Shown in pieces: positions 1 through 64,000 of a stretch of DNA of 64,000 nucleotides. The translations under genes and the position numbers were made by a program. Each line of letters opens with the position of its first letter. The first letter of the stretch is position 1. This DNA is from a virus, in the IMG/VR virus record IMGVR_UViG_3300023313_000001, positions 1 to 64,000 of that record; one strand, written 5' to 3'. A model generated the notes under the pieces. It was not told the origin of the DNA and made no database searches. It worked only from the letters and a program-made list of their open reading frames with translations.

Positions 1-537
1 TACCTATTAACTAGAAAAAGTAAGAAAACTGAAATTCGACCCATAGGGAATCCTCCGCGTCCTACTACACCGTTGACTGCAGTAGATCCTGTAGTAGATC
101 CTGTAGTAGATCCTGTAGTAGATCCTGCAATCGATAATACGAATTTAGGCAATCATCCTGCCATAAAACCTCCTGTTCCTCCTACAGTTCTTCCACCAGC
201 AGAATCGATATACCTATCTAATATTAATACATTGGTGAAATCTGCTCGCAGGAAAACTGTCACTGGCAGAGCCACCTTGGATGAAGCTTATTTAATGGAT
301 TTGAAGGGGGAGAAGACTTATGAGTGGAGTTATGATGTAACACAAAATGGTGGACTCCTTACTAAAAATAGTGGAGGAACTCGAACTTCTAAGTTTATAG
401 AGTTGAGATTAACACGAGGTAACCCTGATGATGAAGTTCTATTAAGTGGTACAGTTACATGTAAAATAATGCGTTCTGGAATGGATGATATCATTCTAAC
501 ATCTCGAGCGGTGATGGGTTTTATATCGTTGGTGTAA
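1..537 (+). CDS. Partial protein of unknown function with Val-Asp-Pro repeat linker
   Basis: The frame is open from the first base, so the true start lies upstream of the window and the TTG at 73 is not needed. The visible part has a low-complexity linker built on VDPV units, encoded by a 12-base period repeat at about 82-126. A Pro-rich stretch follows, then about 100 residues with no motif I recognise. A TAA stop is followed by a strong terminator, so this gene ends its transcription unit. A virion or tail role is possible but would be a guess. Confidence 0.7.
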   Translation, partial: YLLTRKSKKTEIRPIGNPPRPTTPLTAVDPVVDPVVDPVVDPAIDNTNLGNHPAIKPPVPPTVLPPAESIYLSNINTLVKSARRKTVTGRATLDEAYLMDLKGEKTYEWSYDVTQNGGLLTKNSGGTRTSKFIELRLTRGNPDDEVLLSGTVTCKIMRSGMDDIILTSRAVMGFISLV

Positions 538-563
538 CCACCATATAACACTGAAAATATCTA

Positions 564-598
564 AAAACGCATTGGTCTAACAGACCAATGCGTTTTTT
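564..598 (+). terminator. Intrinsic terminator after the first gene
   Basis: A perfect 15-bp stem (564-578 with 582-596) has a 3-base loop and ends in a run of six T. It closes the transcript of the partial gene and separates it from the tRNA promoter just downstream. Confidence 0.9.
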
Positions 599-599
599 A

Positions 600-628
600 T
601 TGTCATAGTATTCCGAATCAGGTATACT
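600..628 (+). promoter_or_regulatory. Sigma70-type promoter for the suppressor tRNA
   Basis: TTGTCA at 600-605 and TATACT at 623-628 are separated by 17 bases. The expected start is about 635, just before the tRNA at 640. The match suggests transcription by host sigma70 polymerase early in infection. Confidence 0.65.
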
Positions 629-639
629 AGGTGCATAAT

Positions 640-717
640 GACTGTGTAGCTCAGTTTGGCAGAGCAGTAGCTTCTAACACTATAAGGTCGAGGGTTCGAA
701 TCCCTCCACAGTCACCA
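640..717 (+). tRNA. tRNA with anticodon CTA (probable amber suppressor)
   Basis: The acceptor stem is perfect (640-646 with 707-713), with A at the discriminator position and an encoded CCA at 715-717. The D stem (649-652/662-665) and T arm (690-706, loop TTCGAAT) are canonical. The 7-base anticodon loop at 672-678 reads TTCTAAC, which gives U33, anticodon CTA at 674-676 and A37. The 31-39 position is a C-A mismatch. The tRNA-Thr and tRNA-Cys genes here show a similar mismatch at that position, so it does not argue against function. The variable loop is 6 bases. An Arg TCT reading would need a badly paired stem. The charging amino acid cannot be told by eye. Confidence 0.75.
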
Positions 718-737
718 CATACCCCCATGAGTACTAT

Positions 738-980
738 ATGGCAGACGCTGATAAGAATCACCAAAACATTATTGAGTGTGATACATGCAAATTGAAGATA
801 CTATTCTGTCTAATTGTATTATTTATATTAGAATTAATAGCTGCTATGATAAATGATATCATGTACGTCCGTATAGTTTACACGTTAGAGTTACTGGTTG
901 GTGCATGTGTAGTATATTATGGAATATTAATCCACAGAATTGAAACAATATTAGAACAGGACACCAATAATGCAGACTAG
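738..980 (+). CDS. Small membrane protein, two transmembrane segments
   Basis: This 80-residue protein has an N-terminal polar segment with a CDTC motif, then two hydrophobic stretches (about residues 20-38 and 43-62) and a short charged tail. It probably sits in the host inner membrane. It overlaps the next gene by 11 bases, so the two are likely translationally coupled. No family is recognised. Confidence 0.7.
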   Translation: MADADKNHQNIIECDTCKLKILFCLIVLFILELIAAMINDIMYVRIVYTLELLVGACVVYYGILIHRIETILEQDTNNAD

Positions 981-1542
981 TGTGATTATAGTTGATGGGT
1001 TTTACAATAATCCAGATGAAGTGAGACAACATGCCCTCAGACAACCTTTCGGAGTTACTGGAAATTATCCAGGTTGTCGGACACAATCTATGATGAATAC
1101 TTCTATCAAGGACACTTTGTCTGGGTTATTGTCACCCCATGCGGGTAATATATTGAATTGGAATGACGGGGATGGTGGATATACTGGAGCATACCAATAT
1201 ACAGTAGCTTCAGAACGATCGTGGATTCATTGTGATAGTAGTACCTCGTGGGCTGGAGTATGTTATTTAACTCCGGATGCTCCGCTATCTGCCGGTACTG
1301 CATTATATAGACATAAAGAGACTGGTTGTGTTAGGCGCCCATCAGATGATAAACTAGCTGCACAAATAGATGACGATGGTCAAGATTTAACTAAATGGGA
1401 ATTGACTGATAAAGTATCCAACATATTTAACAGATTGGTTATATACCGTGGTGACTACTATCATATGAGTCAGGATTATTTCGGAACAGATTTGTACACT
1501 GGTAGATTATTTCAGACGTTTTTCATAACCACGGAGAGGTAG
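970..1542 (+). CDS. 2OG-Fe(II) oxygenase-like protein (DUF6445 type)
   Basis: The 190-residue sequence has the spacing of a small Fe(II)/2-oxoglutarate dioxygenase: an HCD motif (WIHCDSS) in the middle, a GTALYRHKETG segment, a distal His (YYHMS) and a downstream Arg (GRLFQTFF) that would bind 2-oxoglutarate. N-terminal NNPDEVRQHA is typical of the DUF6445 group. In that family the chemistry is hydroxylation, but the substrate is unknown. It overlaps the small membrane protein gene and ends in TAG. Confidence 0.65.
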   Translation: MQTSVIIVDGFYNNPDEVRQHALRQPFGVTGNYPGCRTQSMMNTSIKDTLSGLLSPHAGNILNWNDGDGGYTGAYQYTVASERSWIHCDSSTSWAGVCYLTPDAPLSAGTALYRHKETGCVRRPSDDKLAAQIDDDGQDLTKWELTDKVSNIFNRLVIYRGDYYHMSQDYFGTDLYTGRLFQTFFITTER

Positions 1543-1569
1543 TTAATGTATGGAATAGGTAATTAATAG

Positions 1570-1598
1570 TTGACCACACATTGTAGATTATATATAGT
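1570..1598 (+). promoter_or_regulatory. Sigma70-type promoter upstream of the PTH2 gene
   Basis: TTGACC at 1570-1575 and TATAGT at 1593-1598 are separated by 17 bases. The implied start is about 40 bases before the ATG at 1646. Confidence 0.6.
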
Positions 1599-1645
1599 AA
1601 TAACAGCACTATAAAACTTAACTGTTAACCAACTGGAGAACTACC

Positions 1646-2101
1646 ATGAAAAAATTATAGATTGATCAAACTTTCAACAAAGAACAAATCTTAGAACGAT
1701 ACACACAGTACGTTCCCTCAGATAAATCAACGCATCTTTATGTGTATGCGATCGTTAGAAACGATCTCGAAATGCCAATAGGCAAACTAGCTGCCCAAGC
1801 TGGACACGCATATACAGACACACTATACCAAGCACACGACACAGATCCCGAACGATATCATGCTTATCGCATTGATGGCACTGGCGGTTCTAAAGTCACA
1901 CTCAAAGCTAAAAACGAATCTAAGCTAATCAAAGCATACAATGATTGTATCGCCTTGGGTATTCCCTGTGCCATAATAGTTGATCGAGAACATATCTTAC
2001 CTCCCCACTTCGATGGTTCACCCATCATTACCGCTTTAGGTATTGGTCCTTGTGCTAAGTCAGAAGTAAAACAAATAACCAAAAAATTTAATTGTTTATA
2101 A
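1646..2101 (+). CDS. Peptidyl-tRNA hydrolase PTH2 with an in-frame TAG at codon 5
   Basis: PTH2 frees tRNA from stalled peptidyl-tRNA. The core is clear: RNDLEMPIGKLAAQAGHA near the N-terminus and TALGIGP near the C-terminus. The best start is ATG 1646, which has a GGAG Shine-Dalgarno at 1634-1637. From there the frame reads MKKL, then TAG at 1658-1660, then a protein-like 26-codon stretch that runs without a break into the PTH2 core. The only start after the TAG is a GTG at 1742, which lacks a ribosome binding site and would cut into the first beta strand. I infer that the TAG is read through, probably by the CTA tRNA at 640, giving 151 residues. A sequencing error or a decayed start is the alternative. 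Confidence 0.75.
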
Positions 2102-2113
2102 GGAGACAATGAT

Positions 2114-2686
2114 ATGTGTTTAAGAGAATTACGTCAATTAATGCGTTCGTGTCCACAAACTAAAACACAAAATGTTTTGGAACACGGATTTTCAGTAGCT
2201 AGATATTTTAGAGATTTACAGAACCATATTCAAAATGGTACTGAATTAAAATATCAATGGAGATTACCAGAATGGATCCACGATGAATTATTGTGGAGCA
2301 ATCTGTTCGATCTCAAAATCATACTACGTTATCAAATATACCATGATTGTGGTAAACCTGTGTGTCGTGTAGCAGACGAACAAGGTCACCACTTTCCCAA
2401 TCACGCTGAAGTATCCAGTGAGTTGTGGTTAGAATACGCTCCTCAATATGAGCAAGAAGCAAGATTGATGGCAATGGATATGGATTTACACTTAATGAAA
2501 CCTGGTCAAGAAAAAGAGTTCGCGCAACGAAAAGAAGCCGCAACCTTATTGATTACTAGCTTATGTGAATTACATAGTAACGCAAGTATGTTTGGTGGAA
2601 TACAATCTACCAGTTTTAAAATCAAATGGAAAAAACTTAACAAATTCGGTAAACGAATTCTAAACGAAATGAGGGTAACAAAATGA
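2114..2686 (+). CDS. HD-domain phosphohydrolase-like protein
   Basis: This 190-residue helical protein has the ordered metal ligands of an HD domain: His in NVLEHGFSV (about residue 24), HD in IYHDCGKP (about 78-79) and a further His in NHAEVSSELW (about 97). HD proteins cleave phosphate esters of nucleotides, but the substrate here is unknown. A Shine-Dalgarno AGGAG at 2100-2104 supports the start. The gene overlaps the next one by four bases (ATGA). Confidence 0.6.
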   Translation: MCLRELRQLMRSCPQTKTQNVLEHGFSVARYFRDLQNHIQNGTELKYQWRLPEWIHDELLWSNLFDLKIILRYQIYHDCGKPVCRVADEQGHHFPNHAEVSSELWLEYAPQYEQEARLMAMDMDLHLMKPGQEKEFAQRKEAATLLITSLCELHSNASMFGGIQSTSFKIKWKKLNKFGKRILNEMRVTK

Positions 2687-3108
2687 AAACTAGAACAATT
2701 AAAGCAATGCAGATAGAAAATACTCGTGGAAAATTCTTTGGTGATAGTAAAGAAAAATATTTAGCGTTCCGTGAGGTTTGGTGTGATTTTATCAATAGTG
2801 GTAAGGCTAAGAAGATTAAAGTGGAACGATCTAATAGTTGGGGAGGTAATTATCGATATAGCGAACTTCAAGGCTGTCACCATTTAATATACATCTTACT
2901 GATGGGTAAGCATTCTGATACTGGTTTCGGATCGTTTAGACAGGGTGATGTTACGGGTGATAAATGGGATGATTATGATGGGTATAGTGTAGCTATTAGA
3001 TGCATTCGTAATTTAAATGAAGAAGTGTTACAGTTACCGTTTGGTAAGGACGTATTAACTTCAGAAATGATCCAAACATTAAGAGAGTCTATTACGGAGT
3101 TGTCTTAA
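2683..3108 (+). CDS. Unknown protein, 141 residues
   Basis: The start codon overlaps the stop of the HD-domain gene, so the two are probably coupled. The protein is soluble, with a basic N-terminal third (AKKIKVERSN) and an acidic middle (DKWDDYDGYS). I do not recognise a family. It ends in TAA before the hairpin at 3123. Confidence 0.6.
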   Translation: MKTRTIKAMQIENTRGKFFGDSKEKYLAFREVWCDFINSGKAKKIKVERSNSWGGNYRYSELQGCHHLIYILLMGKHSDTGFGSFRQGDVTGDKWDDYDGYSVAIRCIRNLNEEVLQLPFGKDVLTSEMIQTLRESITELS

Positions 3109-3122
3109 CCAACAAGAGTCTG

Positions 3123-3160
3123 TAATATACTCTTTATAATAAATTGGAGAGTATATTATG
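3123..3160 (+). promoter_or_regulatory. Hairpin covering the start site of the next gene
   Basis: Bases 3123-3133 pair perfectly with 3148-3158. The 3' arm covers part of the GGAG Shine-Dalgarno (3146-3149) and the A of the ATG at 3158, so translation from a long transcript would be hindered. Confidence 0.55.
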
Positions 3161-3628
3161 GATTTGACATTTGTATGCAATGATGTTGAAGTTGGAAGTT
3201 GTTGTGATGGGTTGGAAGTACAATTATCTGGGATTGTAGATTCTACGAATTGTACAGACTTGGCTGAACTAGATGCAGTTAAGATTGCAGTTCTACAGAA
3301 TATGGATATTAACTATATACTCTGCAATATCAATCATATAGATCTTGTGCAAGCATTAGGGTCTTACATCAATCTAGCAGACCATGCTGAAGACTCTGAA
3401 TTAGTTTCAGAAGTATCACATAATCATTTAGATGCGTTAATGGATAAATGTACTCAAACCATAGTCAATGACTATTCTATTACGTTACTCGAACACATGG
3501 ATGTTGATACCATCGTGGAGTATTTTGATCACGATGTATTGTTAGCAGCAATGGGTCATAATCAAAGTCAAAATATGTCTATCGCTACCCTAGCCAACCC
3601 CCTCAAATCAATCAGGTTAGTAGATTAA
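3158..3628 (+). CDS. Unknown acidic protein, 156 residues
   Basis: An acidic, Leu-rich soluble protein with many Asp, Asn and His residues. No motif is recognised. The GGAG Shine-Dalgarno lies within a start-site hairpin, which suggests its translation is timed. The next gene starts two bases after the stop. Confidence 0.6.
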   Translation: MDLTFVCNDVEVGSCCDGLEVQLSGIVDSTNCTDLAELDAVKIAVLQNMDINYILCNINHIDLVQALGSYINLADHAEDSELVSEVSHNHLDALMDKCTQTIVNDYSITLLEHMDVDTIVEYFDHDVLLAAMGHNQSQNMSIATLANPLKSIRLVD

Positions 3629-3629
3629 T

Positions 3630-4169
3630 ATGGATATTATACACTTGCATTTTATGCATACTGGTATAGTTTTAAGTATATGTTTCGTAATCGGATCGAT
3701 TGTGTTTGCACGCACACAGGATGATGCAGATGTGTTCCTAAGTATATTTTTAGTAATAATCGGATGGATATTTTTACTTGATGCTGATTATGATGAAGTG
3801 GGAAACCTACCCGAAATCAACGATGTGATAATAGTATCATCAAGACCGCCCACATTGGGAATAGAAGGACAATTCTTTATCACATCTGGTATTATTAATA
3901 GTCGCGTTACATACATATTACGTAAAAAGGTAGATGGAGGATATCAAGATTTTTTAACTGGACCTGACACTGTTTTAAAATATGATGTTGAACTATCGGG
4001 GACAGGAGTCTATCGTACAACTTATCGATGTACTCAAAGACAACTATATACTGAAATATTTTTCATCGTAAGGTGGAATCACAATATTGAAAATAAATGT
4101 GAACTACATCCAACGATAGAACTATTTGTCCCAAAAGGGTACATATCATTAGGAATACAACCAATTTAG
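3630..4169 (+). CDS. Membrane-anchored protein, 179 residues, TAG-terminated
   Basis: Two hydrophobic segments (about residues 8-25 and 34-50) are followed by a soluble C-terminal domain of about 120 residues, rich in beta-type sequence. The stop is TAG, and the next gene is in the same frame with no other stop between, so suppression would fuse the two proteins. Function unknown. Confidence 0.6.
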   Translation: MDIIHLHFMHTGIVLSICFVIGSIVFARTQDDADVFLSIFLVIIGWIFLLDADYDEVGNLPEINDVIIVSSRPPTLGIEGQFFITSGIINSRVTYILRKKVDGGYQDFLTGPDTVLKYDVELSGTGVYRTTYRCTQRQLYTEIFFIVRWNHNIENKCELHPTIELFVPKGYISLGIQPI

Positions 4170-4178
4170 AGGATGGTT

Positions 4179-4631
4179 ATGAGTAAAAATATCGTGTGTA
4201 TGAATTCATATTTATTGCAAGCGTGGATAGATATGATTGAAGATTTTGGATCATCCCCGTTTATTGTAATAAATCCAGATTTATCTGAACGTGAAATGGA
4301 CATACCGGTTGAATATATGCACGAAGGCTTCTTGACATTAAATGTAGCAAATGTTGCAACAGGGTATGTTATTATCGATAAAGAGACAGGATACCTATCA
4401 ATGACGGCAAGATATAATGGATTGGAAAAACAATCATTTGTACCAATAGAATCCATCGTTGTTGTTAGATCTGATTGTGGGGCAATTGCAGTAAACCTTC
4501 CCACACAACTTACCATGTTTGATGATGGGGCACCATTAACGCCATCTATACATAATCCAAAGGACCACCCTGATACCCCACAATCAACTGGTCCGACAAA
4601 ACAACCATTTATCCCAACTATAGTGAAATAA
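4179..4631 (+). CDS. Unknown protein, 150 residues
   Basis: ATG 4179 is preferred over ATG 4173 because the GAGG at 4169-4172 then has normal spacing. The protein is soluble with a Pro/Thr-rich C-terminal tail (about the last 35 residues). It lies in frame with the preceding TAG-ended gene. No family recognised. Confidence 0.6.
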   Translation: MSKNIVCMNSYLLQAWIDMIEDFGSSPFIVINPDLSEREMDIPVEYMHEGFLTLNVANVATGYVIIDKETGYLSMTARYNGLEKQSFVPIESIVVVRSDCGAIAVNLPTQLTMFDDGAPLTPSIHNPKDHPDTPQSTGPTKQPFIPTIVK

Positions 4632-4632
4632 T

Positions 4633-5022
4633 ATGATTGATGATTTAATGAAGTGGAAAGGTCGTAGAATGGTTCTAGCCAGAGATTTGAATGGAGCTGG
4701 AACATTATTTGGTGGAAGAATGTTGGAATGGATAGATGAAGAATCTGCTATATTCACTTCGTGCCAATTAAAAACACCTAGAGTAGTCACTGCCCATATG
4801 AGTGAAATTAATTTTGTATCACCTGCTTTTCAAGGTGAGATTGTAGAGATTGGATGCGAAGTAATTAAATTTGGCAAATCATCGCTCACCCTGAAATGTT
4901 ATGCCAGAAACAAACAAACACGAGCAACCATTGTTACTGTAGATAAAATGGTATTCGTTAGTGTAAATGAGCTGGGACAATCAGTTCCTCATGGAATTAG
5001 TCAACATCGAGTTTCTACATAA
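4633..5022 (+). CDS. Acyl-CoA thioesterase, YciA-like hotdog fold
   Basis: This 129-residue protein matches the acyl-CoA thioesterase branch of the hotdog superfamily: LARDLNGAGTLFGGRMLEWID near the N-terminus holds the catalytic-region Asn/Gly and the WID helix, and an HMSEINFVSP strand follows. Such enzymes hydrolyse acyl-CoA to free fatty acid and CoA in the cytoplasm. In a phage this is an auxiliary metabolic gene that could alter membrane lipids. It is followed by the membrane-channel gene. The Shine-Dalgarno is weak. Confidence 0.8.
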   Translation: MIDDLMKWKGRRMVLARDLNGAGTLFGGRMLEWIDEESAIFTSCQLKTPRVVTAHMSEINFVSPAFQGEIVEIGCEVIKFGKSSLTLKCYARNKQTRATIVTVDKMVFVSVNELGQSVPHGISQHRVST

Positions 5023-5094
5023 CCGCTAGGTACAAGTTGCATTCCCTTGCTGGATTGAGTATAGTTAATTTTTGTAACATAGAAGGTTCACCTA

Positions 5095-6117
5095 ATGCGA
5101 TGCTTGACCCTAATCTTATTATTGATATCCATAAATGGCTGGTCCAGTGAAAAGTTGATCGTGGGGGTAACAGAAACAGCTCCCTTTGCAATGTTAAATC
5201 CCACAAATCAATGGACTGGAGTTTCCATTGATTTGTGGGAGAGTATAGCAAAAGATCTAGGAGTGGAATATCAATATGTTAGTATCCCCTTACCCAATAT
5301 ATTGACAGATCTGGAAGCTGGCAACATTGACCTAGCGGTAGGGGCAATTTCAATTACATCTGATAGAGAGTCTATACTGGATTTCTCTCACGCCTATTTT
5401 AATTCAGGGTTGGGTATCGTTACTAAAGCAACACATTCGATAACAATGTTAGACATTATTACTAACCCTAAATTTATTACATCAGTAGGGTTGTTACTTG
5501 GATTTGTTTTTTTGGGCGGGATACTTATCTTAATATTCGAGAACGGACCAGATGATAAAGACTTCAGACAGAACGACATCAGTAATGGAGTTTGGTGGTC
5601 TATTACTACAATAACTACCACAGGATATGGTGACCTCGTTCCAAAAACAAATTTAGGAAGGTTGTTTGGTGGTGTGTGGATGGTAATAGGAGCAATAATA
5701 GCTCCTATGTTAATCGGTAGTATGTCTGCTAATCTAACCCTGGATTACCAGACCAGTGTAATTGAAGATCGGAGTGATCTTTCCCATCATGCTATCGGAG
5801 TGATCTCGGGAACATCGTCTGAGATATATTTTCAAAAACACAATTTACCATACACCAAAGTAACTGATGTGAAAGCTATGATGGTATTAATTCAGCAAGA
5901 TAAGTTGGATGGGGGGGTATATGATGCTCCAATCCTCCAATATTTTTCAAAACGATACCAAAACTTAGTTGTCCTGCCTACAATATTCGATAGGCAGAGT
6001 TATGGTATTGTGGTTCAGAACGGAAGTGATTTGAGAGAATTAATCAATGCGTCTCTTTTAACCCACATCCATACACAAACTTGGTTAGATAATCTCAACC
6101 AATATTTAGGAGAGTAA
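5095..6117 (+). CDS. Ionotropic glutamate receptor-type ligand-gated K+ channel (GluR0-like)
   Basis: The architecture is plain: a signal peptide (residues 1-17), the first half of a periplasmic binding domain (about 18-112, with the TSDRESILDFS ligand-site motif), a membrane helix (about 128-148), a pore loop with the K+ selectivity filter TTTGYGD (174-180), a second membrane helix (about 189-211), then the second half of the binding domain to residue 340. This is the fold of prokaryotic glutamate receptors such as GluR0, where an amino acid opens a K+ pore. The order binding lobe, pore, binding lobe is intact, so it should be functional. It heads a run of envelope-stress genes with a 2-base gap to the next. 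A phage copy is unusual. Confidence 0.85.
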   Translation: MRCLTLILLLISINGWSSEKLIVGVTETAPFAMLNPTNQWTGVSIDLWESIAKDLGVEYQYVSIPLPNILTDLEAGNIDLAVGAISITSDRESILDFSHAYFNSGLGIVTKATHSITMLDIITNPKFITSVGLLLGFVFLGGILILIFENGPDDKDFRQNDISNGVWWSITTITTTGYGDLVPKTNLGRLFGGVWMVIGAIIAPMLIGSMSANLTLDYQTSVIEDRSDLSHHAIGVISGTSSEIYFQKHNLPYTKVTDVKAMMVLIQQDKLDGGVYDAPILQYFSKRYQNLVVLPTIFDRQSYGIVVQNGSDLRELINASLLTHIHTQTWLDNLNQYLGE

Positions 6118-6119
6118 TA

Positions 6120-7715
6120 ATGTTCAAGAAAATTGTAATTATACTTACCGCTGCCATATTCACTATCATGTTAGTATCGGAAGCAGATGCTAGACGTGGA
6201 GGGTTCAGAAGTAGTGGTTTTAAATCTAGGTCATACAGTAAACCTAAACCTGTAAGAACACACAGGACATCTGCTCGTAGTAAAAAGCCTACTGGTCGTA
6301 AACAAGTTAGTAAACGAACATACACCAAACCTAAGCCCAAGTTTGGAGCTAATGTAAAAACTAAACAACGTGTAGCAAAATCACGATCCGCGTATAAGCA
6401 ACAACAATCTGCGTTCAAGGCCAAACCTAAACCGACTACATATAGAAATAATAACGGAAAGACTGTGACTGTTCCACGCAAGAAATACACTACAAACTCT
6501 AATCCGATAATTAATCGCACCACGACGATTAATCGCACCACGTACATAAATCGAAGAAGTAGTTATTATGGAAATTGGTCAACTCCACCATATGCGTATC
6601 ACGGGTATTCCAGTTACGGAATGTGGGATAGTTTAGCCTTATGGTATATGCTTTCACATATTAACGATCACAGATATAGCCGTATGTATTACCATCAACA
6701 AAATACTCCTGGAATGGCAGCTTGGAGACTTGAAGCTGAAAAGCAGGCCCATACAAACGCTGAGTTACGATCCCAATTAGCACAATTAGATTCCAGTGTA
6801 ACCAATCTTAAACAGCAAAATGTCCCAGTAGATCCTAGTTACATTCCGGATGGAGTTGATGCTGACATATTATTGTCAGCAGAAGTGTTAGCTGATACTA
6901 AACCGTCTATTAAAGTATGTACAGGACCAGCGGATAAAAACTATTACCATGTCGCTAAGCTTATCGGTAAACATTCGGATGCATTTAATATAGTTCCTAT
7001 TGTTACTGCTGGGTCAGAAGAGAATCTTGTTAACATTGAGACTGGTAAATGTGATGCAGCTCTAGTTCAACGTGATGCATATTGGAATCATACTGACGGT
7101 AATCCCACCAGCACGCTAGATTTTGAGCGAATCATGTCTCCATATGCTGAAGTAGTCCATTTAGTTTGTAACGAGTCTAGCGGAGTAGAGACGTTGTCAG
7201 ACTTATCGTCTGATACCACTGTGTTAATTGGAGCTCCTGGTTCTGGTAGTCAAGTTACTTGGAGTAATATGGTCACGGAAAATAGGGCATATGCTTCAGT
7301 GAAAGTTGCTAATATTGGTGGCGCGTTAGCTAAAACTAGAGTGTCATCTGGACAAGCAGATTGTTTACTAACTGTGTCAGGATTGAACACGAAATTCATG
7401 AGAGAAGTTAATAGTCTAGGTGGTACCAAAACCTTGAATTTGGTAGAGTGGAATGATTCTAGTATTATGTCTAGTGTTGATCCAGCTGGTGAACCGGTAT
7501 ATTCAACATACACCTTGTCAGATGATGTGTATAATAATCTCCAACACGATAATTGGATTGGATATTTTAACGTGGACAACGATGCTATTACTGTCCCTGC
7601 AGATATTATTGTCAATAATTCCTGGATTAAAGCGAATAAAACTACGTTTAATTCGTTAGTATCAGCAACTACTCAAAGTCTTTCGGACATTCAGCAGTAC
7701 GTAGGAACAAAGTAA
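6120..7715 (+). CDS. Secreted TAXI/TRAP-type solute-binding protein with basic N-terminal region
   Basis: A signal peptide ends near residue 24 (SEADA). A strongly basic Ser/Arg/Lys/Pro region follows to about residue 135, then a Tyr-rich stretch, a short coiled coil (about 200-235) and a C-terminal domain from about 265. That domain resembles TAXI-family receptors (VCTGPADKNYYHVAKLI, LIGAPGSGSQVTW). It would lie in the periplasm. It starts 2 bases after the channel gene and overlaps the DUF2491 gene by one base. A shared sensing role with the channel is inference. The basic region could bind the cell surface or peptidoglycan. Confidence 0.65.
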   Translation: MFKKIVIILTAAIFTIMLVSEADARRGGFRSSGFKSRSYSKPKPVRTHRTSARSKKPTGRKQVSKRTYTKPKPKFGANVKTKQRVAKSRSAYKQQQSAFKAKPKPTTYRNNNGKTVTVPRKKYTTNSNPIINRTTTINRTTYINRRSSYYGNWSTPPYAYHGYSSYGMWDSLALWYMLSHINDHRYSRMYYHQQNTPGMAAWRLEAEKQAHTNAELRSQLAQLDSSVTNLKQQNVPVDPSYIPDGVDADILLSAEVLADTKPSIKVCTGPADKNYYHVAKLIGKHSDAFNIVPIVTAGSEENLVNIETGKCDAALVQRDAYWNHTDGNPTSTLDFERIMSPYAEVVHLVCNESSGVETLSDLSSDTTVLIGAPGSGSQVTWSNMVTENRAYASVKVANIGGALAKTRVSSGQADCLLTVSGLNTKFMREVNSLGGTKTLNLVEWNDSSIMSSVDPAGEPVYSTYTLSDDVYNNLQHDNWIGYFNVDNDAITVPADIIVNNSWIKANKTTFNSLVSATTQSLSDIQQYVGTK

Positions 7716-8380
7716 TGGCGATTATGAAAACGATTGCTGGATTTTTTTCTGCTCGATCAAATGATGATCCTATTAAAAAATACAGCTCACTGCACGTTCG
7801 TACGAATAGTTTAATCACGTTAGATGTTACTCCGTTTTTGATCCATGATGAATATCTCGTTATGGAAAATCCAGGATCGGGACACCAAGTAACTCATATC
7901 GGGGAGCATGTACTGCACGGAATGAACGTTTTCAAGTTTTATATTAAATCTGATATCGGGAATGATAATTCATGTATTCAAGTGACAGAATGTGATGGGG
8001 AAGCTGATGCTATATTATTTCGTCAGATTGACGAAATATACCCTCAATCAATCTCAGATTGGAATGACTGGACTGGTACAGATCAAGTTGATGGGTTGCT
8101 GCAGTGGGAAGTATTTACCTTAAAAAATGATAACGATGAAGTGGTATATAGTCGTGCTTGGGAATCTGACTTAGTAAATTGCGTTGAAAAAATTGTACCA
8201 GATGATGCTACAGAGTCCCCATACAGCTTTGCTAGTAAGATGATGTTGTACCAACGTGATATATCTGAAAAAGGAAGCGAACCGTTTACGGAATACTTAA
8301 TGGTATCTATAGAGGAAGAAGAACGAGTTTGTATATATGTGGGGATCGATTTGCCCATGTCAGGTTTAATAATTTCATAA
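7715..8380 (+). CDS. DUF2491 (YjfK-like) protein
   Basis: The 221-residue protein resembles the DUF2491 family: the LVMENPGSGHQVTHIGE segment, a central FLQV-type beta core and the C-terminal EYLMVSIEEEE region. In enterobacteria yjfK lies beside yjfJ, a PspA relative. Here too the next gene is PspA-like, which supports the call. The molecular role is unknown, but an envelope-stress link is likely from this pairing. Confidence 0.6.
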   Translation: MAIMKTIAGFFSARSNDDPIKKYSSLHVRTNSLITLDVTPFLIHDEYLVMENPGSGHQVTHIGEHVLHGMNVFKFYIKSDIGNDNSCIQVTECDGEADAILFRQIDEIYPQSISDWNDWTGTDQVDGLLQWEVFTLKNDNDEVVYSRAWESDLVNCVEKIVPDDATESPYSFASKMMLYQRDISEKGSEPFTEYLMVSIEEEERVCIYVGIDLPMSGLIIS

Positions 8381-8393
8381 AGAGGAATATAAT

Positions 8394-9149
8394 ATGAGTT
8401 TTTGGAACACACTTAAAAATTTAACAACAGTTAAAACCGAACAAGCAGGTGATGGATTAATCAACGCGTTAGCTAAATTTGATCCTGAGGGTATGTCAGA
8501 AGCTGGAATGCGTCAGTTAGAAGAAAATGTGGATAGCATGGCTTCTGAATGTGCTGTGGCTAAGCAAGAATGGTTGAAAGAGCAGCAAGAGTATGATTCT
8601 ATACAGAAACTGTTCGACCAACGTATTGCCGCCGCAGATATATTATCTACTAAGATTAGTGCAGGAGATACGTCTGTGGAGCCTAGTCTTAACACATTGG
8701 TTCAGTTGATTGAGGATATGACTCCTGAAATTGAGAGAGAACATGAAGAAGCCGTCTACGCTAAAGAAATTTTTCACGAGTTAGAGTTAGCTACTAAAGA
8801 TGCTGCAACTCAAGTTAAAACAGCTAGAGCTGAATTCGATAAAATTAGACGAGACCTTAAACGAGCTTCAGTACAAACCGATAGAGCCAAGCGGGACGAG
8901 GAACGATCCAAAAGAGTTGCTGGAATCCGTAAGGGAGGTTCAAGTTTGGGATCTGCGATGGACGCTATGAAAAATGCAGCTGCAGAACAAACAGCCGCAG
9001 CTGATGCAGCTAAAATGAAAGCAGATTTGTTTAGACAATCTACTCCAGAAAAAGATGACCCTAATATTGCGGCCGCCCTGGTGGCATCTTCAGGGGTGGC
9101 TACATCTACGATGACAGTGTCAGAACGGTTGGCCGCGTTAAAGAAGTAA
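8394..9149 (+). CDS. PspA/IM30-family protein (YjfJ-like)
   Basis: A 251-residue, almost wholly helical coiled-coil protein with the PspA layout: an N-terminal amphipathic start (SFWNTLKNLTTVKTEQ), long heptad helices to about residue 190, then an Ala-rich tail. PspA proteins polymerise on the inner membrane and seal leaks. It has a good Shine-Dalgarno (AGAGGAA) 14 bases after the DUF2491 gene. A terminator follows, so channel, binding protein, DUF2491 and PspA form one unit. I infer protection or tuning of the membrane during infection. Confidence 0.75.
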   Translation: MSFWNTLKNLTTVKTEQAGDGLINALAKFDPEGMSEAGMRQLEENVDSMASECAVAKQEWLKEQQEYDSIQKLFDQRIAAADILSTKISAGDTSVEPSLNTLVQLIEDMTPEIEREHEEAVYAKEIFHELELATKDAATQVKTARAEFDKIRRDLKRASVQTDRAKRDEERSKRVAGIRKGGSSLGSAMDAMKNAAAEQTAAADAAKMKADLFRQSTPEKDDPNIAAALVASSGVATSTMTVSERLAALKK

Positions 9150-9190
9150 CATATTGCACCGTTGATACCAACACCTCAATGTACTATGAT

Positions 9191-9215
9191 AAGGGCCTTA
9201 AATGGTCCTTTTTTT
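9191..9215 (+). terminator. Intrinsic terminator after the PspA-like gene
   Basis: A 7-bp stem (9191-9197 with 9204-9210, one G-T pair) with a 6-base loop is followed by five more T. Confidence 0.75.
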
Positions 9216-9232
9216 ATGGTGAACTAATTCAC

Positions 9233-9544
9233 ATGAACAACACAATAGAAAGACATTTTAACAACGGATCCATAAATGGAACGATATCAGTAACTATGCG
9301 TGCTGGTATAGCTAAAGCTGTAGTGGATTTCTATGAGGATGATCAATATTGGGGGACCAAGTATTGGATCATTCCATCATATAAAACCCGTAGAGTTCAT
9401 CGTATACTATCAGGAACAAGCGCTAATTGGGTCAGCCTGATTGACAATACAGAGATGTATGATTTAGATCCAAGTACATTGGTATTTTTAGATGCTGCGT
9501 ACGCAGAGTGCCTGTATGAGCTCTTGGGTGGATATAATATATGA
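9233..9544 (+). CDS. Unknown protein, 103 residues
   Basis: The start at 9233 (MNNTIERHF) is chosen because the longer reading would run through the terminator hairpin. The protein is soluble with no recognised motif. It overlaps the following gene by four bases. Confidence 0.55.
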   Translation: MNNTIERHFNNGSINGTISVTMRAGIAKAVVDFYEDDQYWGTKYWIIPSYKTRRVHRILSGTSANWVSLIDNTEMYDLDPSTLVFLDAAYAECLYELLGGYNI

Positions 9545-9888
9545 CACAACCATTAGTCACTACAGTAGTTAAGTATGGAATTACCTATTCTATTATGATT
9601 AATCCATCAGACGACAAATATTATGTCTGTTGTGAAGTACCGGACACCAAGTGGATTATGTTGAAGATCTTGGGACTCCCATTAATTCCATGGAAGAAGT
9701 CATATTATCGAGAAGTATATATGGTTGGTGAAGGGACAGAATGGAGTGCATCAGATCATTGGGATCCAAGTAAGTGCACGTCACGTTATAGATTACAGAT
9801 GTCAACTGATGACATCACTATCATACTTACATTACAGAGTCTCACTATCACTCATGCTGCCAACGTATTGAACGAGGTTATATTATGA
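9541..9888 (+). CDS. Unknown protein, 115 residues
   Basis: It is coupled by 4-base overlaps to the genes on both sides. It has aromatic-rich beta-type sequence and no known motif. Its position directly before the NADAR gene is the only hint at a role. Confidence 0.55.
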   Translation: MTQPLVTTVVKYGITYSIMINPSDDKYYVCCEVPDTKWIMLKILGLPLIPWKKSYYREVYMVGEGTEWSASDHWDPSKCTSRYRLQMSTDDITIILTLQSLTITHAANVLNEVIL

Positions 9889-10349
9889 ATATTGGAAGTG
9901 GTTCAGGGTACCCTGCTGGCAACTTATCTAACTTTACACCCCATCCATTCGTACTGGATGGGGTTGAATGCAATTCAATGGAAGGGTTTCTGCAATCTTT
10001 AAAATTTAAAGACCCTGAAATGCAGAAGCATGTCTGTAAACTAACAGGTCGAATCGCTAAAAATAAAGGTTCAAAAAAGAAATGGTATAAAACTCAAACA
10101 CTCCATTGGAGAGGGATTGAGTATCCTAGGGATAGTAAGGAGTACCAAGATTTATTAGATCGAGCTTATCTGGCATTATCTACAAACCTAAAATTTCGTA
10201 AAGCCTTATTAGCTAGCCAACATTCAGTCCTGAAACATACCATTGGACGATCTAAATCCAATATGACAGTTTTGACTGTAAGAGAATTTTGTAGTAGACT
10301 GACGCATCTTAGAACTGAGATGCAGAATGAACAATTGATGGAGATGTAA
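9885..10349 (+). CDS. NADAR-domain protein (YbiA-like)
   Basis: The N-terminal half carries NADAR hallmarks: YPAGNLSNFTPHPFVLDG followed by the CNSMEGFLQSLKF segment, where Glu and the following helix form the active site. The family is tied to NAD and ADP-ribose chemistry, and some members remove ADP-ribose from guanine in DNA, acting as antitoxins to DarT-like enzymes. A counter-defence role in the phage is inference. Length (154 residues) is normal. It overlaps the upstream gene by four bases. Confidence 0.75.
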   Translation: MNIGSGSGYPAGNLSNFTPHPFVLDGVECNSMEGFLQSLKFKDPEMQKHVCKLTGRIAKNKGSKKKWYKTQTLHWRGIEYPRDSKEYQDLLDRAYLALSTNLKFRKALLASQHSVLKHTIGRSKSNMTVLTVREFCSRLTHLRTEMQNEQLMEM

Positions 10350-10351
10350 AG

Positions 10352-10807
10352 ATGAAGAACAACTTTGTAGTTGGAATCCTATTATTGGTTCCAATGTATA
10401 CTGTGTCAGCAAATGAAACTAACAAATACTTTGGTGATCGTAGTTGGCAGTGGAACAGTCCTAATGATAACGCAGTAAAGAATCAACAATTGATGATCCG
10501 GTGTGCTGCAAAGCCTCAATCCTGTGCTGGGTTGAATAAACCAAATAGGTCTGGTGGAGGTAATAGTGGAGGGTTAGGACTCGGTTTTGGATTGGCTAGT
10601 GGTCAAAATATTGGCAACGTCGTTAATGTAATTGTCACTGGAGATAACAATGTTGTTACTATTGCTGGTGACCAAACAAATAATGGCGATCAAGCAGTCG
10701 ATATTAACGTCAATGACAATAATATCGATGTGGTTGTAGATGACCATTCCCAAATAATTAATGGGGATGTCACCCCCGCTGTTGAACCATCAGATCCACC
10801 AATGTAA
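10352..10807 (+). CDS. Secreted Gly/Asn-rich protein, possible fibre subunit
   Basis: A signal peptide (residues 1-20, ending TVSA) precedes a mature part with a Gly-rich segment, then a Val/Asn/Asp-rich stretch (NVVNVIVTGDNNVVTIAG) with the alternating pattern seen in curlin-like beta-solenoid repeats. It lies 12 bases upstream of the CsgG-like gene, so I infer it may be a secreted substrate. No direct curlin consensus is present. Confidence 0.5.
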   Translation: MKNNFVVGILLLVPMYTVSANETNKYFGDRSWQWNSPNDNAVKNQQLMIRCAAKPQSCAGLNKPNRSGGGNSGGLGLGFGLASGQNIGNVVNVIVTGDNNVVTIAGDQTNNGDQAVDINVNDNNIDVVVDDHSQIINGDVTPAVEPSDPPM

Positions 10808-10819
10808 ATAAGGATTAAC

Positions 10820-12136
10820 ATGAAACATATTAGAACTATCCTAGCTATAATTTGTACCATAGCTGTCGTAGGATGTAGTAGTTTTGGTACAATTCACCAT
10901 GGTAAAAATGGATACAGTATAATTAACGGACCGAAGGTTACCCGTAATAATACTCCAGCTACTGTGGGACTAATGTGTGTTGGTAATACCATCAACAATG
11001 CATATCCTGGGAAAAAACGTATTAGAGTATCTATAGGCTCCATCCCAGATTTGACTGGCAAATTTTCAAATAACGACGCAGGGTATAAAGTTACTCAAGG
11101 TGCTGCACTCATGGCCTATTCCGCTCTCCAGAAAATGAAAGCAGTTCAAGTCGTTGAGCGGGCAGACACCAACATATTCCAATTTGAAACTACCTTAGCT
11201 AACCAGCGAATGTTAGGGGATCGAGTTAACTACCGTCTTCCCAATGGCCAGACAATAAACTACAGACCTATATTGAGTGGGAAGGTACTAGGCTCTGCAT
11301 ATTATGTTACTGGAGGCATTACAGAAATTAATTATAATATCTACAGCGGAGGTGGAGAACTAGATGTAGCTTGGTTTGGAGGATCACGTAGGTATGTAAT
11401 GAATATAGCCATGGATCTACGGTTAGTTAATTCTCAAACGTTGGAAGTTGTTTCTGCTCTGACTTTACAAAAGCAAATTATCGGATATGAAACCAAATTA
11501 GGGGTTTTCAAGTTCTTTGGATCTGAGTTAGTAGATCTCAACATAGGAGAAAAGAATGATGAGCCTGTGCAGCTTGGGGTGCGAACTATAATCGAACAGG
11601 GTGTGGCTGAATTGATCGGATCATTGTATAAAATAGATACTGAAAAGTTATTTGACGGATTAGAGGACAAAGGACTATTTGGAAATCAATGGATTACAGA
11701 CCCTAGAACTGTAGCAAATGCATTTTGTCCTAGAATGGACGTGGTCCATGATACTCCTACCTACCCAACACGTAACCACAATCCAGTTAAAAAATCAGGA
11801 TATGTTGGGTCGTGTACCAATTTAAAAACCAAATGTCAATTATGTAACTTGAAAAACCTAGCCAAACAACCATCCAAAAAACGCCCTGGAATATATGTTC
11901 AAATGGCATCTTTTCAAAAACCTGAAGGTTGTTTGAATGAATGGGCTTGTTTAGAAAGTAAACATGGTGATTTATTTAAAAATCAAAATTACACAATAGA
12001 TAGAACATTATCATCCACCGGACGAATTTGGCACGGGTTACTAGTGGGTCCATTTGCTAGCAACAAGAAAGCCAATCAATTTTGCTCTACCAGCAAAAAA
12101 CGTGGGTTAAACTGCTACGTTCGCAATATCAAATAA
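10820..12136 (+). CDS. CsgG/HfaB-like outer-membrane secretion lipoprotein with C-terminal SPOR domain
   Basis: The signal peptide ends in a lipobox (VVGC, Cys at about residue 19), so the mature protein is a lipoprotein. Residues of about 45-300 resemble CsgG/HfaB, the oligomeric pore that exports curli or holdfast anchor subunits. Residues of about 355-438 look like a SPOR domain (PGIYVQMASFQ, LLVGPFASNKKA), which binds denuded peptidoglycan at division sites. CsgG itself lacks SPOR, so this is a fusion. Secreted, repeat-rich proteins are encoded on both sides, as in curli and holdfast operons. Role in infection unknown. Confidence 0.7.
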   Translation: MKHIRTILAIICTIAVVGCSSFGTIHHGKNGYSIINGPKVTRNNTPATVGLMCVGNTINNAYPGKKRIRVSIGSIPDLTGKFSNNDAGYKVTQGAALMAYSALQKMKAVQVVERADTNIFQFETTLANQRMLGDRVNYRLPNGQTINYRPILSGKVLGSAYYVTGGITEINYNIYSGGGELDVAWFGGSRRYVMNIAMDLRLVNSQTLEVVSALTLQKQIIGYETKLGVFKFFGSELVDLNIGEKNDEPVQLGVRTIIEQGVAELIGSLYKIDTEKLFDGLEDKGLFGNQWITDPRTVANAFCPRMDVVHDTPTYPTRNHNPVKKSGYVGSCTNLKTKCQLCNLKNLAKQPSKKRPGIYVQMASFQKPEGCLNEWACLESKHGDLFKNQNYTIDRTLSSTGRIWHGLLVGPFASNKKANQFCSTSKKRGLNCYVRNIK

Positions 12137-12158
12137 CTTAACTAAAAGGAAACACCCT

Positions 12159-12947
12159 ATGAAAAATCTAGCAATTATATCATTACTAATCTCAACTACA
12201 GCGTTAGCTGATACTCCAAATTTAACGGTTGTCGGCGACTATACTGTCAATTACGATACGACAGTTGATATAACTGAACTGAACGCAGATGTCCTCAATA
12301 GTCAGTTCAATCATGCCAGCGCTCAATCTGCATTAATCAACGTAACACATAACAGAACTCTCGGTAATGTAGATTTAAACGCTACAGCAATTGGGAATAC
12401 AGCAACTGTATCATTGACATCTGTGGACACTGTAACCAATGTTCAGGGCAATCAAGAAGGTGGACAAACAGCATCTACTAATTTCACGTATAATAGATTA
12501 CCCAACTCAGAACTAGTTATCAATACTACTGCAGTTGGAAATAATTTTTCAATTGATACTACAGACGGTGACCTATCAATGCAAAATGTCCAGTTCAATT
12601 ATGACTCTCCAATATCGTCTGCAATTAATGTGACCAATAATAGATTCAGTGGTGGATGGGATCCTGTATTGAATGCGACTGCTATTGGCAGCAATGCTTC
12701 CGTTATCGCATCTGGTGATATTAATGTGTCTAACTTACAAGTGAATATTAACTCTCCAATGTCCTCTTCCGTTAACTTTAGCTATAATACTGGAGCTATT
12801 GGTCCATTGTCGATAAACGCTCAAACTATTGGCAACAGTTTGAACATCAGCAATCCATTAAATACCGATAATTCTGGAAACAATGATAATTCTGGAAACA
12901 ATGATACTTCTGGAAACAATGATAATTCTGAAGATGGTGGTAGTTAG
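12159..12947 (+). CDS. Secreted repeat adhesin-like protein (HfaD/curlin-like)
   Basis: A signal peptide (residues 1-17, ending ALA) precedes four or five imperfect repeats with the core NATAIGNTATVS or NTTAVGNNFSI, joined by N-rich strands. The tail is a short tandem DNSGNN repeat, encoded at about 12868-12930. The pattern suggests a secreted beta-rich fibre or adhesin, probably exported through the CsgG-like protein encoded just before it. It ends TAG TAA. Confidence 0.55.
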   Translation: MKNLAIISLLISTTALADTPNLTVVGDYTVNYDTTVDITELNADVLNSQFNHASAQSALINVTHNRTLGNVDLNATAIGNTATVSLTSVDTVTNVQGNQEGGQTASTNFTYNRLPNSELVINTTAVGNNFSIDTTDGDLSMQNVQFNYDSPISSAINVTNNRFSGGWDPVLNATAIGSNASVIASGDINVSNLQVNINSPMSSSVNFSYNTGAIGPLSINAQTIGNSLNISNPLNTDNSGNNDNSGNNDTSGNNDNSEDGGS

Positions 12948-12961
12948 TAATTACACAGTAG

Positions 12962-12992
12962 TTTAGCACAACTAAATTATAGTTGTGCTAAA
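12962..12992 (+). terminator. Perfect 12-bp hairpin after the adhesin-like gene
   Basis: Bases 12962-12973 pair with 12981-12992 around a 7-base loop. There is no T run, so it is either a weak terminator or an RNA-stabilising 3' end. Confidence 0.5.
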
Positions 12993-13109
12993 TAGTGAAT
13001 ACTAGTATCATTTAGTGTCTACCATTATACAGAGTAATAATATGAAAAAATATGAATTGAGAGGTATGAGTACATTTCGTTAGTTAATTTAACTTGGAGA
13101 AAAATACTC

Positions 13110-13796
13110 ATGATAGTACACAAAACACCTGAACTACGAATTCACGAAGTTCACCACGATCACATTGTTGTTTACGACAACATGGATGATTGGGTAGAAA
13201 ACGGCTCTAATAACTATGGTAGAAGTCACCTCATTCGCTGCCTACGGTGCAAAGCTGCCTATATGTCTACCTCACAATTCGCTGAAACCTGCATAGTTAG
13301 CACTAAGATATATAACTTTAGTGGTGATAATACACATAGATCAGTACCACACAAGGACGGACATCATTTAGTTTACACAGTAGTGATCAGAGACGAATTT
13401 GGCTACAATTTTACGTTAGATGAATTAGCTGAAGCAAGTGATGAGTATTACGAAAAGCGATCCAACTCACGATTACAAAATCGTGAGTTGGATTACTATC
13501 ACGGATCGTATATTAATCCGAACAATCGTGGCCTTCTTGAAATACACCACCCAGACAACAATTACTACCGCAAGTATCGCCACGCGTTAAAAGCTGGAAT
13601 GGGCGGATATCGCCAAATAAGAACGATGAACGAACGCCGCCAAGTTGCTGCTGGTGTAGTAGACGAGTATTCTCCAGCTATACGTCCAAATCGTAATGTT
13701 CGCAATTTACCAAATAGTTGGGACGATTTACATTATAGTCTCGAACGCACATGGAAACGCAGCAAGCATAAAAAACAATGGATGGTTAATCTATAA
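13110..13796 (+). CDS. Unknown protein, 228 residues, with CxxC motif
   Basis: A Shine-Dalgarno GGAG at 13096-13099 supports the start. The protein is hydrophilic and rich in His, Asn, Tyr and Arg, with one IRCLRCKA CxxC and no second metal pair visible. A 14-bp inverted repeat lies inside the gene. No family recognised. Confidence 0.6.
   Translation: MIVHKTPELRIHEVHHDHIVVYDNMDDWVENGSNNYGRSHLIRCLRCKAAYMSTSQFAETCIVSTKIYNFSGDNTHRSVPHKDGHHLVYTVVIRDEFGYNFTLDELAEASDEYYEKRSNSRLQNRELDYYHGSYINPNNRGLLEIHHPDNNYYRKYRHALKAGMGGYRQIRTMNERRQVAAGVVDEYSPAIRPNRNVRNLPNSWDDLHYSLERTWKRSKHKKQWMVNL
13460..13493 (+). repeat. Perfect 14-bp inverted repeat inside a coding region
   Basis: Bases 13460-13473 pair exactly with 13480-13493 around a 6-base loop. 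This is much longer than expected by chance within a gene and would form a stable RNA hairpin. Confidence 0.8.
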
Positions 13797-13813
13797 CATG
13801 GATAAATACACAT

Positions 13814-14029
13814 ATGAAAAAAGAAGCCAACCTTAAAAAAGAACTTAGAGTTCGAGAACATGAAGAAACACAACGCGTTAAGGATATAGCTGAATTAAAG
13901 AAGGCTGTTAATGCATTACGACGTGATGCCAAAAGTCAATCACGTACTATTTCTCGATTGAAGAATAATATTCGTACCATGGATAGTATGATTACTCAAT
14001 TGAGATCCAAATTATCAAAAGGAAGTTAA
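13814..14029 (+). CDS. Small coiled-coil protein, 71 residues
   Basis: It is basic, highly charged and predicted to be one long coiled coil through its whole length. It lies directly upstream of the spanin pair. The Shine-Dalgarno is poor. Possibly a lysis-related accessory, but this rests on position only. Confidence 0.5.
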   Translation: MKKEANLKKELRVREHEETQRVKDIAELKKAVNALRRDAKSQSRTISRLKNNIRTMDSMITQLRSKLSKGS

Positions 14030-14033
14030 TACA

Positions 14034-14456
14034 ATGCCTACTATGATCTTAAAATACTGGCCATACCTGCTAGCAGCTGGTGGAGCATTAGTGCTTTTCC
14101 TATACTGGAACGGTCGCAACAATGAATTAGATGATCTTCGAACACAAGTAGCTAATCAAGCTGCAGAGATTGTTATTAAAGATGCTACATACAAAGAAAA
14201 TAAACGCAAGTTGACTGATCAAATTGATCGACAAAATATTGCAATCAACAAAGCTAATGATGATTATACTGAATTAGAACGTCGTACATCAATAGCTGTT
14301 GCAGCATCAAACGCAGAAAATGCTGTACGTGTTACCAAGTTGAAGAAACAGTTAGACCTGCTTGGAAGTATTTCAACCCCACAAACATGTGAGTCTGCAA
14401 TTAATCTATTAGTTGATATAGGAGTAGCCAACAAATGGTCCACCCAGCGAAATTAA
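14034..14456 (+). CDS. i-spanin (Rz-like inner-membrane lysis protein)
   Basis: One N-terminal transmembrane helix (about residues 7-24) with the body outside is followed by a long coiled coil (about 30-110), as in Rz-type i-spanins, which fuse inner and outer membranes at the last step of lysis. The o-spanin gene overlaps its 3' end in another frame, which is the classic arrangement. Shine-Dalgarno AAGGAAG at 14019-14025. Confidence 0.75.
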   Translation: MPTMILKYWPYLLAAGGALVLFLYWNGRNNELDDLRTQVANQAAEIVIKDATYKENKRKLTDQIDRQNIAINKANDDYTELERRTSIAVAASNAENAVRVTKLKKQLDLLGSISTPQTCESAINLLVDIGVANKWSTQRN

Positions 14457-14821
14457 TACTATTGTTATCCTTTGTAACAATGACAGGATGTGCTTCCACT
14501 GGTAAAACTAAATTTATCAACCGGATTGAAACCATCACGGTGTATAAGCCAGTGTATACCCCACCAACAGAACTTAAAAACCTGAAGGTAATCCAACGTC
14601 CAGACTTACAAACGAACCACTTGACTGCAGATGATAAAGCCAATCCTGGATTGGTAGTAAAAACTGTAATTGCGTCAGAGGCCCAACTTAGAACCTATGC
14701 AGAGCAACTAGAGTCTCAAAATGACGCATATCGAAAATTGCTAAGTAAACCAGCTGATCCTGTCCCTGAGACAGAACGTAGTGTGACAACATATGAAAGT
14801 ACCAAACCTATCAAGGATTGA
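14435..14821 (+). CDS. o-spanin (Rz1-like outer-membrane lipoprotein)
   Basis: A signal peptide with lipobox MTGC (Cys at about residue 19) marks a lipoprotein. It has a Pro-containing stretch (VYKPVYTPP) and a C-terminal helical part. The gene begins inside the i-spanin gene in a different frame. Together they would form the outer/inner-membrane spanin complex. At 128 residues it is longer than lambda Rz1. Confidence 0.75.
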   Translation: MVHPAKLILLLSFVTMTGCASTGKTKFINRIETITVYKPVYTPPTELKNLKVIQRPDLQTNHLTADDKANPGLVVKTVIASEAQLRTYAEQLESQNDAYRKLLSKPADPVPETERSVTTYESTKPIKD

Positions 14822-14822
14822 T

Positions 14823-15218
14823 ATGAAATTAGTTGAAGTACACCAAAGCATCATCAACAAACAGGCATTTGATATGACTACCACCGGTATGCCTATGTAT
14901 GATAATATGATGCAAAATCGAACATACTTCAGGCAAGAAAAAGGTAAACGGTTTACATTATATAAAGACAGTTGGTCACCAGAAAAATATTTGCAACGAG
15001 CTGCACAAGGGTTTGAGAGTACAGTGCAACGACTTCAGGATACCCGCGATCAACGATTAATAGACAAATATGCTAAACAAATGCAATCTGGAGAGAAATT
15101 TCCGATATTAGTATTAGATTACTCCCACCGATTCACTCAAGAAGGTATCCATCGAGCGTTTGCTGCAATCAAAGCAGGAGTGGACATAGTTCCAGTACTA
15201 ACGGTATACTCAGCATGA
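14823..15218 (+). CDS. ParB/Srx-fold nuclease-like protein A
   Basis: 131 residues from ATG 14823, one base after the o-spanin stop. The C-terminal half (FPILVLDYSHRFTQEGIHRA) has the ParB/sulfiredoxin-like pattern of a beta strand, a turn and an RH/IHR helix. It is followed by a second protein of the same type, suggesting tandem duplication and divergence. DNA binding or nuclease action is family knowledge; the target is unknown. Confidence 0.5.
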   Translation: MKLVEVHQSIINKQAFDMTTTGMPMYDNMMQNRTYFRQEKGKRFTLYKDSWSPEKYLQRAAQGFESTVQRLQDTRDQRLIDKYAKQMQSGEKFPILVLDYSHRFTQEGIHRAFAAIKAGVDIVPVLTVYSA

Positions 15219-15607
15219 AATTAATGGAATTGAATTTAAATTGGGCAGATTCTAGTAACGCAGAGCGACCACACAACTTCGATAGCGAAGACTATACTTT
15301 GCTAATATGCAATATCAGTGATGTTTTTTCACATACTGATCAAGACTATCGGTTAGACTTAGACTCGAATACTGGTGGGTCCAACGCTATAGGAAATCGG
15401 TTGGATCGCGCAACACAACATTTTCAGAACGGTAATCCAATGGATCCTCCTGAAGTGGCGTATAGTGTACACACCAACAATATCACGTTCACTAATGGCA
15501 GACACCGATCGCTAGCTGCCTACCAGATGGGAGAAGAATACATCCCAATGTTTGTGTACTCTCCAACAATCGAGCAATTCAAAAAATTAGTGCGAACTAA
15601 ATCATAA
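15215..15607 (+). CDS. ParB/Srx-fold nuclease-like protein B
   Basis: 130 residues, overlapping the previous gene by four bases. It carries PPEVAYSVHTNNITFTNGRH followed by RSLAAYQMGEEYIP, the ParB-like GRHR motif and helix. It is probably a diverged paralogue of the protein before it. Confidence 0.6.
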   Translation: MKLMELNLNWADSSNAERPHNFDSEDYTLLICNISDVFSHTDQDYRLDLDSNTGGSNAIGNRLDRATQHFQNGNPMDPPEVAYSVHTNNITFTNGRHRSLAAYQMGEEYIPMFVYSPTIEQFKKLVRTKS

Positions 15608-15636
15608 ATAGATTGATACGCAGTATGAGGATAACA

Positions 15637-16314
15637 ATGAATTTACTTAAAGCAGTACATTTGAATGATTGGTCTATGATAGACCAACTTAATGAAGCTC
15701 AGGCTCTCGAACCTCTTGAACTCCGCAAGGAACAAGAAGCAGTTATTATTGCACGTATCAAAAAATTAGCGAAAGATCCTAAAGAACAGTTCCCCAACGC
15801 TCTTGCACTAGTTCATCGTAGCTACGAAGAGCAAGAATGGGAACGACAAGACTCTATTGGTGATATAGTTCGTCCATCACCGTCGGACAGAAAAGCATGG
15901 GCTCAATATGAAGATATGATTAAAGTTGCAGTGAAAATGCTTAGCAAATTCCGTGGATCTAAAGGAGATTGGAGGTCGGATGCTTTTGATACCGTACCCA
16001 CTAATCAGCGAGCAAGCATGGGTAGCATGGCTGCAGCTAGAGTTAGTGAATCGACGATCCGTTCTAACTGGCAAAGTTTAGCAATGTTGAATATTGTTAT
16101 GGAGGCAGTCCACGATGATGATACCACTTTTAGAAATAATGGAGTATATGAAAACACAACATTAGGAGCGGTTGCTGATAGAGTTGTGGTAGACGCATCC
16201 GAACTTGGGTATATAGTTACTGAAGGAGCATCGACTGATGATAGTATATCATTGACGATATATGATGACCAATGTGAAGTTGTGGATTGTGTTAAGCTAT
16301 GTCTTCAAGATTAA
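15637..16314 (+). CDS. Unknown protein, 225 residues, with possible capsid-targeting leader
   Basis: ATG 15637 is chosen for its GAGGA Shine-Dalgarno. The first 23 residues (MNLLKAVHLNDWSMIDQLNE) end in an L-x-E site of the kind cut by T4-type prohead protease, as in other proteins of this window. The rest is soluble, helical and of unknown family. It overlaps the following DUF723 gene by 16 bases. Confidence 0.55.
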   Translation: MNLLKAVHLNDWSMIDQLNEAQALEPLELRKEQEAVIIARIKKLAKDPKEQFPNALALVHRSYEEQEWERQDSIGDIVRPSPSDRKAWAQYEDMIKVAVKMLSKFRGSKGDWRSDAFDTVPTNQRASMGSMAAARVSESTIRSNWQSLAMLNIVMEAVHDDDTTFRNNGVYENTTLGAVADRVVVDASELGYIVTEGASTDDSISLTIYDDQCEVVDCVKLCLQD

Positions 16315-17684
16315 CAACAAACGAATTCATACGTAAATCTAACCAAAAACATTCACAGCGATACTGTTACTCTGAAACACAATATACCACCAGACAAAAT
16401 AAGATCACAATCATTTGTCCAGATCACGGCAGTTTTAAACAAACAGCATATCAACATCTACGAGGGTCTGGATGTCCAAAATGTGCTAAGGAAAAATTGG
16501 CAAGCCGTAAGCGCTTAACCACAGACGAATTTATCAAACGAGCCAAACAGATGCATGGTAATCGTTATGATTATAGTCAGACCAAGTACACTAATAATCT
16601 AGTGAACGTCGATATCATTTGTCAATCACATGGTGTGTTTTCACAACTACCTAACAATCATCTGAAAGGATCTAATTGTCCAACGTGCTCAAAATTATCA
16701 TCTATATCCAAAAAAACTTATACCACAAAAACATTCACAGACAAAGCTGCATTAATCCACGGTGGTAAATATTGTTATAGTGATGTTAAGTATGTTTCCA
16801 GTTCCACTAAAGTTTCCATTATATGTGAATCTCATGGGGAGTTTACACAACGACCAGCTTCACATTTAGAAGGATCTGGATGTCCTAAATGTGCTGGCAA
16901 TATAATGAATACTACCACCTTTGTGGAAAAAGCTAGGTTAGTGCATGGAGACACATATAATTATTCTACTGTCAACTATGTTAATAATACAACTCCCGTG
17001 AAAATAATGTGTAGTAAGCATCGTTCCTTTACACAACGACCAGCTTCACATTTAGAAGGATCTGGATGTCCTAAATGTGGGCTAGAGATATCAGCCACAT
17101 CCTCATTACTAACTACCAAAGAATATGTTATCAAGGCTATTGCAACCCACAATGCAAAATATGACTACACTTCTGTCAAATACACTGGAACATCCAACCC
17201 AATAACAATCACCTGTCCTGAACATGGTGATTTTGAACAACTCGCATCTAATCATCTTTTAGGACATGGATGTAAAACATGTGCTACTGAAAATCATGTA
17301 GGTTTTTATGATTACAATAGATTGACTACTGATCCTGATTTGATAGATTTGTCTGGTACCTGTTATTTGATGAAATTTACTGGCAGTGGTGAGACTTTTT
17401 ATAAGGTAGGTATTACTACTAGGTTATCCAAACGGTTTTACAAACATGTTACCGGATATGATATTGACAATATTGCTCAAGTCGATACATCACTGCTCAA
17501 TGCGTTTATACTTGAACAAAATATATTATATGTTTACTCTTTACAAAAATACAAACCAATGCACCAGTTCGGTGGACACACGGAGTGTCTAACTTTAACG
17601 AGTGAAGATGTGAATAGTATAATTGCTATATTTGCTGAAACTGTACATGGTGCGTCGCTGATCCCATTATTTGAAACCGGTTGA
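16299..17684 (+). CDS. DUF723-repeat protein with C-terminal GIY-YIG-like nuclease domain
   Basis: Five repeats of about 65 residues (residues 1-330) each read like HGxxYxY...VxIxCxxHGxF...HLxGSGCPxC, the DUF723 zinc-ribbon repeat thought to bind DNA. From about residue 350 a segment with YLMKFTGSGETFYKVGI and TTRLSKRFYKH resembles the T5orf172/GIY-YIG group. I read it as a homing endonuclease with a multi-finger DNA-binding array. A 52-base perfect duplication lies inside it (16842-16893 and 17028-17079). Confidence 0.7.
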   Translation: MSSRLTTNEFIRKSNQKHSQRYCYSETQYTTRQNKITIICPDHGSFKQTAYQHLRGSGCPKCAKEKLASRKRLTTDEFIKRAKQMHGNRYDYSQTKYTNNLVNVDIICQSHGVFSQLPNNHLKGSNCPTCSKLSSISKKTYTTKTFTDKAALIHGGKYCYSDVKYVSSSTKVSIICESHGEFTQRPASHLEGSGCPKCAGNIMNTTTFVEKARLVHGDTYNYSTVNYVNNTTPVKIMCSKHRSFTQRPASHLEGSGCPKCGLEISATSSLLTTKEYVIKAIATHNAKYDYTSVKYTGTSNPITITCPEHGDFEQLASNHLLGHGCKTCATENHVGFYDYNRLTTDPDLIDLSGTCYLMKFTGSGETFYKVGITTRLSKRFYKHVTGYDIDNIAQVDTSLLNAFILEQNILYVYSLQKYKPMHQFGGHTECLTLTSEDVNSIIAIFAETVHGASLIPLFETG

Positions 17685-17741
17685 CCTACCCAAAAACTAT
17701 CATGCATAATAGTCTCATTACTTAATTATGTTGAGACGTTC

Positions 17742-18905
17742 ATGCAACCATTATATAGCCAACTACTCAAACTGACACAAGATTCAGAAGCATTTTATTT
17801 CACTGATCACGTATTAGACACCACCACTTATCGTATATTTTTATATCGGTTGGCATCCTATACAGATTTTTGTTTACCTGGTGCACTCGAATGTCGTGGG
17901 ACTATGTTCGAAATGGATGGTGAAGATCCAGTTCGTTTAGCTGCTCGTCCGATGCAGAAATTTTTTAATATCAACGAATGCCCGTTTACCATGGGGGTTA
18001 ATTATTCAGATGGAAATATCGAAAGTGTGATGTTAAAAGAGGATGGAAGTCTCATTAGTACATTTATCCACACTGATGGTGAACTATACTGTAAATCTAA
18101 AGGATCTCTAAGCTCCGACCAAGCACAATGGGCTAATGCGTGGATACGCAAGGAGTCTATGCGGTACGATCAACTTAAAACAGTTACCAATCTGGGTAAT
18201 ACTATAAACTTAGAATATTGTGCACCGTTTAATAGAATTGTGTTAAATTATAATTGTGAAAGTATGATCATTCTTAATGTGCGTCAAATAAGTAGTGGAC
18301 TATACTTACCCAAATCCACGTTTAAGGACACTTGTCCATACATCCCTACCATATGGGTTAACAATATAGAAGATACTGATATTGAGTATGACACGTTGGA
18401 ATCATTAATTGATGATACTCCCAATTTGGAAAACATTGAAGGGTTCGTCGTTCGTTTAAAAAATGGATTGCATTTTAAAGTCAAAACTAATTGGTACTTA
18501 GTTCAACATAGAGCTAAAGATAGTATTGATTCCCCTCGTAGGTTGTTTGAAGCTGCTATTACAGAAGCTACTGATGATTTACGATCGTTGTTTACTGACA
18601 ACCAATTTGTGTTAGATAAAATAACAGAGATGGAAGAGAAAGCTGCTGGAATCTATAATCATATTGTTGAGAGAGTTGAACGATTTGTTAAAACGCATCA
18701 TGATTTAATTGAAAATGATTGTCGTAAGGATTTTGCCATGTTAGGCCAACAGGCGTTTCTAGGAACAGATAAACGATTGTTTGGTTTAGTAATGATGTGT
18801 TATAAACGTGAACGTGGGGATGGTGATGGTCCAGATTATAAACAATTTTGTATCAAAAATTGGAGAGACTGGGGATTAAAAGATGGCCCTGAGGATGATG
18901 AATAA
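17742..18905 (+). CDS. rnlA: T4-type RNA ligase 1
   Basis: 387 residues, close to T4 RnlA (374). The nucleotidyltransferase motifs are in order: KEDGSLIS with the AMP-accepting Lys (about residue 99), NLEYCAPFNRIV, EGFVVRL and FKVKTNWY (about 248-255), then an RnlA-type helical C-terminal domain. It joins 5'-phosphate and 3'-OH RNA ends with ATP. In T4 it repairs tRNA cut by host anticodon nucleases, which fits the tRNA cluster and Ro60/Y-RNA unit here. No Pnkp is seen in the window. Confidence 0.9.
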   Translation: MQPLYSQLLKLTQDSEAFYFTDHVLDTTTYRIFLYRLASYTDFCLPGALECRGTMFEMDGEDPVRLAARPMQKFFNINECPFTMGVNYSDGNIESVMLKEDGSLISTFIHTDGELYCKSKGSLSSDQAQWANAWIRKESMRYDQLKTVTNLGNTINLEYCAPFNRIVLNYNCESMIILNVRQISSGLYLPKSTFKDTCPYIPTIWVNNIEDTDIEYDTLESLIDDTPNLENIEGFVVRLKNGLHFKVKTNWYLVQHRAKDSIDSPRRLFEAAITEATDDLRSLFTDNQFVLDKITEMEEKAAGIYNHIVERVERFVKTHHDLIENDCRKDFAMLGQQAFLGTDKRLFGLVMMCYKRERGDGDGPDYKQFCIKNWRDWGLKDGPEDDE

Positions 18906-19219
18906 TGAGAGCTCAAGCATTTTTACCAAATGAAAAACGATACTTCTTTTTCCATGACCGTGCACCAGACGTGGAATGGCTTAAACGTTGGGTTAGTGTG
19001 ACTGAACCAGTACCATCCAGGTTCTATTATTTAGCTAGCTATGTCATATCGTTAGATATGTCTACAGAGAGAGCTGTGTTTATTAAGGATAGTGGATCTG
19101 GTCGTAATGGAGGTGAAGTTGCAGAAGAAGCAATGGTACCTATTGCATTGAATGCTATTAATCTAATTAAAAAGAGCAAAAAAAGTACTACAGTAACGAC
19201 ATTGCTAGGAAGTATATAA
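18905..19219 (+). CDS. Unknown protein, 104 residues
   Basis: It overlaps the RNA ligase stop by one base (TAATG) and the following gene by one base in the same way, so three genes are coupled. The N-terminal AFLPNEKRYFFFHDRAPD is aromatic-rich. No family recognised. Confidence 0.55.
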   Translation: MRAQAFLPNEKRYFFFHDRAPDVEWLKRWVSVTEPVPSRFYYLASYVISLDMSTERAVFIKDSGSGRNGGEVAEEAMVPIALNAINLIKKSKKSTTVTTLLGSI

Positions 19220-19533
19220 TGCCCATTGAAGAATTTTCGCCAAATTGGTATGCACATGTTGATGATGAAGGTACCTTATTGCATCTATTCGCTAATCAAT
19301 ATGATGGCACTTGGTTGGTTATAAATGAAGCTTGGGCATGTTTGGAACAGGATTTATTAAATACAGAAAATTCTATGGTGCCTTTTACTAAATCCCAATG
19401 CGTTGAGTTAGATAGTATCATGCATCAACATTATACCCATATAATGAAAAAGGCTGAAGGATTTTTACTCGAAGCGCCTGTCGTGTATACTGCACCAGTA
19501 GACCATGTTAACATATTATTAGGAGAGTTATAA
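19219..19533 (+). CDS. Unknown acidic protein, 104 residues
   Basis: Coupled to the preceding gene by TAATG. Soluble, acidic, Trp-containing. It is followed at once by the next start (base 19534). No motif recognised. Confidence 0.55.
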   Translation: MPIEEFSPNWYAHVDDEGTLLHLFANQYDGTWLVINEAWACLEQDLLNTENSMVPFTKSQCVELDSIMHQHYTHIMKKAEGFLLEAPVVYTAPVDHVNILLGEL

Positions 19534-19743
19534 ATGCACCCAGACTGTAACAAACGCATTAGCGAAGAGCTTGCCGCAGATATCAATAACCATATAATAG
19601 AGACCTTATTTAAACTATCAGGTGATTCTACAATGGATATATTAGCAAGTTATAATACTGGTGGGGCATTGGTATGTAAGGTTCCATTCCCACAAGAGAT
19701 GTTAGCTCCACGAACAGTATCCACATTGCTGCAGCATATATAG
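19534..19743 (+). CDS. Unknown small protein, 69 residues, TAG-terminated
   Basis: Starts directly after the previous stop, with the AGGAG Shine-Dalgarno inside that gene. It ends in TAG and the next gene is in frame 12 bases on with no further stop, so amber suppression would fuse them. Confidence 0.5.
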   Translation: MHPDCNKRISEELAADINNHIIETLFKLSGDSTMDILASYNTGGALVCKVPFPQEMLAPRTVSTLLQHI

Positions 19744-19755
19744 AGGAATGATAGT

Positions 19756-20064
19756 ATGAACTTTTTAAAAAAGGCTGTTGAACTTAAACCTACCCCAGAC
19801 GAAATATCAGAATTTCGTAAGGACATCGAAACTGTAATTAAATGTAACGTTGATAGTATGATCTTTAGGAAAGCATATGATGGTATTAATGATTATTTGG
19901 TGACATTTGCAGTCCACACAGGTATTCCAACATATGTGTTAGAATATATTCTAAAATACACATACCCCATAAAGGACGAGCTACCATTTCGTGAGGTGTT
20001 CTTTAATAAAGTTGAAGATAATGCAAGACTACGTGATGAGTCTGTAGATTTATCACTTAGGTAG
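19756..20064 (+). CDS. Unknown protein, 102 residues
   Basis: Shine-Dalgarno AGAGGA at 19742-19747. A soluble, mostly helical protein with no recognised family. It is in frame with the preceding TAG-ended gene. Confidence 0.55.
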   Translation: MNFLKKAVELKPTPDEISEFRKDIETVIKCNVDSMIFRKAYDGINDYLVTFAVHTGIPTYVLEYILKYTYPIKDELPFREVFFNKVEDNARLRDESVDLSLR

Positions 20065-20069
20065 GTATT

Positions 20070-20288
20070 ATGTGTCAATCATATGTTTATCAGGGGACTG
20101 AGCACACTGTCATTCCTCTCAGCTCAACAGAGCGGCTACAACATCAATATGGTCAATTTTTACGGAATAGATTGACCTTACTGGGAAGTGAACACCAGCC
20201 CATTAGGCTAGATAGTACTCACTATTCAGATCAAGGTACAGTGTTAGATAAATATCAAGTTGGTCAAACAATTGACGTATTCACATAA
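20070..20288 (+). CDS. Unknown small protein, 72 residues
   Basis: A soluble protein between two better-supported genes, with Shine-Dalgarno TAGGTA just upstream. No family recognised. The spacing and unbroken frame favour it being real. Confidence 0.45.
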   Translation: MCQSYVYQGTEHTVIPLSSTERLQHQYGQFLRNRLTLLGSEHQPIRLDSTHYSDQGTVLDKYQVGQTIDVFT

Positions 20289-20321
20289 CCTCATAATTAC
20301 ATCCACATAACTACGATCTTT

Positions 20322-20356
20322 GATAAATAACTCTATACAACAAATATTGATAGAGG
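20322..20356 (+). promoter_or_regulatory. T4-like late promoter with RBS-occluding hairpin
   Basis: GATAAATA at 20322-20329 predicts a late start near 20335. Bases 20331-20336 pair with 20350-20355, covering the front of the GAGGA Shine-Dalgarno (20353-20357). A late transcript would lack most of the 5' arm and so be free for translation. Confidence 0.5.
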
Positions 20357-20364
20357 ACTCTTCA

Positions 20365-21867
20365 ATGGATATTGCTCACCTAAAACGATTATCTGGTCAA
20401 CCTACTTCCCTCAATGAAATGTGGAAAGAAGTAAAGGTTGCTGACCAACAAAAATCAGCTAAGAAATCAGCTAAGAAAGCCAAAGAGAATAATGTAGATA
20501 GTAAAAACAAAGCTGCGAAAGATGTACGAACCACGGACGCTAAAGCAGATATAGCGAATGATGTGTCTGCGGAACTGATAGATGTGGATGATACCTCTAT
20601 TACACCAAAAGATGGAAAAAAAGATGCCGCAGGCCAGAAGACCATAAAAGCTGGTGAACGGTTATTCCACACAGTATCTGTCGGTGATAATGGAGTTCCT
20701 AAGGTTGATGATAGTACTACTATTGACACAGTAGATGTAGAGACATGGGGAGATTATGGCGAAGGATACGTTGTATCATCCACAAATGGTAAAGTATACG
20801 TATCGGAAATGACTAACCAAGCCATAATTGGGTCAGCAAAATTGTCAGATGCGGTCATTTATGAAACTGAGTGTGCTGCAGATATTGTTGCTAAATTATT
20901 CAAACATGCTATTGTACGTAAGGTACAGAAATTGCATCCGTTGATGGAAGCTGCAGATGATTGTGACGATGATTTTGAGTCGTTAAATGAAGCTGTGGAA
21001 ACAACTAGAGAAGATCCTTTAGTTGTTATTTGGGGAGTCCCAAAAAGTACCAAGTATCCTGAACAGGGATTAACTGGACACATGAATTTATCCACAGCAG
21101 CAAAAATATATCGATTCGACACTACTGGAGTTGCGGAAGCTATTAATAATGCAGCCCCTGGGCAACGGATTGAAGTTAAGGGTGAAGAAAAATCTATATG
21201 GCTTGAACCATCTCAACATAACTCCAAGTATTTTGAAGCTTGTGATTTTAGCGTGAGATGTAACCTGACTGAGGGGATGCGTGATGATATTAATGACCGA
21301 CTTCACACTGGGAAGAAAGTTCAGTTGAGTGTGAATTATAATGGGCGTAATATTACTGGACATGTGGTAAGTGTTGGCAAGAGCACTATTCGAATTCGCC
21401 CAACAGAAAAGGCTAAAGCCCGCTTTAAAATCCAAGATGATGAAGTGATCATACCAATTGATGATAGAGCTATTAGATGGTCAGACGATCATCCAGATCG
21501 TATTGTGGGTTTTGCAAAAGATACTCAAGGAGCGTTAGCGAGCACTGATATGCGCGGTACTAGAGCACAGTTCTCCACAGCAAATCCAGGTCAACAGAAG
21601 ACTCCAGCTAAGCAACAAGCTAGTCGTCCAGGTAGAGGAACTAAAGCAAACTTTGGGCAAGGTACTAATAAACAAGGTAAGTTGGATGATCCAGATTCTT
21701 GGGGATTGACTGCTGGATTTAATGGTCCTGATGGTATATCATTAAGTGAATATGCCTTTAGTATAAGAAATAATACCCCATTACGTGAAGGAATTGAAGA
21801 TGATCATGGTGATGATCGTAGTCAGATGGGCCATACATTAGCTGATAATGCATTGGGAGCTAAGTAA
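20365..21867 (+). CDS. Probable internal head protein with capsid-targeting leader, 500 residues
   Basis: ATG 20365 is chosen for its GAGGA. The leader MDIAHLKRLSGQPTSLNE has the L-x-G-x-P motif shared with other proteins here and ends in L-N-E, a T4-type prohead-protease site. More L-x-E sites follow (PLMEA, SLNEA near residues 192-212). An Ala/Lys-rich region (about 25-70) precedes folded beta-type sequence, and the C-terminal third is Gln/Gly/Lys-rich and probably disordered. I infer packaging into the head. The enzymatic role, if any, is unknown. Confidence 0.55.
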   Translation: MDIAHLKRLSGQPTSLNEMWKEVKVADQQKSAKKSAKKAKENNVDSKNKAAKDVRTTDAKADIANDVSAELIDVDDTSITPKDGKKDAAGQKTIKAGERLFHTVSVGDNGVPKVDDSTTIDTVDVETWGDYGEGYVVSSTNGKVYVSEMTNQAIIGSAKLSDAVIYETECAADIVAKLFKHAIVRKVQKLHPLMEAADDCDDDFESLNEAVETTREDPLVVIWGVPKSTKYPEQGLTGHMNLSTAAKIYRFDTTGVAEAINNAAPGQRIEVKGEEKSIWLEPSQHNSKYFEACDFSVRCNLTEGMRDDINDRLHTGKKVQLSVNYNGRNITGHVVSVGKSTIRIRPTEKAKARFKIQDDEVIIPIDDRAIRWSDDHPDRIVGFAKDTQGALASTDMRGTRAQFSTANPGQQKTPAKQQASRPGRGTKANFGQGTNKQGKLDDPDSWGLTAGFNGPDGISLSEYAFSIRNNTPLREGIEDDHGDDRSQMGHTLADNALGAK

Positions 21868-22238
21868 TGACTAATGAAGAGCTCCAACAACTAAGAGCAT
21901 TATGTGGCCAACCTAGGTTCCAACAAGGGAACAAATCACGTATGCTGGAATCAAATATAGACGAAACTGTCATCGCTGAAATGGCCGAATTCTATCGTGA
22001 TATGGGACTATCTGTGACTCGGGCGAAATTAGTGGAATTGATTGAAGCTAGAAAATCTAAATGCCCATGTTGTGGGGATAAAGCTAAATGTAAGTGTTCA
22101 CCCAACTGTGCAAAGTGTGATTGTAATGCTGTGGATGAAGATGAAGAATGTGATAGCTGTGAATTAGTTGATGTTTGTACAGACTGTAAGAAAGAATTAG
22201 ACGATTGTACATGTGAAGATACAGAGTGTTGTGATTAA
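21867..22238 (+). CDS. Cys-rich metal-binding protein with L-x-G-x-P leader
   Basis: The start overlaps the previous stop (TAATG). The leader MTNEELQQLRALCGQP shares the L-x-G-x-P motif. The last 55 residues hold about 17 Cys as CxxC and CxC pairs (CPCCGDKAKCKCSPNC), suggesting clustered Zn or Cu binding, metallothionein-like. A head-packaged metal protein is a guess from the leader and neighbours. Confidence 0.55.
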   Translation: MTNEELQQLRALCGQPRFQQGNKSRMLESNIDETVIAEMAEFYRDMGLSVTRAKLVELIEARKSKCPCCGDKAKCKCSPNCAKCDCNAVDEDEECDSCELVDVCTDCKKELDDCTCEDTECCD

Positions 22239-22606
22239 TGAACCTTAGCCAAATTTTACAAGAACGTGTAAACAGTGATAACCTTACTATATTACAGATA
22301 GATAGTGATGGATATGTTCCTACTGGAGTGTCGTTTGCTGGTAATATATACGATAGATCATACTATGACTTAATTCAAGTATTTGGGAAACCAAAAAAGT
22401 CTGATGGGGAAGATAAAGTCCAGGTGTATTGGGGAATTTCAATAGACTACCAAAAGGATGATGGTGATCAAGACACTGTAATGTTCACCATTTATGATTG
22501 GAAGGAAGACAAACGTCCAGGAGATGTCACTCAATGGAATATTGGTGCTCGTAAAACTGATGCAACTATAGTGTCTGACCTGTTAGATATAGTATTGGAG
22601 AAATAG
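22238..22606 (+). CDS. Unknown acidic protein with ILQE leader, 122 residues
   Basis: Coupled to the gene before by TAATG. It begins MNLSQILQERV, where LQE matches the T4-type protease site and resembles the leaders of T4 internal proteins. The body has beta-type sequence with many Asp. It ends TAG, with the next gene in frame three bases later. Confidence 0.55.
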   Translation: MNLSQILQERVNSDNLTILQIDSDGYVPTGVSFAGNIYDRSYYDLIQVFGKPKKSDGEDKVQVYWGISIDYQKDDGDQDTVMFTIYDWKEDKRPGDVTQWNIGARKTDATIVSDLLDIVLEK

Positions 22607-22609
22607 ACT

Positions 22610-22873
22610 ATGAAATTGCATGAAATGCAAGACATGAGGACTCACAGTGGACATCGTCAGAGTGATGATGTTAGCTTGTTGAACCAAGCCAATGAATACG
22701 ATCAATACTTTATGCACGATTGTCCTAATAATCACGCGAAGCGAGAATGGAATGACTTTATGGATACTATGTTGGATGATGAGAAGCAATATCTAGCAGA
22801 TTTAGATGATGCAGAATTACTATACATCATCGATAGTGGACAGGACTTAAAAATTGAATATAACTTAACTTAA
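22610..22873 (+). CDS. Unknown acidic protein with MKLHEM leader, 87 residues
   Basis: Starts MKLHEM, the same first six residues as the minus-strand zinc-ribbon protein at 52179-52484, with L-H-E a possible protease site. The rest is acidic and helical with no known family. Confidence 0.5.
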   Translation: MKLHEMQDMRTHSGHRQSDDVSLLNQANEYDQYFMHDCPNNHAKREWNDFMDTMLDDEKQYLADLDDAELLYIIDSGQDLKIEYNLT

Positions 22874-22892
22874 CCCCTGGAATTACAATACT

Positions 22893-23261
22893 GTGAATAC
22901 TACGAATACTATCCGGTTAATTAAATACGATTTTGGTACAAGTACCCGTACTAATACTGAGATGCACGTAGATCCAAAATTTATAGATACACTATATCGT
23001 GTACCAACTAGATCTACATCACAAGCTAACACTCAACGAACTGTAATTGATGAGTTATCAGATGGTGGTGCATATGCTTGGGATAGTGGAATGTCTATTG
23101 TAGGTATAGGATATGATGTTAAATACATCATCCAACAAATGTTAGACTTAGCCCAACAAAGTTTGTCGCAAGATGAGATAGATGAGATTAAAGAAGCTTT
23201 CAAGCCAGGATTGTCAGATGACGATAAATCTCAATTACGTAAAGATGCTGGATTAGATTAA
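22893..23261 (+). CDS. Unknown protein, 122 residues, GTG start
   Basis: GTG start with CTGGA upstream. It has two halves: a polar N-terminal part and an acidic helical C-terminal part (LSQDEIDEIKEAF). It overlaps the following gene by one base. No family recognised. Confidence 0.5.
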   Translation: MNTTNTIRLIKYDFGTSTRTNTEMHVDPKFIDTLYRVPTRSTSQANTQRTVIDELSDGGAYAWDSGMSIVGIGYDVKYIIQQMLDLAQQSLSQDEIDEIKEAFKPGLSDDDKSQLRKDAGLD

Positions 23262-23965
23262 TGTTGTTGATCGAAATATCTAAAGACCGGTATGATTTCC
23301 CTGGGTACGAAAATGTTAAAGATAACTGGCAATACCTAATCACTCAGTTCAAAGATCCCGAGAGCAAAACTAAATTTTATATACATAACGCTAAACAGAT
23401 CCACGGCGATAAATATACGTATGACCATACAAAATACGTAGCTGCAGATAAACCAATCACTGTTACCTGTCCCAAACATGGAGATTTCAAAGTCAGAGCT
23501 GTTGCTCACGTATCACCATACCATCGAACTGGGTGCCAAGAGTGTTCTGGTAGGAAGCGACTGTCCACGCAAGAATGGATTGTAAAAGCCGCAAAAAAAC
23601 ATGATAATTTCTATAGTTATGATAAAACCAAATATACAGGCACTTCCAAAAAAGTCACCGTTACTTGCCCCAAACATGGAGATTTTAGCGTGTTCCCCAG
23701 GAACCACATAAAAGGCATTATATGTGCCAAATGTGCTGGACAAGGATTGACCAACGATGAATGGATTGAGCAGTCCAAAGAACGTTATGGCAATCAATTC
23801 ACCTATGAGTTAACTGAGTATACAAAGGGTAATAATCCTATTACGATAACTTGTACTGATCATGGACAAATTAATTTGAAACAAGCAAAAACGCATTTCA
23901 AAAATACCTACGGTGGCTGTAGACAATGTGGTCGTGATGCACGAAAGGCTGCAAACAATACATGA
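23261..23965 (+). CDS. DUF723-repeat protein without nuclease domain
   Basis: Three DUF723 repeats (about residues 35-230), each with an HGDKYTYDHTKY type front and CPKHGDF/CxxC zinc-ribbon end. Unlike the protein at 16299 no GIY-YIG-like part is visible, so it is either a DNA-binding remnant of a homing endonuclease or a repeat-only regulator. N-terminus MLLIEISKDRYDFPGYENV may be a separate leader. It ends before a gene-poor stretch. Confidence 0.65.
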   Translation: MLLIEISKDRYDFPGYENVKDNWQYLITQFKDPESKTKFYIHNAKQIHGDKYTYDHTKYVAADKPITVTCPKHGDFKVRAVAHVSPYHRTGCQECSGRKRLSTQEWIVKAAKKHDNFYSYDKTKYTGTSKKVTVTCPKHGDFSVFPRNHIKGIICAKCAGQGLTNDEWIEQSKERYGNQFTYELTEYTKGNNPITITCTDHGQINLKQAKTHFKNTYGGCRQCGRDARKAANNT

Positions 23966-24173
23966 CCTGTACAACAGTACACTAATTATTAAATTTAACT
24001 AAACCAACAAGTTAACAACAATCCGACTTAATTAGTAAATATTATTATTCAAATAGTGTTGCCTTACTAAATACTATTAAGTAAGATGTACTACATCGCA
24101 GCCAATCACATCAGGCAAATAGAGCCAAACTAGTATGCTGCAAACTTAAAACTGATTATTAACAGGAAGAACG
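23966..24173 (+). other. Non-coding leader region
   Basis: About 200 bases without a supported gene. I see a short GTAC hairpin just after the stop and AT-rich sequence with a TAAATAC box near 24075. This is probably the promoter and leader for the small gene at 24174. Confidence 0.4.
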
Positions 24174-24323
24174 ATGCAAACCATTATAGCCAACAGACGA
24201 ATTACCAATACGATTACGATCGTAGCGGATACGTTTGCGCGCAATAATGTGGCAACCTTCCAACAGTATCATAATGAACAACGTGATACAAGCGCCTTTC
24301 GAGGAGGTTCAACTGGAATATAA
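24174..24323 (+). CDS. Small basic protein, 49 residues
   Basis: Starts at ATG 24174 with AGGAAG at 24164-24169. It is polar, Thr/Arg/Asn-rich and has a terminator directly after it, so it appears to be a monocistronic small gene. Function unknown. Confidence 0.55.
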   Translation: MQTIIANRRITNTITIVADTFARNNVATFQQYHNEQRDTSAFRGGSTGI

Positions 24324-24350
24324 TTAACTTCCATTAGAATCAAACATCGA

Positions 24351-24378
24351 AAGGCTTCATTATGAAGCCTTTTTTTTG
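24351..24378 (+). terminator. Intrinsic terminator
   Basis: A 9-bp stem (AAGGCTTCA with TGAAGCCTT) around a 3-base loop, then eight T in all. Confidence 0.9.
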
Positions 24379-24389
24379 GACTATAGAAA

Positions 24390-24512
24390 ATGTTAACTCA
24401 ACAAGAGAAAGAAGAATGGCAAAATGCAGGAATGGATTTTGAACATTTTAGAAAGTACGACAAGAATGGAAAATTAGTAAGTGGGGAAGAACGACATACC
24501 CCAACGAAGTAA
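24390..24512 (+). CDS. Small charged protein, 40 residues
   Basis: ATG 24390 to TAA 24512, a Glu/Lys-rich peptide starting MLTQQEKEEW. It lies between a terminator and tRNA-His with only a weak ribosome binding site, so it is uncertain. Confidence 0.35.
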   Translation: MLTQQEKEEWQNAGMDFEHFRKYDKNGKLVSGEERHTPTK

Positions 24513-24522
24513 AAAGTATTAT

Positions 24523-24597
24523 GGTGACCTTGGTGTAATGGAAGCACTCAACCTTGTGACGGTTATGGCGAGAGATCGATACTCTCAGGTCACCCCA
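24523..24597 (+). tRNA. tRNA-His (GTG)
   Basis: Anticodon GTG at 24556-24558. An extra G at the 5' end (24523) pairs with C73 (24594), the identity feature of tRNA-His. CCA is encoded at 24595-24597. T arm GAGAG/CTCTC. Confidence 0.85.
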
Positions 24598-24645
24598 GCT
24601 CTCTAATGGGATAGATACCTCTAATAGACAACTAGAGGATATTAG

Positions 24646-25287
24646 ATGGCTTTTACGAAAGATGATATTACATTAGAATTAGTGCAACGTAGTAATAGTG
24701 TTACAAACTTATTAAGATTAATTGATCAACCAGTTGGAGATTATAGTCGAGTTAAACTCAAAAGAATATTAATCGACAATAATTGGTATGATAGTCTCAA
24801 TACAGATTATTTAGGAAAAACTGGGGTTTGGGGATCTTTAACATACGACGCATTCGCCACGGTGGTTGCACGATGTACCACATGGACGGATGTAGCAAAG
24901 CGATTGAACTTGGGGTGTAGAGGAGCAACATTTAACACTATTAAGAAGTATGTTGCTAAGTATAATATATCCACATCCCATTTTGACGGTAGAGGTAAAC
25001 AAGGCAGGATGCCTTGTACTAGAAAAGAAAATAGTGATTTGTTTGTGGCTGATAGTGGTAGTGCGAATATAACTATCCGAACTAGAATCATACAAGAAGC
25101 GTTGTTACAGTATGTGTGTAGTGAGTGTGGTTTAGATTCCACATGGAACGGCAAAGATTTAACGTTACAATTGGAACATAAAAATGGAATTCCTAACGAT
25201 CATCGGTTAAGTAATTTGTGTTTTATTTGTCCCAATTGTCATACCCAAACTAAAACTTGGGGTAGGAAAAAAAGAGACCACAATTAG
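24646..25287 (+). CDS. HNH homing endonuclease
   Basis: 213 residues. The C-terminal third has CSECGLDSTW, then LEHKNGIPNDHRLSNLCFIC, then PNCHTQT, the two CxxC zinc pairs and the H-N-H core of phage homing endonucleases. The N-terminal part is probably a helical DNA-binding region (FATVVARCTTWTDVAKRLN). It sits among tRNA genes, a common insertion site. Shine-Dalgarno AGAGGA. Ends TAG, with the next gene in frame. Confidence 0.85.
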   Translation: MAFTKDDITLELVQRSNSVTNLLRLIDQPVGDYSRVKLKRILIDNNWYDSLNTDYLGKTGVWGSLTYDAFATVVARCTTWTDVAKRLNLGCRGATFNTIKKYVAKYNISTSHFDGRGKQGRMPCTRKENSDLFVADSGSANITIRTRIIQEALLQYVCSECGLDSTWNGKDLTLQLEHKNGIPNDHRLSNLCFICPNCHTQTKTWGRKKRDHN

Positions 25288-25299
25288 AGGAATGAGAAC

Positions 25300-25632
25300 A
25301 TGAAAGCACTTAACGAACTTGGATTTGATGTTGAAGCAGCTCATAAAAAAATTGAGGAACGATGGGATGAATTAGAAACATACTCACACGATCAATTGGT
25401 TTCGGAAGTGAAAGAAATGGAACTTATTGAAGAACAGTGCCAACAACTAATTGATGACACTGAAGATTTTGCAGACGGGTTACCGAATGATAGATCCAAA
25501 ATAATTAAACGCGGTAAAGCATTGTGTGAAATATTAGACGCGATGACGAATAGACAAGGGTTAAATTGGCAATTGTCTATGAATGCAGATCCTGAGATGA
25601 AAGCTCGCTTTCGCACAGGACGAAAAAGTTAA
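25300..25632 (+). CDS. Unknown acidic helical protein, 110 residues
   Basis: Shine-Dalgarno AGAGGAA at 25286-25292. Acidic, mostly helical, no recognised motif. In frame with the preceding TAG-ended HNH gene. Confidence 0.55.
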   Translation: MKALNELGFDVEAAHKKIEERWDELETYSHDQLVSEVKEMELIEEQCQQLIDDTEDFADGLPNDRSKIIKRGKALCEILDAMTNRQGLNWQLSMNADPEMKARFRTGRKS

Positions 25633-25633
25633 G

Positions 25634-25712
25634 GCCCTTATAATTCAACGGTAGAATGCTTGTTTTGTAATCAAGTTATGGTTTGTGGGTTCGATTCCCC
25701 CTAAGGGCTCCA
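25634..25712 (+). tRNA. tRNA-Thr (TGT)
   Basis: Acceptor stem 25634-25640 with 25702-25708 is perfect, CCA encoded at 25710-25712. Anticodon loop TTTGTAA gives TGT. A T-T mismatch at 31-39, a 9-base variable loop and U73 are unusual. Confidence 0.75.
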
Positions 25713-25725
25713 TTATAAATACTGC

Positions 25726-26649
25726 ATGGAATTTAATTATAAACATGCAAAACTTCTAAATGAAGTGGAATTAGAGAAATATGGTGTAGATTTAATACAT
25801 CATCACCACATTAACTTTGGTGAAATATTAACATACACTAAGTGTAAGAAAATATATGGTGTCTCGTTAACGGAACTGTTAAGAAGAGAATTTGGATGGA
25901 GTAAGTTAGTAACAACAGCAGGCTTCAAAAACGGAAACGAACGGAAACGAACGGGAGATTACGTAAACTGCACACAATGTGGACTTACCATATATAAGCG
26001 TAAGTCAGCTCTATGTGGTAATAATTTTTGCTCTCAATCGTGTTCAGCTAGTTATAACAATCGATTTAAGATTAGAAAGCCTTGGACTGAAGAGAGTAAA
26101 CAGAAGTTACGTAATTCGACACTCGAAAGGCGAGAATATAATAGGATAAAGTATACACTTTATCGGAACATGTGTAAGTATTGTGATAAGTTTTTTTGGT
26201 ACAAGAATAGAATTAAATACTGTGGTGATAATTGTAGGAAATATGCGTCATCAGAACAACAGACTCAGTGGTTGAAGGATCATCCTAATCAATTTAAAAA
26301 ATTTAGATTGGGTAGAAAACAGAATCAGATGTCCTATATGGAACGATCGTTTGAGAAGTGGTTGATACAGTTAGGAATAGTTGAAGGATATACTGGATAT
26401 TTGAGAGAAATACATTTCTTCAACAAAACACTACGACGGAATGGATGGATTGATTTTTTATTTCCTAAACATAAGTTAATTATAGAATTGGATGGAACAC
26501 ACCACAAACAACGTGTTCATCAAGATCAAATGAGAGATACATTCTTAATTGGTCGTGGTTGGAATGTTTTAAGAATATCCCACAGAGAGTATGTGAAGAA
26601 TAGTAAAACATCGGAAGTATTAAAATTGTTAGGTCAACGAATGAGTTGA
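25726..26649 (+). CDS. Vsr-like (EDxHD) homing endonuclease with zinc fingers
   Basis: 307 residues. Two zinc-finger-like modules come first (CTQCGLTIYKRKSALCGNNF with a further CSQSC, and CKYCDKFFWY with CGDNC). From about residue 200 there is a Vsr/DUF559-type nuclease: YMERSFEKWLIQLGI, GWIDFLFPKHKLIIELDG, THHKQRVHQDQ, GWNVLRISHREY. This matches phage EDxHD homing enzymes. A TATAAATA box at 25714-25721 sits so close that its transcript would start at the ATG. It lies between tRNA genes. Confidence 0.8.
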   Translation: MEFNYKHAKLLNEVELEKYGVDLIHHHHINFGEILTYTKCKKIYGVSLTELLRREFGWSKLVTTAGFKNGNERKRTGDYVNCTQCGLTIYKRKSALCGNNFCSQSCSASYNNRFKIRKPWTEESKQKLRNSTLERREYNRIKYTLYRNMCKYCDKFFWYKNRIKYCGDNCRKYASSEQQTQWLKDHPNQFKKFRLGRKQNQMSYMERSFEKWLIQLGIVEGYTGYLREIHFFNKTLRRNGWIDFLFPKHKLIIELDGTHHKQRVHQDQMRDTFLIGRGWNVLRISHREYVKNSKTSEVLKLLGQRMS

Positions 26650-26703
26650 CAAATAGCACAATACGTGCGACGCTCTTTAACAATATGAATAAAAATTTGG
26701 TTT

Positions 26704-26780
26704 TATCAACACGATAGTTCAGTTTGGTTTAGAATAGTCTTGTTACAGAAGTTGGGTTCGATTCCTGACCGAGTTGATAT
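26704..26780 (+). pseudogene. Degenerate tRNA-like sequence
   Basis: T arm with loop TTCGATT (26757-26763), a D-arm-like part and a possible TAC anticodon are present. The acceptor stem (26708-26714 with 26769-26775) has two mismatches, there is no encoded CCA, and TATC/GATA pairs extend it outward. Probably a decayed tRNA-Val. Confidence 0.35.
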
Positions 26781-26904
26781 TTTTAAAATGATCGGGTATG
26801 AGTCCTCCCTATCTTGAAACATATAATAGGATCTGCAATGCGGAGTATAGGCCCAGCAATAAGAGCAAACACTATATGGAATGAGAGCAGCGTTCAAATA
26901 TTAA

Positions 26905-26981
26905 TGGGGTATGGCGAAGTGGCCTAACGCATGTGGCTTTGATCCACACACTCCCAGGTTCGAATCCTGGTACCCCAGCCA
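26905..26981 (+). tRNA. tRNA-Gln (TTG)
   Basis: Perfect acceptor stem (26905-26911 with 26971-26977), G73 as expected for Gln, CCA encoded. Anticodon loop CTTTGAT between TGTGG and CCACA. Confidence 0.9.
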
Positions 26982-26987
26982 AATAAT

Positions 26988-27071
26988 GTGTCAGTTGGGT
27001 AATTGGATGACCCGTGAGGTTGTAGCCCTCATCCGAAAGGCGTGTAGGTTCGAGTCCTACCTGGCACACCA
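26988..27071 (+). tRNA. tRNA-Tyr (GTA)
   Basis: Acceptor 26988-26994 with 27061-27067, A73 and CCA. Anticodon loop TTGTAGC between TGAGG and CCTCA gives GTA. A long variable arm (TCCGAAAGGCG) fits class II Tyr. Confidence 0.9.
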
Positions 27072-27096
27072 AATTATACGTCTACGGATGTGTATA

Positions 27097-27154
27097 GTAA
27101 GGTATTTTGAGCTCATTACTCAAACTTAGGGTTAATCACCCTACCTTACGACCA
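27097..27154 (+). ncRNA. Compact three-stem RNA, possible D-armless tRNA-like element
   Basis: An 8-bp closing stem (27097-27104 with 27142-27149), a 5-bp arm with a 7-base loop CTCATTA (27107-27123) and a 5-bp arm with a 5-base loop (27128-27142, sharing base 27142 with the closing stem) are followed by GACCA. It resembles a tRNA lacking the D arm, with CAT in the anticodon position. The role is unknown. Confidence 0.4.
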
Positions 27155-27160
27155 AATTAT

Positions 27161-27236
27161 GGAACTCTGGCAGTGATGGTTCATGCGCCCGCCTGAAGAG
27201 CGGATTATCTCGGTTCGAAACCGAGGGGTTCCACCA
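27161..27236 (+). tRNA. tRNA-Phe (GAA)
   Basis: Acceptor 27161-27167 with 27226-27232 (one G-T pair), A73, CCA at 27234-27236. Anticodon loop CTGAAGA gives GAA. Confidence 0.9.
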
Positions 27237-27269
27237 AATTAGAAATATGATTTAACAATGGAGACTATT

Positions 27270-27488
27270 ATGATTGATTCGAAACCAGTTAACGAGGTTG
27301 AACCTATGAGCCTAAAAAATTACAAATTTAATGATGATGATTTAAAATATTCACATGAATTTGATGAGTTTGCTGTGTTTGAACATTCAGTTGAAACAAG
27401 TAAACGAAGTGGATTTTATCACGATGAACCTTTTACTTTGACTAAAGATGATGCAATAGCTATTGCAAAACATTTTAAAATAATTTAA
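27270..27488 (+). CDS. Unknown small protein within the tRNA cluster, 72 residues
   Basis: ATG 27270 is preferred to ATG 27258 because GGAG at 27260-27263 then has a 6-base spacing. Acidic, soluble, with no known motif. It lies between tRNA-Phe and tRNA-Asp, where phages often carry small genes. Confidence 0.55.
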   Translation: MIDSKPVNEVEPMSLKNYKFNDDDLKYSHEFDEFAVFEHSVETSKRSGFYHDEPFTLTKDDAIAIAKHFKII

Positions 27489-27637
27489 GAAATAGCTGAA
27501 CTATTTGTGACACATGCCCTACCTTTAATTGGGATCAAACACGGATTGTTATGACGATAGTTTGGCGACGTTATTTCCTCTTCGGAGGTTTCCATCTAAA
27601 AAGTACGGAGGTGGACGTAAGAAGTAACCGTTTCAAT

Positions 27638-27713
27638 AGAGCAGTAGGACAATTGGTAGTCTACCTCATTGTCAGTGAGACCGTTGCGGGTTCGATTCCC
27701 GTCTGTTCTGCCA
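27638..27713 (+). tRNA. tRNA-Asp (GTC)
   Basis: Acceptor 27638-27644 with 27703-27709, G73 as expected for Asp, CCA encoded. Anticodon loop TTGTCAG gives GTC. Confidence 0.9.
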
Positions 27714-27719
27714 AATTAC

Positions 27720-27794
27720 ATTCCTATGGAGAAACTGGCATCTCAACACCCTTTCAAGGTGTTATTACGGGTTCAAATCCCGTTAGGAATACCA
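27720..27794 (+). tRNA. tRNA-Glu (TTC)
   Basis: Perfect acceptor stem (27720-27726 with 27784-27790), CCA at 27792-27794. Anticodon loop CTTTCAA between ACACC and GGTGT gives TTC. Confidence 0.9.
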
Positions 27795-27942
27795 AATTGT
27801 GATACAGACACAATATAAAATAAGCGTCTGTTCTCTTTTGTAAGATGTTTTGAGGACGAAAACATTCACTGAAAACTATAATAGATGCCGTGGTCGGTTG
27901 AAGACTTTAAAGAGCTGTATTGAATAGTGAGTAGGGTATACT

Positions 27943-28018
27943 GGACGTGTAGCTCAGTTGGTAGAGCGACAGATTGTTAATCTGTGGGTCCCTGGTTCAA
28001 GTCCAGGCTCGTCCGCCA
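27943..28018 (+). tRNA. tRNA-Asn (GTT)
   Basis: Acceptor 27943-27949 with 28008-28014 (one mismatch), G73, CCA at 28016-28018. Anticodon loop TTGTTAA between ACAGA and TCTGT gives GTT. Confidence 0.9.
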
Positions 28019-28021
28019 AAT

Positions 28022-28747
28022 TTATGTGATCCAGTTATTAATTCTATGAATTAATTGTGTATAAGTAATGGTTGACTGAGATCTGCTAATATTTTCTCGC
28101 CAGGTCACCATTTCAGCATTAGCTGGGTGAGACATTATAGTGGGATCTATGTTTAATTTATATCCGTCACTAATACGGAATAGATGATCCCAAGTTACAC
28201 CATCGGGATTATACTGGCCCTTGTTGGATGGAACATACCAACCATTGGATTTAATTAGATTGAAGTTATACAGTTCTGGATAATCCTTTTGTGAAAATAT
28301 GAATCTGCAAGCTGACCGATATGTAGCTTTAGCATGTTTAGATGTATTACATTGTGGTGAACAATAGTGTTGTCGGCAATGTACTGCTACAAAGTTATTG
28401 GTACAAGTATTACACTCGATTGATTTAGGAAATTTGGGAACAAAGACTTGATCTCGTTTAATCGTTGTTCCTAAATTATCGCGCCACCAATTGATCCGTT
28501 TAATACGAGTTTCAGGTGACGCATTATTATTGGAATGGGTAGCTCCGCAAGACGAATTGCAAAAAGTATTGTTACGTTTTTTGTATGGAATTATGGAATC
28601 GCATAATTTGCATTTTTTGGGATTTGATTCATACGTCAATCGTTGGCGAGCAAATATACCTATAGTTTCGGGATGTTTTGTCGTTTTGTGACGATGGAGA
28701 GATTTAAGAGATTTATAAAATTTATTACAAGTGGGACATTCGATCAT
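28022..28747 (-). CDS. HNH-type homing endonuclease inserted against the tRNA cluster
   Basis: 241 residues from ATG at 28747 (minus strand, GAGG upstream). A longer reading would run through tRNA-Ala and is rejected. It opens with a C2H2 finger (MIECPTCNKFYKSLKSLHRH), then two Cys clusters (CKLCDSIIPY with CNSSC; CNTC with CSPQC). The C-terminal WDHLFRISDGYK, PTIMSHPANAEM and WRENISRS form the D-H, H, N active-site series of phage HNH enzymes. It is the only gene on this strand in the cluster, and it lies between tRNA-Asn and tRNA-Ala. Confidence 0.8.
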   Translation of the reverse strand: MIECPTCNKFYKSLKSLHRHKTTKHPETIGIFARQRLTYESNPKKCKLCDSIIPYKKRNNTFCNSSCGATHSNNNASPETRIKRINWWRDNLGTTIKRDQVFVPKFPKSIECNTCTNNFVAVHCRQHYCSPQCNTSKHAKATYRSACRFIFSQKDYPELYNFNLIKSNGWYVPSNKGQYNPDGVTWDHLFRISDGYKLNIDPTIMSHPANAEMVTWRENISRSQSTITYTQLIHRINNWIT

Positions 28748-28815
28748 ATATGTACATTTCCTCAAGTATACTGTATTTATAATCGATTTTCGATAGATCC
28801 ACCAAACCAAATATT

Positions 28816-28894
28816 GGGGCGCGGGACTGCTGGGGGTGGTCATTTGTCTTGCACACAAAAAATCAGCCGAATTCGAATTTCGGGCGCTCCACCA
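28816..28894 (+). tRNA. tRNA-Ala (TGC)
   Basis: Acceptor 28816-28822 with 28884-28890 (one G-T pair), A73, CCA at 28892-28894. Anticodon loop CTTGCAC between TTTGT and ACAAA gives TGC. D loop is long and G-rich. Confidence 0.85.
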
Positions 28895-28913
28895 AATTAA
28901 TAAGGATAGTAAA

Positions 28914-29024
28914 ATGTCTGATTTAGATGAACAAGATGAATCAACCATGCCAGGTGGAATGATGGATCTTTTTGTAACAACATTAGTTGAAGGTTTAAAG
29001 AAAGTAGTAAAAGATAAACAATAG
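28914..29024 (+). CDS. Small acidic protein, 36 residues
   Basis: ATG 28914 with AAGGA at 28902-28906. Begins MSDLDEQDES and ends in a basic amphipathic helix. Its TAG stop overlaps the first bases of tRNA-Ile. Function unknown. Confidence 0.5.
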   Translation: MSDLDEQDESTMPGGMMDLFVTTLVEGLKKVVKDKQ

Positions 29025-29098
29025 TAGCAGAGCTCGGCAGGTTGAGCATACCGCTGATAACGGTAAGGTCGTGGGTTCGATCCCCACTGCTACTACCA
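29023..29098 (+). tRNA. tRNA-Ile (GAT)
   Basis: Acceptor 29023-29029 with 29088-29094, A73, CCA at 29096-29098. Anticodon loop CTGATAA between TACCG and CGGTA. Confidence 0.9.
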
Positions 29099-29109
29099 AA
29101 TTATGTCCA

Positions 29110-29184
29110 GGGCCTATGGTGGAATGGATATCACACAAGCCTACGAAGCTTGAGTTCCAGGTTCGAATCCTGGTAGGCCCGCCA
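29110..29184 (+). tRNA. tRNA-Arg (ACG), copy 1
   Basis: Perfect acceptor (29110-29116 with 29174-29180), G73, CCA. Anticodon loop CTACGAA between CAAGC and GCTTG. Confidence 0.9.
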
Positions 29185-29190
29185 AACAAT

Positions 29191-29268
29191 GCCCCTGTAG
29201 TCTAACTGGATAGGCACTTCACTACGAATGAAGACATTATGTAGGTTCGAATCCTATCAGGGGTGCCA
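29191..29268 (+). tRNA. tRNA-Arg (ACG), copy 2
   Basis: Acceptor 29191-29197 with 29258-29264 (G-T at the first pair), G73, CCA. Anticodon loop CTACGAA between CTTCA and TGAAG. Its body is much closer to the tRNA-Arg (TCT) at 31086 than to copy 1, so one of these two arose by duplication and anticodon change. Confidence 0.85.
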
Positions 29269-29289
29269 AATTAGAGTATGTTGGCGTAC

Positions 29290-29319
29290 AATATCAATAT
29301 CAATATCAATATCAATATC
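29290..29319 (+). repeat. Five tandem AATATC units
   Basis: A 6-base microsatellite in the spacer before tRNA-Val. No gene is supported across it. Confidence 0.9.
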
Positions 29320-29347
29320 ATACACCAAAATCATAACGTGAATATAT

Positions 29348-29421
29348 GGCCGGTTAACATAAGGGTAATGTGCTTGTTTTACATGCAGGAAATAATGGTT
29401 CGAGTCCATTACTGGCTACCA
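29348..29421 (+). tRNA. tRNA-Val (TAC)
   Basis: Acceptor 29348-29354 with 29411-29417 (two G-T pairs), A73, CCA at 29419-29421. Anticodon loop TTTACAT gives TAC. Confidence 0.8.
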
Positions 29422-29439
29422 TATTATAACCAAATTGAC

Positions 29440-29525
29440 GCGAGGTATGCAAGTGGTCAAAGCACTAGGGTTCATATCCCTGGATCGTAAGATTTCACAG
29501 GTTCGAATCCTGTCTCTCGCTTCCA
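29440..29525 (+). tRNA. tRNA with CAT anticodon and long variable arm
   Basis: Anticodon loop TTCATAT between TAGGG and CCCTG gives CAT, yet the variable region is about 14 bases (GATCGTAAGATT can form a short arm), as in class II tRNAs. T arm ACAGG/CCTGT is perfect. The acceptor (29440-29446 with 29514-29520) has a mismatch at its base, and an extra T precedes CCA. Amino acid uncertain. Confidence 0.6.
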
Positions 29526-29528
29526 ATC

Positions 29529-29536
29529 TATAAATA
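29529..29536 (+). promoter_or_regulatory. T4-like late promoter TATAAATA
   Basis: An exact T4 late consensus box, followed by ACTATT, 29 bases before the ATG at 29565. Confidence 0.6.
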
Positions 29537-29564
29537 CTATTACTTACATGTATATGGAGCACCA

Positions 29565-29846
29565 ATGAACATTCAAGAGATACTACAAGAATCATCAGAC
29601 ATTACCAAACAATTTGAACAGAAATGGGAGAATGCTGAAGAAGAGTTTGACCAAAGTCTTCGCCAAGCAAATATTAATGGGTATGATGGTGGAAGTGACA
29701 GTTATTATGAATTCAAAGAATACAGGAAAGTATTTTTTGATGTTTTATATGCTGGTAAATACACTGCAGATACTATAAAACGACTAGACGGATTGATATC
29801 CAGAGTATATGGATTAATCAATGATATGTCGGAGCATTTACAATAA
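29565..29846 (+). CDS. Probable internal head protein with ILQE leader, 93 residues
   Basis: Begins MNIQEILQESS, close in form to the T4 internal-protein leader MKTYQEFIAEA that is cut after its x-x-E. The mature part would be an acidic helical protein of about 84 residues. A TATAAATA late promoter lies directly upstream, which fits a late virion protein. Shine-Dalgarno GGAGCA. Confidence 0.55.
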   Translation: MNIQEILQESSDITKQFEQKWENAEEEFDQSLRQANINGYDGGSDSYYEFKEYRKVFFDVLYAGKYTADTIKRLDGLISRVYGLINDMSEHLQ

Positions 29847-29914
29847 TTTAACTGTTGAACAATATACTAGTTCATGTAAACTAATACCACTATTAATCAA
29901 ATTGGAACTACACA

Positions 29915-30136
29915 ATGTCAAAACGTAAAACAGTAATCAAAACAGATCGTGGTGTTAAAATCTTTAAAGCTCCAGCCAAGTTCAGGGTAGGGAATCGGAA
30001 AAGCGGTCGTTCTGCATTGATAATGACTACTGCAGACTTGTTAAAAGAATTGACATCTGGTAACAATAAACGTGCCCATGATAAAATTAGAACAGTTTTA
30101 AATAAGCGTGGTGTAGATTTTAAGTCAGCTGAGTAA
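29915..30136 (+). CDS. Small basic protein, 73 residues
   Basis: Lys/Arg-rich throughout (MSKRKTVIKTDRGVKIFKA), no predicted membrane part. It could bind nucleic acid, but no fold is recognised. A four-base gap precedes the zinc-ribbon gene. Confidence 0.55.
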   Translation: MSKRKTVIKTDRGVKIFKAPAKFRVGNRKSGRSALIMTTADLLKELTSGNNKRAHDKIRTVLNKRGVDFKSAE

Positions 30137-30139
30137 TTT

Positions 30140-30334
30140 ATGTTAAGTCCAGGTGGCAAAATTGAGTACTCTTGTCGAGAATGTAAGAGTACTAATATCT
30201 ACAAAGGTTTTCATCAACTAATGGAAATGAATGTCGCTATGTGTAGAGACTGTAATAGTTGGACACAATGGCATAGTCGCATAAAAACTAGTCTAAAAAC
30301 GAAAAAGAATAAAGCGCGTTTAGTTCAATGTTAG
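30140..30334 (+). CDS. Small zinc-ribbon protein, 64 residues
   Basis: Two CxxC pairs (SCRECKSTN and MCRDCNSW) about 26 residues apart form a zinc ribbon, followed by a basic tail. Its 3' end overlaps a tRNA-like sequence. Possibly a nucleic-acid-binding regulator. Confidence 0.55.
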   Translation: MLSPGGKIEYSCRECKSTNIYKGFHQLMEMNVAMCRDCNSWTQWHSRIKTSLKTKKNKARLVQC

Positions 30335-30384
30335 AACAGCTCTTCTTCAGGAGAGTGCATTGCGGTTAAATTCCTCCAACCCAC
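30314..30384 (+). pseudogene. Degenerate tRNA-like sequence
   Basis: D arm GTTC/GAAC (30323-30337) is good and the T loop is TTAAATT. The acceptor pairs at only five of seven positions, the T stem at three of five, and the anticodon arm is ambiguous. No CCA is encoded. A decayed tRNA overlapping a gene end. Confidence 0.3.
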
Positions 30385-30420
30385 ATTCACCGACAATAGC
30401 ATAAATAGAATACCAAACAC

Positions 30421-30505
30421 ATAGGAATTTAATCATGCTTACATTAACAGAACAGAACAGAATTAGAAAATTAGCTGGAATGTCATTATTGACTGAGGCA
30501 GCAGG
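30421..30505 (+). repeat. Leader block repeat, copy 1
   Basis: Ribosome binding site plus the first 23 codons of a shared leader, nearly identical to blocks at 34294, 34732 and 35504. The upstream promoter here is CATAAATA (30400-30407) and the sequence between differs. Confidence 0.85.
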
Positions 30506-30827
30506 TCAAACGTATCACATACAGAATGAAGCAGACTTGAAAAAGTTGGCATCTAGGTACACTATAATGTATGATGAAGAAGGAGAATCTGTTGTGGTGT
30601 TAACCGATGTTGGACCAGATCTGTCGTCTAATGAATTATATGCCAAGTACGCCAATGATTTGGACCCAGCAGAGTTGGATGTGTTATCTGATTATCCACA
30701 TTTTGCAACATCAGTTACTGAGAAGCCTGGTATGGCTGAGTTCCCATTTGATCCAGAATATCGTACCTGGGCTAGCCATATCAAAATTGAACGACGTATA
30801 GCAAAACACTTACTGTCACAAATGTAA
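30435..30827 (+). CDS. Leader-family protein 1 (probable internal head protein)
   Basis: 130 residues. The first 23 (MLTLTEQNRIRKLAGMSLLTE plus two) are almost identical to three other proteins in this window, with L-L-T-E as a likely prohead-protease site and the L-x-G-x motif before it. The mature part is acidic and unlike the other family members. I infer head packaging by the leader and a separate function for each body. Confidence 0.6.
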   Translation: MLTLTEQNRIRKLAGMSLLTEAAGQTYHIQNEADLKKLASRYTIMYDEEGESVVVLTDVGPDLSSNELYAKYANDLDPAELDVLSDYPHFATSVTEKPGMAEFPFDPEYRTWASHIKIERRIAKHLLSQM

Positions 30828-30853
30828 CACAAAGCTCAGGCGAAGGGCTAAAA

Positions 30854-30915
30854 ATCAGCCGATACATAGGAAGTAGAAATTTATAACAATTTCTAGCAAT
30901 ATGCGGATGGCTGAT
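30854..30915 (+). ncRNA. Structured RNA in the intergenic region
   Basis: A perfect outer stem (30854-30860 with 30909-30915) encloses a perfect 8-bp hairpin (30874-30881 with 30888-30895). No coding potential is evident. It could be a 3' processing element or a small RNA upstream of tRNA-Arg. Confidence 0.4.
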
Positions 30916-31085
30916 GTAGATTAGGGTAGTCAACAACATTCCATTGCGTGTAACGGGTGTGTACACATTCGAGTCGAACTTCTGGCGTTGTGTGAAAGCA
31001 TCAGATCGAATCTTGACAGATTCTCCTCGCTCTAGTGTTGAGTGGTCTTATAGTGAATTCAGTAATAGACCGTCTTACTTGTAAT

Positions 31086-31162
31086 GCCCCTGTAGTCTAA
31101 TTGGATAGGCAACAGATTTCTACTCTGTTCGTATGTAGGTTCGAATCCTATCAGGGGTGCCA
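31086..31162 (+). tRNA. tRNA-Arg (TCT)
   Basis: Acceptor 31086-31092 with 31152-31158, G73, CCA. Anticodon loop TTTCTAC between ACAGA and TCTGT gives TCT, which reads AGA, a frequent codon in this phage. Confidence 0.9.
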
Positions 31163-31198
31163 AATCACGTCGTACGGGTAACCTAGGCGATGTCCAAA

Positions 31199-31250
31199 GT
31201 AGGGGCCATCGAATGCCAAGCTGAATTGGCGGACGGTGGGTCGGCCCTAC
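31199..31250 (+). ncRNA. Compact hairpin RNA downstream of tRNA-Arg
   Basis: GTAGGGGCC (31199-31207) pairs with GGCCCTAC (31243-31250) with one bulged G, and an inner hairpin GCCAA/TTGGC is at 31215-31230. It lies between a tRNA and the start of a gene and may be a leader structure. Confidence 0.35.
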
Positions 31251-31321
31251 TGCTTATCTGGTTGACCATTTCATTCAAACATACTATGATGTTGTATCGA
31301 TTTAATACAGAGGATACACTC

Positions 31322-31726
31322 ATGTCCACCAATAAAATACCTTCGTTAGATTTAGAAGAACACATACACCACTGTTGGAATATTACCAAAGATATCGATA
31401 CTCTGTATGAAGGTGTGTTAAATGTTGGAATGACTACCGATCAAATTGCAAACACGTTATTAGGACTATATCAATTATATGAATTAAAATTTGACGCGTT
31501 GTGGTTATCTTGTGAGCGACTATGGGCAGAGCAGGCAAAAATTGCGGATGAGCGAACTAAGTTGAAGCAGAAGTTACAAATGCAAGATAATGATCTGGCA
31601 AATCATCTAGCAGTGATTAACCAATTGGAAACTCAATTGTCTCAAGCTCGTGTAACAACTGCTGGTGATGAGTATGATGATGCTAAACGATCTATGGGAC
31701 TAAACGATGATATACAATCCAAGTAA
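31322..31726 (+). CDS. Unknown coiled-coil protein, 134 residues
   Basis: ATG 31322 has GAGGA at 31310-31314. A longer reading would pass through the hairpin RNA. The C-terminal half is a coiled coil (about residues 70-115). It overlaps the methyltransferase gene by 20 bases. Confidence 0.55.
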   Translation: MSTNKIPSLDLEEHIHHCWNITKDIDTLYEGVLNVGMTTDQIANTLLGLYQLYELKFDALWLSCERLWAEQAKIADERTKLKQKLQMQDNDLANHLAVINQLETQLSQARVTTAGDEYDDAKRSMGLNDDIQSK

Positions 31727-32300
31727 ACCATTTTTTATGGAGCTGGGTAGCAATTGCTTTGATACCTTAATTCCATTTGCTGAAGCTGGTTGGCATGGAA
31801 TCTTTGTAGAACCTGTGCCACATTATATGGCTAACTTGAGACAGTTGGGAAACTTTTCCAACTGTGCATACGAACAGTGTGCCATAGTATCCGATCCATC
31901 TATTTCTAGTATTAAAATGGCTAGATATGATGAGAATCATATTCCCGTAGATCAAGGATGGATGCACGGAATTGGTCATATTGATAGTGATATTCAGACG
32001 GGTGAAAAACTAATCACAGACACACATAAACTAGATATTCCTGTAGTGAAATGGATGGCACATGCCAAAACCCTGGATCAGATAATTCTTGAGTACAATG
32101 TACATCATATAGATTTTATGAAAATAGACATTGAGGGACACGAGATTGATATCATTAAACAATATAGTTGGAATGTGATCCCAAAAATTATTAAGGTGGA
32201 GCATGCCCACTGTGATGATGACTTAATGAAGTTATTACTCGAACAGCATGGATACCATGTGTATTACGAACACAATGATTTATACGGTATTAGATTGTAA
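31707..32300 (+). CDS. FkbM-family methyltransferase
   Basis: 197 residues with an N-terminal ELGSNCFDTLIPFAEAGW (SAM-binding loop), FVEPVPHY, and HIDFMKIDIEGHE, the FkbM signature. It would transfer a methyl group from SAM, often to a sugar or natural product. The substrate here is unknown: host surface or phage glycan are possibilities. It overlaps the coiled-coil gene. Confidence 0.75.
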   Translation: MIYNPSKPFFMELGSNCFDTLIPFAEAGWHGIFVEPVPHYMANLRQLGNFSNCAYEQCAIVSDPSISSIKMARYDENHIPVDQGWMHGIGHIDSDIQTGEKLITDTHKLDIPVVKWMAHAKTLDQIILEYNVHHIDFMKIDIEGHEIDIIKQYSWNVIPKIIKVEHAHCDDDLMKLLLEQHGYHVYYEHNDLYGIRL

Positions 32301-32386
32301 ACAACAGTCAAGTATGGGAGACACATATGTTGACAACAATCATTACACAGTTATTGGCAACATGTTGCCTACCATAGGAGACTATT

Positions 32387-33529
32387 GTGGATTTACTCAA
32401 TATACCGAAAACTATTCATATAGGTGTCAATAAACGAAATGACACTTATACTGGTCATTTAGCTTATGTAATCTATACTGATGAAAAAGGCAAGAGACGG
32501 AAAGAATGCAGTTGGGAAAGCTGGAGAGATACCTCGATCGATCCAATTGATTATGATAACGTGCCAACTTCAGGATTTGTATTAAACAAGGGTGTCGGTG
32601 GTGGTAGATCTGGCGGTGGATGGAATGCTCGCAATGAATACATTCGGGTATACGATCCTCGTAATTTTGAGTTTGAAATTTCGGTAGCCAATTTATTATT
32701 CATATTGCAAGAGACAAATTCAATTAAAGGCAAAGGACTCGAAGGAGAATTTGTCTACTCATGGTCAGGAGCAGATTTAGTCCTACTCCCTGTGGCCAGT
32801 GCAGAATATGCTGCATCAACCGAATTTACAAATGCAAAAACCATGAAAGTCACCAAGAAAGATATGGTGGAAGGTTGTGTATATCTTAGTAAAGATATGA
32901 GAGAATTAGTTTACTTAGGTCGACATAAATGTAGACAATATTACGGATATAGTGATACATTCGGTTATAATGAATTAACCACACCTCCGGAAAAATTCTT
33001 TCATGTTTTTTATGATGTAGAAACTGAGAAGTATGATTTCGAACGTGGATTTACCAAATTATGTAAAAAGGTTAGTGATGAATCCTACCACGATTATGCT
33101 AATCTACATACTGAATTGGTTGATAGCAAATATTGTTCACTGTTATCCAAAACAATACTGACCCCTGTTACAATAGATGACATGCCTCCAACAATATGGA
33201 GAGATTGTAAGTTTTTCATTAGACGTGATGACCATTATGATATGTATCAAATAACAAACAATCACTGGAAATGTAGTCATAACGATAATACACCGTTGAA
33301 TACTGTTATCACATTAGATGGTGACACTGTAACTGATATCGAATTTGGTTCACGTGAAGTTAAACCTAGACACGGTGGGTTTAATCATGGACCGTCATAT
33401 AAAGAACACTACATTGACCATACAAAATTAGTAAAAATGGGTGACATTGAAATGTTTACCATAGAATATTTACTAGAATCTGGATTAACATTAGGAGTAC
33501 AAGATTATGTCCAACGACAATCAAATTAA
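32387..33529 (+). CDS. Unknown protein, 380 residues, GTG start
   Basis: GTG 32387 has TAGGAG at 32375-32380. The N-terminal half reads as beta-rich with a Gly-rich loop (GVGGGRSGGG), and the sequence is rich in Tyr and Asp. No family recognised. Possibly a large soluble regulator or virion protein. Overlaps the next gene by 23 bases. Confidence 0.6.
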   Translation: MDLLNIPKTIHIGVNKRNDTYTGHLAYVIYTDEKGKRRKECSWESWRDTSIDPIDYDNVPTSGFVLNKGVGGGRSGGGWNARNEYIRVYDPRNFEFEISVANLLFILQETNSIKGKGLEGEFVYSWSGADLVLLPVASAEYAASTEFTNAKTMKVTKKDMVEGCVYLSKDMRELVYLGRHKCRQYYGYSDTFGYNELTTPPEKFFHVFYDVETEKYDFERGFTKLCKKVSDESYHDYANLHTELVDSKYCSLLSKTILTPVTIDDMPPTIWRDCKFFIRRDDHYDMYQITNNHWKCSHNDNTPLNTVITLDGDTVTDIEFGSREVKPRHGGFNHGPSYKEHYIDHTKLVKMGDIEMFTIEYLLESGLTLGVQDYVQRQSN

Positions 33530-33929
33530 AGACTACAGAACTAAGGTAGAAGCCAAACGATCAGCTCTAGGCAGTAAACCTAGAGTGAACTACGTAACTA
33601 ATATGTTACTACCACTCAACGATAGTAAGTTGAATCTCAATTTAATGAATACAGAAAAGGCGTGCATAGATGTTGCACAACAGCTTGCAATGATGCATAA
33701 CGCACAAGTACAAGCTAATGAATGGTTAGGTACTTCACAATCACTTACGGTAGGTAATTTCAAAGTGGAAGAGTGGGTGGAAGATATTAGAACTCGTTTG
33801 TCTATTATTAACTGGGATCAAGAAAAACAAAAACTAAATGCTATGGACACCAAGCTAGCTGGATTGTTAAGTGAGGATGCCAAAACTGCTAATGCTATTG
33901 CAGACATTGCAGGCGAATTAGGTTTATAG
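33507..33929 (+). CDS. Unknown helical protein, 140 residues
   Basis: Shine-Dalgarno AGGAG lies inside the upstream gene. It is basic at the N-terminus, helical overall, and ends in an Ala-rich helix. No family recognised. Confidence 0.55.
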   Translation: MSNDNQIKDYRTKVEAKRSALGSKPRVNYVTNMLLPLNDSKLNLNLMNTEKACIDVAQQLAMMHNAQVQANEWLGTSQSLTVGNFKVEEWVEDIRTRLSIINWDQEKQKLNAMDTKLAGLLSEDAKTANAIADIAGELGL

Positions 33930-34293
33930 AATTACCCACACTGGTACCTGATATATTACATTACTATGCATGGTAATGTAATACCAAGCGATTAGGGCAT
34001 GGTATCACGGACATTTGAACAGTATGCTCCTATGCATGGGAGTTGCTACTACATAATGTTCACGGGTTCGACTCCCGATGTGTGGTCCAAATAATGCGAT
34101 GAAGTAGGTACAGCATCTAAATAGTCCAATGATGTAGGTTGTACAGTCGACCGTGCACAAAAAGCTGCAGCAAATTTTGCCGACTACGTATCATAGATAG
34201 TATGATTTTGGTTAAACTAATTTAATATGAAAGTAGTCCCTACATATTCATTAGACTTGAGATGATAGTTTACGTGGTGAGATGCCTGGTTGG
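33930..34293 (+). other. Gene-free region with a decayed tRNA
   Basis: About 360 bases without a supported gene. A tRNA-like 3' half at about 34010-34089 has a T loop TTCGACT and ends TCCA, but no matching 5' acceptor strand is found. Two similar GATG(A)AGTAGGT-type segments at about 34099 and 34132 and an open but startless frame to 34192 may be coding remnants. Confidence 0.4.
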
Positions 34294-34410
34294 TATAAAT
34301 ACAATACATTATATAGGAATTTAATCATGCTCACATTAACAGAACAGAACAGAATTAGAAAATTAGCTGGAATGCCATTATTGACTGAGGCAGCAGGCAT
34401 GTCGGCAGGG
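34294..34410 (+). repeat. Promoter-leader block repeat, copy 2
   Basis: Contains TATAAATA (34294-34301), the ATAGGAATTT ribosome binding site and the shared leader codons. Almost identical to copy 3 over its whole length. Confidence 0.9.
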
Positions 34411-34734
34411 CCGTCTGGTACTCCCATATCAATGAACCAAGTAGTTGAATACAAACGACGTGGATTCGTAGTAGCATATAAATACGATTTCTATGCAGAT
34501 GAACCAGACGACGAACTGCGTGATATGTACGGTGATGAAGAAGATTGGCCAACTAATAGTGCAGAGTTAGCTGATTACGGTTACGAACCAGATGTGTTAG
34601 CATTTAGATCTAAAGGTGATATGATCGGGTATGCTAAACAAGAAGATGATACAGAGAAATTTGTTTTCGTAAACGATACTACATTACGGTATGAACGTGA
34701 TACAGGTAGTTGGATTGAATACGTAATAGTGTAA
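34327..34734 (+). CDS. Leader-family protein 2 (probable internal head protein)
   Basis: 135 residues. Shares the first 28 residues (MLTLTEQNRIRKLAGMPLLTE then AAGMSAG) with protein 3. After the L-L-T-E site the body is acidic and unrelated to the others. TATAAATA lies upstream, consistent with late expression. Its stop runs straight into the next promoter-leader block. Confidence 0.6.
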   Translation: MLTLTEQNRIRKLAGMPLLTEAAGMSAGPSGTPISMNQVVEYKRRGFVVAYKYDFYADEPDDELRDMYGDEEDWPTNSAELADYGYEPDVLAFRSKGDMIGYAKQEDDTEKFVFVNDTTLRYERDTGSWIEYVIV

Positions 34735-34846
34735 ATACAATACATTATATAGGAATTTAATCATGCTCACATTAACAGAACAGAACAGAATTAGAAAATT
34801 AGCTGGAATGCCATTATTGACTGAGGCAGCAGGCATGTCGGCAGGG
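34732..34846 (+). repeat. Promoter-leader block repeat, copy 3
   Basis: Begins with TAAATAC at the stop codon of the gene before and continues through the leader codons. Nearly identical to copy 2. Confidence 0.9.
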
Positions 34847-35506
34847 TATGGTTTTGATCAACTGTCATACCACCAAAAATTGGTTGCCATAGCAAGTTTG
34901 ACAGCATACATGGAAGGTCCATGGGAATGGGACAGAGAAGATCGAGACGATTTGGCAGGATACGAGGATGCTGACAATGATGATGTCTTTGATGCATACA
35001 TGCGTAGTCATCAATTGGATATAACAAAGTTAACTCGCACTGAAATCTCACAACGCTGGAAAGATCTATTAAACAACGTGAGTGATGTAGCCTCAGATGC
35101 CGTTCGGTATGCATCTAATCCACGCGCTGTCGCAGAACAGCACCGACTCAGAGCAGACACTAAACCATTATTGACAGAAATGTCCACACAATCCCACCCA
35201 TTTATAGACCATCTACAATCTATGATAGCAGATGGTTCATCTGAATATTCTGATGCAGATGTTGCCTGGATAGAACGTGGTGAAGCCACTATCATTATCG
35301 ATAGGGATGTGGAAATGTACGCGGATGACATGGAATCACTGGACAGGAGATTTGAATCTTATGGATTTAATGAATATCGTGATTATGAATGGGGTATTGA
35401 GCGAGGGGATGATGGAGCACATGCTATTAGGATTTTAAACTTATCTATGTTGGATAATAAAAATGTGCAATCCATTTTAGAGTCTATATGTGGACCAGAA
35501 GACTAA
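34763..35506 (+). CDS. Leader-family protein 3, with an internal second cleavage-like site
   Basis: 247 residues. Besides the N-terminal leader it has a second PLLTEMSTQSHP at about residues 134-145, encoded by 35166-35200. That matches the leader end of protein 4, so it looks like a fusion of two family members or a polyprotein cut twice. Both segments are acidic. Function unknown. Confidence 0.6.
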   Translation: MLTLTEQNRIRKLAGMPLLTEAAGMSAGYGFDQLSYHQKLVAIASLTAYMEGPWEWDREDRDDLAGYEDADNDDVFDAYMRSHQLDITKLTRTEISQRWKDLLNNVSDVASDAVRYASNPRAVAEQHRLRADTKPLLTEMSTQSHPFIDHLQSMIADGSSEYSDADVAWIERGEATIIIDRDVEMYADDMESLDRRFESYGFNEYRDYEWGIERGDDGAHAIRILNLSMLDNKNVQSILESICGPED

Positions 35507-35618
35507 ATACAATACATTATATAGGAATTTAATCATGCTTACATTAACAGAACAGAACAGAATTAGAAAATTAGCTGGAATGCCATTATTGACTGAAATG
35601 TCCACACAATCCCACCCA
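35504..35618 (+). repeat. Promoter-leader block repeat, copy 4
   Basis: TAAATAC, ribosome binding site and leader codons as in copies 2 and 3, but the last part (MSTQSHP codons) matches the internal site of gene 3 at 35166-35200. Confidence 0.9.
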
Positions 35619-36290
35619 GCATCTTACATGAATCATGGTGCAAATATACCATTTGAAGACGGTAAGGATGGAATAGTATTCTTAGACGATAACAATCTTT
35701 TGTATGGCCTGGTTGGGGATGGTGTGAATAATTTCGAAGGAATTAAACGAATTTTCAGAGATTTCAGTAAAGGCCAGAGTTTCGATAGTGGTAGTGATAT
35801 GATGGTTGAATTTCTCCGTGACATCCCAGACCACGAAAAATGGTATAACGGGAAAGTACATGAAGTGACTAACCTAGCTGAATATCTAGATTTAGATGAT
35901 GATGATAGTGTATACGAACCTGTTGATCGTAAGAAATACCCTAGAACCAAGTTATCACCAAAGCTAACAGAAATGGCAGACCCACGTTCATCCGCAGCAG
36001 CTTTGTTCATGGATGAGAATGATGAAGTAGCAATCGATCAGGATCCTGATCAAATGCGTGATCACATTAGTCAAATCGGTCGTCGGAACTTGGTACGCGG
36101 TTGGCGCAAGAGTATTGAGCAATTTAGACAACAGATATCTAGAGCTGGACAACGTGATCCAGACAGTGTTCAACGAAACACAGAGGTGTTAAATAGATTC
36201 ATACGATACAATCGGTCTAAGTATGCTAATAATCAAGTCTTTTTCCACACAGACGAGTTTGCTGTACTATATTGCGGATCTATAGATTAA
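35535..36290 (+). CDS. Leader-family protein 4, with an internal second cleavage-like site
   Basis: 251 residues. Leader MLTLTEQNRIRKLAGMPLLTE, then MSTQSHPAS. A second S-P-K-L-T-E-M site lies at about residues 144-150, so the product could be cut into two parts. The C-terminal half is more basic (helical, Arg/Gln-rich). No enzyme motif seen. Confidence 0.6.
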   Translation: MLTLTEQNRIRKLAGMPLLTEMSTQSHPASYMNHGANIPFEDGKDGIVFLDDNNLLYGLVGDGVNNFEGIKRIFRDFSKGQSFDSGSDMMVEFLRDIPDHEKWYNGKVHEVTNLAEYLDLDDDDSVYEPVDRKKYPRTKLSPKLTEMADPRSSAAALFMDENDEVAIDQDPDQMRDHISQIGRRNLVRGWRKSIEQFRQQISRAGQRDPDSVQRNTEVLNRFIRYNRSKYANNQVFFHTDEFAVLYCGSID

Positions 36291-36310
36291 TGGTGTAAAA
36301 CTGTGAATTA

Positions 36311-36340
36311 ATAGTTGCTTATAATTAAATAAGCAACTAT
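36311..36340 (+). terminator. Perfect 12-bp hairpin downstream of the leader-family genes
   Basis: Bases 36311-36322 pair with 36329-36340 around a 6-base loop, with further pairing outside (TGTGA/TCACA). No T run. Probably a transcript end or processing site. Confidence 0.5.
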
Positions 36341-36442
36341 AATCTTCACAATTGGTAAAGGGACTGGAACGGCTTCCAGCTTTACGTCGCTCATAATGAG
36401 TTTAGCCGATAATTCAAATTACTATGTCAATGGAGACAGATA

Positions 36443-36490
36443 ATGAAACATACAAAATCTGATAAAACCAACGACATGCGTACCTCCTAA
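36443..36490 (+). CDS. Possible 15-residue leader peptide
   Basis: ATG 36443 with GGAGA seven bases upstream encodes MKHTKSDKTNDMRTS. The end of the frame contains TACCTCCTA, which is complementary to a Shine-Dalgarno. It lies just upstream of tRNA-Lys. Weakly supported. Confidence 0.3.
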   Translation: MKHTKSDKTNDMRTS

Positions 36491-36532
36491 GATAGTCTTA
36501 TTACGGTCCGTGTGTCGTTAAACGATACGTAC

Positions 36533-36609
36533 GGGCGTGTAGTGTAGTCTGGTAGCACACCATCCTTTTAAGATGATCAGGGTAGGTTCGAATCCTATCA
36601 CGCCCACCA
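36533..36609 (+). tRNA. tRNA-Lys (TTT)
   Basis: Perfect acceptor (36533-36539 with 36599-36605), A73, CCA. Anticodon loop CTTTTAA between CCATC and GATGA. This anticodon is a known target of host anticodon nucleases. Confidence 0.9.
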
Positions 36610-36672
36610 ATTCGTTGACTACAATATTTAATTCCAGTACACTACATCATTAACTCAATTTAGGAGCACCTC

Positions 36673-37140
36673 ATGACTTTTGGTAAACTAGATGAAGAAT
36701 CCACTTTTGGAGATAGACTCACAGAAATGATGAAGGCTGACAATGCTGATGATCCCAGTTCCATAGATACTCCGAAACGCGATGGTGGAACTTTACATGG
36801 ATGGTATTCGAAAATGTTTACGTTTGAAAGTAAAAAAGATCCCTTCACAGTAGTATTTGGTCATATTAGTGGTGACTCACGTTGGAGAGATGGAAAACCG
36901 ATTAAAACATCTCCAGTGATAACTTTAAACACAGAGGATCGGATTCTGGAAACTGAAAATACGATCTATCGACTAGGAAATGAGGCAACTGAACAAGACA
37001 TCATGTCCATTGGGATGTTGCGGTATGACATCCCATCAGGACCGGAAGACTACCACGTAGATGATGTAACAGTACCTGAACCACTGTCGGAAGAAGAGCA
37101 AGCAAAGCTAGATGCCATGTTACAAGCGATGATATTTTAA
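36673..37140 (+). CDS. Unknown acidic protein with RLTE leader, 155 residues
   Basis: Shine-Dalgarno TAGGAGC. The N-terminus MTFGKLDEESTFGDRLTEMM ends in L-T-E-M, like the cleavage-like sites in leader-family proteins 3 and 4. The remainder is acidic and beta-type. Stop overlaps the next start (TAATG). Confidence 0.55.
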   Translation: MTFGKLDEESTFGDRLTEMMKADNADDPSSIDTPKRDGGTLHGWYSKMFTFESKKDPFTVVFGHISGDSRWRDGKPIKTSPVITLNTEDRILETENTIYRLGNEATEQDIMSIGMLRYDIPSGPEDYHVDDVTVPEPLSEEEQAKLDAMLQAMIF

Positions 37141-37244
37141 TGGCAGATTGTGCACATACAAAAAACATAACCTGTCTCATGATCCGGAAGAGTGGGATGA
37201 AAATTTTAGATGCTATTGAACATCTATCGTATAAATATGAATAA
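37140..37244 (+). CDS. Small protein, 34 residues
   Basis: ATG overlaps the previous stop codon by one base. The peptide MADCAHTKNITCLMIRKSG continues as a short amphipathic helix. Coupling supports it, but nothing more is known. Confidence 0.4.
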   Translation: MADCAHTKNITCLMIRKSGMKILDAIEHLSYKYE

Positions 37245-37291
37245 CAACACCCGTAACGCCTCTGGATCAAGCGTACCAGAACGGGTTTATT

Positions 37292-37368
37292 GGCAACTTA
37301 GCTCAGTCTGGCAGAGCACATCCTTCATACGGATAAGGTCAGTGGTTCAAATCCACTAGTTGCTACCA
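37292..37368 (+). tRNA. tRNA-Met (CAT)
   Basis: Acceptor 37292-37298 with 37358-37364 (G-T at the first pair), A73, CCA. Anticodon loop TTCATAC between CATCC and GGATA gives CAT. No initiator features were found. Confidence 0.85.
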
Positions 37369-37376
37369 AATTGTTT

Positions 37377-37658
37377 ATGATAACAACTACTGTACACTGG
37401 AAATTGGACCACTATGATATAGACATTCGACGTCCTGCTAAATGGGGGAATCCATTCAAGATAGGAGTTGATGGTACTAGGTCTGAAGTCATTCAAAAAT
37501 TCGAAGATTATGTTAGATCTACTCCAGAACTGTTATCTGATATTGAAGAACTCAGAGGCAAACGTCTTGGTTGTTGGTGTGCACCAAAACCATGTCATGG
37601 TGATGTGTTAATTTCACTATTAGATGAGATTGCTTACAATAAGCTAATGGAATTTTAA
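37377..37658 (+). CDS. DUF4326-family protein
   Basis: 93 residues. The KWGNPFKIGVDGTRSEVIQKF segment and the C-terminal GKRLGCWCAPKPCHGDVL are the DUF4326 signature, with a Cys/His set that may bind metal. These proteins are common in phages and of unknown function. It starts only eight bases after tRNA-Met with no clear ribosome binding site. Confidence 0.75.
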   Translation: MITTTVHWKLDHYDIDIRRPAKWGNPFKIGVDGTRSEVIQKFEDYVRSTPELLSDIEELRGKRLGCWCAPKPCHGDVLISLLDEIAYNKLMEF

Positions 37659-37685
37659 ACTAAACATTAGGTAAGGCTGGACAAC

Positions 37686-38189
37686 ATGAATTTAACAGAA
37701 GTAACTAATACAGACAAACCCATCATTTTAGTGTTTGGACGATTGTGTTCAGGTAAAGGCACATACTGTCTGAGTAAGAAATATCAAAACTATACACACA
37801 TCACTACATCTGATATTGTAAAAAAAGTTTCCGGAAAACACACTCGTGGAGATTTACAAAAGACTGCAGATTTCGACGTACAAATTGCTGACGAAATGAT
37901 AACGTTCATTAAAAAGAACAAAAGCTCTATCATTGATGGAATTAGACAAAAGTCGATTGTAGATAAAATTATCAGTACCTTTGGGAATGATCAAATAGAC
38001 TTAATTTGGTTAGATGTTCCTTCTGATATCAGAAAAGCTAGATTTACTTCTCGATCAAGAGATAACGATGATCAGGGGTTCGAAAAAGCAGAAGCTGGAG
38101 ACAGCGCTTTAGGACTAGATGATTTGGAAGCACATTATAGAAGTATGAGTAACATAATTAATAACTACAACACCCAGTCGAAAAAATAA
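37686..38189 (+). CDS. P-loop nucleoside monophosphate kinase-like protein
   Basis: 167 residues with a Walker A near the N-terminus (VFGRLCSGKGTY, about residues 17-28), a central TSDIV and a lid-like R-rich segment (KARFTSRSRDNDD). This is the layout of dNMP/adenylate-type kinases that supply DNA precursors. The substrate cannot be told. Neighbours are nucleotide-metabolism genes. Confidence 0.7.
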   Translation: MNLTEVTNTDKPIILVFGRLCSGKGTYCLSKKYQNYTHITTSDIVKKVSGKHTRGDLQKTADFDVQIADEMITFIKKNKSSIIDGIRQKSIVDKIISTFGNDQIDLIWLDVPSDIRKARFTSRSRDNDDQGFEKAEAGDSALGLDDLEAHYRSMSNIINNYNTQSKK

Positions 38190-38263
38190 ACTCAAATACC
38201 GTTTACTTCTAACGACTCATCCATATATAATATCTGAGTTATCAACACCAGCAAGGATATTAT

Positions 38264-38779
38264 ATGTCGCACAATTGCAAATACACTTCGACCAAAACTT
38301 ATCACCAAGCGTTCCCTGTGGCATACCGTCAATGGCGTGCAGATCGAAAGAGTGGTAAAACATCTGGCATGTATACTCAAACTGAAATTCCTGGATGTAA
38401 CGCTATCCATGGATATGCTCTATCAATGCATTTTGAATTTTCCACAGATGTTCTAGATGCTAGAAATTGGGTTATGGATTTTGGTGGTTTAAGAGAACTG
38501 AAAAATATGTTAGATGAATACTTTGACCATACATTATTATTAGCTCAAGATGATCCAGATTATGATCAGATCAAAGCGTTAGGAACTGCTGGGCTTGCTA
38601 AGATAACGGAAGTTGAACGAACTGGATGTGAAGGAATAGCTGACTGGTTATATGAATACATCAATACCATATTTTTACCAAATTATGGTGAGGCTGATCG
38701 TATATGGTGTACTAAAATAGAAGTAAGGGAAACTGATAAAAACATGGCGTTCAGAAGTGGTTATCGAGATATTGAATAA
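38264..38779 (+). CDS. QueD/6-pyruvoyl-tetrahydropterin synthase-like protein
   Basis: 171 residues. It has IHGYALSMHFEF (two His of the zinc site), VMDFGGLRELKNMLDEYFDH (the conserved DFGxLK and FDH) and a C-terminal WLYEYI...KIEVRET (the catalytic Glu region). QueD makes 6-carboxytetrahydropterin from dihydroneopterin triphosphate for preQ0 synthesis. FolE, which makes its substrate, is two genes downstream. Other queuosine genes are not in the window. Confidence 0.7.
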   Translation: MSHNCKYTSTKTYHQAFPVAYRQWRADRKSGKTSGMYTQTEIPGCNAIHGYALSMHFEFSTDVLDARNWVMDFGGLRELKNMLDEYFDHTLLLAQDDPDYDQIKALGTAGLAKITEVERTGCEGIADWLYEYINTIFLPNYGEADRIWCTKIEVRETDKNMAFRSGYRDIE

Positions 38780-38811
38780 CACATAACTTAAATAATATAG
38801 GAATACTAACA

Positions 38812-39039
38812 ATGAATTATGCACAACTAGCAGAACAAGCGTACGTATCGTACGGAGAATATTCAAATTGGAAAAACTACCAAGGTAGTGGAATGCCAGC
38901 ATGGAAAGATTTACCACAATCAAATCAAAATGCGTGGATGAATGCAGCAGAATCTACGGTGGCACTAGTGCTAGACGATGTAGAGGGAGCAGTAGAGATG
39001 TCCAAGACTGAAATTTGTCCAAGGTTTGTTGCAGGGTAG
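38812..39039 (+). CDS. Unknown small protein, 75 residues
   Basis: Good Shine-Dalgarno (ATAGGAA). Acidic with many Tyr/Trp/Asn residues, beginning MNYAQLAEQAYVSYGEY. It sits between queD-like and folE, but no function is evident. Confidence 0.5.
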   Translation: MNYAQLAEQAYVSYGEYSNWKNYQGSGMPAWKDLPQSNQNAWMNAAESTVALVLDDVEGAVEMSKTEICPRFVAG

Positions 39040-39171
39040 AATATATACCTAAGCACTGGATGATTCGACTGAGTGCACTTTGAGTTTCAAGTCGACGCAA
39101 GTTGGGAGGTCTTGTTCCTTTATCTTCCAAACTTTTTCATTACAATACATAAAACACAAGGAAAATTAATA

Positions 39172-39864
39172 ATGTCGTATAATAAATTAAAGTGTGACAG
39201 TGCACTAGGTGCACTAGTCCAAAAACATCTCGAATCTCTACAATTACATACTCCAATGGTAGAATCTCCTTTATCAGAACAACAAAAAATTGATGCTATC
39301 AAACCCTTAATGCATGATATAATGGCAGTATTAGGATTAGATCTGACTGACGATAGTTTAGCAGACACTCCCCACAGAGTGGCTAAAATGTTTGTGAGAG
39401 AAATTTTTTGGGGATTAGATCCAGCTGCGTTTCCCAAATGTACAACAGTCAATAATAAAATGACTAGGGGGAATGAGTTCGTGTTAGAAAAAAACGTAAG
39501 CGTTAACTCTACATGCGAACACCATTTTCTACCCATATTAGGTGGATGTTGTATAGCGTATGTTCCACAAGATAAAGTTTTAGGATTGAGTAAGTTAAAT
39601 CGAGTCGCTGAATATTTCTCCAAGCGACCTCAGGTACAGGAAAGATTGACATCTCAAATTAGAGAGGCACTGGCCTTTATCTTAGGCACAGACGATGTTA
39701 TTGTTTACATCGATGCCAAACATACATGTGTGTCTACTAGGGGGGTGGAAGATGTTGGGTCGTCTACCGTAACGATGTCAGCTGGCGGTATATTTAATAC
39801 CCCAGAGTCTAGCATTCGATCTGAATTTTTAGCAATAGCTAGATCTGGAATGAATTTAGTGTAA
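39172..39864 (+). CDS. folE: GTP cyclohydrolase I
   Basis: 230 residues from ATG 39172, which has AAGGA upstream; a longer reading is not supported. It carries the zinc-site STCEHHFLPI, the VLGLSKLNRVAEYFSKRPQV helix and the C-terminal HTCVSTRGV region. It converts GTP to dihydroneopterin triphosphate, feeding folate or, with the QueD-like enzyme, 7-deazaguanine synthesis. Confidence 0.95.
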   Translation: MSYNKLKCDSALGALVQKHLESLQLHTPMVESPLSEQQKIDAIKPLMHDIMAVLGLDLTDDSLADTPHRVAKMFVREIFWGLDPAAFPKCTTVNNKMTRGNEFVLEKNVSVNSTCEHHFLPILGGCCIAYVPQDKVLGLSKLNRVAEYFSKRPQVQERLTSQIREALAFILGTDDVIVYIDAKHTCVSTRGVEDVGSSTVTMSAGGIFNTPESSIRSEFLAIARSGMNLV

Positions 39865-39907
39865 GTTAAGTCACAATGAATTCATTGTTAAGTCACAATG
39901 AATTCAT
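39865..39907 (+). repeat. Two direct copies of a 21-base unit
   Basis: GTTAAGTCACAATGAATTCAT occurs at 39865-39885 and again at 39887-39907, directly after folE. Possibly a recent duplication or operator pair. Confidence 0.85.
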
Positions 39908-39924
39908 CTACCCCCACCCGACCG

Positions 39925-39953
39925 TTGAGTTAAATTTAATTATGTAGTACAGT
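39925..39953 (+). promoter_or_regulatory. Sigma70-type promoter
   Basis: TTGAGT at 39925-39930 and TACAGT at 39948-39953 with a 17-base spacer, 29 bases before the next ATG. Confidence 0.5.
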
Positions 39954-39981
39954 TAATTAAATTTAGAAAATAGGGAACATC

Positions 39982-40344
39982 ATGACTGACATATCTCACA
40001 CAGTAGATCTGAGTACCTTAATATTATCTGATAAACCTCACCCTGAACCAGATTGGGAAAATCCGCGCGTGACAATCTCCATTGGGTTGAATGCACGAAT
40101 GCAAATCATTGAAATCATTAATGACGCAACAGCTAATCCGTACATAGTTGAAATGTTCGATGAGGGTGGTATTGAAGACGAGTTAGAATTTGATGACGAA
40201 GTTGGCATTTATCGTGCTGAACTTAGTACATTAGATACCTCATATGAAATGGAGTATGGCAGAGAATATGATTGGGATCCTGTGGTTAAACTGACACACA
40301 AGTACAACTTTATAACTTGCGGATGGGATGAAACAGATGACTAA
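39982..40344 (+). CDS. Unknown acidic protein, 120 residues
   Basis: Strongly acidic, soluble. Shine-Dalgarno AGGGAAC. Overlaps the next gene by 17 bases. No family recognised. Confidence 0.55.
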   Translation: MTDISHTVDLSTLILSDKPHPEPDWENPRVTISIGLNARMQIIEIINDATANPYIVEMFDEGGIEDELEFDDEVGIYRAELSTLDTSYEMEYGREYDWDPVVKLTHKYNFITCGWDETDD

Positions 40345-40612
40345 TAAAAAGAAAACAATTATCCATGTTAATCAATTTAAAATAAAAGCCAACAATAAAA
40401 CTATCCGTGAAAATCCTGATGATTGGATAGATAAACTAGAACCACCACTCACTGTTAAAACGTATAATACCAACGATTATTGTGATCGTGCTGATATTAC
40501 TGTTGGTGGGAAAGTGGTGGCTTCAATAATTCATCGTCCACATAAACCACTAAGTTGTGGGGCTAGAGTGTGGATAGAAACTTATGAGGATGTTGAATTA
40601 AAGTTCAACTAA
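40328..40612 (+). CDS. Unknown basic protein, 94 residues
   Basis: Begins inside the previous gene in another frame (MKQMTNKKKT; ATG 40337 is an alternative start). Basic N-terminus, beta-type remainder. Six bases before the deoxyribosyltransferase-like gene. Confidence 0.5.
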   Translation: MKQMTNKKKTIIHVNQFKIKANNKTIRENPDDWIDKLEPPLTVKTYNTNDYCDRADITVGGKVVASIIHRPHKPLSCGARVWIETYEDVELKFN

Positions 40613-40618
40613 AGTAAT

Positions 40619-47400: not shown

Positions 47401-49494
47401 ATGCATACTACCCCGTTACGAGACAATCCTCTGTTAGCCCAATATACCGATCTACCAATATTCACTAGAATTACTCCTGAACACGTTAAACCCGCTATCG
47501 AATTTGCTATAGAGACTTACAAAGTTAAATTGGAAGAATTATTGGATAGTACTGACATATACACTTGGGATAATTTAATTGCACCAATAGAACAGTTAGA
47601 TGAAAACTATTCCCAAACTGTATCTCCAGTGTCCCACCTATGTGCAGTAGCAAATACAGACGAACTCCAACAAGCACATGATGATTGTATTGAACAACTA
47701 AGTGATTTTGGTGCATGGGTGGGTCAGCATCATAAGCTATATAATGCTATTAAATACCTTTTTAATGATATGTCTATGTTAAACGATGTGCAACAATATA
47801 TTATTACTAAATGGATGGATCAATATAAATTGAGCGGGATAGATTTGGAACTTGACGATCAAGTAGAGTTTAACAAAATCACCCAAACCTTATCAAAAAC
47901 AGTATCGACATTTGTACAAAACGGTCTTAAAGCGACTAACGGGTGGTCAAAGTTGATAACTGACGAATCACAGTTATCTGGTATTCCTGATTATGCATTA
48001 TCAGTTGCTCAAGAAAGTGCTTTAGCAAACCAACATGATGAAGGATGGCTATTCACTTTACATGCACCATCAGTTAGTGCTATATTAACGTACGCTGATG
48101 ATAGGTCCTTACGTGAAGAAGTTTACAAGGTTGCCACGGCTACTGCATCTGACATTGGTCCAGATGCTGGAACGTGGGACAATACACAATTAGTCAACGA
48201 TATTGTCCGGTTGAAAACTACCAAAGCAAATTTATTAGGGTTTGAAACGTACGCTGATTTATCAGTGGAAACTAAGATGGTGTCTTCTGTACCACAGGTA
48301 TTTGAGTTTTTAAACACATTGGTGGATAAGTGTAGGACGAAAGCATTGACGGAGTATGACGAATTGGTAGCGTTCGCACAATCTCATGGAGTCGATACAT
48401 TCGAGCCATGGGATGCTGGATACTATATTGAGCAGCTGCAAGAAACGTTATATTCGTATAACGAAAATGAGTTGCGTGAATATTTTCCTGTTAAAAATGT
48501 CATTAAAATGATGTTCCATGTAGTTCACGAATTATACGGAATAGCTATATCACGAGTAGACACTACATCTACTGGTCCAGTTGGGCATATCGCAGTAGAT
48601 GTTTGGCATGATCAAGTGGAATTCTACAATGTACACAATGAAGATGGAGATGTTATTGCAGGATTCTATGTTGATTTGTTTGCTAGGCCAGAAAAGCGTG
48701 GTGGAGCGTGGATGGATGAATGTACATCCAGACGAAAGTATCCAAACGGGTCAATCAACATACCTGTGGCATATCTAAATTGTAATTTTACTCCACCGAC
48801 GAGTGACACTCCATCTTTATTGAGTATGAGAGATATTGAAACATTGTTCCATGAGTTTGGGCATTGTTTACATCATATGATGACCACAGTCGACTACGCT
48901 GACGCTGCTGGTATCTCTGGAGTGCCATGGGATGCAGTAGAGCTACCTAGTCAGTTTATGGAAAATTTTTGTTGGGAAGCCGATATCATCAAAGGGATGA
49001 GTGGACATTATAAAACTAGCAAGCAAATTCCTGATAGTTTGTTGAAAAAAGTTAAGCGTGCAAAGAATTTCCGATCAGCCTCTCACTTACTGCGTCAATT
49101 GGAGTTATCATTACTGGATATGAAAATTTACTCAGTAAGCAATCCAGAGGAAGTTGATGACAAATATGTAGCTACAATATCCAAACAAAATAACGAAGAC
49201 ATTGCAGTGACTCCAGCTAAATCATATAATAGGTTCTATACTACATTTAACCATATTTTTGGGGGTGGGTACTCTGCAGGGTACTTCAGCTACAAGTGGG
49301 CTGAAGTTTTGTCTAGCGACGTGTACGCTGCATTCGAGGAACATGATAATGTATTGAGCAGACAAGTTGGCATGAAATTCTTAGATACAATATTATCCCA
49401 GGGCGGATCTGATGAGTTTATGACATTGTTCCAAAATTTTAGGGGCAGAGAGCCATCGATTGATGCATTATTGCGACATACGGGGATTGAATAA
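47401..49494 (+). CDS. M3-family oligopeptidase (oligopeptidase A-like)
   Basis: 697 residues, full length for the family. It starts NPLLAQYTDLPIFTRITPEH as in PrlC/OpdA, and the zinc motif LFHEFGHCLHHM (about residue 480) has the third ligand downstream (ELPSQFMENF). It degrades short peptides in the cytoplasm. With its own promoter and the codon style of its neighbours it looks resident. A phage copy of this enzyme is rare in my knowledge. It could recycle amino acids or remove signalling peptides. Confidence 0.9.
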   Translation: MHTTPLRDNPLLAQYTDLPIFTRITPEHVKPAIEFAIETYKVKLEELLDSTDIYTWDNLIAPIEQLDENYSQTVSPVSHLCAVANTDELQQAHDDCIEQLSDFGAWVGQHHKLYNAIKYLFNDMSMLNDVQQYIITKWMDQYKLSGIDLELDDQVEFNKITQTLSKTVSTFVQNGLKATNGWSKLITDESQLSGIPDYALSVAQESALANQHDEGWLFTLHAPSVSAILTYADDRSLREEVYKVATATASDIGPDAGTWDNTQLVNDIVRLKTTKANLLGFETYADLSVETKMVSSVPQVFEFLNTLVDKCRTKALTEYDELVAFAQSHGVDTFEPWDAGYYIEQLQETLYSYNENELREYFPVKNVIKMMFHVVHELYGIAISRVDTTSTGPVGHIAVDVWHDQVEFYNVHNEDGDVIAGFYVDLFARPEKRGGAWMDECTSRRKYPNGSINIPVAYLNCNFTPPTSDTPSLLSMRDIETLFHEFGHCLHHMMTTVDYADAAGISGVPWDAVELPSQFMENFCWEADIIKGMSGHYKTSKQIPDSLLKKVKRAKNFRSASHLLRQLELSLLDMKIYSVSNPEEVDDKYVATISKQNNEDIAVTPAKSYNRFYTTFNHIFGGGYSAGYFSYKWAEVLSSDVYAAFEEHDNVLSRQVGMKFLDTILSQGGSDEFMTLFQNFRGREPSIDALLRHTGIE

Positions 49495-49514
49495 ATAGTA
49501 TCGAGTATGACCGA

Positions 49515-49555
49515 CATCTGATAAATATAGTATACGTATAAGAGGACTTCAGATG
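49515..49555 (+). promoter_or_regulatory. Late promoter-like box with start-codon hairpin
   Basis: CATCTGA (49515-49521) pairs with TCAGATG (49549-49555), which contains the ATG. GATAAATA at 49520-49527 overlaps the 5' arm, so a late transcript would lack it. Confidence 0.55.
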
Positions 49556-50410
49556 TCAAAATCATATTTTCACGAACAAACAGTTACTAGTGATGTTTGG
49601 GTCGTTAATCACAATTTTAACGGAACACCAATGTTGGACGTAGCCATTGATATTAATGGCGGTCAACAAAAAGTACTAGTGGATAACGTAAAGCAGTTAG
49701 ACACCAATACTTTAGAGATTCGATTTACAGTTCCTAGATCAGGAACTGTAACAGCAACGTCTATTGGACGTAACCCTGCAACAGTGTTTGATATACAAAC
49801 AGTACCGAGCATCCCATCGTGGGTTGATGCAAACGCTGTTTTTTATTTTGAGGCGAATGGAATATTGGGAACACTACCTCCAGAGCTATCAGCAAATGCT
49901 GTATATTCAAACGATTTTCCTGTTTTTGGACCAGGGGCATCTTCGATTAAACTAACATCTGGTGCAGCAGCATACGTTGTTCCAGGAGGTGGATTTGCCA
50001 TTGACGAGACAAAAAGTTGGACGATAGAAGCTAGAGTATTACAGACCAGTAATACTACAGTTCTAGCTTTGTTTACTAGAGTTACATCGTTGACCAATAG
50101 ATTGCATATCAGCACAGACAATGGTAATCTGGGAATTTGGAACAACGGCAATAACCCTATAGTTACGGTAGCAGGAGCATTCCCCATCAACACATTGGTA
50201 CATGTTAGTATAAATTACGATAAGTTAAACTCTGTAATTACTGTGTATTTGGATGGTACGTTGGCTTCTACCACAAATGTAACTATAACATACGGGTTGA
50301 CTGATTTAATAGAGAAAATGGGAGTATTTGCTGGACCTGCTGGTTATATAGATCGCTTTCAAATAACACAAACAGTATTGCGAACTGGCAATTTTAATGC
50401 ATACCCGTAA
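49553..50410 (+). CDS. LamG/concanavalin-like structural protein
   Basis: 285 residues. Residues 1-70 are the beta domain shared with the protein at 47135. From about residue 85 there is a LamG-type jellyroll (WTIEARVLQTSN, INTLVHVSINYD, ITVYLDGTLASTTN). This suggests a sugar-binding tail fibre, decoration or baseplate part. Late promoter and start hairpin upstream support late expression. Confidence 0.7.
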   Translation: MSKSYFHEQTVTSDVWVVNHNFNGTPMLDVAIDINGGQQKVLVDNVKQLDTNTLEIRFTVPRSGTVTATSIGRNPATVFDIQTVPSIPSWVDANAVFYFEANGILGTLPPELSANAVYSNDFPVFGPGASSIKLTSGAAAYVVPGGGFAIDETKSWTIEARVLQTSNTTVLALFTRVTSLTNRLHISTDNGNLGIWNNGNNPIVTVAGAFPINTLVHVSINYDKLNSVITVYLDGTLASTTNVTITYGLTDLIEKMGVFAGPAGYIDRFQITQTVLRTGNFNAYP

Positions 50411-50413
50411 TAG

Positions 50414-50442
50414 TTGAATATTATACTCAACTAGCGTATAGT
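50414..50442 (+). promoter_or_regulatory. Sigma70-type promoter for tRNA-Cys
   Basis: TTGAAT at 50414-50419 and TATAGT at 50437-50442 with a 17-base spacer; start expected near 50449. Confidence 0.6.
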
Positions 50443-50453
50443 TAAATTATAAC

Positions 50454-50529
50454 GTATAGGTGGCAGAGATGAATATGCACTGGATTGCAACCCCAGTATA
50501 CGTCGGTTTGAGTCCGGCCCTATACTCCA
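50454..50529 (+). tRNA. tRNA-Cys (GCA)
   Basis: Perfect acceptor (50454-50460 with 50519-50525), U73 as expected for Cys, CCA. Anticodon loop TTGCAAC gives GCA, with an A-C mismatch at 31-39 like that in the CTA tRNA. Confidence 0.85.
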
Positions 50530-50543
50530 ATTTTTACATTAGG

Positions 50544-50551
50544 TATAAATA
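50544..50551 (+). promoter_or_regulatory. T4-like late promoter TATAAATA
   Basis: Exact consensus, 29 bases before the ATG of the small membrane protein at 50580. Confidence 0.55.
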
Positions 50552-50579
50552 AATATACCGCATTTTATTAGGAGATATC

Positions 50580-50705
50580 ATGGATATGATTTATTTAATT
50601 TTAGGAATTTTTATTGGAACGTCTTACCCATTTGTATGGGGATTGATTAAGGGTGGTTTTACTAAATTAGTGAATCTTGTTAAAAAAGATACTGGTAGTA
50701 AGTAA
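50580..50705 (+). CDS. Small membrane protein, 41 residues
   Basis: ATG 50580 with TTAGGAG at 50568-50574. One hydrophobic helix (about residues 3-22) and a basic C-terminal tail. Late promoter upstream. Could be a holin-like or regulatory peptide, but no match is known to me. Confidence 0.55.
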   Translation: MDMIYLILGIFIGTSYPFVWGLIKGGFTKLVNLVKKDTGSK

Positions 50706-50719
50706 CTAACCAAAATATT

Positions 50720-50777
50720 CGTTGAAAGTTATTGGATGGTCTGCAAGACATGGGTTCGAATCCCATCACCTCCACCA
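50720..50777 (+). ncRNA. ssrA: tmRNA acceptor piece (permuted ssrA)
   Basis: A tRNA 3' half without a local 5' half: T arm ATGGG/CCCAT with loop TTCGAAT (50750-50766), acceptor strand CACCTCC (50767-50773), A73, CCA (50775-50777). Its partner GGGGGTG is the start of the coding piece at 50814. AGTTATT near 50728-50734 can pair with GGTAACT near 50845 as helix P2. The 5' end is approximate. Confidence 0.85.
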
Positions 50778-50813
50778 AATTCTGCTCAACTCCACCTATG
50801 TGTTTTAATATTT

Positions 50814-50975
50814 GGGGGTGAATTGGTATCGATTGGGATAATAAGGTAACTGGAGAATTGTGTAGATTCACATAAAAAATCAAATAAACTAACTGCAAAC
50901 GATAATTTTTTTGCTACTGCTATCGCAGCGTAATTGCTCGAACAGCTGGGTGTAACTACCTGGAAACAGAACAGA
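50814..50975 (+). ncRNA. ssrA: tmRNA coding piece (permuted ssrA)
   Basis: Begins GGGGGTGAATTGGTATCGAT, matching the conserved 5' end of tmRNA. The tag reading frame at 50895-50933 is GCA AAC GAT AAT TTT TTT GCT ACT GCT ATC GCA GCG TAA, giving ANDNFFATAIAA, a typical degradation tag with resume codon GCA. The stop is in a GCA/TGC hairpin as in other tmRNAs. Acceptor and coding pieces are in permuted order, so the mature molecule would be two RNAs held by base pairing. Confidence 0.9.
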
Positions 50976-51006
50976 AAAAAGAGAGGCTTTTTGCCTCTCT
51001 TTTTTA
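50975..51006 (+). terminator. Intrinsic terminator after the tmRNA
   Basis: A stem of GAGAGGC with GCCTCTC around TTTTT, flanked by runs of A and T. Confidence 0.95.
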
Positions 51007-51093
51007 TTGTATGGTAGATTGAGTTAGTTTTGTGTTGTATACTCTACAATTACACAACATATATAATTACATCTAACAACAAGGAAACAACAA

Positions 51094-51399
51094 ATGCAAA
51101 TAGAACCTTTACGTGATATTATCGTGATTGAACGAGAAGAAGTTAAAGATACACACGACGGCGGATTGATCGTGGTGGCCAATGCAGATAAGCAAGAAGA
51201 ACCACCACGAGGTAAAGTTCTCAAGGTTGGACCTGGACGAATTCTTGAAAACGGAGAGTTGATTACCCCGTCTGTAAAAGTGGGAGACCATGTAATTTTT
51301 AGCCCACAATCTGGGCACCCTATCCGATTAGGTGGATTACATGATGATACTACGATTGTAATGACTGAACAGGAAATCATTGGTATCTTGTCTGAATGA
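51094..51399 (+). CDS. GroES-like co-chaperonin
   Basis: 101 residues with the GroES pattern: IEPLRDIIVIEREE at the N-terminus, a mobile loop (about residues 17-36, GGLIVVANADKQEEP), RGKVLKVGPGRI, and VKVGDHVIFSP. It would cap host GroEL, as T4 gp31 does for capsid folding. Shine-Dalgarno AAGGAAA. Overlaps the PTH2 gene by four bases. Confidence 0.9.
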   Translation: MQIEPLRDIIVIEREEVKDTHDGGLIVVANADKQEEPPRGKVLKVGPGRILENGELITPSVKVGDHVIFSPQSGHPIRLGGLHDDTTIVMTEQEIIGILSE

Positions 51400-51770
51400 C
51401 TGTAGATTACAAACAAGTGATAGTGATGCGACGGGATTTGAACATGAGTACTGGGAAAGCCATTGCTCAAGGAGCGCATGCTAGTTTGATAGCAGTTACT
51501 AGTGTTAATCCGTTTATGTTGAATTCTGATGCATACATCCAGTGGTGTGGTACAGGATTCACTAAAGTTGTTGTACAGGTAAATTCTCAAGTACAACTGG
51601 ATAATATATACAATAAGTGCAAAGACATCAGCACCAATTTTATTTCATATATTATTGATGAAGGTAGAACTGAACTGGATGGTCCTACTCCAACGTGTAT
51701 TGCCATAGGGCCATGGGATTCATCGGTGCTTAATTCTGTGACCAAACGACTTAGGCTTTACAAAGATTGA
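51396..51770 (+). CDS. Peptidyl-tRNA hydrolase PTH2, second copy
   Basis: 124 residues. KQVIVMRRDLNMSTGKAIAQ, GAHAS, GFTKVVVQV and CIAIGP near the end are PTH2 hallmarks. It is intact, with no internal stop, unlike the copy at 1646. It lies just downstream of the tmRNA and GroES, so translation rescue and folding genes are grouped. Confidence 0.9.
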   Translation: MTVDYKQVIVMRRDLNMSTGKAIAQGAHASLIAVTSVNPFMLNSDAYIQWCGTGFTKVVVQVNSQVQLDNIYNKCKDISTNFISYIIDEGRTELDGPTPTCIAIGPWDSSVLNSVTKRLRLYKD

Positions 51771-51778
51771 CTGTTTGG

Positions 51779-51786
51779 TATAAATA
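51779..51786 (+). promoter_or_regulatory. T4-like late promoter TATAAATA
   Basis: Exact consensus, 25 bases before the nuclease ATG at 51811, with GGAGG between. Confidence 0.6.
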
Positions 51787-51810
51787 CCTGTTTAAACCTG
51801 GAGGCATATT

Positions 51811-52176
51811 ATGATCAGTAATCCTTTATATTACTATAAAGTGAAAGTAACACGTGTGGTAGACGGTGACACATTCCATGGGTTGATCGACTTGGGATTC
51901 CACATAACGCTAGACGAAACGTTTAGATTAGCGGGGGTGGATACTCCTGAAACTTGGCGTCCAAGAAATGCAGCTGAGCGTGCTCATGGAAAAGAGGCTA
52001 CCGCATTTGCCAAGAACCTACTCGAAGGTCAAACAGTTATATGCAAGTCAGTAGCCAATGGAAAATATGGTAGATATATAGTAAAGGTATATTTAACTGA
52101 CGGTGACCTGTCCGAGGACAGAACCTTGTCGGATATGTTGATTGAAGGTGGATTTGCTAAACGAGATACGTATTAA
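51811..52176 (+). CDS. Staphylococcal nuclease-like (thermonuclease) protein
   Basis: 121 residues. VTRVVDGDTFHGLIDLG, RLAGVDTPET and GKYGRYIVKVYL are SNase motifs with the catalytic Asp, Arg and Glu region. No signal peptide, so it acts in the cytoplasm or in the particle. Late promoter directly upstream. Confidence 0.85.
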   Translation: MISNPLYYYKVKVTRVVDGDTFHGLIDLGFHITLDETFRLAGVDTPETWRPRNAAERAHGKEATAFAKNLLEGQTVICKSVANGKYGRYIVKVYLTDGDLSEDRTLSDMLIEGGFAKRDTY

Positions 52177-52178
52177 CA

Positions 52179-52484
52179 TTATCGTCTAATTCTAGCACCT
52201 GTCATTTCGCTACCAGCATGAGGATTAAGATCTGGTTCTTGATCCATAATGTGCTTATCTTCATCCTCATGGTCTTTTTGCGATTCTTCGTTTTCCCCAA
52301 CAGCTAGTTGGCTATCAGCTCCATGATCTATAATCGACTTGACATCGCTTACCTCACCACAGGTGGAACACCGTACTGCAGTACTATGCACTCCATCCAC
52401 TTGCATATCAGTATCACACCATGGACATGTTCCATTTTCTAGCGCGGAAGCAAATCCAGGCCCAAACATTTCATGTAATTTCAT
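52179..52484 (-). CDS. Zinc-ribbon protein with MKLHEM leader
   Basis: 101 residues on the minus strand, from ATG 52484 (AAGG upstream), which is preferred to the longer reading from 52499. Two CxxC pairs (CPWCDTD and CSTCGEV) form a zinc ribbon. The tail is acidic and disordered. MKLHEM matches the start of the 22610 protein. It converges on the nuclease gene. Confidence 0.65.
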   Translation of the reverse strand: MKLHEMFGPGFASALENGTCPWCDTDMQVDGVHSTAVRCSTCGEVSDVKSIIDHGADSQLAVGENEESQKDHEDEDKHIMDQEPDLNPHAGSEMTGARIRR

Positions 52485-52540
52485 ATTTAACCTTCTCATT
52501 TGTATATTAGTTGCGTATATTTATTATAGATACGCAACTA

Positions 52541-53080
52541 ATGGATACGCAATCACAGATGAATTATTACACCGGTATTGGGTCACGCACAGTCCCCAGT
52601 GATATACGCACCTTAATGACGAACATTGCTGAGTATAAGAGCAAGCACGGATGGTGTTTACGGTCCGGAGCAGCACATGGATCTGATCTAGCCTTCCAGG
52701 TTGGTGCCAGTATTCGTGAAATATACTTGCCGTGGGATTATTTCAATTCATTCACACATACCATGCATGGGTTTTATGTAGTCCCCAATACGAAGGAGGC
52801 TGACCAACTCGCTAGGGATTATCACCCAAACTGGGATGCTCTCAGTAAGGCATCCAAACAGTTGATGACCAGAAACGTATATCAAGTGTTGGGGTGGGAT
52901 CTCAATACTCCTAGCCTTGAAATAATTTGTTGGACTGAAGATGCTGCTACTACAACAACATCTGCTAATACTGGCGGAACTGGTCAGGCACTGCGAATAG
53001 GAATTGCTAATGGGATTCCAATCTATAATTTGGCAAATGAACAGACACGACAGATGTGGATAGACAGATGCGTTGGTTAG
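52541..53080 (+). CDS. SLOG/DprA-like nucleotide-binding protein
   Basis: 179 residues. YYTGIGSRTVP and LRSGAAHGSDLAF are the Rossmann-type loops of the SLOG superfamily, and a Thr/Gly-rich TTTTSANTGGTGQALRI loop follows. Family members bind nucleotides or nucleic acid. ATG 52541 or 52559 could be the start, as neither has a clear Shine-Dalgarno. Confidence 0.7.
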   Translation: MDTQSQMNYYTGIGSRTVPSDIRTLMTNIAEYKSKHGWCLRSGAAHGSDLAFQVGASIREIYLPWDYFNSFTHTMHGFYVVPNTKEADQLARDYHPNWDALSKASKQLMTRNVYQVLGWDLNTPSLEIICWTEDAATTTTSANTGGTGQALRIGIANGIPIYNLANEQTRQMWIDRCVG

Positions 53081-53226
53081 AGGTAGGTATATTTGGATTG
53101 TGGGCGATTATATACGGAATATTGACTAGTGTATTTGCTATATTGATATGTATTGTAGTGGTATTACTGTTATGCGGAGAATACCTGTCAGATAAAATTC
53201 AGGTTGTGGTGGACGGAGAATACTAA
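53068..53226 (+). CDS. Small membrane protein, 52 residues
   Basis: ATG 53068 inside the end of the previous gene, TAA at 53224. One long hydrophobic segment (about residues 5-36) may span the membrane once or as a hairpin. Function unknown. Confidence 0.5.
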   Translation: MRWLEVGIFGLWAIIYGILTSVFAILICIVVVLLLCGEYLSDKIQVVVDGEY

Positions 53227-53249
53227 ATACACCAACACTGGAGTATTAT

Positions 53250-53687
53250 ATGAACTACACTATTAGAATTTTGCTATTATTATCAATATCGTTGTTTAAT
53301 ACAATGACCATAGCTGGAACGCTATCATCACCACAAGAATTATTACGTGAGAATCTACAACTAAAAAAGAGTAGTATTAAATCGCCAGCTAGATCCACAG
53401 CCAAACTTCAACGCGAAATTAAACGGTTGAATTCAATCATTATAGATTTAAAGGTTGAACGCGATGATTGGCGAGACCAGGCTACCACTGCACTACAGCG
53501 CAATTCATCTCAATCCAAAGCAGACGCCTTTTATTCCAATTATCTAATTGTGGTATACTTTGAAGATATTCTTAATAAATCAAATTTACAATTGCCTACA
53601 GAGATGACCCAATATAAGCAAGATTTAGTTGAGCAGCTTCAACAATTAGGATTCGTAGTGGGGGATAATGATGGCAAAGCTCAATAA
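53250..53687 (+). CDS. Exported coiled-coil protein, 145 residues
   Basis: Signal peptide (about residues 1-22, ending TIAG) followed by a coiled coil (about 35-85). Shine-Dalgarno TGGAG. It overlaps a membrane protein gene by 20 bases, a pairing that resembles spanin pairs in layout, though no lipobox is seen. Confidence 0.55.
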   Translation: MNYTIRILLLLSISLFNTMTIAGTLSSPQELLRENLQLKKSSIKSPARSTAKLQREIKRLNSIIIDLKVERDDWRDQATTALQRNSSQSKADAFYSNYLIVVYFEDILNKSNLQLPTEMTQYKQDLVEQLQQLGFVVGDNDGKAQ

Positions 53688-54036
53688 AACAGTTAGCGAC
53701 AATAAAGGAATAGTATTTGCCATGGGGGCAACTATCACTACAATTCTCACTGTTATAACTTATCTGAATTCTTCGTATGTGTCATCAGATACGTACGAAG
53801 GTCACGTTAAAGGGTACGACCAATATGTACTTGTCTCATCTAAAAATCAGCAAGCATATGGTATAGCCCTTGAGCGAGCTACTAATAAACTACGACAAGA
53901 AATGAAACAGTCTCGTATTGACCAGTTGGTATGGGATAAAAAAATTCTACTGGCTAAGGGATCAAACCTTACAGATTACGATAAAGTGATAATTACATTG
54001 ATCGATACTGAGTTAGAAACGTTACGTGGAAGATAA
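53668..54036 (+). CDS. Membrane-anchored protein, 122 residues
   Basis: One transmembrane helix (about residues 14-34) after a short basic start, then a mostly helical body. ATG 53668 or 53671. Coupled to the exported coiled-coil gene. Confidence 0.55.
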   Translation: MMAKLNKTVSDNKGIVFAMGATITTILTVITYLNSSYVSSDTYEGHVKGYDQYVLVSSKNQQAYGIALERATNKLRQEMKQSRIDQLVWDKKILLAKGSNLTDYDKVIITLIDTELETLRGR

Positions 54037-54102
54037 GTCCTTCAACTTGTTGCACCATGTTATGTAATAGTAGATAGTAGACACTACTGTCAGGAGAGTC
54101 AT

Positions 54103-54699
54103 ATGATCAATGCACCATTGATACTTCAACTAGATCAAGCTGGTAGCCCACAACAATGGATTACTTACGAAAAGGCTGCATATTATTATTGCAAGGATTT
54201 AGTTGTTTGGGTTGTCGGAGAAAACGAAATCACCTTAACTGGTGGAGTTAGTCGTGTAACAGGAAAACAATCTACGTTATGTGTTAACTCAATAATTTCA
54301 GTTAAGGGCAAAATATCTGCACAAAATAATCAATATCCACCATCGTTGAATAACAAATTATTGTTTAGACGGGATGGTTGTATATGTGCATATTGTGGGA
54401 AGACGTTTGATCCAGCTGTATTGACTAGGGATCACATTCAAGCTAAAGCTCGAAATGGAAAGAATCGATGGTTGAACGTAGTCACCTCGTGTAAACCGTG
54501 CAATAATTATAAAGGAGATCGGTTATTAAAGGACGTTGGAATGAAACTGAGTTACAAACCATACACTCCGTCTCGTGCAGAGAGTATGATACTTAAAAAC
54601 CAAAATATTTTAGACGACCAACTTGCTTTTTTACTAAAGCAAGTTGGCGAACACAGTCGTGTGCCATTATTTTACAGTTCAACTGGTGGCGGGAACTGA
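54103..54699 (+). CDS. HNH endonuclease family protein
   Basis: 198 residues. CAYCGKTFDPAVLTRDHIQA and NVVTSCKPCNNYKGDR give the two CxxC and the D-H-N of the HNH fold. The family includes bacterial HNH proteins that carry an N-terminal beta domain as here. Shine-Dalgarno CAGGAG. Not obviously a homing insertion. Confidence 0.8.
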   Translation: MINAPLILQLDQAGSPQQWITYEKAAYYYCKDLVVWVVGENEITLTGGVSRVTGKQSTLCVNSIISVKGKISAQNNQYPPSLNNKLLFRRDGCICAYCGKTFDPAVLTRDHIQAKARNGKNRWLNVVTSCKPCNNYKGDRLLKDVGMKLSYKPYTPSRAESMILKNQNILDDQLAFLLKQVGEHSRVPLFYSSTGGGN

Positions 54700-54741
54700 T
54701 GCTGATGCACAGAACGTAGTATTAATTAACCACTCAAATAT

Positions 54742-54770
54742 TTGATTGTAATATAGTTGTAGTATATAAT
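54742..54770 (+). promoter_or_regulatory. Sigma70-type promoter
   Basis: TTGATT at 54742-54747 and TATAAT at 54765-54770 with a 17-base spacer, upstream of the MazG-like gene. Confidence 0.65.
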
Positions 54771-54823
54771 ATCAACTGGAGTATGATCCATCGTACTCAA
54801 TTCAATCCACAACGAGGAATATA

Positions 54824-55450
54824 ATGAAATTCGAAAAATATATAGAATTATGTAAAACTACAGAAAGTGCTTCAGGTGAAAATTTAGAAGTAGATGTTCA
54901 ACGGTTGAATACAGCCATACAATTGATTACTACTGGGAACAGATTACTGGATTTATTAAAAAAAGAGATGTTTTATGGTAAAAACGTTAATGGAGAAGAC
55001 TGGTTATCATTACTGCGCAATATTAACCTCAGTATGAATGATGCTATGGAGCATCATCGCAAATCTATGGCCCATACGATATGTACAGATAATGTAATAG
55101 TTAACCGTCGTATAGCTCATTCCATCATTGGTATCAACACAGAAGCTGGTGAGTTACTTGAAGCACTAGACGCAAGTATAAATTTATCAGGATCATCTAA
55201 TAATAAGAATGTTGAGTTTGATTTAGTCAACTACGGGGAGGAATTAGGTGATCTTTGTTGGTATATGGCCATAGGCATTGATGCTGCAAACCTGACATTT
55301 AATGATGTGTTAAATACTAATCGAAAGAAGTTGGAATCGAGATATTCCAGTGGAAAATTTACTAAAACAGAAGCGATAGAGCGGTCATTAGACAAAGAAC
55401 GAAAAATCCTGGAAGATGGAATTACAGAGGATACGACTCTACCTGATTAA
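54824..55450 (+). CDS. MazG-like nucleotide pyrophosphohydrolase
   Basis: 208 residues. HSIIGINTEAGELLEAL and YGEELGDLCWYMAI supply the two ExxE/ExxD helices of an all-alpha NTP-PPase. These enzymes remove non-canonical or signalling nucleotides such as (p)ppGpp precursors. The longer N-terminal part is helical. A terminator follows. Confidence 0.75.
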   Translation: MKFEKYIELCKTTESASGENLEVDVQRLNTAIQLITTGNRLLDLLKKEMFYGKNVNGEDWLSLLRNINLSMNDAMEHHRKSMAHTICTDNVIVNRRIAHSIIGINTEAGELLEALDASINLSGSSNNKNVEFDLVNYGEELGDLCWYMAIGIDAANLTFNDVLNTNRKKLESRYSSGKFTKTEAIERSLDKERKILEDGITEDTTLPD

Positions 55451-55485
55451 AATTTAAAAATTCTAGTGGCATTAACCCTTGTATT

Positions 55486-55517
55486 AAGGCTGTATTATCA
55501 AATGATACAGCCTTTTT
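55486..55517 (+). terminator. Intrinsic terminator
   Basis: A 10-bp stem (55486-55495 with 55505-55514) and a short T run. Confidence 0.85.
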
Positions 55518-55582
55518 CTTAGGGGTAATAAATACTTTTGCGATAATCTGCAAACATCTATAACATTAATATAGAGGATTTT

Positions 55583-64000: not shown

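Follow-up and report, generated by a model that had tools for sequence, protein, structure and literature searches.

On balance, we favor the interpretation that this phage carries a bacterial envelope-maintenance cassette (Nscaf, DUF2491, and PspA-like proteins plus a K+ channel) in which the channel position is taken by a glutamate receptor channel of the GluR0 type, so that ligand-gated K+ conductance would be combined with membrane patching. The window analyzed comprises 64,000 nucleotides (positions 1 to 64,000) of the 229.5-kb, terminase-carrying virus record IMGVR_UViG_3300023313_000001, and its positions 5095 to 9149 hold four tightly spaced genes on the same strand (Table 1). Genes 1 and 2 are separated by 2 bases, genes 2 and 3 overlap by 1 base (TAATG), and genes 3 and 4 are separated by 13 bases, with AGGAG/GAGG-like ribosome sites before genes 2 to 4. 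The original prediction of one transcription unit ending in a terminator agrees with these four frames, their junctions, and a hairpin with a T run located 41 bases beyond the last stop, just within a mechanical open reading frame listed from 9179. Of the junction lengths given in that prediction, 2 and 1 (an overlap) hold, whereas 14 is corrected to 13.

Table 1. Features of the four-gene unit, in window coordinates, with the evidence for each assignment
Feature	Coordinates	Strand	Evidence
Gene 1, GluR0-type ligand-gated channel, 340 aa	5095..6117	+	Pfam, PDB sequence matches, alignments, AF2 and Foldseek, hydropathy
Gene 2, Nscaf-TAXI protein	6120..7715	+	
Nscaf domain of gene 2, approx. residues 1-252	6120..6875	+	Alignments/domain comparison with bacterial DUF2491 extensions
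TAXI-type solute-binding domain of gene 2, approx. residues 260-531	6900..7715	+	Pfam PF16868, PDB 1us4, full-length alignment
Gene 3, DUF2491 (YjfK family) protein, 221 aa	7715..8380	+	PF10679, alignment, hydropathy
Gene 4, PspA-like long helical-hairpin protein, 251 aa	8394..9149	+	hhalign to YjfJ, AF2 and Foldseek, bacterial relatives
Terminator-like hairpin and T run, unit end	9191..9210	+	Hairpin with T run

The record is a real phage, as indicated by terminase matches (at 180799 to 181353 and elsewhere), a gp30.3 gene (Pfam, 9885 to 10349), and a GC content of the module (39.3%) near that of the genome (38.5%). Phage genes flank the module on both sides, and a contaminant or chimeric contig was ruled out because GC and neighbors agree with a phage. 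No known phage was nearly identical to any part of the first 25 kb when these were searched. The four intact frames, tight junctions, phage-like GC, and phage genes on both sides argue against the genes being passengers, that is, a recently acquired, functionless bacterial cassette or a product of chimeric assembly, as do the protein identities to the nearest bacteria (only ~25 to 45%) and the comparable sets in other viral contigs described below. The lack of a close copy in the other phages searched is what such passengers would lead one to expect, yet we regard this explanation as highly improbable.

The gene 1 protein is laid out as a hydrophobic signal-like N terminus, a lobe S1, a first transmembrane helix (TM1, residues ~130 to 148), the filter, a second helix (TM2, ~190 to 208), and a lobe S2. 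Its best SBP_bac_3 stretch (3e-25, residues 21 to 339) encloses an Ion_trans_2 match (8e-17, residues 135 to 211), as in a binding domain into which a K+-type pore of two helices is inserted. PDB matches and alignments agree with this arrangement, and the AF2 model contains paired lobes and a pore, with Foldseek matches to iGluR LBD-TMD structures (E value of 1e-19); the glutamate receptor-type channel with an intact split binding domain, predicted originally from the sequence, is thereby corroborated. R91 in lobe 1 and D277 in lobe 2, at amino acid-coordinating positions, are invariant in three alignments and are expected to bind an amino acid ligand. The SBP_bac_3 domain interrupted by a 2TM K+-type pore, the GYG filter, and the ligand Arg and Asp are shared with GluR0 of Synechocystis (slr1257) and GLR3 of Nostoc, from which the phage channel differs in being phage encoded, in forming an operon with a PspA-like gene, and in having TTTGYGD rather than TTVGYGD in its filter. 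Synechocystis GluR0, which has both ends outside, is a K+ channel with a role in volume control upon KCl upshock (PMC13099474).

The filter of the phage channel (ITTITTTGYGD, with GYGD at residues 177 to 180) carries the K+ signature GYG. In comparison with eight GYGD relatives it has Thr in place of Val, and all of the nearest relatives have TTVGYGD; therefore, strict K+ selectivity is not certain. Pore 1 of TWIK-1 has a filter similar to TTTGYGD (TTGYG), whose Thr has been linked to dynamic selectivity and the entry of Na+ (PMC5002071), and by this resemblance the phage channel might leak. This would suit host killing or takeover, in which the ligand-gated channel dumps K+ or depolarizes the cell at a set time while the PspA-like protein limits self-damage. 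We consider such a role quite unlikely, as the complete binding domain with its conserved Arg and Asp argues for regulated opening, and in bacteria the module persists with channels other than GluR0.

Gene 2 had been described as encoding a secreted TAXI-like protein, and a probable TAXI domain was recovered with Pfam PF16868 (NMT1_3; 7e-15, 55.9 bits, over the cut-off of 27), NCBIfam TIGR02122 (TRAP_TAXI; 1e-15, 57 bits, under the cut-off of 84), and, for the TAXI region, PDB 1us4 ("putative GluR0 ligand binding core"; 4e-5). The protein is more than a TAXI protein, however, since its first ~245 residues form a separate conserved domain, here referred to as Nscaf, with a hydrophobic signal-like start, a basic Ser/Arg/Lys-rich stretch, and the conserved core YGMWD..LWYML...WR.EAE...L. 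Bacterial DUF2491 proteins carry this domain as an N-terminal extension, and it is an unnamed, common part of the DUF2491/PspA-like cassette. A TRAP transporter was considered and ruled out, as no gene for a TRAP membrane subunit (DctQM) occurs among the neighbors scanned (4173 to 12136).

The assignment of gene 3 as a YjfK-like protein was sustained by its match to PF10679 (DUF2491; 4.4e-17, 62.4 bits versus a cut-off of 25); hydropathy revealed no hydrophobic segment, and the protein is probably cytoplasmic. For gene 4, the YjfJ/PspA-like assignment holds remotely, at an hhalign probability of 86.8% against YjfJ proteins and with Foldseek ranks 1 to 10 for the AlphaFold model all occupied by Vipp1/PspA, at weak E values (0.008 to 0.07). 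An ordinary YjfJ is ruled out, as PF04012 (PspA/IM30) matched neither the window DNA nor the gene 4 protein. The protein is predicted to share the long helical hairpin of the ESCRT-III-like Vipp1/PspA proteins but has conserved DP and RLA motifs, and it is 27 to 45% identical to bacterial "hypothetical" proteins encoded beside DUF2491/DUF350. These remote matches suggest a distant PspA relative in a separate subfamily.

The proposal that the unit is a transferred bacterial envelope module gains support from the linkage of its genes elsewhere, first of all in bacteria. In at least 10 Latescibacterota/Gemmatimonadetes genomes (loci L067 to L070, L097 to L102, and L104), genes for the same Nscaf-TAXI fusion (33% identity to gene 2 over the full protein), DUF2491, and a PspA-like protein follow one another in the order of phage genes 2, 3, and 4. 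A 6TM Kv K+ channel is then encoded downstream, whereas the GluR0-type channel of the phage unit lies upstream. Nscaf is present in 13 of 16 genomes of this phylum. In Alphaproteobacteria and Chromatiaceae, it is fused directly to DUF2491 and adjoins DUF350 and a PspA-like gene (e.g., in Azospirillum, Acetobacteraceae, and Chromatiaceae), providing a fusion link, and in Rhizobium an ion channel is joined to yjfK. Among the bacterial cassettes found, which have Kv or other channels, none has GluR0 in the channel place, so the phage unit looks like a bacterial cassette with a swapped channel. Nor is the pairing a habit of the GluR0 channel, since eight free-standing bacterial channels of this type had no cassette gene on their fetched flanks (up to ~8 kb; two short contigs).

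The chromosomal location of the set and its near universality across a free-living bacterial phylum suggest housekeeping stress physiology rather than superinfection exclusion, in which the channel or the PspA-like coat would shift the potential or seal the membrane such that a second phage cannot inject its DNA. Many phages rely on the membrane potential when their DNA enters the cell, and the proteins are envelope located by prediction. However, no defense or exclusion family was matched (the PADLOC library being outside the search), and we think exclusion unlikely. A delay of lysis, the other use suggested originally, likewise stands as a conjecture.

A related operon is already known. In the third (yjf/polyamine) group of PSP operons, PspA, DUF2491, and a K+ channel occur together, and a role in envelope stress was proposed (Ravi et al. 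2024, PMC11237479). The phage unit likewise has one operon with a PspA-family gene (the remote gene 4), DUF2491, and a K+ channel. It adds Nscaf-TAXI and is without CesT/YjfI, DUF350, DUF1190, and the glutathionylspermidine-synthase-like ligase; the CesT/Tir partner, DUF350, and polyamine ligase are absent from the scanned neighbors as well. In addition, the channel of the published operon senses an intracellular ligand, whereas the phage channel is predicted to be gated from outside. In Escherichia coli, yjfIJKL is strongly upregulated in heat-evolved strains (PMC12492005).

Comparable sets also occur in other viral contigs. Two other viral lineages (L146/L149 and L148) combine a GluR0 channel with PspA and CesT_Tir_1 (the last in phages L146 and L148), and a myovirus contig (L160) encodes Nscaf, PspA_IM30 (over the cut-off), and a Kv channel. 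The Nscaf of L160 is weakly but genuinely related, scoring 16.5 bits when the best shuffle reached 4.7. Homology across the phage sets is demonstrated for the channels, for PspA at the family level, and for Nscaf in this one case only. Tests did not support a 196-aa protein of L146/L148 as DUF2491 (hhalign, 0.2%; shuffle test) or the secreted protein of L146 to L148 as an Nscaf homologue, the match of the latter covering only 22 columns and being no better than shuffles. Searches with each single protein and with alignments found no close copy of the module in other viral contigs, and only the channel alignment reached other phages; a DUF2491 scan of genome contigs with a single protein gave no match. 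We tentatively entertain the possibility that several unrelated large phages independently built a module coupling a K+ channel, often of the glutamate receptor type opened by extracellular amino acids, to an ESCRT-III-like coat, thereby controlling the infected cell's integrity and membrane potential.

The combination of coat and channel in these sets could also fit counter-defense, with PspA patching host abortive-infection pores and the K+ channel resetting the potential after depolarization; an entry in the reference list of PMC11237479 states that PspA limits proton leakage. Nevertheless, a direct link to any defense system is absent, and the bacterial cassettes do not need a phage, so that we judge counter-defense improbable.

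For envelope maintenance, we infer the ligand, the direction of ion flux, the partner contacts, and the benefit to the phage as follows. The channel would span the inner membrane and expose both of its binding lobes to the periplasm, where they may close on an amino acid (glutamate, glutamine, or other) released in envelope or osmotic stress. The pore would then open, and both the membrane potential and the turgor would shift with the resulting K+ flux. Nscaf-TAXI, as a secreted protein, may be a second-ligand sensor or a tether of the complex, the DUF2491 protein would act on the cytoplasmic side, and the PspA-like protein could polymerize on the inner leaflet in an ESCRT-III-like manner to stop leaks. 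During a long jumbo-phage infection, the cell might thus be held sealed and turgid until programmed lysis. Against envelope maintenance stand the remoteness of gene 4 from PspA, the use of Kv rather than GluR0 in the matching bacterial cassettes, the lack of a close module copy in the searched viral contigs, and the filter Thr where relatives have Val.

What is new is the location of the cassette in a phage, its glutamate receptor-type channel, and the comparable sets in other viral contigs, which suggest that phages are equipped with sets of genes for controlling the infected-cell membrane. Small K+ channels are carried by phages, and viral miniature K+ channels (Kcv and phage 2TM channels) share the virus-encoded K+-type pore, but they have neither a ligand-binding domain nor a PspA partner. 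In the literature searched, no phage was reported to encode a ligand-gated channel of the glutamate receptor type, or to pair one with a membrane coat of the PspA family. Should the unit work as proposed, phages would use a signal-gated device to manage the infected cell's envelope and membrane potential. The unit also opens a genetic route into the little-understood yjf/DUF2491 stress cassette of bacteria, of which the unnamed domain Nscaf is a common part, and allows tests of why PspA is accompanied by K+ channels of no fewer than three types. In BFVD, one comparable iGluR-like protein is found, in Cafeteria roenbergensis virus.

The analysis establishes the parts of the four-gene unit, their order and fold class (for gene 4 as a probable one), joint inheritance in bacteria, and the repeated pairing of a channel with PspA in phages. 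All four genes are intact and lie on one strand, with junctions of +2 bases, a 1-base overlap, and +13 bases. The virus record is 229,507 bases long and has terminase matches, and the GC content of the unit equals that of the genome. Among the genes near the unit are those for an SspB-like protein, a thioesterase-superfamily protein, and a gp30.3 protein.

Features in and around the four-gene unit (window positions unless marked)
Feature	Position	Remark
tRNA, anticodon CTA (amber reading)	640-717	ARAGORN
SspB-like adaptor protein (phrog_8945) and thioesterase-superfamily (hotdog, 4HBT) protein	4173-5022	directly upstream of channel
Four-gene unit (+)	5095-9149	
Terminator-like hairpin	9191-9210	end of four-gene unit
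CsgG-like secretion protein and flanking genes	10352-12947	directly 3' of unit
tmRNA gene	50682-51024	
Terminase large-subunit match	55607-56179	
Terminase large-subunit match	179132-181353 (whole record)	

In the channel, Pfam places SBP_bac_3 (residues 21 to 339) around an Ion_trans_2 pore (135 to 211), and the PDB sequence matches include ABC-transporter binding proteins, GluR0-type ligand cores of Nostoc and Synechocystis, and animal AMPA receptors. For the AlphaFold model (mean pLDDT 70, five input sequences), iGluR LBD-TMD structures fill the list of fold matches (E about 1e-19); the paired binding lobes and pore of the original prediction are thus borne out. Residues R91 and D277, which stand where this family binds the alpha-carboxylate and alpha-amino groups, do not vary in any of the alignments to relatives from plasmids, chromosomes, and phages. 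The filter reads TTTGYGD, and TTVGYGD is found in eight Gammaproteobacterial and three phage relatives. Pore 1 of TWIK-1 reads TTGYG, where dynamic selectivity has been linked to Thr118 (PMC5002071); by this analogy, the K+ selectivity of the phage channel is possibly lowered.

GluR0-type channels occur in 9 of 274 genomes sampled from Gammaproteobacteria, the class of the Thiocystis genome (E below 1e-20; genome-search E-values are per genome). GYGD is present in all eight examined of the nine, and the flanks retrieved for these eight, at most about 8 kb and less on two small contigs, carry no cassette genes. The GYG filter is lost in many aligned plasmid relatives; the plasmid proteins L006, L009, and L123 to L128 keep the binding domain without it, that of L126 lying on a conjugative Salmonella plasmid. 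Cafeteria roenbergensis virus, a giant virus, has a 514-amino-acid protein (BFVD E3T502) with a predicted fold that matches that of the phage channel (2e-20); it may be an iGluR-like channel. Our search of open-access papers found none on GluR0 in phages.

Gene 2 has two domains, an N-terminal one of 245 residues (here Nscaf), for which Pfam gives no match in the phage protein, and a C-terminal TAXI solute-binding domain. Nscaf matches an N-terminal extension that DUF2491 proteins carry in Azospirillum, Bosea, Acetobacteraceae, and Chromatiaceae, and the Nscaf-TAXI fusion recurs in Latescibacterota/Gemmatimonadetes MAGs (33% identity to gene 2 over its full length). That Nscaf is joined in some bacteria to DUF2491 and in others to TAXI, each time beside the PspA-like gene, argues strongly for a joint function. 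The linkage in bacteria was likewise recovered for genes 2 to 4: Nscaf-TAXI, DUF2491, PspA-like, and a 6TM Kv channel follow in this order in ten genomes (L067, whose contig begins within the TAXI gene, L068, L069, L070 = L101, L097, L098, L099, L100, L102, and L104). Nscaf occurs in 13 of 16 genomes of the Latescibacterota/Gemmatimonadetes phylum and in only 2 of 399 sampled genomes of Pseudomonadota. In Rhizobium, yjfI-yjfJ diverges from the run ion channel-yjfK-yjfL-DUF1190-GspS; another channel accompanies DUF350, PspA-like, DUF1190, and GspS in Indioceanicola and Aerophototrophica; and Ravi et al. 2024 (PMC11237479) describe a PspA/CesT operon that also holds DUF2491 and a K+ channel. From these operons and the ten cassettes, we conclude that PspA-family genes share operons with K+ channels of several types. 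The fusion proteins of L004, L008, L012, L017, and further loci from Azospirillum/Acetobacteraceae combine DUF2491 with a long, secreted, N-terminal Nscaf and a membrane helix. A stand-alone TAXI-like protein lies beside a tRNA cluster in Erwinia phage pEa_SNUABM_11 (L001, 535 to 1365), and TAXI proteins also occur in several rhizobial phages.

The YjfJ/PspA-like label of gene 4 held in part. The PspA/IM30 profile PF04012 does not match it in genome or protein profile searches, whereas hhalign to YjfJ proteins gives 86.8%, and the ten best PDB matches of its AlphaFold model, a long helical hairpin, are all Vipp1/PspA (E 0.008 to 0.07). A profile search of genome contigs gave relatives of gene 4 at 67 bacterial loci. 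We regard gene 4 as probably a distant PspA subfamily.

A channel-alignment scan of IMG/VR yielded full-length GluR0-type channels on contigs L146 (119 kb), L149 (211 kb), L147 (264 kb), and L148 (40 kb), the channel region being identical in L146 and L149. L146, L147, and L149 carry terminase matches, which speaks for their being viral; the fragment L148 has none. In L146 and L148, the channel comes last, after a secreted Ser/Arg-rich membrane-anchored protein, a 196-amino-acid protein, CesT_Tir_1 (PF22550, 4e-15 and 2e-13), and a PspA-family protein (PF04012, 5e-6 and 2e-7, both just below the curated cut-off; hhalign to YjfJ, 95.6%). L147 has a related secreted protein directly upstream of its channel and no PspA match. 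The 18.6-kb contig L160, which carries a T4 gp15-type tail sheath stabiliser, encodes Nscaf, a 232-amino-acid protein, PspA_IM30 over the cut-off, and a Kv channel. Comparable sets of channel and PspA exist in other viral contigs, and among the 31 viral K+-channel loci of the scan, only L146/L149, L148, and L160 have a PspA match. The sets of the different phages have similar layouts; common descent is demonstrated only for the GluR0-type channels, for PspA at the family level, and, weakly, for the Nscaf of L160.

We propose that an extracellular amino acid would open the channel and that the K+ flux would alter turgor and potential. The PspA-like protein would coat the inner leaflet, and Nscaf-TAXI and DUF2491 would connect the two sides. 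The proposal draws by analogy on Synechocystis GluR0, which has both ends outside, conducts K+, and makes shrinkage slower after a KCl upshock (PMC13099474), and on the E. coli yjfIJKL operon, strongly up in heat-evolved strains (PMC12492005). The most economical benefit to a jumbo phage would be a host kept sealed and turgid through a long infection; superinfection exclusion, which the original prediction had raised as a possibility besides delayed lysis, and counter-defence are live alternatives.

The phage genome encodes a tmRNA as well as the SspB-like protein. Among the 232 non-overlapping ORFs in the whole genome that reach 100 amino acids, 43 end in TAG, so general TAG recoding is not evident. 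The terminase large-subunit matches, in separate pieces and places, may reflect a terminase gene split by an intron or intein, together with a second, related ATPase. Beyond the unit, the CsgG-like protein has a SPOR domain (PF03783, 4e-20) and is flanked by two secreted Asn-rich proteins that show curlin-like repeats by eye and no Pfam match; the region is possibly a phage-borne curli-like export set.
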